In this document: positions 1-64,000 of the stretch, one piece after another | Layout: each line of letters starts with the position of its first letter | How positions within the stretch are numbered: the first letter of the stretch is position 1 | From: Delphinus delphis | Lineage: Eukaryota > Chordata > Mammalia > Artiodactyla > Delphinidae | Assembly (NCBI RefSeq): GCF_949987515.2 | Contig: NC_082692.2 | Coordinates: forward strand, 93,381,488-93,445,487 | DNA: 64,000 nt | Reading direction: 5' to 3' | Notes under the pieces: model-generated | What the model saw: the letters and a program-made list of their open reading frames with translations, nothing else | Databases searched by the model: none | Told to the model about the DNA's origin: nothing | Program-made: the position numbers and the translations under genes

Positions 1-1742
1 ACAATTAAAATGGACATTTTGATAGAGAAGCTAATTTTCCAAAAGTGTCCACAGGAAAAAATGTGTAATAAAAGCAGAATGATTTCTGTAGAAGAAACAG
101 AAAAATGTCAAGGTGATAACGCACAAAAAAGCATCAGGATAGTTTCACCTTGGGGTTCTACCAAACTGTTAAGGAATAGAAAATTATAATACTATTTAAA
201 CTGGTCTGGAGCATAGAAAAGAGTGATGAAAATTTTCCATTTTTTAAAAAAGTACAGAACTGTTATTAAAATTGGACACAGATTGTTGAGAAGGGAAAAC
301 ATATACTATAGATCACTAACCCCAATGCCAGCACCTATGCCTAAATAATTAATATTCATAAATAATAGTCACTATTAAGAGATTTTGTTATATTGGACCA
401 GATCAGTCATGATATAAAGAGAAAAATCATGATTTTCTTCATGTATGCTGAGAAAGCGTTTGATAAAATTCAACTTCCACTCAGAATAAGTACAAATAAT
501 AAACTTACATGAATTATTTCTTAAGTTGATAAAATATCATCTTAAGGAACAGCCCATCCCATAAGCCAGCATGATATTAAATGAAAAAACACTAGAAGAT
601 TATTTCCCACTGAAGTCAGCAGAAGTTGGTGTTAGGTATGTGCTATACTGTGTTTTATATTACATTAGAGGTACTAGCTAACATAATTGGATCAAGAACA
701 ATGTTAGAGATATAAAAATGTATAATGAGGAGATAAAATATCTTTATTATCAGATGATATGATTGTATACCCGGAAAATATAACAGAATTAACTGCTAGA
801 AATAATAATTCAGTAAGTTATTGGGTTGAAAGTATACACATTATCAGTAGTTTTCATATATTCAAATAAACTAGTTAGAAAATACATTTTTTTAAAAAAG
901 AGACTCTACTTCCATTTGTAACACAAAAGGTAAATTACCAAGGAATTAACCAGAAATGGACAAGATCTTTATGTAGAAAACATAAACAAATTAAAAGGCA
1001 ATCAGTACTCTTGAGCAGAAGGACTCAGTGTGGTAAAGATCTCAGCCCTCTCTCAGTTATTCTATATATTAGACATGCTCCGTTGTAAGAGGCCAGTAGG
1101 TGGGTTTTTGTCTTTGCGATCTGGACAAGGTGATATAAAGTTTATATTAAAAGATAAATAGCTTTGCCAGATATTAAAATGTACAATAAAGTTTCATAAT
1201 AAAAAGTATAATACATGTGAGCTGAAATATCAGTGAGATAGAATTTGATGTCTTGAAGTAGATGTATTTAAATATGGGACTAATATTTGAGGATAGCAAC
1301 TTCTCAAAGCATTCAGAAAAGCTGGACCATTAAGACGTGATCTCAGGACTACTGAGCAGACATCTAAGGGAAGAAAAAAAAAACTTGGATCCATGCTTCA
1401 TACACTGTGAAAAATTCCAATAGATCAAGGTTTTAAGTAGAAAAAATTTTATAAAATTGCTAGACAAAAACATGGGAGAATGTTTTTAAACCTCAGGATG
1501 AGATGGCTTTCCTAACATGAACTCAAAATCCAGAAGCCATACAATAAAAGAATGATAAAATTAGCTATATAAAAATAAAAATTAAATGAACTTAAGTTTC
1601 TCCTTTTTCTTTCTAAAAGATAATAACCAAAATAAAAAGATGATAAGCATAGAGTATTTTCAACACATGTTATAGACAAAGGGCTAGTATTACCAATATG
1701 TAAAGGAAGTTCAAAAATTTATAACGAAAAGACAATTCAATT

Positions 1743-1760
1743 AAAAAGAGCCAAAGTTTA
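1743..1760 (+). repeat. Target-site duplication, left copy, of the L1 at 1761-3297
   Basis: AAAAAGAGCCAAAGTTTA is repeated perfectly at 3298-3315. It marks the left end of a retrotransposition event into the older L1M. Confidence 0.95.
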
Positions 1761-3297
1761 CTCATTTTTTACAGAACTAGAACAAAAAACCTTAAAATTT
1801 ATGTGGAGACACAAAAGACCCCGAATAGCCAAAGCAGTCTTGAGGGGAAAAAACGGAGCTGGAGGAATCAAAGTCCCTGACTTCAGACTATACTACAAAG
1901 CTACAGTAATCAAGACAATATAGTACTGGCACCAAAACAGAAATATAGATCAATGGAACAGGATAGAAAGCCCAGAGATAAACCCACGCACCTATGGTCA
2001 ACTAATCTATGACAAAGGAGGCAAGGACATACAATGGAGAAAAGACAGTCTCTTCAGTAAGTGGTGCTGGGAAAACTGGACAGCTACATGTAAAAGAATG
2101 AAGTTAGAACACTCCCTAACACCATACACAAAAATAAACTCCAAATGGATTAGAGACCTAAATGTAAGACCAGACACTATAAAACTCTGAGAGGAAAACA
2201 TAGGAAGAACACTCTATGACATAAATCACAGCAAGATCTTTTTTGATCCACATCCTAGAGTAATGGAAATAAAAACAAAAATAAACAAATGGAACCTAAT
2301 GAAACTTAAAAGCTTTTGCAAAGCAAAGGAACTACAAACAGGATGAAAAAACAACCCTCAGAATGGGAGAAAATATTTGCAAATGAATCAGCGGACAAAG
2401 GGTTAATCTCCAAAACATATAAACAGCTCATGCAGCTCAATATGAAAAAAACAACCCAATCAAAAAATGGGCAGAAGACCTAAATAGATACTTCTCCAAA
2501 GAAGACATACTAATGGCCAAGAGGCACATGAAAAGCTGCTCGACATCACTAATTATTAGAGAAATGCAAATCAAAATTACAATGAGGTATCACCTCACAC
2601 CAGTTAGAATGGGCATCATCAGAAAATCTACAAACAACAAATGCTGGAGAGGGTGTGGAGAGAAGGGAACCCTCTTGCACTGTTGTTGGGAATGTCAATT
2701 GATACAGCCACTATGGAGAACAGTATGGAGGTTCCTTAAAAAACTAAAAATAGAACTACCGTATGACCCAGCAATCCCACTACTGGGCATATACCCAGAG
2801 AAAACCATAATTCAAAAAGACACATGCACCCCAATGTTCATTGCAGCACTATTTACAATAGCCAGGTCATGGAAGCAACCTAAATGCCCATCGACAGACA
2901 AATGGATGAAGAAGATGTGGTACCCATATACAATGGAATATTACTCAGCTCTAAAACGGAACGAATTTGGGTCATTTGTAGAGACATGGATGGATCTAGG
3001 GACTATCATACAGAGTGAAGTAAGTCAGAAAGAGAAAAACAAATATCGTATATTGATGCATATATGTGAAACCTAGAAAAATGGTACAGGTGAACTGGTT
3101 TGCAGGGCAGAAATAGAGATACAGATGTAGAGAAAAAACGTATGGCCACAAAGTGGGGAGAGTGGCGGGGGAGGGGTGTTGTTGTGATGAATTGGGAGTT
3201 TGGGATTGAGATATGTACATTTTATACACTAATATGTATATAATGGATAACTAATAACCTGCTGTATAAAAAAATAAAATTCAAAATAAAATAAAAT
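1761..3297 (+). mobile_element. Young 5'-truncated L1 insertion
   Basis: A 1.54-kb L1 that starts inside ORF2, downstream of the RT active site (reading ..[19 protein letters not shown].. near 1775-1830), and runs through the 3' UTR to an A-rich AATAAA-type tail at 3270-3297. It is flanked by a perfect 18-bp target duplication. Its 3' UTR (3077-3270) differs from that of the minus-strand L1 at 48.2 kb, so it belongs to another L1 lineage. Truncation at the 5' end is the usual outcome of target-primed reverse transcription. It is dead: no ORF1, no endonuclease, and stops within the ORF2 remnant. Confidence 0.95.
2513..3076 (+). pseudogene. L1 ORF2 C-terminal remnant
   Basis: Open frame of 187 codons matching the C-terminal end of the L1 ORF2 protein (endonuclease/reverse transcriptase). 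The cysteine-rich motif is visible as C-X3-C-X7-H-X4-C in [18 protein letters not shown], followed by the conserved [20 protein letters not shown] and [20 protein letters not shown] segments. The normal ORF2 stop is reached at 3074-3076. RT and endonuclease domains are absent because of the 5' truncation, so this is not a functional gene. The initiating Met is an internal residue, not a true start. Confidence 0.9.
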
Positions 3298-3315
3298 AAA
3301 AAGAGCCAAAGTTTA
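3298..3315 (+). repeat. Target-site duplication, right copy
   Basis: Perfect copy of 1743-1760; the old L1M resumes directly after it. Confidence 0.95.
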
Positions 3316-3809
3316 TAAATATACAAGTCTGAGATAAGAAAATAAAAATTACTCTTAAACATTTGAAAAGATGCTAAACCTCACTCATAGCAAAGTGTAA
3401 ATGAATCCACAGTGAGATATAATTCCTCACCTATCAAATCGCAAAATTCTAGAAACTTCATATATTTTGTTGGTGAGTTTCTGACACATTATTGTTTAGA
3501 GTGTAAATGGTTTAACCCTATAGAGGGCTGTAGTATATGTGAAAATTTATAATGTGTATATATATTCTCTGACCCAGCAAGTCTACTTCAAGACATTTGT
3601 CCTATGATTATACTCAAATAGAACTGAAATGATCTATGTTAAATGATTTGCATCATCGTAATAAAGATTAGACTTAGCTTAAATGCCCATTGTAGTACAT
3701 TGACTAAATAAGTTATGGTATATCCCTACCATGGGAGAATATCCAGTTGTAAAAAAGCATAAGGAAGCTCAATGTGCATTCATGTGGCAAAATATTAAAA
3801 ATAAATTTA

Positions 3810-4004
3810 GGGCTTCCCTGGTGGTGCAGTGGTTGGGAGTCCGCCTGCCGATGCAGAGGACACGGGTTCGTGCCCCGGTCCAGGAAGATCCCACATGCCG
3901 CGCCATGACCGCTGAGCCTGTGCGTCTGGAACCTGTGCTCCGCAACGGGAGAGGCCACAACAGTGAGAGGCCTGCGTACCACAAAAATAAATAAATGAAT
4001 AAAT
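3810..4004 (+). mobile_element. CHR-type SINE (short cetacean form)
   Basis: tRNA-Glu-derived SINE beginning GGGCTTCCCTGGTGGTGCAG, with a B-box-like GGTTCGTGCCC near 3865-3875 and an A/T-rich (AAAT)n tail. It is flanked by the low-complexity direct repeat AAATAAATTTA at 3799-3809 and 4005-4015. It lacks the roughly 100-nt tail domain found in the long copy at 34.06 kb. Inserted in the old L1M. Confidence 0.95.
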
Positions 4005-4260
4005 AAATAAATTTAAATGAATGAGAAGTGAAGTATAGAACAGCAGGTATAGTATGCTACTGTTTGTATAAAAAGAAGAAAAACTTGGCTGTGCTGGCCG
4101 GTATGTGAATAAAAATCTCTGGATAGTAAATAAGACGTGAACAACAGTGACTACTTAGGGTGGGAGGGAGAGTTTTCATTGCAAGCACTTTGATATTAAG
4201 CCTTATTGAATGAGCTACTTAAAAACTAAACAAATAATTAAAAGGAAAACCCCACCCACA

Positions 4261-4764
4261 TAGAAAATAAAGAAGGCATAAAAAAACACAGAGAAATTAA
4301 CAGGAAACTAAACCACTTTAAACCTAGAAATCCTCCCATAAATGATTTTTATATGATGCAAAATGCAGTATTGTGTATATTATACAGAAAAAAACAAATG
4401 AAAGAAACTCGAAATAAAAAATGGTAAAGATGGTGTGAGACCCCTGCTTGCAGAAAGGGTGCATGGTCAATAGCATTGGTGTCTGGATAGATGCTTAAGG
4501 AGCATGGTTGCATGGTTTAGAGTTAATGGTGCCAAAGCTAATAGATCAGACAGTAGTTCTCATATGAAATGGACCAGTTTTATGTCAAAGATTAGTTTTG
4601 GTGGCTGCTCAGAAAGAAGCACCTACAAATGGGCCCCAAACTGCAGAAATGAAATTTGGAGATCCCCAGAGAGTGGGAACGCGTTTGCTAATGGCGATGG
4701 TGCTCGCCAGAAGCCTCGGTCTCCAGACTTGCTCAGATCTGGGAATTAGGATGCGATTAAAAGA
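4261..4764. other. Non-repetitive stretch, no gene seen
   Basis: No recognised repeat or exon. Two overlapping short open frames (4504-4749 and 4598-5056) have no recognisable protein similarity, and one runs into the neighbouring SINE, so both are treated as chance. Confidence 0.5.
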
Positions 4765-4983
4765 AAAAATACAGGGTTTCCCTGGTGGCGCAGTGGTTGA
4801 GAGTTCGTCTGCCGATGCGGGGGACACGGGTTCGTGCAGCGGTCCGGGAATATCCTACATGCAGCGGAGCAGCTGGGCCCGTGAGCCGTGGCCGCTGAGC
4901 CTGCGCGTCCGGAGCCTGTGCTCCGCAACGGGAGAGGCCACAGCAGTGAGAGGCCCGTGTAACGCAAAAAAGGAAAAATACAG
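4765..4983 (+). mobile_element. CHR-type SINE (short form) with target duplication
   Basis: SINE body about 4775-4973, starting GGTTTCCCTGGTGGCGCAGT, GC-rich, with a short A-rich tail. The direct repeat AAAAATACAG occurs at 4765-4774 and 4974-4983. Confidence 0.93.
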
Positions 4984-5254
4984 AAAAGCAATTAGAAGCA
5001 AAAATAGTTATTTGATTTTAGTGAACAGTACAAATGTCAGCTACCAGCGTCTTTAATGACCACTTGTTTTTAATGGACCCAGTCCAGTCACTTACAGGAT
5101 ACAGCATGCCAAGAAAGATGCGATCAAGTAAAGACTTTGGAGTGAAAGCAATTTTCTTTTTATTCTGGTATTGGGGAAAAACGTATAACTTAAATAGGTA
5201 CAGTCTCTTTTTGTTAGTGAAGAATCATTATAGTTACAATTTAGTCTACATTTC

Positions 5255-5430
5255 TTATATTGCCAGGCATCGTGCTAGACGCAGAGGTTTTCTTATGTCA
5301 TCTTACCAACAACTTAGTGACCTAAGTATATTATTATCTGAAAGTTTGAAGAACTACCTAGTGTTACAAAGGGGCAAGTCAGGCTTTAGAGCTCATTCTC
5401 TCTGAATTCAGTGAACTGTGCTAAGCATTA
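5255..5430 (+). mobile_element. MIR SINE relic
   Basis: Matches the MIR layout: GCCAGGCATCGTGCTAGACGC (first 20 bases only are diagnostic), then a decayed gaggaaactgagg core region, then GTGTTACAAAGGGGCAAGTC in place of the tRNA-related and core 3' part. Diverged and without target duplications. Confidence 0.65.
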
Positions 5431-6074
5431 CCATTCTATATTTGCGAGTTTCTCTCTTTTTCTTCCTTGAAATGCTCCTAACTATGTGTGATGAATCCAT
5501 ATGCTATCTTATCCTCACTCATCAATGTCCCTGGTGGGACATTCTGGTGGCAAAACTGGGATTAGGATGGTAAGCAGGCACTCAACAATGTCTTGCACGC
5601 AGATAAGGACAAAGGAAAGGTTTTGGAGCTACGGGGCCAGAATAACAGAGATCTAGACTCTAAGACCCAAACAGCTGGCAGGATTGGACTGAAAGGACTG
5701 TGGCAATTCATCAGACCCATGGGTGAATCAGAGGCTCGACAACCAGATTCATTAATGTTCAAAGGTTTTGAGGTTAAGAACTTAAATCTGCCCTAGCTCA
5801 GAAGGGAATTTACCTCAGTGCCTAAAATGGGGACAGAACCTACTAGTGGAAGCTAAAGCAGGAAGGAAGCTGAAAGAATGTAGCAAGCAATACGAGGTCA
5901 ACAAAAATCACACAGATCATTATTGAGTCGCTGAGTCTGTCTCAACTTTTATGGGACTCGTACGTTTAGTTAGCTACTTAATTATGGGGAAAAGCTGGAG
6001 AGTTGAATAGCTTTTGCTCTGCCGTATCATGGAACTATCCTGGTCATACCAGATGCATGTGCATTAAAGGAACC
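5431..6074. other. Non-repetitive stretch, no gene seen
   Basis: No exon-like reading frame, recognised repeat or regulatory signature. Short open frames on both strands at 5562-5796 overlap each other and resemble nothing known. Confidence 0.5.
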
Positions 6075-6455
6075 CATTTATTCATTCAACACGTATTTAT
6101 TGATAGTTACTAAGTACCAGGCATTGTATTAGAGAAACAAGGGTGAGCAAAAGAGCACAGTCTGATTTCATGGAATTTATCTTCTTGTGAGACGGGGTGG
6201 TGGTATTGAAATAATGAGTCAAAAATATGAAATTATAACTAAGGTTGGAGCTGTGGAGAAACAATGGCTGGGATCACACGAGCCTATCCTAGAGGGAATT
6301 GACCTTGTTAGGGGAGACTGGTCTTGGAAATGATGAATTAAACTAGGTTTTGAAGCAAGAGTGGGCATTATTGGCAAAGAGGCATGGAGAAGAGGCTTCC
6401 AGGCAGAGGAGACAGAGCGTGTTAGGTTGAACCATATGAAATTGCTGCTTTGAAA
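6075..6455 (-). mobile_element. L2 LINE 3' fragment
   Basis: In plus orientation it reads TTCATTCAACACGTATTTAT followed by the GTACCAGGCATTGTATTAGA type block, which is the reverse complement of the L2 3' end. Further on, GGCTTCCAGGCAGAGGAGAC matches the typical L2 reverse-strand block near 6397. Confidence 0.7.
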
Positions 6456-7434
6456 GGTCAGAAATTGTCGAATATCAGATATGTCACATGGCTCAACTTA
6501 TTTACAGGCATGTTATGCTCACAGCAAGATTCTAAGCACTATGGCTAATAGTAAGGTTGTTAATATGCTTCTTGCATTCATGTTTCTTATAATCCAGATA
6601 GAGACCCAAGTGCAGATAAATAAAATGTCAAATGGCAGTGGAATAAGAGAAGTCCAAAGGGAGTGAAGGATTCTTCACAGAGAACAAGTTCTAGAGCAAC
6701 TAAGTGTTCCAGTTTCAGAACCTGTTCCACGTATACTGTTTCATCAGGAAGAAACTTCAGTGAGGTGCGTCCGCCTACCCTTAACACTGCTCTCCATACA
6801 CTGAAGCTGCTGTTGGTGTCCCATCAAGGGGACAGGCAGACACTTGGATGGAATATGTAATAGCTAGTCCTAACCCTTCCTTTTTCCTTGTTAAAGGAAG
6901 TGACAGTGTTAAAATAAGCCTGATAAGCTTGTCTCTTTGGCCGTGTCCACGTCGTGGCCCACTGACAGCGAGATCTGTGTAGACCATCACGTGACATGAT
7001 GACACAAGGGCTTGTTGGGTAGTTCACTGTTTTCTTCTAAAGGAAATTTGTTGGGCCTGATTATTTGGGAAAATGCTCTAGAAATCAGCTGACACAGGTA
7101 AGGAAGATTTCTCTTTTTGAAAATGAGGAAAGGAAGTGTCAAAGAGTCACATGTGCTAGCAGCAGATTTCTAAGGCACTAGTTTCCTTAGTAAAGTGTGA
7201 GATTTACATCGTGACTGTCCATTTAGTCATCCTGATGCGTCATTAAATATACGTATAGAGGACATTGTCTGTTGAAGGAATAGGGAAAAGAAAGAACACT
7301 GGGTTTTTTGTAGGGAGGGAGTTGTTAGTATACATTGGTCCACTGGAAGAAGGCAGAAGAGTTTTTTGGTCTAATAACATTTCAAGAAAATGAGTTAAAA
7401 TTATTAAAGAGCTACCAAAAAAATCCCGAGTCTG
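6456..7434. other. Non-repetitive stretch, no gene seen
   Basis: Ordinary mammalian sequence. Nothing recognisable as exon, repeat or RNA gene. Confidence 0.5.
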
Positions 7435-7597
7435 TGATATAGGTACTTTAGTTTATCCCAAGATTACAAAGTAGGAATCAGAGGTACGAAGAGGTGAATA
7501 ACTTACCCAAGGTAATGGATGCCCTAGAGGTGGAGCTAGAACTTGGACCCAGGCTTGTCCAGCTCCTGAGCCTGCATCTTTGACCACTTAGTGTTAT
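7435..7597 (+). mobile_element. MIR SINE relic
   Basis: Decayed MIR core and 3' part: GAATAACTTACCCAAGGTAA, then GGTGGAGCTAGAACTTGGAC, then CCAGGCTTGTCCAGCTCCTG. It lies immediately upstream of a MER5-like MITE. Confidence 0.75.
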
Positions 7598-7775
7598 TAT
7601 TCAGTGTGGTCTCTGGAACAGATGCTCGAGAAGCACCAAGGGAACTTAGTAAATATGCAGATTCCCCCAGCCCTACCCTGGCATATGAAATCAGTCCGGG
7701 AAGTGAGGCCTGGGGGGTGGTCTGCGTTTTAAGAAGCACCTGAGACGGTTCTCGCGTACTCTGAAGTGTTAGAAG
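7598..7775 (+). mobile_element. MER5A-like hAT MITE
   Basis: Matches the MER5A pattern: GTGGTCTCTGGAACAGATGC near the start, a CCCAGCCCTACCCTGG block, and GGGGGGTGGTCTGCGTTTTA leading to the aagaagcacctgaga end. Non-autonomous DNA transposon relic. Confidence 0.65.
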
Positions 7776-8274
7776 CATTTCACATTCGTGGCAAATGGTA
7801 GAAAAAGCACAGTTTTGAAGTGATTATTTAATCCACAGGAGTCTGTCAATTACTGGGAACCTAAAAATGGAAGCTCCGCTCAGAATCATCATGTTTGTGT
7901 GCAAAGTGGCGTGTCCTGGTTTAGCCTCAGGGAGCAGGGAACAGTTGCTCCAGAGCTATGACGGAACGCAAAGCTTGTAGGGAAGAGGATTAGGGGTGCT
8001 GATGGCTCACTCCCCTTTTTCCTCTCCTCAGCATCTATGACCAGTTCTCTCGTGAATGAGGCCACTTGAGGTTAACTGCAAAATAGGGCATCACAGCACC
8101 ACGGTAGCATGTGTCACCTGCTTGTGTGGATTCAAAGTCTGGTGATGTCTCCTTTCACAGGTGGATGGAGCACGCTGTCTTCCTGCGTATGGCTGCCGAG
8201 GCTAAGGCGGTTGAGAGACGTGACTCTCAAGGGTTTAGACTTTTCCTTCGATATCAGAGGTAGAGCATCTATTG
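7776..8274. other. Non-repetitive stretch, no gene seen
   Basis: No repeat or exon recognised. Confidence 0.45.
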
Positions 8275-8463
8275 CAGGGGTTGTCAAACTGGAGCATATG
8301 TCAGAATCGCTTGCAGGGAATGTTAAATGTGAATGCTGGGCCTCGTCCCAGAGCTTCTGAGTCAGTAGATTGGGAGTTGGCAGTGAGTATATTGCACGTA
8401 ACAGAACAGCAGTGTGCCACGTTGATGCTGCAGGTGTGGGTACCAGACTTTGGGTATCACTGA
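8275..8463 (+). mobile_element. MER5A-like hAT MITE
   Basis: Begins CAGGGGTTGTCAAACTGGAG and ends TTTGGGTATCACTG, the MER5-type terminal inverted repeats. The 8-bp flanks ATCTATTG and ATCTACAG match at 6 of 8 positions. The body has the GGGCCTCGTCCCAGAGCTTC and TGAGTCAGTAGATTGGGAGT blocks typical of MER5A. Confidence 0.75.
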
Positions 8464-8639
8464 TCTACAGCTTAGGTAATCTGGAGGTCATTTCCCAATG
8501 CAGTCTTAATTCTGGAATAAACTATACAAAGCTAGACCGTCCATATATCGCATCTCTTACACATCAAAGACTAGGGGTAGAGATTCTATCCTATTACTGC
8601 ATCTGGCCATTCAAGTCCATCTTGATTAATGGTGTAGTT

Positions 8640-8795
8640 GGATAGATGAGTGCTGGGCTCTGGAGTCAAAACTGGTTTCATATTTGCTCTTCAGGGCAGT
8701 GAGCTAACATCTTGGAGCCTGTGTTTCTACATTTGTACAAAAGGAACAACGAAAATGCCTGTCTTGTGGGGTTTGTGCTGGAGATCTTTTGTTTG
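8640..8795 (-). mobile_element. MIR SINE relic
   Basis: Reads as reverse-strand MIR: GTGCTGGGCTCTGGAGTCAA, then TTGGAGCCTGTGTTTCTACA and TTTGTACAAAAGGAACAACG, corresponding to the gcctcagtttcctcatctgtaaaatggg block. Confidence 0.65.
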
Positions 8796-9227
8796 TCTCT
8801 CCAGTTCCATTTTCTTCACTTCTCCATTTTGCACTGTGGCCCAGGAAGCTGACCTGTCCTCTTGTCCTCTGGTTTCCAGCTGGGTTCAGCCGACGGGGAA
8901 TACCAGTGGGAGATCTAAGTGCTGACAGAGAGTGAAATAAGGAGCTTGTATTCTCCGGCTCACTCCCTGTGGGGTCACTGCAGGCTCACTGTGGGCCTCC
9001 CAGAAAGAACACATCTTGCTGGCTAGCACTTTCTTACACTCAGACCTGCTCTCAGGTAGATATTAACTAGGATATGACTCCTGTTTTTACCTTTGTTAGT
9101 CAAACATATTGCTGGATACCACCTTCTCTTGTAGAAATCCCACTATGGAAGGTAGCAAGTTCATGGAAAGATGGAAGGGCAGAGGGAACCTGAGTCTCTT
9201 ACAGCATTCTGAACTAACTACTTCCTA

Positions 9228-9250
9228 ATTATTATTATTATTATTATTTG
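9228..9250 (+). repeat. (ATT)n microsatellite
   Basis: About seven ATT units, uninterrupted. Confidence 0.9.
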
Positions 9251-9554
9251 GTGAGAAAAATAAACCCCAAATGGGTAAACCACAGTATTTGGGCTTTTTG
9301 CTGCATTCACGCAAATGAAGTCCTAACTGATATACTGCTCATTCAGGAACTGGACTAGTTTACTCAGGTCATCAAGAAACAAATATTCAACAGAGTCACA
9401 AAAATATCGCTCCAAGAAATAGACGCAAGTTTGAAAAACGTTATAGGTTTCTACATTTGATCTGTAGGCTGTGCTGGTGATGTCCTTGTAAGCAAGGGCT
9501 GTCTCTATCCTTGATATGTCCGTGGTACTCGACGTGGGGGGGTTGGTGCGCAGT

Positions 9555-9555
<1 letters not shown>

Positions 9556-9577
<22 letters not shown>
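9556..9577 (+). repeat. Poly-A tract
   Basis: A run of about 22 A, followed by TTAATAAAATGC. No SINE or LINE body is recognisable upstream. Confidence 0.9.
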
Positions 9578-9585
<8 letters not shown>

Positions 9586-10778
9586 ATGCATAGTGTATGT
9601 TTAATAGAGATTGTAGCTGGTTAAATTTATGATCAGTGGCGTGAGGATGAACTAGCAAAGCTTATTCCCTGGACTCTTGTCAGTGTCCAGATCTCCTGCC
9701 CTGGAGGGAAAGTAACAGGAGGAGACTGGTGACATCTTTGTATTCATAGGACCTCGGCCAATGTCCCAGAAGTGGTCAGTCTCAGAAACTACACGTGAAG
9801 TAAGCAAATGAAGAAATGCAAGTGAATAGAAAGTGTTCGCTGTCTATCTCGAAAAGTATTGACTGAAAAACTTTTCATGACTTTAAATATATTGTATCTT
9901 TTTTGTACTTAAACTGCTTCTTGGTTGTTTTTGCACATTTTTTCAAATTTAGAAAAATGAGAATGCAGAAAAGTCTCCAAAAGAAGATAAAATTATCTGC
10001 CATCTAGACTCAAAGAAAACGAAAGCACAGAAAGCTTTCTGGGTGCCTTTGATGGATATTTTTTTTCCCATCAGCAGTAACTTCTTTGTGGAGACTGATT
10101 CTGCTGGTGTTTTTCTGCAACTTAGCTTGGTAATTATGATTGACTTTCCAAATCTCCTCCGCTAAGCCAGGATAATGAACGATACTTAAAGTTCTCATTT
10201 TTGCTCTAATTTACAAACCTTTAGAGCATTCAGTTCCTTTTACTGCATCCTTGATGTTGTAATTTGCAACAACAGGTCCTTATTCTGAAAGCAGTTTATT
10301 TAAAGGTACCTCATCTACTGTGCTTCTCAGTATGCTCTTACCGAACAATGCTTTCGACCTTTATTATCCTTGTCATCCTTTGACATACATGTGCAATAGC
10401 TGATATTTTTAGTGTGCTATTAATATTACTTAATTGTATTGTGTGTTTTATCTGGTTGATGTGTTATTACACGGTTACCTTTCAGATTTCTATCTTTAAT
10501 CTCAAAAATCAGTGAGCATTCATATTTTTTAAAAAGGTAACGAAATGCCAACAAGGTATTCAAAAGTATAAATAAACCAAAGCCTGGTGATTTTGAAGGA
10601 CTTTATGACCTCATATTGGTGTGAGGAAAAGGGAAGAGACGGGAAGGAAGTCATTCTAGGAGTCTTATCCTGCCATAATGTAGGAACATAGTTGATCTTT
10701 GGAACTCCTCTTTGCCTTCTTTTGGTGATAGAATATTACTGATAAATGAGAAAGTAACCCTACTTCAATAGTTTTGAT

Positions 10779-11570
10779 ATTTATTTGCTTATTTTTATTG
10801 AGGTATAATTGACATATAACATTGTTTAAGTTTAAGGTGTACAACGTGTTGATTTGATTATATGTTGTAATACGATTGCCACCTTAGCCTCAGGTACCTC
10901 TGTCTTGTCACATAATTCTCATTCCTTTTCTATAGCAAGAAAGTCTGAGACCTAATCTCTTGTCAACTTTGGAATATTATGGTCTATACAGTATTGTTGA
11001 CTATAATCACTGTGTGGTGCTTTAGATCCCCAGATCTTATTCATTTTCTAGTTGCAGGTTTGTGTCCTCGGACCAACATCGTCTCAATTTTCTTCCTCCT
11101 CAGCCCCTGGAAACCATCATTCTAGTCTCTATTTCTATGAGTTTGGTTATGTAGATTCCCTTATTAGTGAGGTCGTATAGTATTTGTCTTTCTCTGTTAG
11201 ACTTACTTCAGTTAGCTTAGTGCCCTCAAGATCCATCCATGTTGTCATAATATATATATATATATATACATATAACATACATGTAAGGTGTGTATATATA
11301 ATATATATGTACATATAATATATGTAATGTATATGTAATATATATGTAATGTATATACACACATCATACTTTATTCATCCTCTGATGAGCGCTTAGGTCG
11401 TTTTCATCTCTTAGCTCTTGTGAATGATGCTGCAGTAAACATGGGGGTTCAGATAGCTTTCTGATATCCTATTTTCAATTCCTTTGGATATCTACACAGA
11501 AGTGGGATTGCGGGATGATATGGTAGTTCTATTTTAAATTTTTTGAGGAACTTCGCTCCATGTTTTTCTG
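10779..11570 (-). mobile_element. L1M 3' end split by an AT-rich microsatellite
   Basis: Plus-strand reading starts TTTTTATTGAGGTATAATTG, the reverse complement of an old L1 3' UTR, continues through CCCCTGGAAACCATCATTCT and ATCCATCCATGTTGTCATAA, and resumes after the microsatellite with TTTATTCATCCTCTGATGAG and GTGGGATTGCGGGATGATAT. Strongly decayed, with no open frame. Confidence 0.8.
11248..11366 (+). repeat. (TA)n-rich imperfect microsatellite inside L1M
   Basis: Alternating TA and TG steps (TATATA, TATATGTA, TGTATATACACACA). It replaces the L1M segment that normally lies between the catccatgttgtc and ttcatccatt blocks, so it grew from the GTATATATACA motif present there. Confidence 0.85.
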
Positions 11571-11659
11571 GTAACTCTTCTGGCTTTCTCCTTCCTTTTT
11601 TTTTTCATTCTGAATAGCCATGAAAACCTATGAACCATTTTCCCTTTGGTTTCTGGAGT

Positions 11660-12240
11660 TTATTCATTCATCTGTTCAACCAACACATTTACTGGGTGCC
11701 TGCTTTTCTGGGGACAGAATGGTGAGTTGGGCACTCAGGCTACAGTGGTAGGAGAGTCCTACCTACCACTCGTTCTCATGGAGATTTTGATCTAGTGGAG
11801 GGAAGCAGGAAGTCATCAACTAATTACAGTAATAAATCTATAATTATAACTCAGTGCCAGTGCAAAAAAGAAGAAGACCACAGTTAATGAAAAGGTAAAA
11901 TAAACTAGCCTGACTTAGACTGTAGCCTTGGGCTCAGGGTCACAGAAGTTTCTTTGAGAAAAAAAAGTTTGAGCTAAGAATGTAGGATGAGTAGGAGGTG
12001 AGAGGTAAAAGGATGTGGGGAGGTGGGGAGGAAGGATTTAAGCCCCACGTATGGAGAGGACATGGAATGATTGAGGCGTCAAAACAAAGGCAGTAGCTTG
12101 AGCTCCGAAAGCAAGGGATAGAGTAGCCGTAGACATGACTTGACAGGGAACTGGGCCCCAGATGATGCAAGGCTTTAAAGGTCCTGTTAAGAATTTGGTC
12201 CATATCCTAAAAGCAATGGGAGGAAGTCTTAAAGAATTTG
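11660..12240 (-). mobile_element. L2 LINE fragment
   Basis: Reverse-strand L2: TTCATTCATCTGTTCAACCA and ACTGGGTGCCTGCTTTTCTG at the 3' end. Further inward there are GGGCCCCAGATGATGCAAGG and ctttaaaggtcctgttaaga blocks, matching the long L2 reverse pattern (catgtagggcctt..aggactttgg). Confidence 0.7.
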
Positions 12241-12311
12241 TTCTGTTCATTGGCCCTTAACACCTTCTCCCCTGCTCTGTCTTCCATGTACATGACTCAT
12301 GGCTCTACTTA

Positions 12312-12668
12312 GGATATTGTGATGGTTAACTTTATGTGTCAACTTGGTTGGGTTTCTGTGAGGGTGTTTTCGGATGAGAATAACATGTAAATAAGTGGAT
12401 TTGGAGTAAGGCATATTGCCCTCCCCAATCTGTGTGGGCCTTGTCCAGTCAGTGGAGAACCTGAATAGAGCAAAACTCTGACCTTCCCTGGGCAAAGGGG
12501 GATTCTAGCAAACAGCTTGCAGACTTGAACTGCAACATTAGGTCTTCCCTGGGTCTTCAGACTGCCCGCCCACCCTGCAGATTTTGGACTTAGCCTCCAC
12601 AATCACATGAGCCAACTCCTTAAAATAAATCTCAATGTCTCTCTTTTTCTCTATATCTCTGTCTTTAT

Positions 12669-12699
<31 letters not shown>

Positions 12700-12777
12700 G
12701 AGACATAGATGTACATATACGTGTGTGTGTGTGTATATATATATATACATCAGTGCACTGACACTGACTTACATATG

Positions 12778-12832
<55 letters not shown>

Positions 12833-12865
12833 ATCCTATGGTTCGGGTTCTCTTAAGACCTCCTT
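12312..12865 (+). mobile_element. Mammal-wide LTR-type repeat containing a large microsatellite
   Basis: Starts TGTGATGGTTAACTTTATGT and carries TGCCCTCCCCAATCTGTGTG, TTGGACTTAGCCTCCACAAT and CCAACTCCTTAAAATAAATC blocks of a very common mammalian LTR-like repeat whose exact family I cannot name. The usual ending (cctattggttctgtttctct) is recognisable as TATCCTATGGTTCGGGTTCT at 12833-12852, after the microsatellite. Confidence 0.6.
12668..12832 (+). repeat. Compound CA/TG/TA microsatellite
   Basis: (CA)n at 12671-12700, (GT)n and (AT)n at 12721-12747, then a second pure (CA)n of about 25 units at 12780-12831. It lies at the position where the host repeat normally has a short (TC)n(TA)n(CA)n tract. 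Likely highly polymorphic. Confidence 0.95.
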
Positions 12866-12956
12866 GAACATAGAGTGTACGTTTCATCATCTTTGTATGC
12901 TCCTAGTACTTTCTGAATGGTAACTGTTCAGAAAGGTGGCATTTTGCTAAGGATAG
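12866..12956. other. Unique sequence
   Basis: Short non-repetitive spacer. Confidence 0.4.
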
Positions 12957-13085
12957 TTGTACTATGGTATATGTACTATATGTACATACAGCACCATACT
13001 GTACTGTATGTACATTACTATATGTATGTACATTGCTCTACTGTACTATATGTACGTACAGTACTCTACTGTACTGTATGTAATA
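12957..13085 (+). repeat. GTAC-rich imperfect tandem array
   Basis: Eleven GTAC tetranucleotides in about 125 bp, in recurring blocks of the form CTACTGTACTGTATGTACA. GTAC is self-complementary, so the array is strongly palindromic. Confidence 0.85.
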
Positions 13086-14904
13086 GGCATTAGCATTGTG
13101 GGATTGGGTTCTCAGAGCTTGCTTTGGATAGCCTTAGAGAAAACGTTTATTGAATCAGAGGGTAGATCATTCCCCTTTACTTACCCTGGGATCTACACAC
13201 TTATGAATCTGGTAAATTCACTAGGGAGAAAAATGTTTTGTTTTCTTTTTTTGTTTGTTTTTTTTTTGTATTGTTAAAGTTGAGGAGATCTGATAAAGCA
13301 TTCTTTGACTAAAAATTCAGTGACATGGTCTTTGTTTTCAAGAGGTTTCCCTATAGCTGGAGTTATAAGGCATATTCAGGAGATTTAATAACTGTGTAGG
13401 AAGTTGCCAAAATGTTTGTTGTAGAGAAGAGTAGAAGAAATGATCTGCGTTATCTAGAATGGAGCCACTCAAGATGCATTTGACGAATGGGTCCTGGTCC
13501 ACAAACTGAGTTTGACTAGTCTGCACAGAGATAAGCACAGATATTGAGAATAAGCATGAAGAAACTTTTGCAGCTATCAAACAGAGTAATTTTATGTCTG
13601 TTGAAGTAATTTTTAAAAAGTGAACATGCACTTTATATGCCTTTTTTTAATATAATTTTTCTAGTAGTTAATTTTAACTGGGTATTACAAAAATATTGGT
13701 CTGTGATGAATTGGAGATTAAAATAATGAAACAAAGAATCACAGGTCTGGACAGTCACTATAGGTAGTTTTCGAAGCAGTGTCTAGGCTGGTTGAGAAAA
13801 GGTTTTTGGGGAAGCACAGCTGATCAGAAGAGATCGGTTGGGACACCAGGGCTGGGAACCAGAAATGGTCTTTTTAAAGGAAGAAACACCATGAACAAAG
13901 GTAATTGACCTTTTCAATGACAGTTTCTTGCCAGATGACAAAGTGCTGTGGAGGAGCTGTACTTGGAAAATTGGTCATATTTCTGTTACCCCCTCGGGAG
14001 GGCATTCCACCTGGGTCCCAATTTTTCTACGATTTGTACTGATCCATTTCTAAACAGGAGTGTCAGTCTGAAGGTTGATCCTCAAATGGTGATGTGGGTC
14101 TATCAGTTGGCAGAGAGAACTCTATTCTGTGTCTACAGTAAGCCAAAGCTAATTCACTGTTGCCAGTTATCACTTCTTTGAAAGAAAATACTCCATTGCT
14201 CTCCCTTCTCGCCCCTCCCCTCAAATACCGGATGAACTTAAACTTACTATTAGATTAAATCTCATCTATGAGATGCAGGACATTTGTCAAGTTCAAAGAA
14301 CTCCTGCCGGATTTGTATTCTTTACAATATGTCCATCATAATGAGTTATTAAAATGATTTTTCTGGAAGGTATATTGCTTAGTCTCCCAAGAGATTTATG
14401 AGGTAATGTTATAATCTCAAAAGCTAAAATTTCCATCCCAGTGAAGATGCTTATAAAACCAACACTTTATGACTTAGAACAAGCGGCAGGAATACCAAGT
14501 GGGACAAATGTTTTCATGAAAATGGCAGATAGATGTTAGTGATGTGATATTGCTTTTCCTTACGTTATTGAAGTGACCATTTATCTAAACTGAGTAGTAT
14601 TTTTTTCTGCTTCCTGGTGAGTTGTGAATGCATAACGTTTTCGACAGATGTGAATCAGGCGAATTCTATTTTGCAAAGTATGGATGATAATGCAAAACTG
14701 AAGTCTTGTTCCAGTTGGTCTATTTTGCTTGCTGTTGCTGTTGTTTATATCTTAAATATTTTATCTTTCCTTCTTTATGATTTGATGTCCTGGGCAATAT
14801 TTTTGTTTCTTTATTTCATTTAATAATATGTCTGTAACAAAGTATTATTCTCTTGGAAGGCTATTGAACTGTTAGTCATTTTAGTAAAGGGTTGGTTAGT
14901 GATC
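13086..14904. other. Unique sequence, no gene seen
   Basis: No repeat, exon or RNA gene recognised. Short open frames at 13948-14181 and 14617-14823 have no recognisable similarity. Confidence 0.45.
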
Positions 14905-15175
14905 TCTACTGTGAACATGTAAGAACAGTTCTCAAATCTGCTTGCTCATTAGAATGACCCAGGGCTGGGTAGACAGATGGATCTGTCTGTCTGCCTGTCT
15001 GTCTGTCTGCCTACCTATCTGCCTATCTAACTATCTATCTATCTATCTACACAGTAATAACTATACCTTGGCCCTACCTGATCCTATTAAATCAGATTCT
15101 TTTGTGGGATGGGACTTGAGCATAGATACTTTAAAAAAAATGCTCAAGGTGATTATATCATGCAGCTAAGATTGA
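14905..15175 (+). mobile_element. MER5A-like hAT MITE split by a tetranucleotide repeat
   Basis: ACAGTTCTCAAATCTGCTTG and CATTAGAATGACCCAGGGCT match the 5' half. After the microsatellite, CCTATTAAATCAGATTCTTT and GCTCAAGGTGATTATATCAT match the 3' half. Confidence 0.6.
14981..15050 (+). repeat. (TCTG)n/(TCTA)n microsatellite
   Basis: Runs of CTGT and CTAT with a few interruptions, inside the MER5-like element. Confidence 0.9.
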
Positions 15176-15192
15176 AAGTCCTTGCCTGAAAA

Positions 15193-15277
15193 GAGAGCTG
15201 GTTACATTGTAGATTGCTGTCCTCTACAATGCTGTCCTCCACTTGGAGAGCTGGTTACATTGTAGATTGCTGTCCTC
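15193..15277 (+). repeat. 32-bp direct duplication, period 53
   Basis: 15193-15224 and 15246-15277 are identical over 32 bases (starting GAGAGCTGGTTACATTGTAG). The 21-bp spacer itself repeats TGCTGTCCTC. Looks like local replication slippage. Confidence 0.95.
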
Positions 15278-15284
15278 CCCTGCT

Positions 15285-15425
15285 GCTTCCCTGTGCCCCC
15301 CCACTCCCCGCCCAGAGTTTCTAATTCAGTCAGGCAGGGATTGAGGTCCTAGATTTTGCCTTTCTGACAATGTCCCAGGTAACGATGATGGTAATCCTAA
15401 GACTCCACTTTGAGGACCGTGGTCT
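15285..15425 (+). mobile_element. MER5A-like hAT MITE, partial
   Basis: CCAGAGTTTCTAATTCAGTC, then a CTAGATTTTGCCTTTCTGAC and CCAGGTAACGATGATGGTAA series, ending ACTCCACTTTGAGGACCGTG. This is the MER5A 3' two thirds. Confidence 0.75.
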
Positions 15426-15764
15426 TAAAGGATCTGAACAGACTATGACCTTATTCGTAGTTCCAATTAGAAGGCTTTGGGAAGGATGAGGGCTGGAGTT
15501 GGTCTTGAAGAATAAGTAGAACTTGGATGGAGGGAGGGACAAGGCATTTCAGCTGGAAGCAAAGATGAATAGAGGCATAGAGCTGATCATCCCTGGCCCC
15601 CACCAAATTCACAGATTTATGCTTCACAATTAATAAACGTGGTGTGTTCCTTCAGAGACGGTACCGGTCAGCAATGTTTCGGTTTAAAACAGTTCTTTAT
15701 ACAATCAACACTCCTTCAACAAATTATGCTCTGCACATAGGATGTGCTCAAAATGAAAGCATTT
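15426..15764. other. Unique sequence, no gene seen
   Basis: Nothing recognised. Confidence 0.4.
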
Positions 15765-16395
15765 TAGTTATTTATTTACTCATCTGTCTATCTTATCTAT
15801 TTTTTATTCTGTGATAAGCACTGTGCCAGATGCCGGATGTATAAGAATTTAAAAGAGCCGTAGGGTCTAGTGCAGGGTGAACAAACTTTCTGCTGTAAGG
15901 GACCGGGTAGTAAATATGTTAGACTTTGTAATCCAAGAGGAAAGTCGAGGGCATTGTGTACGTACTTACAGAACTAGTCTTAGCTCCTGTGCCGTTCAAA
16001 AGCAGACTTTAGGACAGATTTGGCTACAGGCTGAAGTTCGTCAACCCTTGGTCTAGTGAGAGAGCCAAGCGTTAATTAAACACAGATATAAGTAGATGAC
16101 AAAAGTACTTTTGGTTCAAAATAAAGAACAATTGTGAGTCCTATGAGGGAAGGCAAGAGGGGCGTTTAGCGAGTTTGGCAAGGCAGGTCAGGGAAGGCAG
16201 CTTTGAAGAAGAAGTGTTATTGCCACTGAGGCCTGAAGGGTGGGTTTGGGAGTCAAGGTGGGTGAACCCTGCGGAGTGGAAGGAGCAGAGTGTCCAGTGT
16301 AAGTTGAGGAGACAAGGGGAGGCGGATGCAGTAGAGGGAAGGGGTCAAGGTAGGCGGTGGCAGGAGGTGGGGTCGGAGAGAAGGCAGGTGCTGTA
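15765..16395 (-). mobile_element. L2 LINE fragment, split by a hAT MITE
   Basis: L2 reverse-strand pieces at 15765-15872 and 16051-16395. The left piece has AAGCACTGTGCCAGATGCCG. The right piece has CAGGGAAGGCAGCTTTGAAG and the purine-rich AGACAAGGGGAGGCGGATGC section. The join is exact across the MITE's 8-bp duplication. Confidence 0.65.
15865..16058 (+). mobile_element. hAT-type MITE with intact 8-bp target duplication
   Basis: Element 15873-16050 (178 bp) starts CAGGGTGAACAAACTT and ends AAGTTCGTCAACCCTTG, forming imperfect terminal inverted repeats. The 8-bp duplication GTCTAGTG is perfect at 15865-15872 and 16051-16058, diagnostic of a hAT transposase. It is related to the copies at 17.3 and 45.4 kb. 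Confidence 0.88.
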
Positions 16396-16689
16396 GTTCT
16401 TGTTAAAACACTCCGTGTTTTCAGAGAACAGAAGTATTACCACCATTCATAACTGAGTGGACGGTGCAGGCTGCAAACTGGTGAAGCTTAGTAGAGAGAT
16501 AGTTCATGTTTTAGGAAAGATGTGAGGGAGAAATTCATTAAGTTAATAACCAGATTGCCAGGGGAACTTCCTGACGGGAAGGAAAGAAATTTCTGTTCTG
16601 CTACTTTGTGCGGCTGATACGGAGCATGTGATGGAGTTCGGGGTGGGGGGGGGGGTATAGCTGCATTTATTCCATGGGTGTAAAGCCAC
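16396..16689. other. Unique sequence with a G run
   Basis: No gene. A G-rich run, GGGGTGGGGGGGGGGG, lies at about 16640-16656. Confidence 0.4.
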
Positions 16690-16845
16690 ATGCTACAGTT
16701 TGAATGCTTCATACCCAAAGAAGAGGCGGTTATTGCTCCCATGTAGAGAAGAAAAAATTGAGGCATAGAGAAATTCAGTAGATTGCCCAAGATAATCCTC
16801 CAGTACATAGAAGAATTTAACCCTACGTGTAGTGCTTCCAGAACT
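16690..16845 (+). mobile_element. MIR SINE relic
   Basis: GAAAAAATTGAGGCATAGAG and GTAGATTGCCCAAGATAATC correspond to the MIR core (gaaactgaggcacagagaggttaagtaacttgcccaagg). Confidence 0.7.
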
Positions 16846-17298
16846 GGTATTATTTGCCGGGGGGGTGGGGGGTAATAAGGAACAAGGGATACAACTGAAT
16901 GGAAGTGTGATCTGCTTCTTGCCTGAGACGTGCTAGCCTTTTAGAAGATGTGCACCCAGGGTGGCAAGTATTTAGCAGGTGTGCTAGTAATTTTAGTTGT
17001 TTCTTCTTTCTGTAACTCTGGCAGATATAGTTAAGCATTTCTTTCTGATTTCTTATGAATCTCTGAATCCTTCTCCACACAGAGATGTAAGGTATCCCCC
17101 AAGACGATAAATGTGCATTACCCCTGGCCTGAATATTGTCCTGAAGAAGGAAAAAAGCGAGCAGTTTGTGGCTGACAGAGTTCACAAACCCAGGAAATGC
17201 CACGTGAGCAGAGTCCAGGCTTCTGCAGCACGTTCCTTCGTACCTGCTTTTCCCGCCTTCCTTCCCCTCTACCTCCTGCTAAACTTCTTCTTTACATT
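16846..17298. other. Unique sequence, no gene seen
   Basis: Contains a second G run (GGGGGGGTGGGGGG at 16859-16872). No exon or repeat recognised. Confidence 0.4.
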
Positions 17299-17523
17299 GG
17301 TGGTTGGCAAACTTTTTCTGTAATGGGCCAGATAGTAAATATGTTCAGCTTTGCAAGCCAGTGTCTGTTGCAACTCCCCACCTCTGCTGCTGTAGTGCAA
17401 AAGCAACATAGGTAATATATCAATGAAGGAAAGTGTCTGTGTGCCAATACGTCTTTATGAAAAACAACAACAAAGGGCAACAGGGCAGATTTGGCCTATG
17501 GGCTGTAGTTTGCTGACGCCTGT
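17299..17523 (+). mobile_element. hAT-type MITE (second copy of the 15.9-kb family)
   Basis: GTGGTTGGCAAACTTTTTCT at one end and GGGCTGTAGTTTGCTGACGC at the other, with ATGGGCCAGATAGTAAATAT inside. All are highly characteristic of a common MER1-group Charlie MITE. No clear target duplication. Confidence 0.8.
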
Positions 17524-17844
17524 CCTAGACCCAGAGGAAATGTTACAACCTAAGGCTATGTTGGGAGCACTTTTTTGTCGTCCCCTCATGTTCTGTTTTG
17601 GGGTCATATCTCAATAATATCGTATAGTATAATATTATCTTTGTGGATCTCTCTCTTTGCAAAGCTACATTTTTTACCCTGTTGCGGCCTCTTCCAAGGT
17701 ACATACCGACTTTTATTTACCAACTGTCCAGTGTAGGACTTGGAAGGTATCTCATGAAGATTTACTGACGTGTTGAATGAGACAGTGGAAGATTGTATTT
17801 CCTGAAAATGGCCAGAACAGTGTTTCCAGTCCCACATGCCCTTC
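17524..17844. other. Unique sequence, no gene seen
   Basis: Nothing recognised. Confidence 0.4.
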
Positions 17845-18290
17845 TCAAAACCTGTCAACCCCATCCGGGGGAGGGTCTGTTATTTCCCTCCTCCTCGAAA
17901 CTGGGTTGGACTTGGTGACTGCCTCAACTAAAATAGTGGGGTAGAAATCGTGCCTCATGATGTCTGAGACATGGCTTCCATGTGGTGCTTGCCCTTCCCC
18001 CTCTCTTTTCTCCTCCCACCTGTCCTTCTCCCCCCACCCCGCCCTCTCCCTCTCTTTCTCTCAGGACTTCTGTTCTTGGACCTCAGCCCCTATGCTGAGC
18101 GGAAACACAAATCACGCAAATGGAGGAAAGTGCATGCAGTGACCAACATGCAGAAGAACTGAGACCCCCGATTGGCAGCTCTTGTCAACATCCTGACATG
18201 CAAGCCAGGGAGCCTTCAGGGGTCCCAGGAGCCAAATCCAGCAGCTGCCTGTTTGTATAAATAATCTTTGTTGGGCCACATCCACGTGCA
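17845..18290 (+). mobile_element. MLT1-like MaLR solo LTR relic
   Basis: Layout of an MLT1 LTR: GAAACTGGGTTGGACTTGGT, a long pyrimidine tract, AGAAGAACTGAGACCCCCGA and a TGTATAAATAATCTTTGTTG tail block. No internal MaLR sequence is adjacent. Confidence 0.6.
17992..18064 (+). promoter_or_regulatory. Long polypyrimidine tract ending in CAG
   Basis: About 70 bases of almost pure C/T, ending TTTCTCTCAG. It resembles a strong 3' splice site and could also form triplex DNA. It lies inside the MLT1-like LTR. No transcript evidence is available from the sequence. Confidence 0.4.
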
Positions 18291-19959
18291 TTCATTTATG
18301 CATTGTTAACTGCTGTTCCTACTCTACGCCAGCGGGACTGAAGGAGTCCTGACAGAGACAGTATTTATGGCTCCCAGAGCTGAAAATAGTAGCTGGCTCG
18401 CTACAGAAAAATTTGCTCATCCTGCCTCCTAGCCTCAAAGTCTTCCGTTGGACGCCCTGCACATCTGGAGCAGGGTCCGTCATCCCTCCTGTGCCCTGTC
18501 TGAATTCCTAACCTGCAGAACCCATAAGTATAGTAAGTGCCTGCTCTGTAACATGGTGGGGTTGGAGAGTACTTCGTCATGTGATCAGACTACCTGGAAC
18601 ACAGATGCACACAGTTCCTGGAAAAGTGCAAGCTTATGTTCGTTAAAATACCAGAAGTTCTAAACCTCCCCTCCTTCCTCCCCGTTCCTCATACCCTAAC
18701 ACACGCACCCTTTTAGACCTTTGTAGTTTTCCGATTATATCTAAGATTAAGGAACATGACCACGTGTATCCCCCTTAGTGTTTTGAAAATCAGGTTGTCT
18801 TTTCCTTCTGGAAAGCAAGTATCCGTTACCAAGGTCCTGATTCGACTTAAGATATCGAAAGGTTTTGTTCATGTAGAAGAAGTTGAGTTTCAACAATTGT
18901 TTCCAGATCTCTCAAACCATGGCATCTCATTTCATGTTTATTCCTTGTCTCTTAATCCCCATACGACTCTCAAGTGGATGAGCAACCGTTTCCAACCCAC
19001 GTAACACTGGCAGTTGTGTTCATGCAGTTAGCGGTGTCATTAAAATACCCAGAATCATGTTCTATATTTTCTCCCTTTGCCATTCATCCAGATGAAAGGT
19101 TTTCGTGAAGAGAGTTAAAGGCCATAAAATAAAATATATTGCAGTGCTCCCTTTGAAATGTTTTAAACATTATTAAAAATAGTACAGTTCGAGGTAAAAG
19201 GTCAGCCAGTAATAGTCAATTTCTTTAACACTGATGTGATTTTTATTAAACATTCATCATTGGGGTGTCATTTCAGAAGGCTCTGGACATGATTTTTCAT
19301 TTTTTACGTATCCTTTTGCAGCTCTCAATTGCCCAGTAGCCACAAACATTCCATCTCAATTCTTCTGTGCTTTTTAATATATATGAACTTATTTTTCTGA
19401 AATCCTGTGTGCTGAAAATTTGCACAGTGGACTAATACACATAACATGCAGAAGCGCTCACATAGTTTTCTAGAGCTGTAAAGACAGAGTAAATTCTTCT
19501 TTGATTCAGATTTTAATGAAATAGGGAGGAGTTAAATCTCATTTTCTCATTTTCTTCAGTTTCTCTTAGCCAACTTAGAGGACTAGGGGCTTAAGAAAGG
19601 GTCTTAGGAAGCTTCTTTTGAACCTACCTCTCCTATTCTAGTTCATCTGGTATTTCTGTGAGATGAGGGTGAAGAGTAGGGGTGTGTGTGCATGTGTGTA
19701 TGTGTGAGAGAGAGAGAGAGGGAAAGGGGGAGAGAAGGAGAGAGGTTGGGCCTTGTACAGCACAGATGCACATTTATATTGGATTAAAAAGCTGAAATTT
19801 GAGTTGTCCATTAGCGTTTCCATGAACACCTTACAGTGCCAATCTTCTGCTTCTTTCATTACCCCTTATATCAGGCTATTGATTCGTTCTGCGGTTTTGA
19901 GGGTCGTGTAAGTTACCTACGGGGGGCACGGTGGCACTGTGGCAAGTAAGAGCTCTGCT
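18291..19959. other. Unique sequence, no gene seen
   Basis: About 1.7 kb without a recognised repeat or exon, apart from a (TG)n(GA)n tract at 19680-19722. Confidence 0.45.
19680..19722 (+). repeat. (TG)n(GA)n microsatellite
   Basis: GTGTGTGTGCATGTGTGTAT followed by GAGAGAGAGAGAGAG. Confidence 0.85.
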
Positions 19960-20190
19960 TTCACACTTGTTGAGGTTCCAACACAAAGTCTGCAACTTTT
20001 TAGTTCTTACTGTTTGGCAAGTTCTTTTAACTTTCTAAGCCACCGTTTTCCTCAATATTGAGAACATGGGGACAGCAATGCTTGTAGGGTCGTCGTGAGG
20101 ATGAAATGAGATACAGTGATCTTAGCATCATGCTTGCTTGACATTTAGTGAGCCGTGAGCAATGGCTGTTACTAATGTTTCTGCCTCTAC
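19960..20190 (-). mobile_element. MIR SINE relic
   Basis: Reverse-strand MIR: CCACCGTTTTCCTCAATATT and GGGTCGTCGTGAGGATGAAA match the cctcagtttcctc and ttgtgaggattaaatgag blocks. Confidence 0.75.
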
Positions 20191-20689
20191 TAAGGTATTA
20201 GCTATGGGTGGAAAGGACTCGATTGTTTCAAAGAATCCATCAGAAAAGTCTGCCTGTTTTGCAGTGCGTTGTCTGTCACTTGACACCGTTTTGGTGTGTC
20301 ATTTCCTTAGAATACAATTTCTGGAAGAGGCATTAATCGAAGTATGAATATTACCTGCGTAGCATCACATGCTGATGTTAGGGTGCATGGAGTTGAAGAT
20401 CAGATTAGGACACGTCAAGATACTGAGGTCCTGTGACATCGGATGGGTACGTTTTTCTAGAGGAGGAAGTGTTGGCGTGCAAAACAGGGCAGGTTTTGCA
20501 AACCCCATACAAACGTGTATGGTAGTGTGCTGAAAACAGGGAGGAAAAAGATGCTTCCCCAAAGTTCAACTGCTTAGAAGTCTCTGCTGAAGCAGGGTGC
20601 CTCGGGCAATGTTGGTGTTCCACTTAGATCCCACTGGATTCCTTTTTGACACTTCTGTGCAGTGCTTTCCTGCATGGTTTTGATTCTAA
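20191..20689. other. Unique sequence, no gene seen
   Basis: Nothing recognised; short open frames on both strands overlap. Confidence 0.4.
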
Positions 20690-21035
20690 CGACCAGTACC
20701 CACAGCTTATGTTCGGAAGGCTCCCCTCGGGTTGCTTGAGCCGCTCTGCTCTCACAAATGCCCAGGAGGGGCCTGGGCTCTTCGCCAACGACTCACGGGT
20801 GCTCCCTGCTGAGCACAGCTCCGAGGCGCAGCTTAGGCTCCAGAGTCCCCTGTGGGATTAGGTTGAACTTGGCCTGTCACAGGTTTTGGGTTGAGATCTC
20901 ACTTTTGCTTGACTACTCCTGCTGTTTGCTTGTCATGCTGCCAGTTTCCCCTGGAAACTCTTTCTTAATAAATGACTTGCACCCAAATGTTTATTAAGGG
21001 TTGGCTTCTGGGGAACCTGATCAAAGACCATGTGA
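20690..21035 (+). mobile_element. Possible LTR-type relic
   Basis: The end block GAAACTCTTTCTTAATAAAT and GGTTGGCTTCTGGGGAACCT resembles the polyadenylation end of a mammalian ERVL/MaLR-type LTR. The 5' half is not recognisable, so the call rests on one block. Confidence 0.35.
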
Positions 21036-23156
21036 AAATAAACACAGTTTTCTGCTATTTAAACAGTTGACACTAGGAGGGAACTTCAGTGGTTTAGAGA
21101 GAGAGAAAAGATACGCCGATGAGCTGTTTCAGTGGGACCTTGAACGTCTAGCACCTGTTCTGTAAGGAGGTCTTGAAACAAAGAAGAAATTCAACTATCT
21201 TGCGTAATAAATTTATGGGAGCTTGCACGACGGGACATACAGCAAGAGAGAAGAAATCAGTCCAATGGAGAAAATAGAGATGGAACCAAACAGCATTGAG
21301 GATCAAACCAAATTCCTGCTCAAGTTTTGTCCCATATGACTCCACACAGGGATGTCTCTCAGTTAGTTTTAAGTTATTAGCTGTGACGTGAACCTTTTCT
21401 TATTCCTCCTGCTGCCTTACCCACGCCACTCCCCTTTGTCTGTTACAACAGAGCTGTGTGCCAGTGGAATTGGGGGCAGTAAAGAAAATAGGGGGTGCTA
21501 TACGTTACGGACAGTCCTGGAGTAAAAATACTGCAAACCGAGATTTATAAACTGGACTAATTCATTAGAATCCGAAATGTGCAACCAGAGGTGATTAGGA
21601 GAAATAAACACACCACCTCCCAAATTCCCAGAGGATTCTGGCCAGTCGAGTCATTTATTAGACTGAGCGCTAACCAGTTTTAATTGTAGAGGACTGGGTG
21701 AACCCAGCTGATGTCTGGGCTCTGCTTCTTCTCTGCTATATTGAATGGTCTGTAGTTAGCTCTGCACGAAGCAAATATTTCTAGTCCTTTAACCTCAAAG
21801 TCTTTCTTTCCACCTGTTTTTCATTGGTACACTCTTGGGAAGGGGCTAAAAACAGGGCGAAAAAGAAAATTCATTTATTGATAGTCCTTGCAGGGCAGGG
21901 GAGGAGCGTGCCTGGAAATATTCCTTTTTACATGAAGGGGAGAAAAATGAGTGAATTTAATTACCATGATTAGAGCCAATTAAGTAGCTAATTATGCTCT
22001 TGAGAACACAAGGCCATTTGTAGGGTTTCTAACTCCAAACATGTACAAACCAAGGTGAAAAGGATAAGTTCGCAGAGGCAGGCAGTATCTGCTCCTCTGT
22101 AGAGAGACTACAGTAGGCGTGTTGGTGGGATCTAGTGGAGAGAGGCCATCAACACCCTGACCATTAGGATTACTAATCACTTTCCCGTACCACAGGGTCT
22201 TTCTCTGGCCCATGTACCTGGCCGATTTTTCTCTCCAGTCTCCGACTTACTTTATAAAGTTGTCATGAGATTCAAATGAAAGAATTTAATCATTGCCCAA
22301 AGACAGTGGCCAGAGGCTAGTTTCCAGTGGTAATGCTGATCCTTGCTAGCATAAAAACTTGGCCATAGAACTTTCGTGAGCTTCTTTTTTCTCCCCAGAT
22401 TGTGTTCTCCTCTGTGTCCTAAATCAGTTTACCCTCCTTCTGGAGACGCTATATCTACACCTATATATCTATCTTTATCTAAATCTACACCTACACCTAC
22501 ATCTCCATCCATATGGATATCTTAACATTTGCATATGCTTTGCATTCTTAAAACATAGAACATAGAAATCAATGCATAGACACTAACTGCTGTGTATATG
22601 ACTGAAATTTATTTGGTGAGGGCTACATTCTTTGAGTTATTTAAGAAACATTCGATAAACTATGAGTCCTGTTTAACAGGGAATGTGTAGCTCGTGTGCT
22701 ATGCCCACACTTGTGCACCACAGGACAACATGGCTAAGTCATCATAACATTCCTTCCCCCTGAGTCCACAGGCAGCCTCAGAGCATTCCTCCACACTGGA
22801 AACGACAAGATAATAGTCAGAGTTGGTATCCAAATAGAAGATTGCTTGCACTTCCTACTCTAAACTTGTCAGCAGTTAGCACGAAAGCATGAATGGGTTG
22901 TTGAATCCTTGTCAACGAGAGCTAACTAGGAGGATTTTGCAGCAGGAGGGAGAAAGACAAGATAATTTTTGACTCGACATGGGGTGTGGAGTTAGAAAGG
23001 GTGCCACGATGAGATGATGCGCTAAGGGCAGAAGGGCATTGTAAGAGGAAAAGAAGAAGGTCAGGGAGACAGACTTCCACTACTTCTTGCTTTAGAGAGG
23101 TATTATTTAGAGAATATTTAGAGTATATCTGATATTTAGAGAACACTGTAGACACC
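21036..23156. other. Unique stretch, candidate conserved non-coding part at 21600-22010
   Basis: About 2.1 kb without a recognised repeat. 21600-22010 is repeat-free and carries a cluster of homeodomain-type TAAT motifs at 21957-21996. A short CTACAC/TATCTA-rich simple tract lies at 22450-22505. Confidence 0.45.
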
Positions 23157-23690
23157 AAGTGTATGTGGTTACCGAGCACTTGAAATGTGGCTGGTCTGAA
23201 TTGATATAGGCTGCAAGTGTCAAATACACACTAGAACTTGAAGACTCAGAATGAGAGAGTAATGGAAAAATAGCTTATTTTTAGTTGATTGTGTATTGAA
23301 ATCATAAGAGTCTGGATAGATTGGGCTCAATAAAAGACAATATTACACTTAATTTCATGTTTCTTTTTGGCTTCTTCAGAATGTGACTACTAGAAAATTA
23401 AGATTATATGAATGTAAAATAGATAGCTAGTGGGAAGCGGCAGCATAGCACAGGGAGGTCAGCTCGGTGCTTGGCGATGACCTAGAGGGGTGGGATAGGG
23501 AGGGTGGGAGGCAGACACAAGAGGGACGGGTGTGGGGACACATGTATACATATGGCTGATTCACGTTGGTGGACAAACAGAAACTAACACAGTTTTGTGA
23601 AGCAATTATACTCCAATAAAGATCTATTGAAAAAAAGATTACATGTGTGTCTTGCATTATATTTCCATTGGATAACCCTAGTCTAGGACA
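23157..23690 (+). mobile_element. hAT/Charlie-type element, split by an L1 3' end
   Basis: GAGCACTTGAAATGTGGCTG, then a GATTGTGTATTGAAATCATA and ATGTGACTACTAGAAAATTA series, continuing after the L1 with GTGTCTTGCATTATATTTCC. These blocks are typical of a widespread mammalian hAT-type repeat. The two halves, 23157-23410 and 23635-23690, are colinear. Confidence 0.6.
23400..23645 (+). mobile_element. L1 3' end, 5'-truncated insertion
   Basis: 23411-23634 equals the last 220 bp of the cetartiodactyl L1 3' UTR (AATAGATAGCTAGTGGGAAG, GACCTAGAGGGGTGGGATAG, CAATTATACTCCAATAAAGA). Target duplication AAGATTATATG (23400-23410) / AAGATTACATG (23635-23645), one mismatch. Same 3' UTR type as the full-length L1 at 48.2 kb. 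Confidence 0.92.
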
Positions 23691-25739
23691 TGGATTTTTA
23701 CCTGGTTCTAGAGGCTCTAAAGGAATTCTTACATAGGGTTTTCAGAGACTGGGAGGTGCCTGAAATTTCATGCACCGTGTTGTATGCAGCTGCATATGTG
23801 GGTTTTTCTGAAAGAATATCGTTCGATTTTGATCGGTTTGTGATAGCAAACAAGGTTTAGAGTCTCTCATGGAATTGTAAAGTGGAATTTTAGCAGCGAA
23901 CATGCAGGACCTTTCCCCATTTCTGTTACCCTCAGAGTAGAAATCTGAGATTCATTCTCGTGGAGCTGAGACTGTAATCTCAATGAAGGCAGCGGCTCGG
24001 TACCCTGTGGACCATTTTACTCCCAGGACTTGGCATGCATTGTTGGCCTCCAAGATTTTGCCATGTATTGCCTGCGATGTCATCATTTGTGAAAATTTAA
24101 AGGCCCTTCTTTTTCGCAGGGGCACTAAGCATAGTTTGGGAGTAAAAGTCACACCTTGGAACTTATTTAGAACACGTCTTTGCCTCAGGCGGATTTCCCA
24201 GAATCTAAGGATTGGAAACAGTAATATAAAAGTAAACAGTTTAATTGTGAGGTAACCCAGGTAACACCAGTAGGGGATTGAGGATGTGGCGGAGGGATGG
24301 GAAAGAAACCACTTCAAGGTTAATGAGCTAGTTATTGCTGTGAAGGTCATGTCTCAGAGTTGTCCCATGTAAAGGGCAAGGACACCATCAACTCCCATGT
24401 GTCAGTGGTTGAAGGTCTTTCCTGGGGTCATGGACTTCCCAGATCTTCTGTTGGTCCCATGTAAGGGATGAGCATCCTTCTACGGTCAAGGAAAGTCCTC
24501 AGGCTCAGAGTTATGGCCACATGCATTTAGAAGCTGTCCACAAGTTGGGGAAGGGTAAGACCCAAGGGGATGGGAGCTAGATACCAACAATTTCAGCTAA
24601 GTGTTACATGGGGGTAGAGTGGCTGGGAGAAGGTGCTTTACAATTATATAACAGTAGACATGGAGGACACGTTTATTAGAGGATGATGGTCCCAATCCAG
24701 AAGACTAGGAAACTTGTGCATATGAGAATTTCATGAAGATGGTTGTCTGCCTTTTGGGGATTAGAGAAAATTAATGCTGTTTCTACTCCACAGGTTTGTT
24801 TGTGTTTAGAGCCATCCAGACTAACATTGTTTTCCAACTCTTGCAGTATGAATGCTCATAGGAAAATGGATCTTTGAGTGTTGTTGAAAAACTATTTGAA
24901 AAGGTGCAATTATTGTAAAACCATTTGGCAAAATTAACATTTGTTGGTGGAAATGAAAAGCAGTTTTGAGGCCAGGAGTTTGCTGTTTTCTCACTAACAA
25001 GCTTAATGGAAAATAAAATTATTTCCTCTCTGACCAACTTAAAATGTTTTAATGTTCTCTGTCAACAATTAGTCCAAATTTTGTCCCATTAATATAGATA
25101 AAGGAAGTTCGTTCCTAATACTGACAACTTCAAACTTTTAAAGTATTTTTGGAAGGACTAAAAAATATATCCAACTGAAGGGGAAAAATTGCTTGCTAGC
25201 TTGCAGTGTTTACTCTTCCAAAATCTATTCTCCATTAGAAAAACCTAATTGTTAGGATGAAAATTGTATGCATAAAAATAGAATCATTTTCACTCTGTCT
25301 AGTAGGATGTGAAGGGAAGCACTTCTCAACGGTTTTTTTTTAAACCTAGAAGAAGACATAGCTGTTCTTTATCAAGCTATCTATTCATTTTCAGGAACGC
25401 TCTGGTCCTAGTCTTTCAAAAGCACAAACATTGTATAGATGAGCTTGTGGTCTTTGCTGCAAACAGGGCTGTTCAAACTTTTGAGTTGATTTCCAGCCCT
25501 GCATTTGTAGGAGGCAATGGGGCAGGACGACAGAAAGAAAAGAACCAATAGCATCTAATTTAATTTCTAATTTATTTTTCCATAAGCACATTATAAAATG
25601 TAATTGCTCTAATAGTATAGGTTTAATTTACTCCAATTAGAATGTCTCAAATGTTCCCTTTTACTTTTTGTTTTTAATGAACTTTTACTGGAGACCAGCT
25701 AGAAATATTGAAGTAGTATTTTGAAATTACGTAAGCTCT
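23691..25739. other. Unique stretch, no gene seen
   Basis: About 2 kb with no recognised repeat. 25400-25690 is AT-rich, contains TAATTT and CCAATTAG motifs and is a second candidate conserved element. Two sloppy copies of a GGTCCCATGTAAGGG-like phrase occur at about 24361 and 24452. Confidence 0.45.
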
Positions 25740-26205
25740 TGCTTAGCTTTCCTTTGCTCTCCTGACAAAAGTTTTAAATCTTTAGCCTTCTCTGCAAGGC
25801 TTATACTCTAGCTCCTACATTTCTCTGTAGCTTTGCCTAATGACTGTCCTCATCTCAATGACTGTACTTCACCTTCTGGATCTTCTCCCTCTTCAAACTC
25901 TTCCTCTTGTCAGGGTCTCTGTTTGTGCTGTGTCTTCTGTTCTTCTCCATCCTCCTTTTCCGACTCATCCTGTTTGCCTGCCCTTCCCATCCGGCCGACT
26001 CCTGCATCCTGTTAGAGCCCCCTGCAATGTTCCCTCATGGGGCTCAACACCGTTGTAGTCATATAGTTATTTAAGGGACGGTTTATTTAAATGTTTGACC
26101 TTTTTTGTCCCCCCACGATGACTGTTCTGTTCTAAACCCACCCTGGTGCGTTATCTAGTGGTTGGCATCTAATAGGTATTATTAATAAGTTTTCAGGAAA
26201 TAAAT
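25740..26205 (+). mobile_element. L2 LINE 3' fragment
   Basis: CTTCTCTGCAAGGCTTATAC and a TC-rich middle, then GTTGGCATCTAATAGGTATT and CAGGAAATAAATGAACAAGT, corresponding to the L2 3' end (gcacatagtaggtgctcaataaatatttgttgaatga). Confidence 0.5.
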
Positions 26206-26867
26206 GAACAAGTGGGTGACTCAGGAGATGTTGATCAATGTACCTTCGTATTATCTGTGTGTCATCATAACTTTTCTGTTGACTTAAACATGGGGCCTCC
26301 CCTGTAAGGGGGAGGGTTGATCAATTACACCAAATCATAAGGTGCCAGATTTGACCTTCGGGAAAAGTCCCACAGATTTATCCACAAGGGATTTACATCT
26401 ATGGCTGCATTCCTCATTTTGCCATGGTTCAAATACCTCGCTTCGCTTTGTGTCTCCGTGGGCCCCACCTCGTCACGCTTGTCTGGGCACGTTGTCCATC
26501 TCATCTGACCATTTGTTGGATGAATGTTCAAGAAAAGGAGCCAGAAGCTTTCTTCTCAAAATTCATACATCATTTACTGGTTGGGCTATCTTTGGAGAAA
26601 TTTGAAAGTTTTAGGTTTGACCAAATAATGAATCATCCATTTACTTTGATGTCTTCTCGAGGCAAAGAGTTAGTGAGGGGATTTTGCTTCAGGGGCTTGT
26701 ACCCAACCAGGGTACCTCTAGGACCATCACCTGGGGGTGAAACACCAGGGCAGGGTGACAATGTGTTGCTACTGGCTTCATGGAGGAGAAGATTCAGGAC
26801 AAGTAGAAATCACCACACTACGCCTATGTACATGTCTATCACTATGACTGTTTACCTGTTACATGTT
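26206..26867. other. Unique stretch, no gene seen
   Basis: No repeat recognised. A perfect 7-bp hairpin (CCTCCCC / GGGGAGG) sits at 26296-26315. A long open frame runs from here into the next SINE and is judged non-coding. Confidence 0.4.
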
Positions 26868-27091
26868 GTCCCCTCCCTTTTTTTTTCTGCAGTACGCAGA
26901 CCTCTCACTGCTGCGGCCCCTCCCGTTGCGGAGCACAGGCTCTGGACGTGCAGGCTCAGCGGCCATGGCTCACGGGCCCAGCCGCTCCGCGGCAGGTGGG
27001 ATCTTCCTGGACCGGGGCACAAACCCGTGTCCCCTGCATCGGCAGGCGGACTCTCAACCACTGCGCCACCAGGGAAGCCCGTCCCCTCCCT
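26868..27091 (-). mobile_element. CHR-type SINE (short form) with target duplication
   Basis: Body 26879-27080 in reverse orientation, ending CACCAGGGAAGCCC. Target duplication GTCCCCTCCCT is perfect at 26868-26878 and 27081-27091. On the plus strand its poly-T followed by CTGCAG (26878-26892) looks like a 3' splice site. Confidence 0.96.
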
Positions 27092-27559
27092 GTTTAATGT
27101 GAGGCCCATGTAAATCTTTCTACTCTTGGCTCTGTACCTTGTTCACTTAGTAAATGCAGGAAAGAACTCCTTTAGTGCAGACTCCCCAGCCTTCTGATAA
27201 TTTTTCATTAAGAATTTCAACTCATTCGGCAAAGAGTTTTCAAAAATTGATTTATTTTTTCTGACAAAGCAGTTTTGGGGTTGCCCTGAAATATTTGGAT
27301 AATGCAACCATTTGCACTTCACTTGAGCCAGGAATACAATCTGCCCCATAGTAATATCTGAATATCTGTCATGTGTCTGTCCATCTATCCATCCATTAAC
27401 TTATCACATGTATGTGTCCAGACAGTATTCAAAAGGATATTTTTTGGCTTTAATAATGAGTTATTGAGAAAAACATGTAACATCATGCTTGGTTTTCTCC
27501 TCTGACATTCTTCCTTTCTGGTGAGAAGGCGTGTCCGTCATTCATTCTATTTTACAATT
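27092..27559. other. Unique stretch, no gene seen
   Basis: Nothing recognised. Confidence 0.4.
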
Positions 27560-28185
27560 TTACGTTCGTTGCCACCTCCTTAGTCCAAACCACCGTCGTT
27601 CCTCAGCAGGACTATTCTAACAACCACCCGATTGCTCTCATCCGTCTGTGCCTTGAAGCTGTTCTCAGGACTAAATCCAGAGGGACGCTTTGAACATTCA
27701 GAATATCTCTTGTTGTTTCCTTAGCTTAAAATATTGTCAAGTCTTCCCACATGGCTTAGCCTAAAGTTCCAGGATCATTTTCTTCAGCCACATCAGTCAC
27801 TGGGCTTCTTACAGTCTGTGTTTTAGCCATACGAGCTTCTCTCCTACCTCTGGGCCTTTGCACATGCTGTTCCTCTTGCCTAGAATGCTCTTTCCTCCCA
27901 TCTTTACCTAGTTTACTCCTACTTCCCTTTAGATCTTAGCCAACAATTGCCTGATTAGAATCCTCCCTCCCACCCACATACCTACATTTATCCACTGTCC
28001 TACACGAGCACTTTATAGGATACATGTTCTTGAAATTTTACATTTGTGGGATTATTTAATTAAATTTCTCTGCTCACTGTAATAAGTGCTCCAAGAGAGC
28101 AGGGACAGAGACTTCTCTGGCATTCTAACAGAGAAAAGCATATAGCACTGGCCCTGGCACATACATATTTGGCAAAACAATGGCC
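27560..28185 (+). mobile_element. L2 LINE 3' fragment, well preserved
   Basis: Contains CTCTGGGCCTTTGCACATGC, TGTTCCTCTTGCCTAGAATG, CTCCAAGAGAGCAGGGACAG and GCACTGGCCCTGGCACATAC in order, the classic L2 plus-strand 3' series. Confidence 0.85.
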
Positions 28186-29129
28186 TTTACCCCCATGGAG
28201 AAACCTAGGCCATCATGGGAGGTAGGACTCAGCTTGTTCTAAAAAGCATTTCAAGGGATAATAGTTCATGTGGGTCAAGTCAACTTTCTCTTTGTCCTGA
28301 TTGGATTTTCCAATTCAGGCAAGTGAGATTACGCCTGGTTTGTAATTAGTTTCCATCTGTAACCTTTCTTTGCTGTCCTAGAGTCCCTGCTTTGATAACT
28401 TCCCCTGGATCTCGTATGCTCAGCAGGGAGAAGCTGCCTTATCCCCACCTGTGCAATCAGGAGTCCACACGTGTCCTGACACCTCAGCCCAGCGATGGAA
28501 TCCTTGCTCTCTGTGGTAGGAAAGTCTTTTCTTTGACCAGCCTGTCTGTTACCCCTTGCTAGACCTTCTTCTCGCTAACCCCAGCAGGAATTCTCCCCTG
28601 CCACTCTCTCAGGATAGCCTACCAGTCCCATTAGCTAGCTTTCCTCTACTTTTCGTTGCCAAAGCTAAGGCTTCCAAACACATGCCGAGTCTGGAAAATA
28701 AATCTCTTCTCTGGGTCCTGGGACTGTCAAGAATGGCCTGGTTTTCTGTCAACTGAGCTCCATGTCTGTCAACACATGCTTCACATTCTTTACTTGTATC
28801 ACGTTTGAACAGTTTCTCTGCAGGTCAACATTAGACTCATTTGGACTCATCTGAAAAGAACGGCATGTTCTCTTTGATGTTTGTATTTTCCAGAGTAAAT
28901 GACTTTCTCTCCTTTAATTTCTACTTTTGGAATCTTAACAAGCATCGAGTTTTAGAGACAGTGACATTGTTTTCAAGTGTGGGAATTAATTACTTTAAAA
29001 TGTTATTGTTAAAAGGATATCAGCACTCTGCTCTTATTCACGAATTACCATTAACTAAAATCTCAGAAGAATTATATCAGTTTCTTCTAACAAAATGTCC
29101 TCCTTTTTTCTGTGTGGTGGATGTTTCAG
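28186..29129. other. Unique stretch, no gene seen
   Basis: Nothing recognised; the 97-codon open frame at 28841-29134 has no recognisable similarity. Confidence 0.4.
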
Positions 29130-29275
29130 GCTGATCCTGGGACAATGGCATCAAAATCACTACGGTTGGGGGAGGTGATTCTTAAAAATCCATATTCCGG
29201 GGCCCCACTGCAGACCCAGTGAACCAGACCTTGGGATTTACATTGTAAACAAGGTATTCCAATGAATCTTAGATA
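29130..29275 (+). mobile_element. MER5A-like hAT MITE, partial
   Basis: GGCATCAAAATCACTACGGT, CCATATTCCGGGGCCCCACT and CAGACCCAGTGAACCAGACC correspond to the MER5A middle part. Confidence 0.65.
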
Positions 29276-29417
29276 TGTTAAAGTTAAAAAGACAATTTTT
29301 TTTCATTAAGCCCTGCTATCTGGGAAAAAAGAGCTGACACCCCTTACATACGTATGTATGTTTGTTTGTTTATTATATGTACTATAATGATATAAGTGCA
29401 TTATAAATGATACCTTA

Positions 29418-29422
29418 AAAGT

Positions 29423-29457
<35 letters not shown>

Positions 29458-29657
29458 GGTACGCGGGCCCCTCACTGTTGTGGCCTCTCCCGTTGCGGAG
29501 CACAGGCTCCGGACGTGCAGGCTCAGCAGCCATGGCTCACGGGCCCAGCCGCTCCGCGGCATGTGGCATCTTCCTGGACCGGGGCACGAACCTGTGTCCC
29601 CTGCATCGGCAGGCGGACTCTCAACCGCTGCGCCACCAGGGAAGCCCAAAGGTAGAC
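29418..29657 (-). mobile_element. CHR-type SINE (short form) with long poly-A tail
   Basis: Reverse-oriented SINE, body about 29456-29647, with a 29-T tail at 29427-29455. Imperfect target duplication AAAGTAGAC (29418-29426) / AAAGGTAGAC (29648-29657). The long pure tail suggests a recent copy. Confidence 0.95.
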
Positions 29658-30849
29658 ATTTTAAAAGGATAAAAGATCAGTAGAAACAGAAGGTGTATTT
29701 GCTTGCCGTTTCTCACAGGGCATTGTTCTGCACATCCTGCAGGATGTAAGTACTCTACTTGGGAAACTTTGTTTTATAGTTTGCAGAACATTAAATGTAT
29801 CTCCAGGATTGCCCTGTGTCCTATTCTAGCAGAGAGTAGGGCCTAGCTTAGATGGGCAACAGGAACAATTTTGTTCAGAGATTGTAAGGGGAGATCCAGG
29901 TGTAGCGGACTTTGAGGAAGAAGGTCTGGGTGTGCAACAAAGTTTACAGGCCCAGGTGAGGTGGTCAAGGTGTCAAGGAAGCCTTTCTGACAGAGGAATT
30001 GTAATTGAAGGACAAAGGGGGGACATCAAGCCACTTCTTGGAAAACTGAACCTGGGTCAGAACTGTATGCTGTTATGTGCACCCCTTCTGTCTTTTCTAA
30101 GCCTGGTGATGTGCTGCTCAAAGTGTATGTGGTCAGACCTTGAACCACAAAATGTTACTGGCCCATGGCAAGGTCAGTGTAGAAACTGAGAGTACATTTA
30201 GAAACGTTTAGAGCAGTTTGATGTTGCTGTGTCATCTAGTGGTTCATATTTATTGTATTTTGTAGGAGTATTGGTCTGCAGTGGGTTAGAAATGAAAGAA
30301 AAAGCACTGATCCCTTCCTCTAGATAGTTTGAGAAGCTCTACCTGGGATGATGCGCGAGGCTGAATTCTCCATCTTCTTGCCTCCCTTTTAGCCACCGAA
30401 GGCCACGGGGCTGGCCTCTGCCTTTCTCGGCTGGAGGAGTTACCTGTCTTGTCTTGTTAGAGGTGACCGTACAAAGAGAACAATCACGAGCTTGGCCATG
30501 GTGTGTGACCTCTCCGGAACCTCTTTGTCTTCTTTGAGTTGAGATAATGGAACCAGATATTCAACACAGGGTCTTGGGTTCTAATTTTCTATCATCATTT
30601 GAAGGAATGAGTCCCTCCTTTCCTTGCAGCTGCGTCTCTCCCAGGAAAGTTAGGATGACGAGCAATGAAGCCCATATTCCGACTGTAAAGTCCAGGAAAT
30701 GTTTGAAGAAACTTAGTAGCCACATTTTTATTGCATCACAGGCCCAGCTCCGGGTAACATAAAGGCAGATGTCTCTCCTTGTATTTCTCCCTAATTACAG
30801 CCTACCTACCTGACCACAGGGGAGAAAGGGCCAAGATGGTATAGCTCTT
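29658..30849. other. Mostly unique stretch, no gene seen
   Basis: No confident repeat. 30105-30320 has faint hAT-MITE flavour (GTGCTGCTCAAAGTGTATGT) but cannot be assigned. Confidence 0.4.
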
Positions 30850-31063
30850 GAGGGTAGTCAGTATGGAATCAGATAGCATTGTGTCAAACCCCAGCTTGGC
30901 GACCTAACGGCTAATGCTACAACTTCTCTGAACCTCAGTTTCTTTATCTGTTCAGTAGCCACCATGATTCCTATCTAGTAGGGTTCCAATGACGATTAAA
31001 TGATATTATTTCTGTAAAGCACTTGTGAAGGCTTATAGAACATTTTAAAGACATTGTATTGTT
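30850..31063 (-). mobile_element. MIR SINE relic, source of a 54-bp templated copy
   Basis: Reverse-strand MIR: AACCTCAGTTTCTTTATCTG, ATTAAATGATATTATTTCTG, TAAAGCACTTGTGAAGGC. The segment 30985-31038 recurs exactly at 32793-32846. Confidence 0.8.
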
Positions 31064-31210
31064 ATTATTACACTTATTTATTCAATAAATAGTTGAGTAC
31101 TTACCATGTGCTGGGAATTGTACCAGTTACTGAGGGAGCTATAATGGTAAATTGAGCATGGATTCCCGTCCCCAAGGAGCTTATGACCTCGTTGACGAAA
31201 ACACAACTCA
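31064..31210 (-). mobile_element. L2 LINE 3' fragment
   Basis: TTATTCAATAAATAGTTGAG, ACCATGTGCTGGGAATTGTA and CCCCAAGGAGCTTATGACCT, in the reverse-strand order of L2. Confidence 0.75.
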
Positions 31211-31345
31211 TTTTCCTTGTGCTTCCTATTTCCAACCAGACTGTCAACTCCATGTAGTCAGGGAATGCCTTTGACTCATCTTTGAATCCGCAGTGGGTAG
31301 CCTAGTGCAGGCACAAAGAAAGCGCTTAAGAGATCTGTGCTGAAC
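31211..31345 (+). mobile_element. L2 LINE 3' fragment, opposite orientation
   Basis: GACTGTCAACTCCATGTAGT, CAGGGAATGCCTTTGACTCA and GCCTAGTGCAGGCACAAAGA match the L2 plus-strand 3' end. It directly abuts the minus-oriented fragment. Confidence 0.7.
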
Positions 31346-31789
31346 TGAACTGCACTGAACGCCATAATTCTCCCAGTCTGGGTATGACTTGATGCAAGGG
31401 TTGAAGTGCAAGTAGCTTACTTCGGAAATGATTCCAAGTGACAATGGTAAGGAAGTGGAGAAGTGAGGCAGAGCAGGGAAGGAAGCCAGTAAAGGGTGTT
31501 TTATGCTACAGCACGCTGACCACTGTGGGCAACTAGAACTCAATCCTGCAGGGGCCATCTTGGGAGGAAGAGGCACAAGGGAGCCGGGTTATTGATTCAT
31601 CAGCTCTGATAGGTTGAGAGCTACTTGCAGGTGAGAATTAATCTTCCAACGCTTGTGGCTGCACTAATGACCAGAGAAATCCCCAGGCTCAGAATCACAG
31701 GGGCCGGCAGGTGAAAGTCAGCCTGCTGACATGGAAATGGGAAGTGCTATGAGGATGTGGGTGGGATGCCCCTCTTCACCCAATTTTTC
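31346..31789. other. Unique stretch, no gene seen
   Basis: Nothing recognised. Confidence 0.4.
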
Positions 31790-32115
31790 AGCTAGTGTCC
31801 CAGAAATTTGCCACGGTCAGTCTTAGCCCTCTTCTGCACGCTGAGAATGTGTGCAGTATATTTTTGGCTAAATTCACGTCTGCTATCTTCCCTAAGTCTT
31901 CTCCACGCTGTCATGCTCACACTGATGCAGTCTTCCTCTCAGCTCCTTGCTCACTTATTATTATTACTTTAATAGCGCTCCCTTTGGTGCCGACACACAC
32001 AAAGTTATTTCAGTTCTCTGTGGGCATCTCAGCTTCCCACTGCAGTATGAACTCCTGAGGACAGACCTCAGGGTTTATTTATGTTCTGTTTTTGCCCCAT
32101 TGCCCAGAACAAATG
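31790..32115 (+). mobile_element. Probable L2 fragment, diverged
   Basis: A TC-rich series followed by TGAACTCCTGAGGACAGACC and GTTTTTGCCCCATTGCCCAG resembles the L2 3' region. Weak. Confidence 0.4.
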
Positions 32116-32244
32116 AGGCTGCAGGAGTTGAATTTGGGGCTGAGTTTAACTTTTAGGGAAGGGACTGGTGATTTGAGCTACTCGACTTCCACTTTTTTTT
32201 AGCTGTGTCTTCTGCTCCGACTTAACTAATTTGCAATTTTGTTG

Positions 32245-32505
32245 ATTCCAATGTCTTTTGATAAGCATAATAACTACAGTTATCAGACTGGCTAGCTACC
32301 ATTTATTCATAAGCACTTATGTGCCTGGCACAGTGCATTTAATATATTCTCTCATGTAATCCTCACAGCAAAAGTTGTGTCACCATTTTATAGAGTAGGA
32401 AAGAGTCTGAATAATTAAGTGACTTACCGAGATCATATAATCAGTTTAAACTCCGGACTAACCCAGAATTTTAGACTTAGAACCACTGTACTATAGAGTC
32501 TTCCA
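32245..32505 (+). mobile_element. MIR SINE relic
   Basis: ATGTGCCTGGCACAGTGCAT, TCATGTAATCCTCACAGCAA and CACCATTTTATAGAGTAGGA, in MIR plus-strand order. Confidence 0.85.
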
Positions 32506-32767
32506 AGTATAAGAAACAGAAGGGAATACCGAAAAGAACTAACACGTTGATTTATTCATCTATCAGTGCAACTGTCCAACCAAGGAAACACGCATTCACT
32601 GAGTTGTTGTGATCTTTAGACTGGGCTAGTCAAAGACAGATGAGACTCCTTCTTGGGAGATAAAGGGCAGGAACTATCTTGGGGACCCTTTGATGTCTGA
32701 GTCACCTTTTTCTTTTATCTCTCTCTCTCCTACTTCTTCATATCTGGAGACACTCTATCTAGTGTGA

Positions 32768-32874
32768 GGGCTACAAAAAATTGCCTCTGACATCCAATGA
32801 CGATTAAATGATATTATTTCTGTAAAGCACTTGTGAAGGCTTATAGGGCTACAAAAATTGCCTCTGACATCCAA
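32768..32874 (+). repeat. 54-bp templated insertion flanked by ~29-bp direct repeats
   Basis: 32793-32846 is identical over 54 bases to 30985-31038 (part of a MIR, 1.8 kb upstream, same orientation). The flanks 32768-32797 and 32846-32874 are a 29-30 bp direct repeat that differs only by one A in a homopolymer. The arrangement looks like filler DNA copied during repair of a staggered break. Confidence 0.93.
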
Positions 32875-34063
32875 GATGTTCTGTTTATGCTTAGGTGTAG
32901 GTTTCCATAAACACGCTAAATGTTTTGTTACAGTGTATATAAACTATTCCCTTGTACATGTTGGGAGTATCTCCCCGCCACCGTCCCCTGTGGGTCAGCC
33001 TGGACGACACAGATCCCCTTTGGTTATCAGCTTTCTTCTCTTCCTTATACCATCTCTCCGAGCCCCTCCACCCAGAGAATCATCATTTACCTGTGGGAGG
33101 CTGAGAGCCTTGCTCTGACTCATTACATGTGTTCTCAAATCCATACTCTCCGCCAGGACTTTTCTCTTTCCCTGCAAGACCTAAACTCTTGGAGAGCAAA
33201 GCTAGCAAGAGAGATTTGCTGATCTGGCTAAATGGGGGAAGGGCTCCTGTGTACAAGATAACACAAGATAAAAACTACACCTGTTAATATTTCAGAAAAA
33301 AAATCCCACGTTTATGGGGTTAGAAATATGTTTATATTTATATATGGGTGTGTATCTACAATTGTTGGTTGTAGATTATTGGTTCTGCTTATACTGGACA
33401 GAGAATAAAAGACAGAAGTGATGCAACAAAGTCATAAACTGTTTAATTTCAGTTTTGTGCGGCTTGTTGAACTTTTGTAGAGCTAGCTGCTTTTTCCCAC
33501 AGGACTTATTTTTCTACTGGTCTACCAGTATTCAACTTCATTGACCCCAAATGTTTTCTAAGTATGGAATTTGGAGTTCAGTCTTGTCTGAAATGTTATT
33601 GGAAGATTGTCTCATTAGCCTGAACCAGAAACTGCCTTCCAGATAGTGTATTGGAAAACATTAGTGAATTGTCTAGGATTTGCTAAGAGGAAAACATGTT
33701 TATTGATTTTCTTCTGAGCATTTTTCTTGTTGCGATAGAGAATTATCATAGCCTTGTTTGAAAAATTATAATTAAGATTGCTTTGTTGTTTCAGGGGTAG
33801 ACCCCTATTTACTAGATTTTTGAATGGAAAATAAATTCTGCCTTCACAGACTTTTAAGTGTGAGGCATTAGAGGGAGAAATGCCAAGATGATAAAAAAAA
33901 AAGTAATACATAGTTTGTTGAACTTTTTTTTTGCACTCAGTGTATGGAGAAATGCCAGTTTCAGATACTAAGCTAGTATTTTCTGCATGTAAGTCAAATA
34001 TTTGCATTGGGCATTTTTCAGCCCATTAATCTGTAATGCCCTGTTGGGAATGAATTGAAAATG
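32875..34063. other. Unique stretch, no gene seen
   Basis: No repeat recognised. A 130-codon minus-strand open frame at 33615-34007 shows no similarity and is AT-rich. Confidence 0.4.
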
Positions 34064-34395
34064 GGCTTCCCTCGTGGCACAGCGGTGAAGAAATCTGCCT
34101 GCCAACGCAGCGGACACGGGTTTGAGCCCTGGTCCGGGATGATCCCACATGCCACAGAGCAAGTAAGCCTGTGCGCCACAACTACTGAGCCTGCGCTCTA
34201 GAGCTCGTGAGCCACAACTCCTGAGCCCTTGTTCCTAGAGCCCGTGCTTTGCAACAAGAGAAGCCACTGCAATGAGAAGCCTGCACACCTCAACAAAGAG
34301 TAGCCCCCGCTCACCGCAGCTAGAGGAAGCCCACACGCAGCAATGAAGATGCAATGCAGCCAAAAATAAAATACATAAAAAAAAAAAAAAAAAGA
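34064..34395 (+). mobile_element. CHR-type SINE, long (ancestral) form
   Basis: Starts GGGCTTCCCTCGTGGCACAG and, unlike the short copies, keeps the tail with GCGCTCTAGAGCTCGTGAGC, GAGAAGCCACTGCAATGAGA, AGAGTAGCCCCCGCTCACCG and CAGCAATGAAGATGCAATGC, then poly-A at 34377-34394. More diverged than the short copies, so older. Confidence 0.93.
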
Positions 34396-34506
34396 AACTG
34401 ACTGACTGTTAGTTTAGTTTGCACCTCACTGTGTTGTTCTCAAGGATTAACAAGAAAGGCTGGTCACCACCCACCCGTCACTCCCCCCACCACCCATATA
34501 TCCACA

Positions 34507-34618
34507 CATGTGAGCACACAACACACACACACACACACAACACACACACACAACACACACACACAACACACACACACACACACACACACAATCTCTCTCT
34601 CTCCCTCCCTCCCTCTTT
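34507..34618 (+). repeat. Compound (CA)n / (AACACA)n / (TC)n microsatellite
   Basis: CA runs punctuated by regular extra A residues (AACACACACACACA periodicity at 34537-34568), then (CTCT)n and (CCCT)n. Confidence 0.95.
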
Positions 34619-34779
34619 CCAGAATTGCTTCAGCATGGTCCCCACTTGAGCATTTCCTTTGAGGTGATAGTCAGTTCTAGCTCCAGATTTTCCATTACAG
34701 GCTCTCACAGGCATATCTTTGCACTGAGGTTTTCTCCACCCAGAGCTAATGGCTGTTGTCAGAACTATTGACATTTACG

Positions 34780-35010
34780 TAGTTAGAGGCACATTAACTG
34801 AATGTTTGCCAGGGTGTCAGGTGCAGTACTTAGCGTGCTGTGTTCATTCAATGGTCGCATGTATCTTGTGCTGGCAGCTAATCCTGTGACATCTGCTTTG
34901 CAGGTGAGAAAACTGATGATCTGAGAACTCACAGGACTGGTTCAGGGCTAGACAACTGATGAGAAGCAGAGCTAGGAATCCTGTGCTCTCGCACCCACTG
35001 CCATTTGGCT
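34780..35010 (+). mobile_element. MIR SINE relic
   Basis: GAGAAAACTGATGATCTGAG, CAGGACTGGTTCAGGGCTAG and GAAGCAGAGCTAGGAATCCT, in MIR order. Confidence 0.7.
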
Positions 35011-36189
35011 TCAGTTTAATTACCTAAAGTGTGAAGACTGGCACCCAAGTTCCTTGATAGTCTGTCTCTAACCCACCTTCCCTACCTTACCTCTCAAGGC
35101 ATCCTTACACACTATTCCTGCTGTAATTTGTGAGATAGCTGACCTTTGGACGCATATGGGCTTACTCTGACTCAGGCATGTTAGCGTAGAACAAGAGTAT
35201 CTGGAATTGAATTAACTTTAGTAAGATAATTTCTCAGTAAAGGAAGAGTTCAGGACGTGGTGGTTGCTATGGAATATGATCCCTATAACCATTGATACCC
35301 CACCTCTTTTCTACTGGAACTTTCATTTTGTTTACCTGTCTCTCATTGGATAAGTGCTTCAGAGAATCTGACCTCTGTTCTAGCTTCTGGTGTGAATCTT
35401 GTCAGTAACTGGTTAGGTAAGGGGAAGGTGTTCAAATACTGGATAATGAGATATGAAAATAGCTGGGTGGTTTTCCCTTACTCTTAAAAGAAATTTGTTA
35501 TAGTGTATGGATAAGTTACTTTAAAATGCACCAATATAAAAACAGTGTTAGTGGGTTTGTGTGCATGTGTAAGATAACTTTAAACTATACCTTGACATCC
35601 CGTAAAAGAAATCAATGCTATGGAGGGAGGTATGAAATTATTTCAAATATTCTTACTGAAATGTATACAAGAAGGTTTGCTACTTAACTGAAGAAATGTT
35701 GGACATAACTTTCATTGGTGATTGGTGCATGTAGTTCACTAGAAATATTATACAGTTTCCTTCACTATTGTATGAATAAGGCAAGGAATCTAGTTAGTCC
35801 AGATGTCTAATAACCTTGTAATTGCACTCAAGATCTGGATCTTGGTTTGTTCTATATTCCATCCCCAACATCACAGAAAACTGTCATCTGATTTGACTAC
35901 ATGGTTCGTTGCTCATGCCTTCAAAATATTATAGCATCTAACACCTTGGAGAGAAATATTCACATAAAGTTCTTATTAGATGTCTGAAAACAGAACATAG
36001 GGCCATAAAAATTTTTATAACTGTTTTTGTGCCTGGTTGGTGATATCGTTGAGTTATGGCAGTCCTGGGCTAAACGAATTTGTGATTTCTCGTTATTTGC
36101 GATCCGTTTTTCTCATGGGCTAAGCCAATTTTGATTGGGTTTATTTGCAGCCAAAAGCATTCTGATATAAGGTTTCTATGAGCAGAATT
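35011..36189. other. Unique stretch, no gene seen
   Basis: Nothing recognised over about 1.2 kb. Confidence 0.4.
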
Positions 36190-36345
36190 GACTACGTAAT
36201 TTGTGGGGCTCAGTGCAAATGAAATCAGGACTTCTTATTAAAAAGTTATTAACAATTTCAAGACAGTGACAGTAGAATATTAAACTAAGTGAGGGACCCT
36301 CCTGAGCACAGAGCCATGTGCATGTCCAGGAAGCTGCCTTACCTG
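36190..36345 (+). mobile_element. Possible hAT-type MITE relic
   Basis: GTAATTTGTGGGGCTCAGTG, ATTAACAATTTCAAGACAGT and TAAACTAAGTGAGGGACCCT resemble a known mammalian MITE (gggcccagtgcaaaatg..), subfamily not named. Confidence 0.5.
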
Positions 36346-37740
36346 TGAAGACCTTGGATAGGATGCTTCCCAGCTAACCCAGGGGGAGTCTAAATTTGCA
36401 GGAAAACTCTTTCCTTGGAGATTAGGATTTGTTATTCCCTCTTGGTCAGGATGATTTCTGAACTAGGCTTACATGGAGAAATTGAGCCAAATGAGAAGTT
36501 ACTAAAAGAGCTGTTCCCAATTTCTTAAAAGTTTATGATCCTTCTTTCAGAACCAGTCATGTTCCTAGGTTGACCAGATGGAGCAAACATAAACTATCTT
36601 AAAACCTACTATGTTCAGCCCCATGGTTAAAATCTATTGTGTTCAGTGTCATGGAAACCTAAGCAACTTATATGTTTTTGTCTCATAAAGACCTACCATT
36701 CTTCTACTAATAAAGTGTGAAAAGTGGGATCTAAAAGATTAACTTTATGCATATCATTAGAGGTGACCAGCTATCGATGGAGATGGTAAGAGGCTTTTCT
36801 TACAGTAAACTTTTAGTGCTTATACCAGACTTTCAGCCAAAGCATCTTCTGCTAGAGGGATAAAACAATAAGATTATTCACGTAGGTAAGCTTAAAGAAG
36901 GCAAAAAAAGCAATGCAAGGCTCAATGTCATTCTAGACTTTAATGTTTGTCAGGTTTAAGTACATATATTCAAAGGTATGGGCTGCCCATGGGTTGGCAT
37001 TTTTACTTGAGGACCATTGACCCTCGGGATCTGAGGAAGTTTGTTCAATGATTTTTTAATAAATTGAGTGTGGCGTTTTTCCCAAGAGGGAAGGCAAATG
37101 TAACTGTTTCTAAATCCAGAGAGACTGCAATGACTCCTCTGTAGATCATGAAACCAACGCTATCAGTTGTGATGATGAGCAATTAACACCCTCCCAACTT
37201 AGGAGGGTCCCTCAACATCCCAACCTTGCCATTCTAGTAAGAGTTCCCTTGGCATCAGTTGGCTGAGAAAAAATAATGACAAAGGATCCTATGAATTCCA
37301 TGGGTTAAACATAAAGTATTTGCACACATCTGAAATAATGTGTGTGTAAGTATTCATTAGATCTACAGGAAGTTTGTGATGTCCATATGTCTTGAAGTAG
37401 CCCTTATGGTTAAAGCAAAGGCCTTCAAGTTGAGGGAGGAAAATTTATTCACGGGGAAGAGTTCACCTGTGGATAGGGTGCGACGAGGACAGCAGGTATC
37501 TAAGGGAAGGGGGCAAGATTCAAGAGTTTGCTTTCTAGCCAACATTTCTAAGTTAGGAAAGATTTCCCTACTCAGATTTGAATAATTTTATCCACCAACC
37601 CCCACCCCCAGAACATAGCTCTGTCCCTTTCACAGCCAAATCCATCCATTTATTATTCCCAGATAGTATCTTAGGCTTTTCTACTTCCCCACTTATTTTT
37701 CTCATACTATTCTTCTCCCCAGAAGTTCCTGACATGTTGG
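36346..37740. other. Unique stretch, no gene seen
   Basis: Nothing recognised over about 1.4 kb. Confidence 0.4.
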
Positions 37741-37862
37741 GAATTCCCTAGTTGTCCAGTGGTTAGAACTCTACGTTCTGACTGCTGAGGACCTGGGTTC
37801 AATTCCTGGTTGGGCAATTAAGATCCCACAAGCAGCATGGTGTGGCCAAAAAAAAAAATTAA
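37741..37862 (+). mobile_element. Short tRNA-Glu-derived SINE (BOV-tA/CHR-L-like)
   Basis: GGAATTCCCTAGTTGTCCAG, GGTTAGAACTCTACGTTCTG, CCTGGGTTCAATTCCTGGTT (B-box), AGATCCCACAAGCAGCATGG, then GGCCA and a poly-A tail. Related to the head of the CHR SINE but older, with a distinct body. Confidence 0.85.
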
Positions 37863-38189
37863 AAGATTTAAGGGGAAAAAATTCCTTACATATCCATTCC
37901 TGGCTAGCCCTGTTCTAACCATTATGAAGATCAAGGTCATATGCCACCCTCTCTGGGAAACCTTCTCTGAAGTAGCATTTATTTTGCACAGGACCTGCAT
38001 TTTCTCGCTTGGATGTGATTGTCGCTCTGTCTTCCTGTGTTCCATTTTGAGGATGCTCATCTTATGCTCCAAAGTAGACTCCAACTCCCTGAAAAAAGAG
38101 ACTCCATCTTATACTTTATTGTCTGACCAAGAGCTCTTAAATTGATGCTCCTATGTGGTAAGTATGCCGTAATGCTACCGAACTCAAGT
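37863..38189. other. Unique stretch, no gene seen
   Basis: Open frames on both strands over the same bases; neither is recognised. An L2-like flavour (GTAGACTCCAACTCCCTGAA) is too weak to call. Confidence 0.35.
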
Positions 38190-38930
38190 CCAGGGCTGCT
38201 TTCCACTAGAAAATCAATAACTAAGAGAGGGGCAGATGTTGGTAAAAGGAAAATTGCTTTAATCGTAATGCCGGCAACCTGGAGAGATGGTGGACTCAGT
38301 GTCCGCAGAAACCAATTCCAAAGATTCTGCTTGTCCGTGAAAGTTTTTAAAGGGAAAAGGGGAAGTAATCCCAGTTAATCTTTGAGATAGGGGGTCAGAG
38401 TCTTTGCCATTCCCTACTGTGTGCAGGTTTGTCAACTTCCTGTGACCTTTCTTTAGTTGCTATCTTGTTCACACAGTTTGTTCATGAGATTACTGAAGGG
38501 TAAGAGATCTGGTCATTTGTTAATTACTTATTCTTCGTTTCTACTTCTTTGATCTGCAGAAAGAACCAACAGCAAGGTATTGTGTGATCAAAAGATTTGA
38601 AAGGTGTGCTGGGCCAGAGATGAATAGAGAATGGGGGCGCCTGATTTAAAAGTTAGTTACAATGTAGCTTTGCTAAATTGACAAAACAAAAGGGGTTTCC
38701 TGTGGAGGGCAGTTTCCTGTGGAGGGCAGTTTCCTGTGGAGGGCAGTTTCCTGTGGAGGGCGGTTTCCTGCAAAGAGCTGCTTACAGTAATATTTTTGTT
38801 GATTTTATTTGATGCTTAGACATTAATGTGCATTATTTGGCTGTTTATATCAGGTTATGAAAATTATGAAAATTACAAAAACACAAAGTTCTAGGTGGGA
38901 GAATCTTAACTGTGACCCCCCTAGGAAGGG
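38190..38930 (-). mobile_element. Possible endogenous-retrovirus LTR, family unassigned
   Basis: The region (GGGTCAGAGTCTTTGCCATT, CCTGTGACCTTTCTTTAGTT, a VNTR, then an AT-rich end) resembles an artiodactyl ERV LTR read in reverse. No TG..CA ends or target duplication could be fixed, so this is tentative. Confidence 0.3.
38696..38775 (+). repeat. 17-bp minisatellite, 4.5 copies
   Basis: Unit TTTCCTGTGGAGGGCAG at 38696, 38713, 38730 and 38747 (the last has one A-to-G change), then a partial TTTCCTG. The first three units are identical. Confidence 0.97.
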
Positions 38931-40435
38931 AATATTTGAAGAAGTATAGTTAGATATATAAACAACTCAATGGAGAAATAGGTAATTAAAGGCATGTTGA
39001 AAAGAACATTGGGAAACCAGAAGACTGATTTCTAGTTCAAAATAATTTTACTACACCATACTTTGTTATGACTAAATCCCCCCTGGCTAAACCTGTGCTT
39101 GGCAAACGCTCATTCAGTATTTGTGGCGTGAATGAATGATGAATGAATGAAAGCGTGGGAATGATCGGAGCTGTAGGTAAAACCACTAGCTCCCTTGTGG
39201 CTGATTCATCTGAACATCTTCTAGCCTATGTTTTCCCAGCAGCAAAATTAAAGGAGTTGGATCAGAATACCTCTTCAGTGTCTTTGAGATCTTTTCCATG
39301 GCCAATATGATTTGGTAACTTAAAGCATCATGATTACATGATACGATTTGTAGAGTGTTCTAAAATTTCTCCTCCTGTATGTCAGAGTGGCTGAGGTTTC
39401 ACAGCTGGAAAGGAACACTCCTTTGCATTTTACAGCCTTTGTGTTCCTTGAAATTTTTCTGTTAAATAGTCATGTTAAGTTTTTATTAGTTCACACCTTA
39501 CTGAGGCCATTTATGGCAGTTGTGTGGTCAGGCGTTAGGAAAGTGTCTCTGAGATGGAGTAGCAGAGGATGGAGCAAGTGTAGAAGGTGTTGCAGAGCCC
39601 AGGGGAAGAGCAGTTGACAGGCGGCCTCCAGGCCTGGACGGTCAGAGGTTGCCGTGAGTCCATTTGAAAGGATACCTCCAGGTCAAGATTCACTCTTGGA
39701 AGCTGGGGAAACTCTCAGCTGTATCTCTATTTAACTGTGACTAGCAGGAATAATTGACTTTTTCAAACTCAAGTTCATTGTTGAGGATTTCTGCGAATAT
39801 GAGATATCGTTCTACCTCATCCTTTATGTTGAGATGAGAATCACTTTTACTTGAGGTTAGGTTGTAAGGCAAAAATTTGTTTAACAATTACCCATTAATG
39901 TTCTTTAGCAAGGTGCCCCGTCAGAGAACAATGTAAGCAATCATAGTGTAGAACAGCCACCTTTTCCATAGGTATTGGGATGAACCATATTTTCCTTAAC
40001 CAGCTGTAGCTGGTGGAGTTGGCTTGGGTCAATTTTTTCCTTGAAAAATGTTTCATTAAATGCTAGGATCACGCTTGGTATTCAATGTAACCACACGCTC
40101 ATACTCTACATAAGACTTGAGACTAACTGGAGAGCATCAGATTCAGGATCCCCCTGGGATTTGCGCTCACTGAGTGGACTGGTGGTGTCCCCAAATCACG
40201 ACACTTGCAGAAGTTGTTCTTTCTTTCTGTCTGTGTCTCATCTTTCTCTCTCAATCTCTCTTCTCTCCTCTCTCCCCCCTGCCCCCAACCCCCATACTTG
40301 TATAATGACATAACTAAATTGGCAAAAGGAAATGGGCAGAGGATATAACCTCACTGAGCATGCTTACCTTTTCATTGTGATACTTTTCTAAACTTCACAG
40401 ACTGCCTTCTATCCAAGAATCTGCCTCTTATATAC
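38931..40435. other. Mostly unique; small L2 tail
   Basis: No gene. 39085-39152 (GCTTGGCAAACGCTCATTCA, then GAATGAATGATGAATGAATG) is an L2 3' terminus. The rest is unrecognised. Confidence 0.45.
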
Positions 40436-40748
40436 CAGGGGTTAGTTTCCTCCTTCTTCCATGACAAATTACTACAAAGTTAGTGGCTTAAAGCAGCACA
40501 GGTTTCTTATATTACAGTTCTGTAGGTTAGAAGTTCAACACAGGTCTCACTGGGTTAAAATTAAGTTGTCTCCCAGGAATCTTTGTGTCTGGAGACTCTA
40601 GGGCAGAAGTTGTGTTCTACTCATTCAACTTGTTGGCAGAATTTGGTTCCTTGTGGTTATGGAACTGAGGTCTGTGTTTCTTTGCTGTCAGTCAGCTGTG
40701 AGTTGATCCCAACTTATATTTTTTAATATTTTTACTTTTTAATAGTAT

Positions 40749-40800
<52 letters not shown>
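40749..40800 (+). repeat. (TATC)n microsatellite
   Basis: About 13 uninterrupted TATC units between an AT-rich tail and the reverse-oriented SINE. It lies in the SINE's tail position, so it probably expanded from the tail. Confidence 0.95.
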
Positions 40801-40945
40801 GGCTGTGCCGGGTCTTAGTTGCGGCATGCAGACTCTTAGTTGCGCCATACATGTGGGAACTAGTTCCCCGACCAGGGATCAAACCCAGGCCCCTTGCATT
40901 GGAAGTGTGGAGTCTTGCCCACTGGACCACCAGGGAAGTCCCCAG
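40801..40945 (-). mobile_element. CHR-type SINE, reverse orientation, partial
   Basis: GGCTGTGCCGGGTCTTAGTT, GATCAAACCCAGGCCCCTTG, ending GGACCACCAGGGAAGTCCC. It lacks the GC-rich centre of the young short copies and is closer to an older CHR/BOV-tA-type body. Confidence 0.88.
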
Positions 40946-41305
40946 TCCCACCTTTTAGAGGCTGCCTGATGCATTGGCTGCTGGACCCCTTCCTCCATCC
41001 TCAAGGCCCCGGCAGTGCAGGCTGAGTGCCTCTTATGTTTCCAGTCTCTCTTGCCTTTTCTATCATTTCTCTCACTGACTTTCCTATCTTTGTCTTTTAC
41101 TTTAAAGGGCCTATGTGATTACATTGGATCCATCTGGATAATTAGCATAATCTCCTTAATCCAAAGTCCATAACCTTAGTTCCATCTACAGAGGCCCTTT
41201 TGCTTTGCACTATAACATATTCTCAGGTTCTAGGGGTTGGGATGTGGAAATCTTGGGGGTGGGATGGAGAGGTAGAAGATGGGTATTATTCTGTCTACCG
41301 TGGAC

Positions 41306-42499
41306 CACCTGAAAGGAGCTGGTCTTTCTGTTTTCTCCTAAAATCCAGGGAAGCCATACCTTCAGCTTCTCCAAGGAAGGATTTTTATGGATAGCTAATT
41401 CCAGGAGATGGTGACCAGGAGAAGGAGGGCCTGGAAATGGCTCTGTGTCCCTCAGTGACCATACTTATCAGAGATAATGGATAATTTCACTGCTTTCCTG
41501 GCTGGTGAGCAGCTGTGATACAGTTCCATGGGAAGCATTATTATTGTTGCTTAGGGAGGGGATAAGAGGAAAAATAGAGGCAAGCCACGTGAAGAAATGC
41601 TCAGTTTTTGTTGTGTTTTCAGGTACAAAAAGAACAGCAGACTAGTCAGATCTCTTCTTTTTGGAGCTCAAAGAACTAAACATTGAATAAAAGTGCAGTC
41701 CATCATACTGCTGGAGCAATGAGCTTCCTGAAACAGCTCATTAAGATGTCATAACTTCTTTGATGGGCTGATATCTTGACATTTCTAAGCTCACAATTTG
41801 CCTTTTGTGTATTGTACAGTATCTCATGAAGGAACCAACAAAACCCTGCTACAATAAAGCTGATGTATTAGCACCGTCAAAAGTACATTCCCTTGGTTAT
41901 TCAGTCACTTCATATAAGTAATTAACTCCACTTTTCTAGATGGCAGGCTAGTTTTCAAAGCCAGAGATGCCCACTGTTGGTTTCAAATGCAGTTCGTTGC
42001 TAACAGAGCAAATAGAAATGACATGCAGGACTAGTGTTATTGGGAAAGGCAGAGAATTCAGTCCAGGTGACATTTGGATGCTAGGGATTTGAGCTGGTTC
42101 AATTATTTTCCAGTTTTTAACAAGACTTGTCTATGCACCGGCAAGCAAGGCTTTGAAATATGACACCTTGCTCAGGGTACTGTGCCCCAGGAGTAGAGAG
42201 GCAGTGTCTCCAGTTAATGTGAGATTCTAGGAAGCTATGGTGATGGCATGGAGACCCCTTTTCTTTGCATCTCAGGAAACCCACATCCTTGAAGTAAAAT
42301 GAAATTTTTAAGAGATAAGTTAGGTCATGTCACTCTCTGACCCAAACCCTGCAATAAGTTTGTAAAGCCCATAAAGTTTACTTGGGTCTCCAGTGCCAGA
42401 AGTCAGTGCTATTTAAAGGGTGGTCAGTGTCAGTTCATAAACTCTTGCTGGTCCTGTACCTGCCCCAGAATAAAATCAGCAATGTCACTAAACACCGTT
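41306..42499. other. Unique stretch, no gene seen
   Basis: Nothing recognised over about 1.2 kb. Confidence 0.4.
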
Positions 42500-42514
42500 T
42501 AATTCAGCTGACAT

Positions 42515-42695
42515 GGATATTTATGTTTATATGTGTATGCGTATATGTAATATTTAGTAGCAACATATTCTCAATGAAGGAGGGGATGTATTGACATATA
42601 TAGGTATATACACGGTACATATATACATACTTACATATGTGTATACATATATGTATGTGTATGCATATACGTGTGTATACATACACACACGTGTC
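42515..42695 (+). repeat. (TG/TA)n alternating purine-pyrimidine tract
   Basis: Long stretches of ATATGTGTATAC and ACATATATACAT type steps, densest at 42590-42695. Confidence 0.85.
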
Positions 42696-42709
42696 TGAAT
42701 CGTTTTCAC

Positions 42710-43262
42710 TTGTCTCTTTCGCTCCCTTTAGTCTTTGATTTTAACTCACCTCAGAAATCACCTTTTCAACTGAGGATTCTCTGGTCATCTATCTGAACTT
42801 TTACCACCTTCAGCCTACCCCCCGTTTGCTATTCCACATCCTTGTTTCTTTTTTTTCTCCTTAGCACTAATTAGTAATTATTTGCTATATATTTTACATT
42901 TTTTTGTGTGTGTGTGTGGTACGCGGGCCTCTCACTGCTGTGGCCTCTCCCGTTGTGGAGCACAGGCTCCGGACGCGCGGGCTCAGCGGCCATGGCTCAC
43001 GGGCCCAGCCGCTCCGCGGCATGTGGGATCCTCCCGGACCGGGACACGAATCCGTGTTCCCTGCATCGGCAGGTAGACTCTCAACCACCGCGCCACCAGG
43101 GAAGCCCTACATATTTTTGTTGTTACTGTTTTTTATTGTCTTTCCCTGTAGAGGTATGCTCCATGAAAGCAGAGATAATATTCTCTTTTGTTTAATTCTG
43201 TATCCCAACTTCTAGAAATGTACCTGGCACATAGTAAGGATTCAGTAAATATTTTTTGACCG
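42710..43262 (+). mobile_element. L2 LINE 3' fragment, split by a CHR SINE
   Basis: 42710-42899 (ACTCACCTCAGAAATCACCT, TTAGCACTAATTAGTAATTA) and 43107-43262 (GAGGTATGCTCCATGAAAGC, GTACCTGGCACATAGTAAGG, TTCAGTAAATATTTTTTGAC) form one L2 3' end in order. Confidence 0.8.
42900..43106 (-). mobile_element. CHR-type SINE (short form)
   Basis: Reverse copy from GGTACGCGGGCCTCTCACTG to CACCAGGGAAGCCC at 43106. In the tail position, poly-T is followed by a (GT)n run (42907-42918). Inserted within an L2. Confidence 0.95.
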
Positions 43263-43284
43263 AACTGTTGAATCAGTGATTAGA

Positions 43285-43418
43285 GAAATTAATAGATGAA
43301 TGAATAAATAGGTAAACATATGAATAGATGATGAATGAAAAAATACATGGATATGTAAAAGTAGATCAATAAATGAGTGGATGGGTGGGTAGGTGAATGA
43401 ATGAATGAATGAATATAT
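43285..43418 (+). repeat. (GAAT/AATA)n degenerate simple repeat
   Basis: Runs of AATGAATAAATAGG and TGAATGAATGAATGAATG directly after the L2 terminus, which naturally ends in TGAATGAA units. Confidence 0.85.
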
Positions 43419-43436
43419 GATATTATAAAACCTCAT

Positions 43437-43784
43437 GTTGTTTCTCTATTTGTATAAACCTGAAGGTGGAGCATCTAATTTCCGGTTTAAGCTGATTGAC
43501 TCTTCCAGCACTGCGGTAGTGAGATGTTTTCCTATCGATTAATTACCATGCATGTGGGCTGGCTGTCTCCTGATCTCCTATGGAGCACAGGTCTATCGCT
43601 TATAGAAGAGTAATCTATGATCTGAATGATGACAATTCAAGAATGTAGTTTTAGAGACTAGCTGCTACCCAGATCTCTGACTCACTGTGAGTGAACAGAA
43701 TCGAAAGGACTTGAGGTTTCATACTATGGGAAGGAATGCATCAGGGTGACTAATATCTTGAGCACTGAAGTTAAATGAACAAAC
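43437..43784. other. Unique stretch, no gene seen
   Basis: Nothing recognised. Confidence 0.4.
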
Positions 43785-43997
43785 AGATTAAATCCTACTT
43801 CTGTGTACCATCTATGTGGCTTCAGGGACCTCACCTACCTTTTCTAAGCCTCAGATTTCATGCCTGTGATATGAAAATAATTACTTCCTAGGAATGCTGT
43901 GAGCATGAAATGAAATAATGTTTGTAAAGTTAAAGTTAAATGTCTATAAAATTAACATAGAGCCGACACAATGTAGTCACTTAATAAATCCTGGCCA
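43785..43997 (-). mobile_element. MIR SINE relic
   Basis: TTTCTAAGCCTCAGATTTCA, GAATGCTGTGAGCATGAAAT and TGTTTGTAAAGTTAAAGTTA correspond to reverse-strand MIR. Confidence 0.8.
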
Positions 43998-44846
43998 GGT
44001 CTGCATGCTGTTCCTCGCTCTGCACCCTTTAATTCTGCTATCGGCAATTTTGGAGGAATGTGACATCTGTCATTTCCAAAACTGCTTTCCTTTTACTCTC
44101 ACCATTAACAGATTTGGTTTGGTTTGTTTATTTATTTATTTTTTAGTTTCTTACCAGGACACAAATAATCAAGTTTCCCAAAGGATTACACATACATTGC
44201 TAGAGTTTGTGAGATGTGTTTAGATACATTGAATGTTTTTAGTTTTAAGCGTTGTACCTTTTAATTTGTATAAGGATAAAACTATAGCACATATCAGAAA
44301 GAGTAAAGTTTTAAAAATACAAATTAAAGAAAAGTAATAGGAAATTAATAGTACATACGCTATGTGGACAAGGTAAAAAAAAAAAATGCAGTGGTCCTAT
44401 AGTTTTGGAAATGTCCATTTTGTTCCTGGCTGCCGCAACACGCTGACAACAGAGGTTGCTGCTATCTGGTGTTGCCAGGTCATCCCTCTTTGTTGCAGCT
44501 CAAGTTGTAGCATCCTTGGTCGTTGCATTGCTCGTGGTCCATTGCTCACTCCCGTTTCATTTCCCATGAAATGAAAGCAACCTACTCAATTAAGTCAGGG
44601 CAGTGTTAGTTGAGCAACCTACTCAATTAAGTCAGGGCAGTGTTAGAAAAAGCAATGTCTTGTGCTCTTCAACTGTCTAATTTCATAATAATAACAACTC
44701 TATGCTATTGGTAGCATTATTCATAGTTTATAGACCTGGAAACTAAGGCTTAGTGAAATAAATAACTCGAAATGTGTCGCAGAAGGTGGATGACAGAGAA
44801 AACTTGAATCTCTCTGACGTTAATAGACCCTCTCTTTGTCCTATAT
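43998..44846. other. Unique stretch with a tandem duplication
   Basis: No gene. Contains the 37-bp-period duplication at 44576-44646. Confidence 0.4.
44576..44646 (+). repeat. 34-bp direct tandem duplication, period 37
   Basis: 44576-44609 and 44613-44646 are identical (starting AGCAACCTACTCAATTAAGT), separated by TTG. Confidence 0.97.
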
Positions 44847-44965
44847 TAGTGGTTCTCAACCCATGCTGCATATTAGAAGCCGTTGAAAATACCATTGCCT
44901 GCGGTCTCGTAACAGGCCAGTTGGCCTGGAATTCTGGGGTGGGGTCTGCATATGATATTTTAATC
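44847..44965 (+). mobile_element. MER5A-like hAT MITE, truncated
   Basis: TAGTGGTTCTCAACCCATGC at the start, GGAATTCTGGGGTGGGGTCT in the middle. Confidence 0.7.
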
Positions 44966-44999
44966 TTATTTTTCCCTAATATTTTACTTTGGAAATTTG

Positions 45000-46010
45000 A
45001 AACCCACAGTCATTTTGAAATAATAGCACGATAAACACCCTTCCCTTCAACTAAAGCTATCAGTTATTAATATTTTGCCCTATTAATCTCCATTCCTCAT
45101 TCCCTTCCATCATCTTGTCTTTGGTATGCGTACACATACACACTTATTTACCTCTTTTATTTTCCTAGTCCATTTGGAAGTAAGCGATAAACATGATGAC
45201 ACTTTACTCTTAAATCTGCAACATGTGCTGACCTGGAAAAAACATTCTCCTCCATAACCACAATATCATTATTACACCCAAGATATCTAATATTGATGAA
45301 ATAACATACTTATTTTGTGTATTATATATTGTTCACATACAAACTTCCCCAATGTTTCAAAAATATACTTCATTGCTTTTATAAAAATCAGGTTTCAGTT
45401 AAGGATTCCACACTGCATTTGAGTTTCACGACTCTTTAGTCTCCATTAGTCAAGAATACAGGTTGGCCAACTATAGCCCAGAGTCCAAATCTGGTTTACT
45501 ACTTGGTTGTCTATGACCTGCAAGGTAAGAATGGATTTTACATTTTTACATGGTAGAAAAAAAATCAAAAAAAAAAATAATACCCTGTGAATTATTTAAA
45601 ATCAAATTTCAGGGTCTATAAATAAAGTTGTAATGATATGGCCACATTCATATGTTTACGTATTGTCCATGAATGCTTTTAGGGCTACAAGAGCAAAATT
45701 GAGCAGCTGTAACAGAGGTCATCTGGCAAAGCCTAAAATATTTACTATTTGGGCTTCTACAGAAGAAGTTTTTGACCCTGATGTAGAACATTCCACTCAC
45801 TTAAAGGAAATATTTTCATGACTTCGATATTTTAAAGAATCCAAGCTAGCTTTGTAGTCGAATCTCCCACAACCCGGAATTGTTTTATCATTTTTAGATT
45901 CAGATCAAACATTTTGGCAACAGTTGAAATTGGTGATGTTATACATGTTTCCCTCCATCATGTCAGGGGTCACACAATGTTGGTGTGTTTCTCTGTTCTT
46001 TTGTTTAGAC
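45000..46010 (-). mobile_element. Old L1M fragment, split by a hAT MITE
   Basis: 45000-45449 (CCTAGTCCATTTGGAAGTAA, CTCCTCCATAACCACAATAT, CACACTGCATTTGAGTTTCA) and 45795-46010 (ACTTCGATATTTTAAAGAAT, GATTCAGATCAAACATTTTG) match consecutive parts of an L1M 3' region read in reverse. Confidence 0.75.
45450..45793 (-). mobile_element. hAT-type MITE, long version
   Basis: CAGGTTGGCCAACTATAGCC to GAAGAAGTTTTTGACCCTG, with ATGATATGGCCACATTCATA and AGCCTAAAATATTTACTATT inside. Same family as the copies at 15.9 and 17.3 kb but with an extra central AT-rich section (45525-45620). Confidence 0.8.
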
Positions 46011-46865
46011 GTCTTCTATTGGCATTACTACAGTCTATAGATCATTTCCTCTGCAATATCTAAATGTGCGGTTACAGCTATCTATTGAAATATTAATTTT
46101 CAATATATTTTTTAATTTCAGAATTTTATTTAATTCTAGAATTTTATTTTCTTAAATTCCACTCCCCTGGTTTAATTTTCTATCACTTTATTTAATTTGC
46201 CACAGTTTTATTTTTTAAAATATTCTGGCATGCATAGTAATTTTTGATTAAATGTTTTTCATTTTATCAAAAACAATTGTAGAGGCTCCAGATGAAAAGT
46301 TCTTTCAGAAAACAATTATCTATACTGTTCAGATAGAGTAGAAGACACTAGTTCTATCAGGAACTGAGTTGAGTTGAGGCTTGGTGGTAGTTTTTGTAAA
46401 CATGTGTGAGGTGATAGTCTGCCTGTATAGGTGATAATGTACAGTTGCTTGGATAGACAAACAGGGGTTTTGTTTTAGGGTCAATTCTGAAGCCTGCCCT
46501 TAAATCTGCTCTCTTTCAAGCTGCATAAAGGGCTCACAGTGATGACTGGACATGGGCCATATACATTTTAATTTTAGCTGGGCTACTTGGAATATTTATA
46601 AACTTCTTAAGGCTCTCTAGAGGGGTTAATTTATCTTCTGTTATTTTCCAGAAAAGTGTTATTATAGACATTTTTGCGCCCAAGATTGAGTAATTTAAAA
46701 TGGGCTCATTTCAGGATTAGGCCAGACAACCAGGTAGCACTGGTAGATCATTTGCATGTATAGTGGTTGTTCAAATAGATATATGGAACCTGGTCATTGT
46801 GCTTCGTTTTCAATTCTAGATTATTGATTTTTTTCCCCAATGTGAGATTTTATACAAGTATCACT
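46011..46865. other. AT-rich stretch, no gene seen
   Basis: 46080-46230 is a run of decayed AATTTTATTT repeats. The rest is unrecognised, possibly further L1M. Confidence 0.4.
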
Positions 46866-47337
46866 TGTTTTGTGTTTGGTTATTTTATTTTTTTAATAAA
46901 CTTTAGTATTTAGAAAAGTTATAGATTTATAGAAAAAAATGTGAAAATAGTTCAGAGTGTTCCTGTAAATCCCACACCCAGCTTCCCCTGTTATTAACAC
47001 TTTACATTAGTTAGGTATGTTGTTTTTATAATTAATGGATGATATTGATATATTAATTAAAGCCCATGTTGGATGCATACATCCTGCAGTGTTGTTGCTT
47101 CTCGGTCCTCACAGATGACAGAGCAAGGAATATATGGTATATCCTAATTCACTCTGTCTGTCTGTCTGTTTATCTGTCTATCTACTTATCTACCTACCTA
47201 TACCTACACACATATATAAATATTTCTACATGTAACCATCTCTGTCTCTATTAAGCTAAACATGAATCCATACTGATGTCTCCAATTCTAATCTATTACC
47301 ACATGGATCATTCTTGTCTCCTCCTCTACTTATCTTT
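46866..47337 (-). mobile_element. Old L1M, right-hand (3') portion before the large insertion
   Basis: AGTTATAGATTTATAGAAAA, GTTCCTGTAAATCCCACACC and ATGTCTCCAATTCTAATCTA belong to an L1M 3' UTR in reverse. It continues at 55197 after the 7.8-kb insertion. A (TCTG)n/(CTAC)n tract lies at 47154-47206. Confidence 0.75.
47321..47337 (+). repeat. Target-site duplication, left copy, of the 7.8-kb composite L1 insertion
   Basis: CTCCTCTACTTATCTTT here and CTCCCCTACTTATCTTT at 55180-55196: 16 of 17 identical, with a perfect 12-bp core (CTACTTATCTTT). On the L1 sense strand the nick site reads ATTT/AAAG, close to the L1 endonuclease preference TTTT/AA. Confidence 0.85.
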
Positions 47338-47349
47338 TTTTTTTCTTCT

Positions 47350-47905
47350 GCAGTGATATAAAGTCAGCCTTATTGACATAAAATTTACATTCAGTAAAAT
47401 TCGCTCTTTTAGTGAACCCTTTGAGTTTTGACAAATGCATGCAGTAGAATAAATACCATCATAATCAGGATATAGAAGATTTTCATCGTCCCAAGAAGTC
47501 CCCTCCTACCTCTGTAGTCAATCCCTTGTCTCATCCCCAGACTCTGAAACTATTTACTTATTTTACGTCCTTGTAGTTTTGCCGTTCCCAAAATGTCATA
47601 TAAATGGAATCATAGAGTATTTTTTCATTGGAGTCTGGCTTCTTTCACTTAGGATGTTGTATTTGAGATTCATCCATGTTGTTGCCTGTATGAAGTAGTT
47701 TGTTCCTTCGTATTGCTCAGTAGCATTTCATTGAATGGATGTACCACAGTTTGTTTATTCATTTCAAGGACATTTGTGTTGTTTCCAGTTTTGGGGAGTT
47801 ACAAATAAAGCTACTTTAAACATGTACAGGTGTTTGTGAGAACACTTTTCATTTCTCTAGGAGTGTGATTGATGGGTCCAATGGTAAGAGTGGCGTATTT
47901 TAATT
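47350..47905 (-). mobile_element. Older L1M 3' end inside the transduced segment
   Basis: TTATTGACATAAAATTTACA, AATGTCATATAAATGGAATC and GATTCATCCATGTTGTTGCC, the standard L1M 3' series in reverse. Confidence 0.75.
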
Positions 47906-48190
47906 TTTATTTATTTATTTTTTAATGTATTTATTTGTTTATTTATTGGCTGCATTGGGGCTTCATTGCTGCACGCAGGCTTTCTCTACTTGTGGCATGT
48001 GGGGGCAGTAGTGGGATTGCGGGGTCATACGGTAGTTCTATTTTTAGATTATTAAGGAACCTCCACACTGTTCTCCATAGTGGCTGTATCAATTTACATT
48101 CCCACCAGCAGTGCAAGAGGGTTCCCTTTGCTCCACACCCTCTCCAGCATTTGTTGTTTGTAGATTTTGTTTGTTTGTTTGTTAAAGGTT
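47905..48190 (-). mobile_element. Chimeric L1 ORF2 / CHR SINE fragment
   Basis: On the minus strand an internal ORF2 fragment ([18 protein letters not shown] to [10 protein letters not shown], 48009-48165) is fused directly to the 3' end of a long-form CHR SINE (47938-48008, GCAGCAATGAAGCCCCAATG on the sense strand) with its AATAAA-rich tail. Consistent with template switching during reverse transcription. Confidence 0.7.
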
Positions 48191-48587
48191 TCCCATGAGT
48201 TCTTTGTTTTATTTTTATTTTTTTAAACATATTTATTGCAGTATAACTGCTTTACAGTGGTGTGTTAGTTTCTGCTTTATAACAAAGTGAATCAGCTATA
48301 TGTATACATATATCCCCATATCTCCTCCCTCTTGTGTGTCCCTCCCACCCTCCCTATCCCACCCCTCTAGGTGGTCACAAAGCACTGAGCTGATCTTCCT
48401 ATGCTATGTGGCTGCTTCCCACTAGCTATCTATTTTACATTTGGTAGTGTATATATGTCCATGCCACTCTCTCACTTTGTCCCAGCTTACCCTTCCCCCT
48501 CCCCGTGTCCTCAAGTCCATTCTCTACGTCTGTGTCTTTATTCCTGTGCTGCTCCTAGGTTCTTCAGAACCAATTTTTTTTTTTTTT

Positions 48588-51500
48588 TTAGATTCCATAT
48601 ATATTTGTTAGCATACGGTATTTGTTTTTCTCTTTCTGACTTACTTCACTCTGTATGACAGACCCTAGGTCCATCCACCTCACTACAAATAACTCAGTTT
48701 TATTTCTTTTTATAGCTGAATAATATTCCATTGTATATATGTGCCACATCTTCTTTATCCATTCATCTGTTGATGGACACTTAGGTTGCTTCCATGTCCT
48801 GGCTATTGTAAATAGAGCTGCAATGAACATTGTGGTACATGACTCTTTTGGAATTATGGTTTTCTCTGGGTATATGCCCAGTGGTGGTATTGCTGGGTCG
48901 TATGGTAATTCTATTTTTAGTGTTTTAAGGAACCTCCATACTGTTCTCCATAGTGGCTGTATTAATTTCAGTTCCCATCAACAGTGCAAGAGGGTTCCCT
49001 TTTCTCCACACCCTCTCCAGCATTTATTGTTTCTAGACTTTTTTGATGATGGCCATTCTGACTGGTGTGAGATGATATCTCATTGTAGTTTTGATTTGCA
49101 TTTCTCTAATGATTAGTGATGTTGAGCATCCTTTCATGTATTTGTTGGCAATCTGTATATCTCCTTTGGAGAAATGTCTATTTAGGTCTTCTGCCCATTT
49201 TTGGATTGGGTTGTTTGTTTTTTTGATATTGAGCTGCATGAGCTGTTGTATATTTTGGAAATTACTCCTTTGGCAGTTGCTTCTTTTGCAAATATTTTCT
49301 CCCATTCTGAGGGTTGTCTTTTCGTCTTGTTTATGCTTTCCTTTGCTGTGCAAAAGCTTTTAAGTTTCATTTTAAGTCCCATTTGTTTATTTTTATTTCC
49401 ATTTCTCTTGGAGGTGGGTCAAAAAGGATCTTGCTGTGATTTATGTCATGGAGTGTTCTGCTTATATTTTCCTCTAAGAGTTTTATACTGTCTGGCCTTA
49501 CCTTTACGTCTTTAATTCATTTTGAGTTTATTTTTCTGTATGGTATTAGGGAGTGTTCTGATTTCATTATTTTACATGTAGCTGTCCAGGTTTCCCAGCA
49601 CCACTTATTGAAGAGGCTGTCTTGTCTCCATTGTATATTCTTGCCTTCTTTATCAGAGATAAGCTGACAATATATGCATGGGTTTATCTCTGGGCTTTCT
49701 ATCCTATTCCATTGATCTATATTTCTGTTTTGGTGCTAGTACCATATTGTCTTCATTACTGTAACTTTGTGGTATAGTCTGAAGTCAGGGATCCTGATTC
49801 CTCCAGCTCTGTTTTTCTTTCTCAAGATTGCTTTGGCTATTCGGGGTCTTTTGTGTTTCCATACAAATTGTAAATTTTTTTGTTCTAGTTCTGTGATAAA
49901 TGCCATTGGTAGCTTGTTAGGGATTGCATTGAATCTGTTGGTATTGTCTTTAATTTCCTTCACTAGTGTCTTATAGTTTTCTGCATATAGGTCTTTTGTC
50001 TCCTTAGGTAGCTTTATTCCTAGGTATTTTATTTTTTTTTGTTGTATTGGTAAATGGGAGTGCTTCCTTAATTTCTCCTCCAGATTTTTCGTCGTTAGTG
50101 TATAGGAATGAAAGAGATTTCTGTGCATTAATTTTGTATCCTGCTACTTTACCAAATTCAAAGATTAGCTCTAGTAGTATTCTGGTAGCATCTTTAGGAT
50201 TCTCTATGTATAGTATCATGTCATCTGCAAACAGTGATAGCTTTACTTCTTCTTTTCTGATTTGGATTCCTTTTATTTCCTTTTCTTCTCTGATTGCTGT
50301 GGCTAAAACTTCCAAAACTATGTTGAATAATAGTGGTGAGTGCGGGCAACCTTGTCTTGTTCAAGATTTTAGAGGAAATGCTTTCAGTTTTTCACCATTG
50401 AGAATGATGTTTGCTGTGGGTTTGTCATATATGGTCTTTATTATGTTGTGGTGGGTTCCCTCTATGCCCACTTTCTGGAGAACTTTTATCATAAATGGGT
50501 GTTGAATTTTGTCGAAAGCTTTTTCTGCTTCTGTTGAGATGGTCATATGGTTTTATCCTTCGATTTGTTAACGTGGTGTATCACATTGATTGATTTGCAT
50601 ATATTGAAGAATCCTTGTTTTCCTGGGATAAACCCCACTCAATCATGGTGTATGATCCTTTTAATGTGTTGTTGGATTCTGTTTGCTAGTATTTTGTTCA
50701 GGATTTTTGCATCTATGTTCATCAGTGATATTGGCCTGTAGTTTTCTTTCTTTGTGACATCCTTGTCTGGTTTTGGTATCAGGGTGACGGTGGCCTTGTA
50801 GAATGAGTTTGGGAGTGTTCCTCCCTCTCCTATATTTTATATGAGTTTCAGAAGGACAGGTGTTATCTGTTCTCTGAATGTTTAATAGAATTCGCCTGTG
50901 GAGTCATCTGGTCCTGAGCTTTTGTTTGTTGGAAGATTTTTAATCACAGTCTGAATTTCATTGCTTGTGATTGGTCTGTTTATAGCTTCTATTTCTTCCT
51001 GGTTCAGTCTCGGAAGGTTGTGCTTTTCTAAGAATTTGTCCGTGTCTTCCAGGTTGTCCATTTTATTGGCATATAGCTGCTTGTAGTATTCTCTCATGAT
51101 CCTTTGTATTTCTGCAGTGTCAGTTGTTACTTCTCCTTTTTCATTTCTAATTCTACTGATTTGAGTCTTCTCCTTTTTTTTTCTTGATGAATCTGGCTAA
51201 TGGTTTATCAATTTTGTTTATCTTCTCAAAGAGCCAGCTTTTAGCTTTATTGATCTTTGCTATCGTTTCTTCATTTCTTTTTCATTTATTTCTGATCTGA
51301 TCTTTATGATTTCTTTCCTTTTGCTAACTTTGGGTTTTTTTGGTTCTTTGTCTCCTTGCTTTAGGTGTAATGTTAGGTTGTTTATCTGAGCCATTTCTTG
51401 TTTCTTGAGGTAGGATTGTATTGCTCTAAACTTCCCTCTTAGTACTGCTTTTGCTGCATCCCATAAGTTTGGGGTCATCGTGTTTTCATTGTCATTTGTT

Positions 51501-52277
51501 TCTAGGTATTTTTTGATTTTCTCTTTGATTTCTTCAGTGATATCTTAGTTATTTAGTAGTGTATTGTTTAGCCTCCATGTGTTTGTATTTTTTACAGATT
51601 TTTTCCTGTAATTGATGTCTAGTCTCATAGCATTGTGGTCAGAAAAGATAGTTGATATGAATTCAATTTTCTTAAATTTACCAAGGCTTCATTTGTGACC
51701 CAAGACATGATCTATCCTGGAGAATGTTCCATGAGCACTTGAGAAGATAGTGTATTCTGTTGTTTTTGGATGGAATGTCCTATAAATATCAGTTAAGTCC
51801 ATCTGATCTAATGTGTCATTTAAAGCTTGTGAAAGTGGGGTATTAAAGTCCCCTACTATGATTGTGTTACTGTCAATTTCCCCTTTTATGGCTGTTAGTA
51901 TTTGCCTTATGTATTGAGGTGCTCCTATGTTGGGTGCATAAATATTTACAGTTGTTATATCTTCTTGGATTGATCCCTTGATCATTATGTAGTGTCCTTC
52001 TTTGTCTCTTGTAACAGTCTTTATTTTAAAGTCTTATTTTGTCTGATATGAGAGCTGCTACTCCAGCTTTCTTTTGATTTCCATTTGCATGGAATATCTT
52101 TTTCCATCCCCTCACTTTCAGTCGATATATGTCCCTAGGTCTGAAGTGGATCTCTTGTAGACAGCATATATATGGGTTTTGTTTCTGTATCCATTCAGCC
52201 AGTCTCTGTCTTTTGGTTGGAGCATTTAATCCATTTAAATTTAAGGCAGTTATTGAAGTGTATGTTCCTATTCCCAT
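48588..52277 (-). pseudogene. L1 ORF2 pseudogene (endonuclease/reverse transcriptase)
   Basis: Start Met at 52277 (MGIGTYTSITALNLNGLNAP). The apurinic endonuclease domain occupies about 52277-51680: the LNLNGLNAP Asn, CLQEIHF Glu, VGDFNTPLS Asp/Asn and SRIDHVLGHK Asp/His sites are still legible. The reverse transcriptase has [11 protein letters not shown] near 50890 and the catalytic [13 protein letters not shown] near 50235. The C-terminal part includes [20 protein letters not shown] and ends MLTNIYGI at 48588. The frame changes at least six times (between 52026 and 51985, about 50880 and 50546, about 50128, 49382, 49353 and 48830), so the protein is not made. Full length would be about 1,230 residues, near the normal family size. 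Confidence 0.95.
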
Positions 52278-53222
52278 TTTCTTAATTGATTTGGGTTTGT
52301 TTCTGTAGGTCTTTTCCTTCTCTTGTGTTTCCTGACTAGAGTAGTTTCCTTTAGCATTTGTTGTAAAGCTGGTTTGGTGGTGCTGAATTCCCTTAACTTT
52401 TGCACGTCTGTAAAGGTTTTAATTTCTCCATTGAATCTGAGTGAAATCATTGCTGGGTAGAGTAATCTTTGTTGTAGGTTTTTCCCTGTCATCACTTTAA
52501 GTATGTTCTGCCACTCCCTTCTGGTTTTCAGAGTTTCTGCTGAAAGATCAGCTGTTAACCTTATGGGGATTCCCTTGTATGTTATTTGTTGCTTTTCCCT
52601 TGCTGCTTTTAATATTTTTTCTTTGTATTTAGTTTTTGATAGTTTGATTTATATGCGTCTTGGTGTGTTTCTCCTTGGATTTATCCTGTATGGACCTCTC
52701 TGTGCTTCCTGGAATTGACTGACTCTTTCCTTTCCCATTTTAGGGATGTTTTCGACTATAATCTCTTCAAATATTTTCTCAGACCCTTCCTTTTTCTCTT
52801 CTTCTTCTGGGACCCCTATAGTTTGAATGTTGGTTCATTTAATATTGTCCCAGCAGTCTCTGAGACTGTCCTCAATTTTCATTCTTTTTTCTTTATTCTT
52901 CTCTGCACCAGTTATTTCCACTATTTCATCTTCCAGGTCACTTATCCCTTCTTCTGCCTCAGTTATTCTGCTATTGATTCCTTCTAGAGTATTTTTAATT
53001 TCATTTATTATGGTGTTCATCACTGTTTGTTTGCTCTTTAGCTCTTCTAGTTCCTTGTTAAATGTTTCTTGTATTTTCTCCATTCTATTTCCAAGATTTT
53101 AGATCATCTTTACTATCATTACTCTGAATTCCTTTTCAGGTAGACTGCCTATCTCCTCTTCATTTGTTTGGTCTGGTTGGACCTTGCTCCTTCATCTGAT
53201 ACATATTTCTCTGTCTTCTCAT
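52268..53222 (-). pseudogene. L1 ORF1 pseudogene (RNA-binding protein)
   Basis: The likely ancestral start is at 53222 (reads MRRQRNMYQMKEQGPTRPNK, then stop). A frameshift leads into a coiled-coil region at 53083-52835 (IQETFNKELEELKSKQTVMN, SRITEAEEGISDLEDEIVEI), the trimerisation part of ORF1p. The C-terminal domain is readable at 52495-52370 (LLYPAMISLRFNGEIKTFTD, REFSTTKPALQQMLKE). The usual stop just after ..KEL is shifted out of frame, so the frame runs to 52268 and overlaps the ORF2 start. Not functional. Confidence 0.9.
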
Positions 53223-55179
53223 TTTGTTTAACTTTCTGTGTTTGGGGTCTCCTTTTCACAGACTGCATGTTCGTAGTTCCCATTGTTTCTTGTGTCTGCC
53301 TGCAGTGGCTAAGGTTGGTTCAGTGGGTTGTGTAGGCTTCCTGGTGGAGGGGATTGGTGCCTGTGTTCTAGTGTGTTGGGCAGAATCTTGTCCTTCTGGT
53401 GGGCAGGGCCGCGTCCGGTGGTGTGTTTTGGAGTGTCTGTGAACTTAGTATGACTTTAGGCAGCCCCTCTGCTAATGGGTGGGGTTGTGTTCCTGTCTTG
53501 CTAGTTCTTTGGCATGGGGCATCCAGCACTGTAGCTTGCTGGCTGTTGGCTGGAGTTGGGTCTTCGTGTTGAGATGGAGATCTCTGAGAGACCTCTTGCT
53601 GATTGATATTATGTGGGGCTGGGAGGTCTCTGGTGGTCCAATGTCCTGGACTTGGCTTTTCCACCTCAGAGTCTCAGGCCCAACATCCGGACAGAACACC
53701 AAGACCCTGCTAGCCACACAGCTCAGAAGAAAAGGAAGGGAAAAAAAAGGAACAGATAGAACCCCAATCCAAATTGTTAAAGCAGAATGGAACAGATAAA
53801 ATGACACAAAGGAACATAGACACTCACAAAAAGAGAAAAAAGGAATAAATAAATAAATAATTGTTTTTATAAAAGGAAGAGAGCAGCCAAACCAATAAAT
53901 AAATCCACCAATGATAACAAGCACTAAAAGCTAAACTAAGATAAACATAAAACCAAAAACAAATCAGACTCAGAGAGCAAACTCCAGGTCTCCAGTTGCT
54001 CCCGATGTCCACCACCTCAATTTTGGGAATATTCTGGTCTATTCAGGTATTTCACAGATGCAGGGTTTATCAAGTTGATTGTGGGGATTTAATCTGTTGC
54101 TTCTGAGACTGCATGGAGAAGTTTCCCTTTCTCTTCTTTGTTCTCACAGCTCCTGGAGTTCAGCTTTGGTTTTGGCCCTACCTCTGCATGTAGGCTGCCC
54201 TCAGGTGTCTGTTCCCCATCCAGACAGGAGCGGGTTAAAGCAGCAGCTGATTAGAGCTCACTCAGGCTGGGGAGAGGGAGGGATACTGTAGACATAATTG
54301 GAATGAGCGAGCCTGTGGCGGCAGAGGCTGGCATGATGTTGCAACACCCTGAGGAGTGCCGTGTGTTTTCCTTCAGAAGTTGTCCCTGGATCGTGGGACT
54401 CTGGCAGCAGCATTCTGCACAGGCTCTGGGGCAGAGGTGTGGATAGTGACCTGTGCTTGCACACAGGCCTCTTGGTGGCAGCGGCTGCAGCATTAGTGGT
54501 TCATGCCTGTCTCTGGGGTCCGAGCTGATAGCTGCAGCTCACGCTCATCTCTGGAGCTCGTTTAGGCAGTGTTCTGAATGCCCTCTCCACGCGCATCCCG
54601 AAACAATGTTCTCTTGCCTCTCTGGCAAGTTTGGACTTTTTCCCAGACTCCCTCCTGGCTAGCTGTGGTGCACTAGCCCCCTGCAGGCTGTGCTCACACA
54701 GCCAACCCCAGTCCTCTCCCTGGGATCTGACCTCTGAAGCCCGAGCCTCAGCTCCCAACCTCCACCTGCCCCGGCAGGTGAGTGCTGGTCGGCACCGATC
54801 CTCTGTGCGGGAAGCTCTCCGCTTTGCCCTCTGCACCCCTGTTGCTGTGCTCTCCTCCGCAGCTCCGAAGCTTCCCCCCTTCACCACCTGCAGTGTCTGC
54901 CCGCGAAGGGGCTTCCTAGTGTGTGGAAAGCTTTCCTCCTTCACAGCTCCCTCCCACTGGTGCAGGTCCCGTCCCTATTCTTTGTCTCTGTTTTTTCTTT
55001 TTTCTTTTGCCCTACCCCGGTACGTGGGGAGTTTCTTGCCTTTTGGGAAGTCTGTGGTTTTCTTGCCAGCGTTCAGTAGGTGTTCTGTAGGAGCTGTTCC
55101 ACATGTAGATGTATTTTTGATGTGTTTTTGGGGAGGAAGGTGATCTCCACGTCTTACTCCTCCGCCATCTTGAAGGTCT
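53223..55179 (-). promoter_or_regulatory. L1 5' UTR / internal promoter region
   Basis: About 1.95 kb upstream of ORF1, GC-rich toward its 5' end. L1 5' UTRs carry an internal promoter and often an antisense promoter. The 5' terminal AAGATGGCGGAGGAG contains a YY1-like AAGATGGCGG site (55161-55172 on the minus strand). Activity is unknown. Confidence 0.7.
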
Positions 55180-55196
55180 CTCCCCTACTTATCTTT
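55180..55196 (+). repeat. Target-site duplication, right copy
   Basis: CTCCCCTACTTATCTTT, partner of 47321-47337; it abuts the L1 5' end exactly. Confidence 0.85.
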
Positions 55197-56035
55197 AAAT
55201 CCCAACCCCAGTAGTGAGAAACCTGGCTCTCACCATCTGCCATACATTTACTTAATTGTTCAATTCCAGTTGACATATATGGCAGTTTCAGAACTGTCAA
55301 ACCATACCCACGTGTGCTATCACTTTATCAACTAGAGTATAGTGCTTTTGAACAGTTTCTTTTGCATTTAATCTTACAGAGTTTACTCACTTCCAAAGTT
55401 AATTAGGCCATCATTTTTTCTTCCACTTCCTTCATCAAACTTGTTTTATATTTTTAGAATACAATCAGTTTGTTTTGTTATATTCAGCTTTCCACCTTAG
55501 GATTCCCCCCAGTCTCCTAAATGACTTCTAAAAATTTGCATATATTAAAGGTCATACTTTGTGTTGTACAGATCTATGGGTTTTTGACAAATGCATGATG
55601 TTACGTGTACACAATTAGAATATCAAAAAATCTTCACTGCTCTAAAAGATTAAGTGTGCTTCACCTATTTCACCCTTCCTTTCCTCCATCCAATGTCTTG
55701 GCAACCATTGATCTCTATATTATCTCTACGGTTTTGCCTTTTCCAGAATATCATATAATGGAAATCATACAGCCTTTCCAGACTGCTTTCTTTCACTTAG
55801 CAATATGCATTTGAGATTCATCTTCTTTTCATGGCTTGATAGCTAATTCCTTTTTACTGCAGAATAATATTACATTGTATCAATATACCTGAGTTTGCTT
55901 ATCCATTTACCTGTTTAAGGACATGTTGCTTGTTCACTGTTTGTGGTGATTGTGAATAAGGTCTTTATAAATGATTGTGTGCAGGATCTTTGTGGACTTA
56001 AGTTTTCACGTCATTTGCGCAAATAGCATCACTTG
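55197..56035 (-). mobile_element. Old L1M, continuation
   Basis: CCCAGTAGTGAGAAACCTGG, GGTTTTGCCTTTTCCAGAAT, CAATATGCATTTGAGATTCA and TTGTGTGCAGGATCTTTGTG, in order. It continues the L1M at 46866-47337 across the young insertion. Confidence 0.85.
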
Positions 56036-56084
56036 CTTTTCTTTCATATATCCAATATCCACCTTCTGCCAAAGCTTGCTAATT

Positions 56085-56260
56085 TTCCTTTTTATTGACT
56101 GAGTGTTGTATTATGAGAGGGTACTGGTCTTACTTCTGGTGTACAGTGGTAAGCCCAAGTATCTATTGTACCTGACTTATGGAGCACAGTCTAGTGAGGG
56201 ACACATATTTTAGCAGATTAATCACACAAATAAATTAAAAATTGCAACTGTACCATCTTA
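56085..56260 (-). mobile_element. L2 LINE 3' fragment, diverged
   Basis: TTTTTATTGACTGAGTGTTG and GGAGCACAGTCTAGTGAGGG in reverse L2 order. Confidence 0.5.
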
Positions 56261-56949
56261 ACCAAACAAAGTTAATATCACCAATAACTGGACAAATCAA
56301 TTTCATGTGTCTCCTGATACAGTATACTGGGAAGGGAAAACATTGGTTCTTTGGTATTTTGGCAAAAATTAAATAACTGAAATGTGACCATAACGGACAT
56401 TAGAGAAACTTAAACTGAAGGTTATTTTACAAAATAACTGGTTTGTATTCTTAAAAAACATCAAGGTCACAATAGACAAAGACAAACTGAGGAATTATTC
56501 CAGATCAAAGGAGACAAAAACATTTGACAACTAAGTGTGATATGTGATCCTGGGTTGGACTTCAAATCAGAATTTTTTTTCCTATAAAAAGGAAATTATC
56601 AGGAAATTGGATTGGTGAGGTATGAATAAAGTCTATAGATAATGGTATTATGTTCGTGTCAATTTCATAACTAACTTTTAACTGTGGTATGTAAGGAAAG
56701 GTCTCAGGAAGCACACAGGTATTTAGGAGTAAAGTGGCATCATGTTTGCAAGTTAAATGTGTTATAAAAAGAAAAAATAACATGCATGTATGCATAGAAA
56801 ATTATAAGAGATGTGGAAAGCTTTAACATATAAAAGTCTACACAAATGAATAAAAATCACAAATGCAGTTACATTCTGAGAATGAGACAAATGTGATGCT
56901 TTGATAGAAAAATAGAAGGATTAGGTGAATAAGGGGAAGGGAGAACATT
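56261..56949. other. AT-rich unique stretch, no gene seen
   Basis: Nothing recognised. Confidence 0.4.
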
Positions 56950-57130
56950 TAAATCAGTATCAGTCAACAAATAATTATTGCACACTCACCATGTCCCAGG
57001 GACTGGCTCTGGGTGATGGCAGGATGATAGACATGAGGAAAAACAGAGTTTCTGTCCTCAAGGAGTTTTCATGGTAGAGGGACATTAAACAATCTCAAAT
57101 AAATTATGAAGATAATTTCAGGAAGACCTG
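56950..57130 (-). mobile_element. L2 LINE 3' fragment
   Basis: CAACAAATAATTATTGCACA, ACCATGTCCCAGGGACTGGC and GTCCTCAAGGAGTTTTCATG, reverse L2 order. Confidence 0.75.
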
Positions 57131-60100
57131 TTAGGGGTCTATTTGGTTCATTCAGGATAGAAACGATTTTTCACCTGGACCACGGTACTGGTGGTGGGTT
57201 TTGAAGGAAATGAATTAATTCAGGAGAGACATTTAGCAAGTAAAAGAGTGAGAGAACATATTTGCAGGTTGAGGTAGGAGGATGGTGTCTAGATTTCCCG
57301 TCAGGATTCTGGATTTCCACCTTACCATGCCTCTCAAATAGTCCATCATTAAGATGCAAACATATTAGCGCACAGAATTCAAGTTGAACTCTTTGTTTGT
57401 TTGTTTGTCACATGTTCCACAGAATTTTCAGGTAATTTAGATTGACATTTCTTAAGCACAATATTGGCTTAGTTGTTGTTGCATTAAACAGTCTGTGATG
57501 ATGTTCTCCTATTTGTTAATTCAATTCCATCTTCTCTCTTTTTCTTAATGTCTTTGAATAAATAAATCTACCCAAGTTTCGAAGCTGACATCATGCCCAA
57601 CTCATCACGTTCTCTCCCATTACCTACTTTAATCCGTTGGACTTCCTTGATCATTACTCCAGCTGTGTCCTCCTTCGTATCACTTCCTTTCTCTCCTTTC
57701 TACCATCAAACATTTCTCTTTAAATACCTATTTCAGGAGCTCTGCCTTAACTCTTCTCATCTTGCAAATGAAAGACTCTTAGAAAGTCTATATCTATCTT
57801 TGGAAATGCTTTCTTCTTTCAGAATTAATATAATCAAATTAAGATGACAAAAGGTTAGAAGAAGCTAACTTTTGAATGGTTATTCTAGTACAAGCATAGG
57901 GTTGCAAGAGATCTTAAAATCATAGAAAATTAAAAACTCTTGAATTCAGCCCTCCATATGATAAGGAGATGCCCATCTCAAAGACTGTTATTTATATTTC
58001 CCAATTAAATGTCTCCAGGGATGGGAAATTCACTACTCCCTGTGCCAGTTTTTATAATCTCTGACTGTTTTAGAGACCTATTCCATGTCAAGCTAAAATA
58101 TACCTCATTATCAGTAAGGACAAGCTAAGCCATACTGAGATAATGAGGAGCCCCCAAATCTCCTTGGCATAGCACATGAAAGTTCCTTTCTTGCTTATTC
58201 AAAAGCTGCACATCTGGGTGATGTTTTAGGGCAGCCCTCCTCCGTGTAGTGACTCAGGAATTCATTCTGCATCCCTTCCTGCACAACAGACTTGCTAGGG
58301 GAAGGAAGAGCAGAGGCATTCTATACCAGTTGTTAAATGCTTCAACAACAAGTGACACAGCTGATATCTACTCCCAGAACTATTTATGTAGTTCTACTTA
58401 ATTACAAGGCAGCTGGGAAATGGGGAGAGCACATGGATATTCAGAGAGCAGTAAATATTCTCACCGCAGCTGGACTCTCTGATCACCAAATATCGCTTTG
58501 TTCCCTTTAACCACCCAGCACAGTTGCTCCATCCTCATGGAGGCTACGTAAAATTCCATCCAGTCACTGCACTGAGTTCAGCATCCAGAATCTCTGGGTG
58601 ATGTGGCATCGTATCCTCCTTCTCATATCCAATCATGGGTCCTTTTGTTACCCAAGAATTTAAAACAAGAGAAGCACACCCTTCTTGAAGACTGCAAATC
58701 TTATTCATTTTATTTCCTGCCTATGTGGAATGGTGAGGGCCCATGGTGGCTTTAATTCTTGAAAAGTCATAAGTTTAGACCAGGAACATATTGTTTGGCT
58801 AATACATCTTTTCTAAAGCCTTTTAGGTTTCTCATGCTTCTGCTTCCAGTCATTTAAATGTGGCAGTAGCCATGCCCACCTTTCAATATTTTTCTCAATC
58901 CTTATTTCATTTTATTCTCACTCCAAAGGTTTATTCTCTTAATGGCATTCTCTTGAGGCTGTCAGGCTTTGGGTGAGGAAGTGTCATTTCTATTGGTATT
59001 TTTAGAGGACACCTGTGACTGTAGTCAGTGCGCAGTTTATTGATTGTCTGGTAGGAGTACATGTGAGATCTAGTTAACCTTTGAACTGGTTTACTCCATG
59101 TGAATGACACCCAGGATGCTCCTGGCCCCCACCTACCCCAGACAGAGGATGGTGCCTTGTTTCACTTATATTTGGGTCACACTAAATAATACAAGGTCCA
59201 AATCTCTAAGCTTAGAGGGTGGTAAACATTCCCCATGTTCCCATACCATTGAAGAATTTTATTTTAACTTTCTAGGGGAAAAATTGAACTATGAAGATAG
59301 CAGAGGTGTGGGGAAGAGAGGATGGATTTGAGAGGCATTTAAAAGGTACACTCAACAGTAAGTAATGACCGAGGCGTGTTATGGTAGTATGGACAAACAA
59401 GGAAAATTCGAGAATTTCCACGTTCAGGTGGCATATTGAACATATATATCTAATTCCACTTTCTCCCCGAAATACGTTAAAAGGTATCATAAAGATATTT
59501 TAAAAACAGATTGTAAATTCGTAATATTTTGGAAACTGGAAGGCAGATAGACTGGAAGGAGGTCATCGACTAAATGGACTTGAGAAAGTAAGATTCTAAG
59601 ATCACGAAGGAAGACCTGAGAACACTATGACATGCATAGCAGAATCCCTATTTAATGAAACTTGAAATATCACTATAATTAGAATTTGGGGGAGGAGAAG
59701 CAGAAGGGTGAAGGAAGAGAGCTACAGTCTCAACTACCAAACAGCACATCAAGAGATGATGCCTCAAATATATTTTAAAGATATTAATTTATATGGAAAG
59801 AAAAAGATCTATAAGTTTCAGAAGAGCTAAGAAAATCTAAAGTCATTGCATCTGGGGAGGGATATCTTTTATGTCTATTTATACTGTCTGACTTAAAATT
59901 CAAACGTATATTATTTTCAGAAATAATTATGATAAGTTTTCCTGATTTGAATCTTTTAAAGATAAAAAGAACTATTAAAAGTGGAAGGCATTCAGGAGGA
60001 TAACAGAGGCCAAATCTGTCCATTGACGGATGAGAAAATTGAGGCCTAAGATACTTGTGTCTAATCTTGCAGTTCTCCAAACACAGACACTGTCAGGAAT

Positions 60101-60279
60101 GCAGTCTTGGTACGTCTAAATTAGTTTGTACTCCAAATAAAAGTCTCAACCATTCTAGTAGGAAGGCAAGGATGTGGTCATGGCAGTTCCACGCCAGTGC
60201 GATGCTGACTTCTTGCCTTTGTATCAAAATGGTAGATTAAACGTATTAAAAAAGCAATGGCGACAGCATTGTCTCAGTG
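57131..60279. other. Long mostly unique stretch, no gene seen
   Basis: About 3.1 kb with no confident repeat. 57860-58110 (TTAAATGTCTCCAGGGATGG, ATTCACTACTCCCTGTGCCA) resembles an ancient mammalian repeat I cannot name. No exon-like frame. Confidence 0.4.
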
Positions 60280-60894
60280 ATTAGCCGTGGTAACTGTGAG
60301 GAATTAAACTGCAATCTGGACGCAGGAAGGGAGAATTATTTATGTATTTCAATGAGAGGGAAAGTGGAACACGCTGCGGATAGGCTGAGGTGAAGGCATA
60401 CTAATGGGAGTGACAGTAATGAGATTATATGTATTATGAGCACTGACAATTATACTCTCGTTACTAAAATACACAAAGGGAATGAACACAATTACGCGGC
60501 AGACACTATGGGACAATGAACTTATTGTACCATTTGCACTGTAGTCTGTAAAAGTTTGCTGGTTGATTTTATGTGTTTATGAGAACAAAATGAAGCGTTT
60601 CCCCTCTTATGCGCCATAAAATTTGGGGAGACTAATATTTGAAGAAATTGGACTAGAAATGGGCCTTCAGTAGTCATCCACTTCAGGGTTGTTTTTTTTT
60701 TTTTTACTGTGCTGCTTGGGGATTTTGAGTGAGGGGTGTAGGGGAAGGTGAAGAGTATTCCAGGCCCCTTTCAGCCTTCTTCAACCAGAGCAATGCTACC
60801 TTTATGTCTTTCGTAAGTAGGTTGTCCCTATAATATTTTATATAACAACGTGATTCTATTGAAAGAACAAAGTTTGGAATTCAGAAGGCTTTTT
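60280..60894. promoter_or_regulatory. Candidate conserved non-coding element
   Basis: Repeat-free, with retained CpGs (CTCGTTACT, ATTACGCGG, GAAGCGTTT, ATGCGCCATAAAA at 60609-60621) and a CDX/posterior-HOX-like GCCATAAAA. The conservation idea is an inference from composition only. A poly-T tract lies at 60690-60705. Confidence 0.3.
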
Positions 60895-61008
60895 CAATTT
60901 CCTTGCTTTTGAGATGAGGCCTCTGAGGCCTTAAGAATTGAAGTGGCTTGCCTAAGATCAAACCGAGCTAGAATGAGATCTAAGTCCCTGAGTCCTTGGT
61001 TCCCCTCG
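60895..61008 (+). mobile_element. MIR SINE relic, short
   Basis: TTGAGATGAGGCCTCTGAGG and AAGTGGCTTGCCTAAGATCA match the MIR core. Confidence 0.7.
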
Positions 61009-62289
61009 TGGCATTCCATTGACACTTGTTCCACCACAAATGGATGTGCAGAGAGCACGCTTTGTTTGTGATGACAAACACTTGGACGGACTTCGTCCAA
61101 CATGGCGGACTTCTCCAGCACTGCAGAAACTGGCACTGCAGTTTAATTCCAAGACAGCAGACCAGCACTGATGACCTCCCAGAGATGATGCCTGGATGGG
61201 TTGAGAAGGGCCCTACAGACCAGACTGTGTTAATTCATTTTGATTGAAATGATTTACTTCAAGAACAATGGCTTGCAGTAAAAGCCAAAGTACAAAAGCA
61301 CTTAAGAACTTACTATAATATATGCCAGTTACCGTATACACACCTTACCTACAGTACTTACGGTTAATACATCCAGACCTAGAGAAATGGATCATTTATT
61401 TGGAACTGCAGCCACCAGTCAACAGAATATTTTCAGTTCATACACGATATGGCTTACTGTAGGTGAGGAAATAAAAACAGAACAGTTAAACTCATGGACA
61501 TTGGATCTCTGCAAACTGAAGTGAGTATGGTTTTTGGAAGCAGCAGTCATTTAAGATGGTAGAAAAGGTGGATAATCAACTCATTTTGACTCAGAAATGG
61601 TGAACATCTCAGTTACACTGCTGAGGCCAATATCTCTGCCTTGAGGAGGGCCCCTGTGGATGGGATCCCTGGGCTTCCTTGCCAGCTGGCTTCCAGTGGG
61701 AGGTGCTGGCAGAAGACCGGGTAGAGGGTAGGAAGAGAGTGAGGCTGGGGGATGCTGCTTTAGCAGGACACCTCTGTCAGGAGACAAGACCTTCCAAGAC
61801 TAGAGATTCCCTGAGTTACAAGTCTCCCTGGTGGTCTCTCCCCCCTGAACTTTAGGAACATGCTTTCCTCCCCTGTGCTGTCACCTGGTGGCTTCCCCGT
61901 CTCAGCACTGGGAACTTCTCTAGTTCCCGGGAACCTCATGGTCCTGAACCCTGCCCTCACATAAGTTATCTCATCCTTAAAATCTTTTCGTTTGAGCCAT
62001 CTGGGTTGAATTCTTTTCTGGATCATACTCGATCTAGAGTGAAACTTCCGAAATGTGGTGACTTATAGCCACTCTACTGGCTTTCTAGAAGGGCCACTTA
62101 AAGAGTGAGCCTCTTTGGGTACATAAGATATGTAAATTCTTGTACATCTGATAAAGCTTTTTTTTTAAAAAAAAACTTTGGCACAGTTTTTCACATACAG
62201 CAAGCACGGTTAAAGAACATCTAGGGGTCTCGTATGATTTTTGATTTAGAGTTACGCCTTTCTGGACTGGCATGCCTTACTGTGTAATG
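61009..62289. other. Unique stretch, no gene seen
   Basis: No repeat recognised. It holds a perfect hairpin TTGGACG/CGTCCAA at 61082-61100 and several overlapping short frames without similarity. Confidence 0.4.
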
Positions 62290-62475
62290 GAAACCATATT
62301 AGACTGAGGACAGAGACCTGAGTTTCATTTCTTGCTGCCTGACTTCAGCACAGCCAGATGAACTCTCTGATCCACTTCGGTTTCTTTTTTTTTTTTTAAA
62401 TCAGTGATAGGAGTCATTGGGCTGTCTATATCAGCTATACAGTTTCTGTGATACCGCACTTGCCTCTAAGTGCAA
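62290..62475 (-). mobile_element. MIR SINE relic
   Basis: AACCATATTAGACTGAGGAC, GACCTGAGTTTCATTTCTTG and CTCTGATCCACTTCGGTTTC, then a poly-T and GATAGGAGTCATTGGGCTGT; reverse MIR. Confidence 0.55.
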
Positions 62476-64000
62476 AAAATATCCCTGTTCACATGTTTGC
62501 ATGTTATTTGGCTTTGCTTTATATTTACAAACTGATTTCTAGGTGTAGATAGCAAGTCACTCATGCAGGGAGAAAAGGAAAAGCTGACCAGCCTAGCATG
62601 GCATCACGTGCTATGAATGCTCTTGGAAAATAGTGGCGGGGAGAGCCTGGCACATATGCACATTCCCTTTTTTGCAAGTCTTTGGGGGCAGTGTTTAAAT
62701 CACATAGCGTTCAGTGCCTCTGGTAGCTGCAGATGAGATACCAAAACGGGTTCCCCTGGAAGCCCTTGGTCCATGTCAGTCGTGCTCAGTGATGAAGAAA
62801 ATCTGTTTCCCTTCCCTGCCCCCCCCAACTCCCCCACGCCCAGGCTCTGTGCTCCCCTCCTTCCCTCTGCAGTTATTTCCCAGGCATAGCTAGAGGGAGC
62901 TGCAGACTAAACTGCTTTCTCCTCTTGCATCTTTGCACGTGTCTGATGAGATCAGATTCAAACCAGGTTCTCTTCTCTGCAGAGCCAACTCAAATCACAT
63001 CACAATAACTGTTACAGGGGACAAGATTGGAAGTGTATTTGCTGCGTCCCTTCATGGACCTGCCACCCTGTCCCTGAGGCAGGAATACAAGAGAGTTGAT
63101 GCACCAGAATTGCTTTCCGGGAGGAATCTTTCCCCTTTGGCTCTGTTTCCAGTTGGTCTCTAGGAACATCTCAGACATTAAGAGGGGGAACGTGGGACTC
63201 ATCCAGGGCTCTGACCTTTGCCAACCTTTTGTTTTCAAATTGTATAAACCTGTAGGATTCCCATTTTTCCACACAGTAAGAGAAACCAGTCCCTGAGGAA
63301 TTTCTGCTCTACACTATAAAACTCTAGATTTTTGTTCATCTGTGCTGGTCACTTTAACTTCTTTTTTATCTATCTTTGTGCTTTACATTGCTACCGGATA
63401 CCTAAGCAGTAATATTTTTTCCTTATAGCATATTAAAGCAAACTGAGCTATGCTGGGCTCTCTGTGAAATCCACACGGTGTCTCTCTTTCTCTGGAAGAA
63501 AAAAAAAAAAACAAAAGGTTTACCTAAACCTTTTTCTTTCTCCTTTATTCTCTTTTCACACAAACACTTTTTATTTATTCATTTTTTTAATAATAAACAT
63601 CTTTGTAGGTACTAAGGAAGCTTTGTTGCGAAATTCTCTTTTATAATAGTCTGTCCGAGGCAAAGTTTCAGCTTCCTCTCCTGATCTGTTGAGATCACTT
63701 TCCAAAAAAGGGCTGCACAGACACAGTGATGGGACATGTTGGTGAATGTGTTTGGGGGCTTTGGGGATCTGTCATACTAAGACTATGGAAATGTTGGGGG
63801 GCCTGCGTTTGAGAACTTGTGTCTCTTCTCTCATCCACTCTTCCATGAATGAGGGCAAGGCTGCTTTTGGCATTTTCCCTGGTCTCTACTACAAAGCAAC
63901 TAGTTCTTGGAGAAAACAGGATCAAGCGACAACTCTGCAGTCTCTGCTTTCTTATTATCAGGCAGGCTCATTCCTAACAGGACGGAACATACAATTGTGT
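62476..64000. other. Unique stretch to window end, no gene seen
   Basis: No exon, repeat or RNA gene recognised. A C-rich run at 62820-62842 and a poly-A run at 63498-63511 are the only simple features. Confidence 0.4.

Follow-up and report, generated by a model that had tools for sequence, protein, structure and literature searches.

In L1 3' transductions of the human germline and of cancers, an L1 and its downstream flank are inserted as one unit, which is ended by a downstream signal located 10-30 bp before the cleavage site (PMC13009371, PMC9311842; these and the papers below are cited from partial texts). In the portions available, transcription is described as running past weak L1 signals up to a downstream motif (PMC9311842), and as stopped 10-30 bp beyond a canonical signal or a variant of it (PMC13009371). 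The table of hot human sources in PMC13009371 comprises eight L1s, one of them without a mode; the modal transduction is 818 and 671 bp in 2 of the 7 sources with a stated mode, and the other visible modes are 37-85 bp. About 15% of full-length human L1s have transductions (cited in PMC12458276). The dog provides a non-primate case, in which some of the transducing LINE-1 are full-length and the flanks are traceable (PMC13103737, PMC12458276). According to the portion of PMC12458276 available, mappable transductions accompany about 1.8% of dog L1 insertions, and 12 of the 27 cases in one comparison were at least 6 kb. The uniqueness rule applied there drops about 40% of the eligible candidates (PMC12458276), so that repeat-rich flanks like the one described below are probably under-counted. 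A third related system is that of LINE-1 chimeras with SINEs or small RNAs (PMC13174262).

Here we describe, on the minus strand of a cetacean window (the whole 64-kb stretch of DNA that was analysed), a unit made of an L1 (55184-48225, 6,960 bp) and of downstream DNA (48206-47345, 862 bp), both enclosed within a single target-site duplication (TSD). We consider it very likely that the whole unit is an L1 3' transduction, i.e. a single insertion of the L1 and its 862-bp 3' flank, and at that level of confidence the locus documents such an event in a cetacean. Among the listings of open-licence papers we found no survey of L1 3' transductions in cetaceans, which is no proof that none exists. 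The 3' transduction itself is a known kind of event. What is new here is the repeat make-up of the carried segment and an AATAAG near the tail, probably the decayed signal of an older L1.

As in the human cases, the L1 and its downstream flank form one insertion, and the 862 bp compare with the modes of 818 and 671 bp of two of the seven hot sources (PMC13009371, partial text). The initial annotation had called such an event uncommon. It is indeed a minority outcome (about 1.8% in dog, and 37-85 bp for most human modes), but one that is well recorded, as the two long modes testify. The locus differs from the human transductions in that the copy is broken and its flank, mostly made of repeats, seems to finish at the 3' end of an ancient L1. 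This last feature is the notable one, and it provides a concrete case in which the signal of a far more ancient L1 seems to have terminated a read-through RNA. With respect to the dog, whose pipelines need at least 25 unmasked bases, the 38-bp stretch of the present flank might or might not pass (PMC13103737, PMC12458276, partial texts).

The order and orientation of the parts were read directly from the sequence. Following the minus strand, the features are listed below, each with the evidence in brackets.

55197..56012, minus strand: host flank on the 5' side, an old L1 (alignment over 55511-56012, presumed for the remainder)
55185..55196, minus strand: 5' copy of the TSD, perfect 12-bp core; the 17-bp version, 55180-55196, has 1 mismatch (sequence search of the window)
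48225..55184, minus strand: L1 body, broken, apparently full-length (sequence, reading-frame pieces, Pfam)
52835..53098, minus strand: ORF1 piece, L1 trimerisation domain (Pfam, E 5e-4, 20.7 bits, below the cut-off of 22.2)
52268..52648, minus strand: ORF1 piece, RBD-like and dsRBD-like domains (Pfam; LINE-1 ORF1p chains in PDB)
51689..52418, minus strand: ORF2 endonuclease (Exo_endo_phos), two broken pieces, 52418-52026 and 52033-51689 (Pfam)
50004..50360, minus strand: ORF2 reverse transcriptase piece, RVT_1 (Pfam; LINE-1 ORF2 protein chains in PDB)
48232..48237, minus strand: the L1's own AATAAA, 7 nt ahead of the A-rich tract (sequence)
48207..48224, minus strand: internal A-rich tract (A7 T A5 T A4), presumed tail of the source L1 (sequence)
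48169..48206, minus strand: carried flank, 38 bp outside assigned repeats, which would hold the 3' TSD of the source L1 (sequence)
48006..48168, minus strand: L1 ORF2 fragment (94.5% identity to the L1 at 2623-2785, 87% to the ORF2 of this L1 itself)
47899..48005, minus strand: SINE 3' part including an A-rich tail and joined to the ORF2 fragment (alignment to the SINE end at 34303-34397, 73% identity in 97 columns; the limit at 47899 is approximate)
47361..47898, minus strand: old-L1 3' end, oriented like the main L1 (alignment to the host old L1; outer boundaries approximate)
47369..47374, minus strand: AATAAG, putative signal of the old L1, presumably decayed from AATAAA (sequence)
47345..47360, minus strand: final 16 bp of the carried flank, outside assigned repeats (sequence)
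47335..47344, minus strand: terminal A10 tail, its last 3 A common to the TSD (sequence)
47326..47337, minus strand: 3' copy of the TSD (sequence search of the window)

The TSD core reads AAAGATAAGTAG on the minus strand. It is present at 55196-55185 and 47337-47326, and nowhere else in the 64 kb on either strand. Both copies announced by the initial annotation, which had reported a duplication of 16 out of 17 bp with a perfect 12-bp core around the unit, were thus recovered. In its 17-bp form the duplication has 1 mismatch, against 3 for the next-best site of the window. The last five bases of the 17-mer fit the first bases of the L1 equally well. The L1 therefore starts at 55184 with a 12-bp TSD or at 55179 with a 17-bp TSD, and 12 bp is the safe figure. 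The T10 tract previously placed at the outer edge is also there, as a minus-strand A10 (47344-47335) joining the carried DNA to the far TSD copy. The host was cut at ATTT/AAAG (CTTT/AAAT on the plus strand), an endonuclease-like site resembling the TT/AAAA preference. That preference is known from humans and rodents and, in the partial text of PMC10531181, is noted as not explicitly studied in whales. The features of the window that fit a transduction are the outer TSD, the terminal A-tail, this endonuclease-like site, the A-rich tract that closes the L1 itself, a signal-like hexamer and a carried old-L1 piece sharing no more than 63% identity with the old L1 of the host. The earlier proposal that the L1 and about 870 bp of flank had moved together is partly supported, by the outer TSD and the terminal A10, and the carried length is refined to 862 bp.

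To identify the L1, 10 of the 21 listed minus-strand reading-frame pieces were scanned against Pfam. Matches were obtained in 5 of the 10 (L1 ORF1 trimerisation, L1 RBD-like with dsRBD-like, Exo_endo_phos twice, and RVT_1), and the 5 remaining scanned pieces had no Pfam match. The domains succeed one another along the minus strand as in L1, with 2 ORF1 pieces, 2 endonuclease pieces and 1 reverse transcriptase piece. In PDB, 1 ORF1 piece and 1 reverse transcriptase piece matched LINE-1 ORF1p and ORF2p chains, respectively. The coding regions are split among several frames, so that this L1 copy is most likely no longer active. Within the 64-kb window its 5' part was found only once, and its 5' completeness rests on the TSD and on its first bases, which we take to resemble known L1 starts.

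At the other extremity, the L1 body ends at 48225, where the minus strand reads GCAATAAATATGTTT, and is followed by the A-rich tract, 48224-48207. An L1 3' UTR piece at 23411-23635 (84%), followed by an A7 run, served to place this 3' end. The window contains another L1 3' part, on the plus strand (1700-3219), which shares about 83-84% identity with the long L1; the match ends at 3219 and this element may belong to another subfamily.

The 862 bp of carried DNA (48206-47345), comprised between the internal A-tract and the terminal A10, are mostly repeats. We take the SINE 3' part to be a CHR SINE, and the old L1 3' end is presumably an L1M, its last bases seemingly resembling the usual L1M end. 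Near its end, this old-L1 piece reads CAATAAGGCTGACTTT. Elsewhere in the window, a SINE-like stretch with an A-tail is found at 34100-34397, ahead of a CA microsatellite located at 34515-34591. The carried old L1 could be aligned with the one of the host flank: its positions 47855-47362 are colinear with 56012-55511 of the host element, and 47368-47824 is 63% identical to 55516-55973 (482 columns). With such an identity, the carried piece and the host's old L1 are separate copies. A local duplication of the host L1, as a possible origin of the carried piece, is rejected in view of the 63% identity. The stretch 48165-48205 was also compared with the host old L1 and gave no evidence of further old L1, its score of 12.2 being close to the shuffled mean of 11.6 and reached or exceeded by 98 of 300 shuffles. 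Because the carried segment is mostly repeats, it makes a poorer tag for tracing the source than first thought, the distinctive parts being the junctions and about 54 bases (38 + 16).

Within the carried segment, at 48005/48006, the internal L1 ORF2 fragment is joined to the SINE 3' part in the same orientation. This L1-ORF2-SINE fusion recalls the LINE-1 chimeras with SINEs or small RNAs, from which it differs by the SINE end being on the 3' side, by the L1 part being internal to ORF2 and by the TSD search having found none for it (PMC13174262, partial text). That search gave A-rich matches only, the best of 10 bp, so that the fusion may just as well stem from two insertions between which a deletion occurred later as from a chimeric insertion. 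The fusion could also have reached its place after the transduction: the flank that moved would then have measured only about 590 bp, and the fusion of ORF2 fragment and SINE would have been inserted later at the present site. The fragment does look young, since over 163 aligned positions it has 6 unique bases against 13 for the main L1 (2 for the L1 at 2.6 kb, with 1 site at which all three differ). Yet the main L1 may diverge more through subfamily membership and not through age, and no TSD surrounds the fusion besides the A-rich matches mentioned above. We regard this late arrival as unlikely. With the fragment already present at the source, the transduction would be no older than the fragment. 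The ORF2 pieces were also compared by codon position. The differences at positions 1, 2 and 3 were 10, 9 and 22 (of 107 each) in the first piece, 17, 14 and 23 (of 130 each) in the second and 20, 17 and 19 (of 76 each) in the third, counts that are ambiguous for dating.

The hexamer AATAAG lies 24 nt ahead of the terminal A-tail and is one base off the canonical hexamer AATAAA, which we take to be the signal of the old L1M element. Its proximity to the A-tail, at the old-L1 3' end, makes the older L1's signal the probable end point of the RNA; the 24 nt fall inside the 10-30 bp range given in the partial text of PMC13009371. A point against this reading is the hexamer itself: AATAAG instead of AATAAA implies a signal that was weak or has since decayed.

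The transduction could have proceeded as follows. At the source locus, the L1 would have stood upstream of a short L1-ORF2/SINE fusion and of an old-L1 3' end, all in the same orientation. Transcription from this source L1 would have run past its own AATAAA, and the transcript would have ended about 24 nt beyond the older L1's signal. The polyadenylated RNA would then have been inserted by target-primed reverse transcription at the endonuclease-like site CTTT/AAAT (plus strand), generating a 12-17 bp duplication around the L1 and its 862 bp, after which the inserted copy would have decayed. One may speculate further that L1 lineages here habitually end their read-through RNAs at old-L1 3' ends, which would serve as spare terminators, and that the composite (L1, ORF2/SINE fusion and old-L1 tail) was copied more than once into a small composite family; we give this extension very little credence.

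An identical structure within the window, internal A-tract included, is predicted if the unit is a 3' chimera. Reverse transcription would have begun on an unrelated polyadenylated SINE/old-L1 RNA and switched to the tail of the L1 RNA, or the two RNAs would have been ligated first. L1 is known to join other RNAs via template switching or ligation, but the U6 chimeras described carry the foreign RNA at the L1 5' end, and here it is on the 3' side (PMC13174262, partial text). Moreover, the internal tract is broken by two T, against a pure terminal A10, which fits, weakly, an older genomic tail. Read-through is a commoner route than template switching or ligation. Altogether, we hold a 3' chimera to be improbable.

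The transduction was also confronted with separate nested insertions, in which the L1 alone would have landed beside an older insertion of an old-L1 3' end and the outer duplication would stem from the latter. The carried segment indeed seems to finish with an old-L1 3' end and its signal, shortly ahead of an A-run. The TSD, however, adjoins the L1 start, and the final 30 bp of 5' flank share no match of at least 6 bp with the 3' end of the L1 itself (48225 and its A-rich tract), in agreement with the earlier statement that no target duplication lies at the end of the L1 body. In addition, an element only 63% identical to its sister copy is hardly expected to have kept a perfect 12-bp TSD and a pure A10. 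Nested insertions therefore appear highly improbable.

The length of the TSD match was controlled in several ways. Among the 126 runs of at least 6 A in the window, the observed match of 12 is to be compared with 7 or less for the other 125. When all 35-mers on both strands were considered, matches outside the two sites did not exceed 8. In pairs generated from a first-order Markov model, a match of at least 12 arose in 3 of 300,000. A cruder control gave a match of 12 in 49 of 200,000 random placements, a count to be read knowing that the real site had been left in and is by itself expected to yield about 53. A coincidental 12-bp match with the segment being plain host sequence, which the AT-richness of the region and the presence of old L1 in both the carried and host segments might suggest, is practically negligible given the Markov pairs and the 35-mers, and given that the carried piece repeats the old-L1 stretch of host 55511-56012, as one uninterrupted host L1 would not.

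Some observations concern the surroundings of the unit. The left flank of the unit had no other match in the window except simple repeats, and Rfam gave 0 matches on 46000-57000 with E values up to 0.1. Two tandem repeats lie further off: a 17-bp minisatellite at 38695-38770 (4.5 copies, 98% matches), and a 37-bp unit repeated 1.9 times at 44576-44646, whose 100% matches suggest that the tandem duplication is recent.
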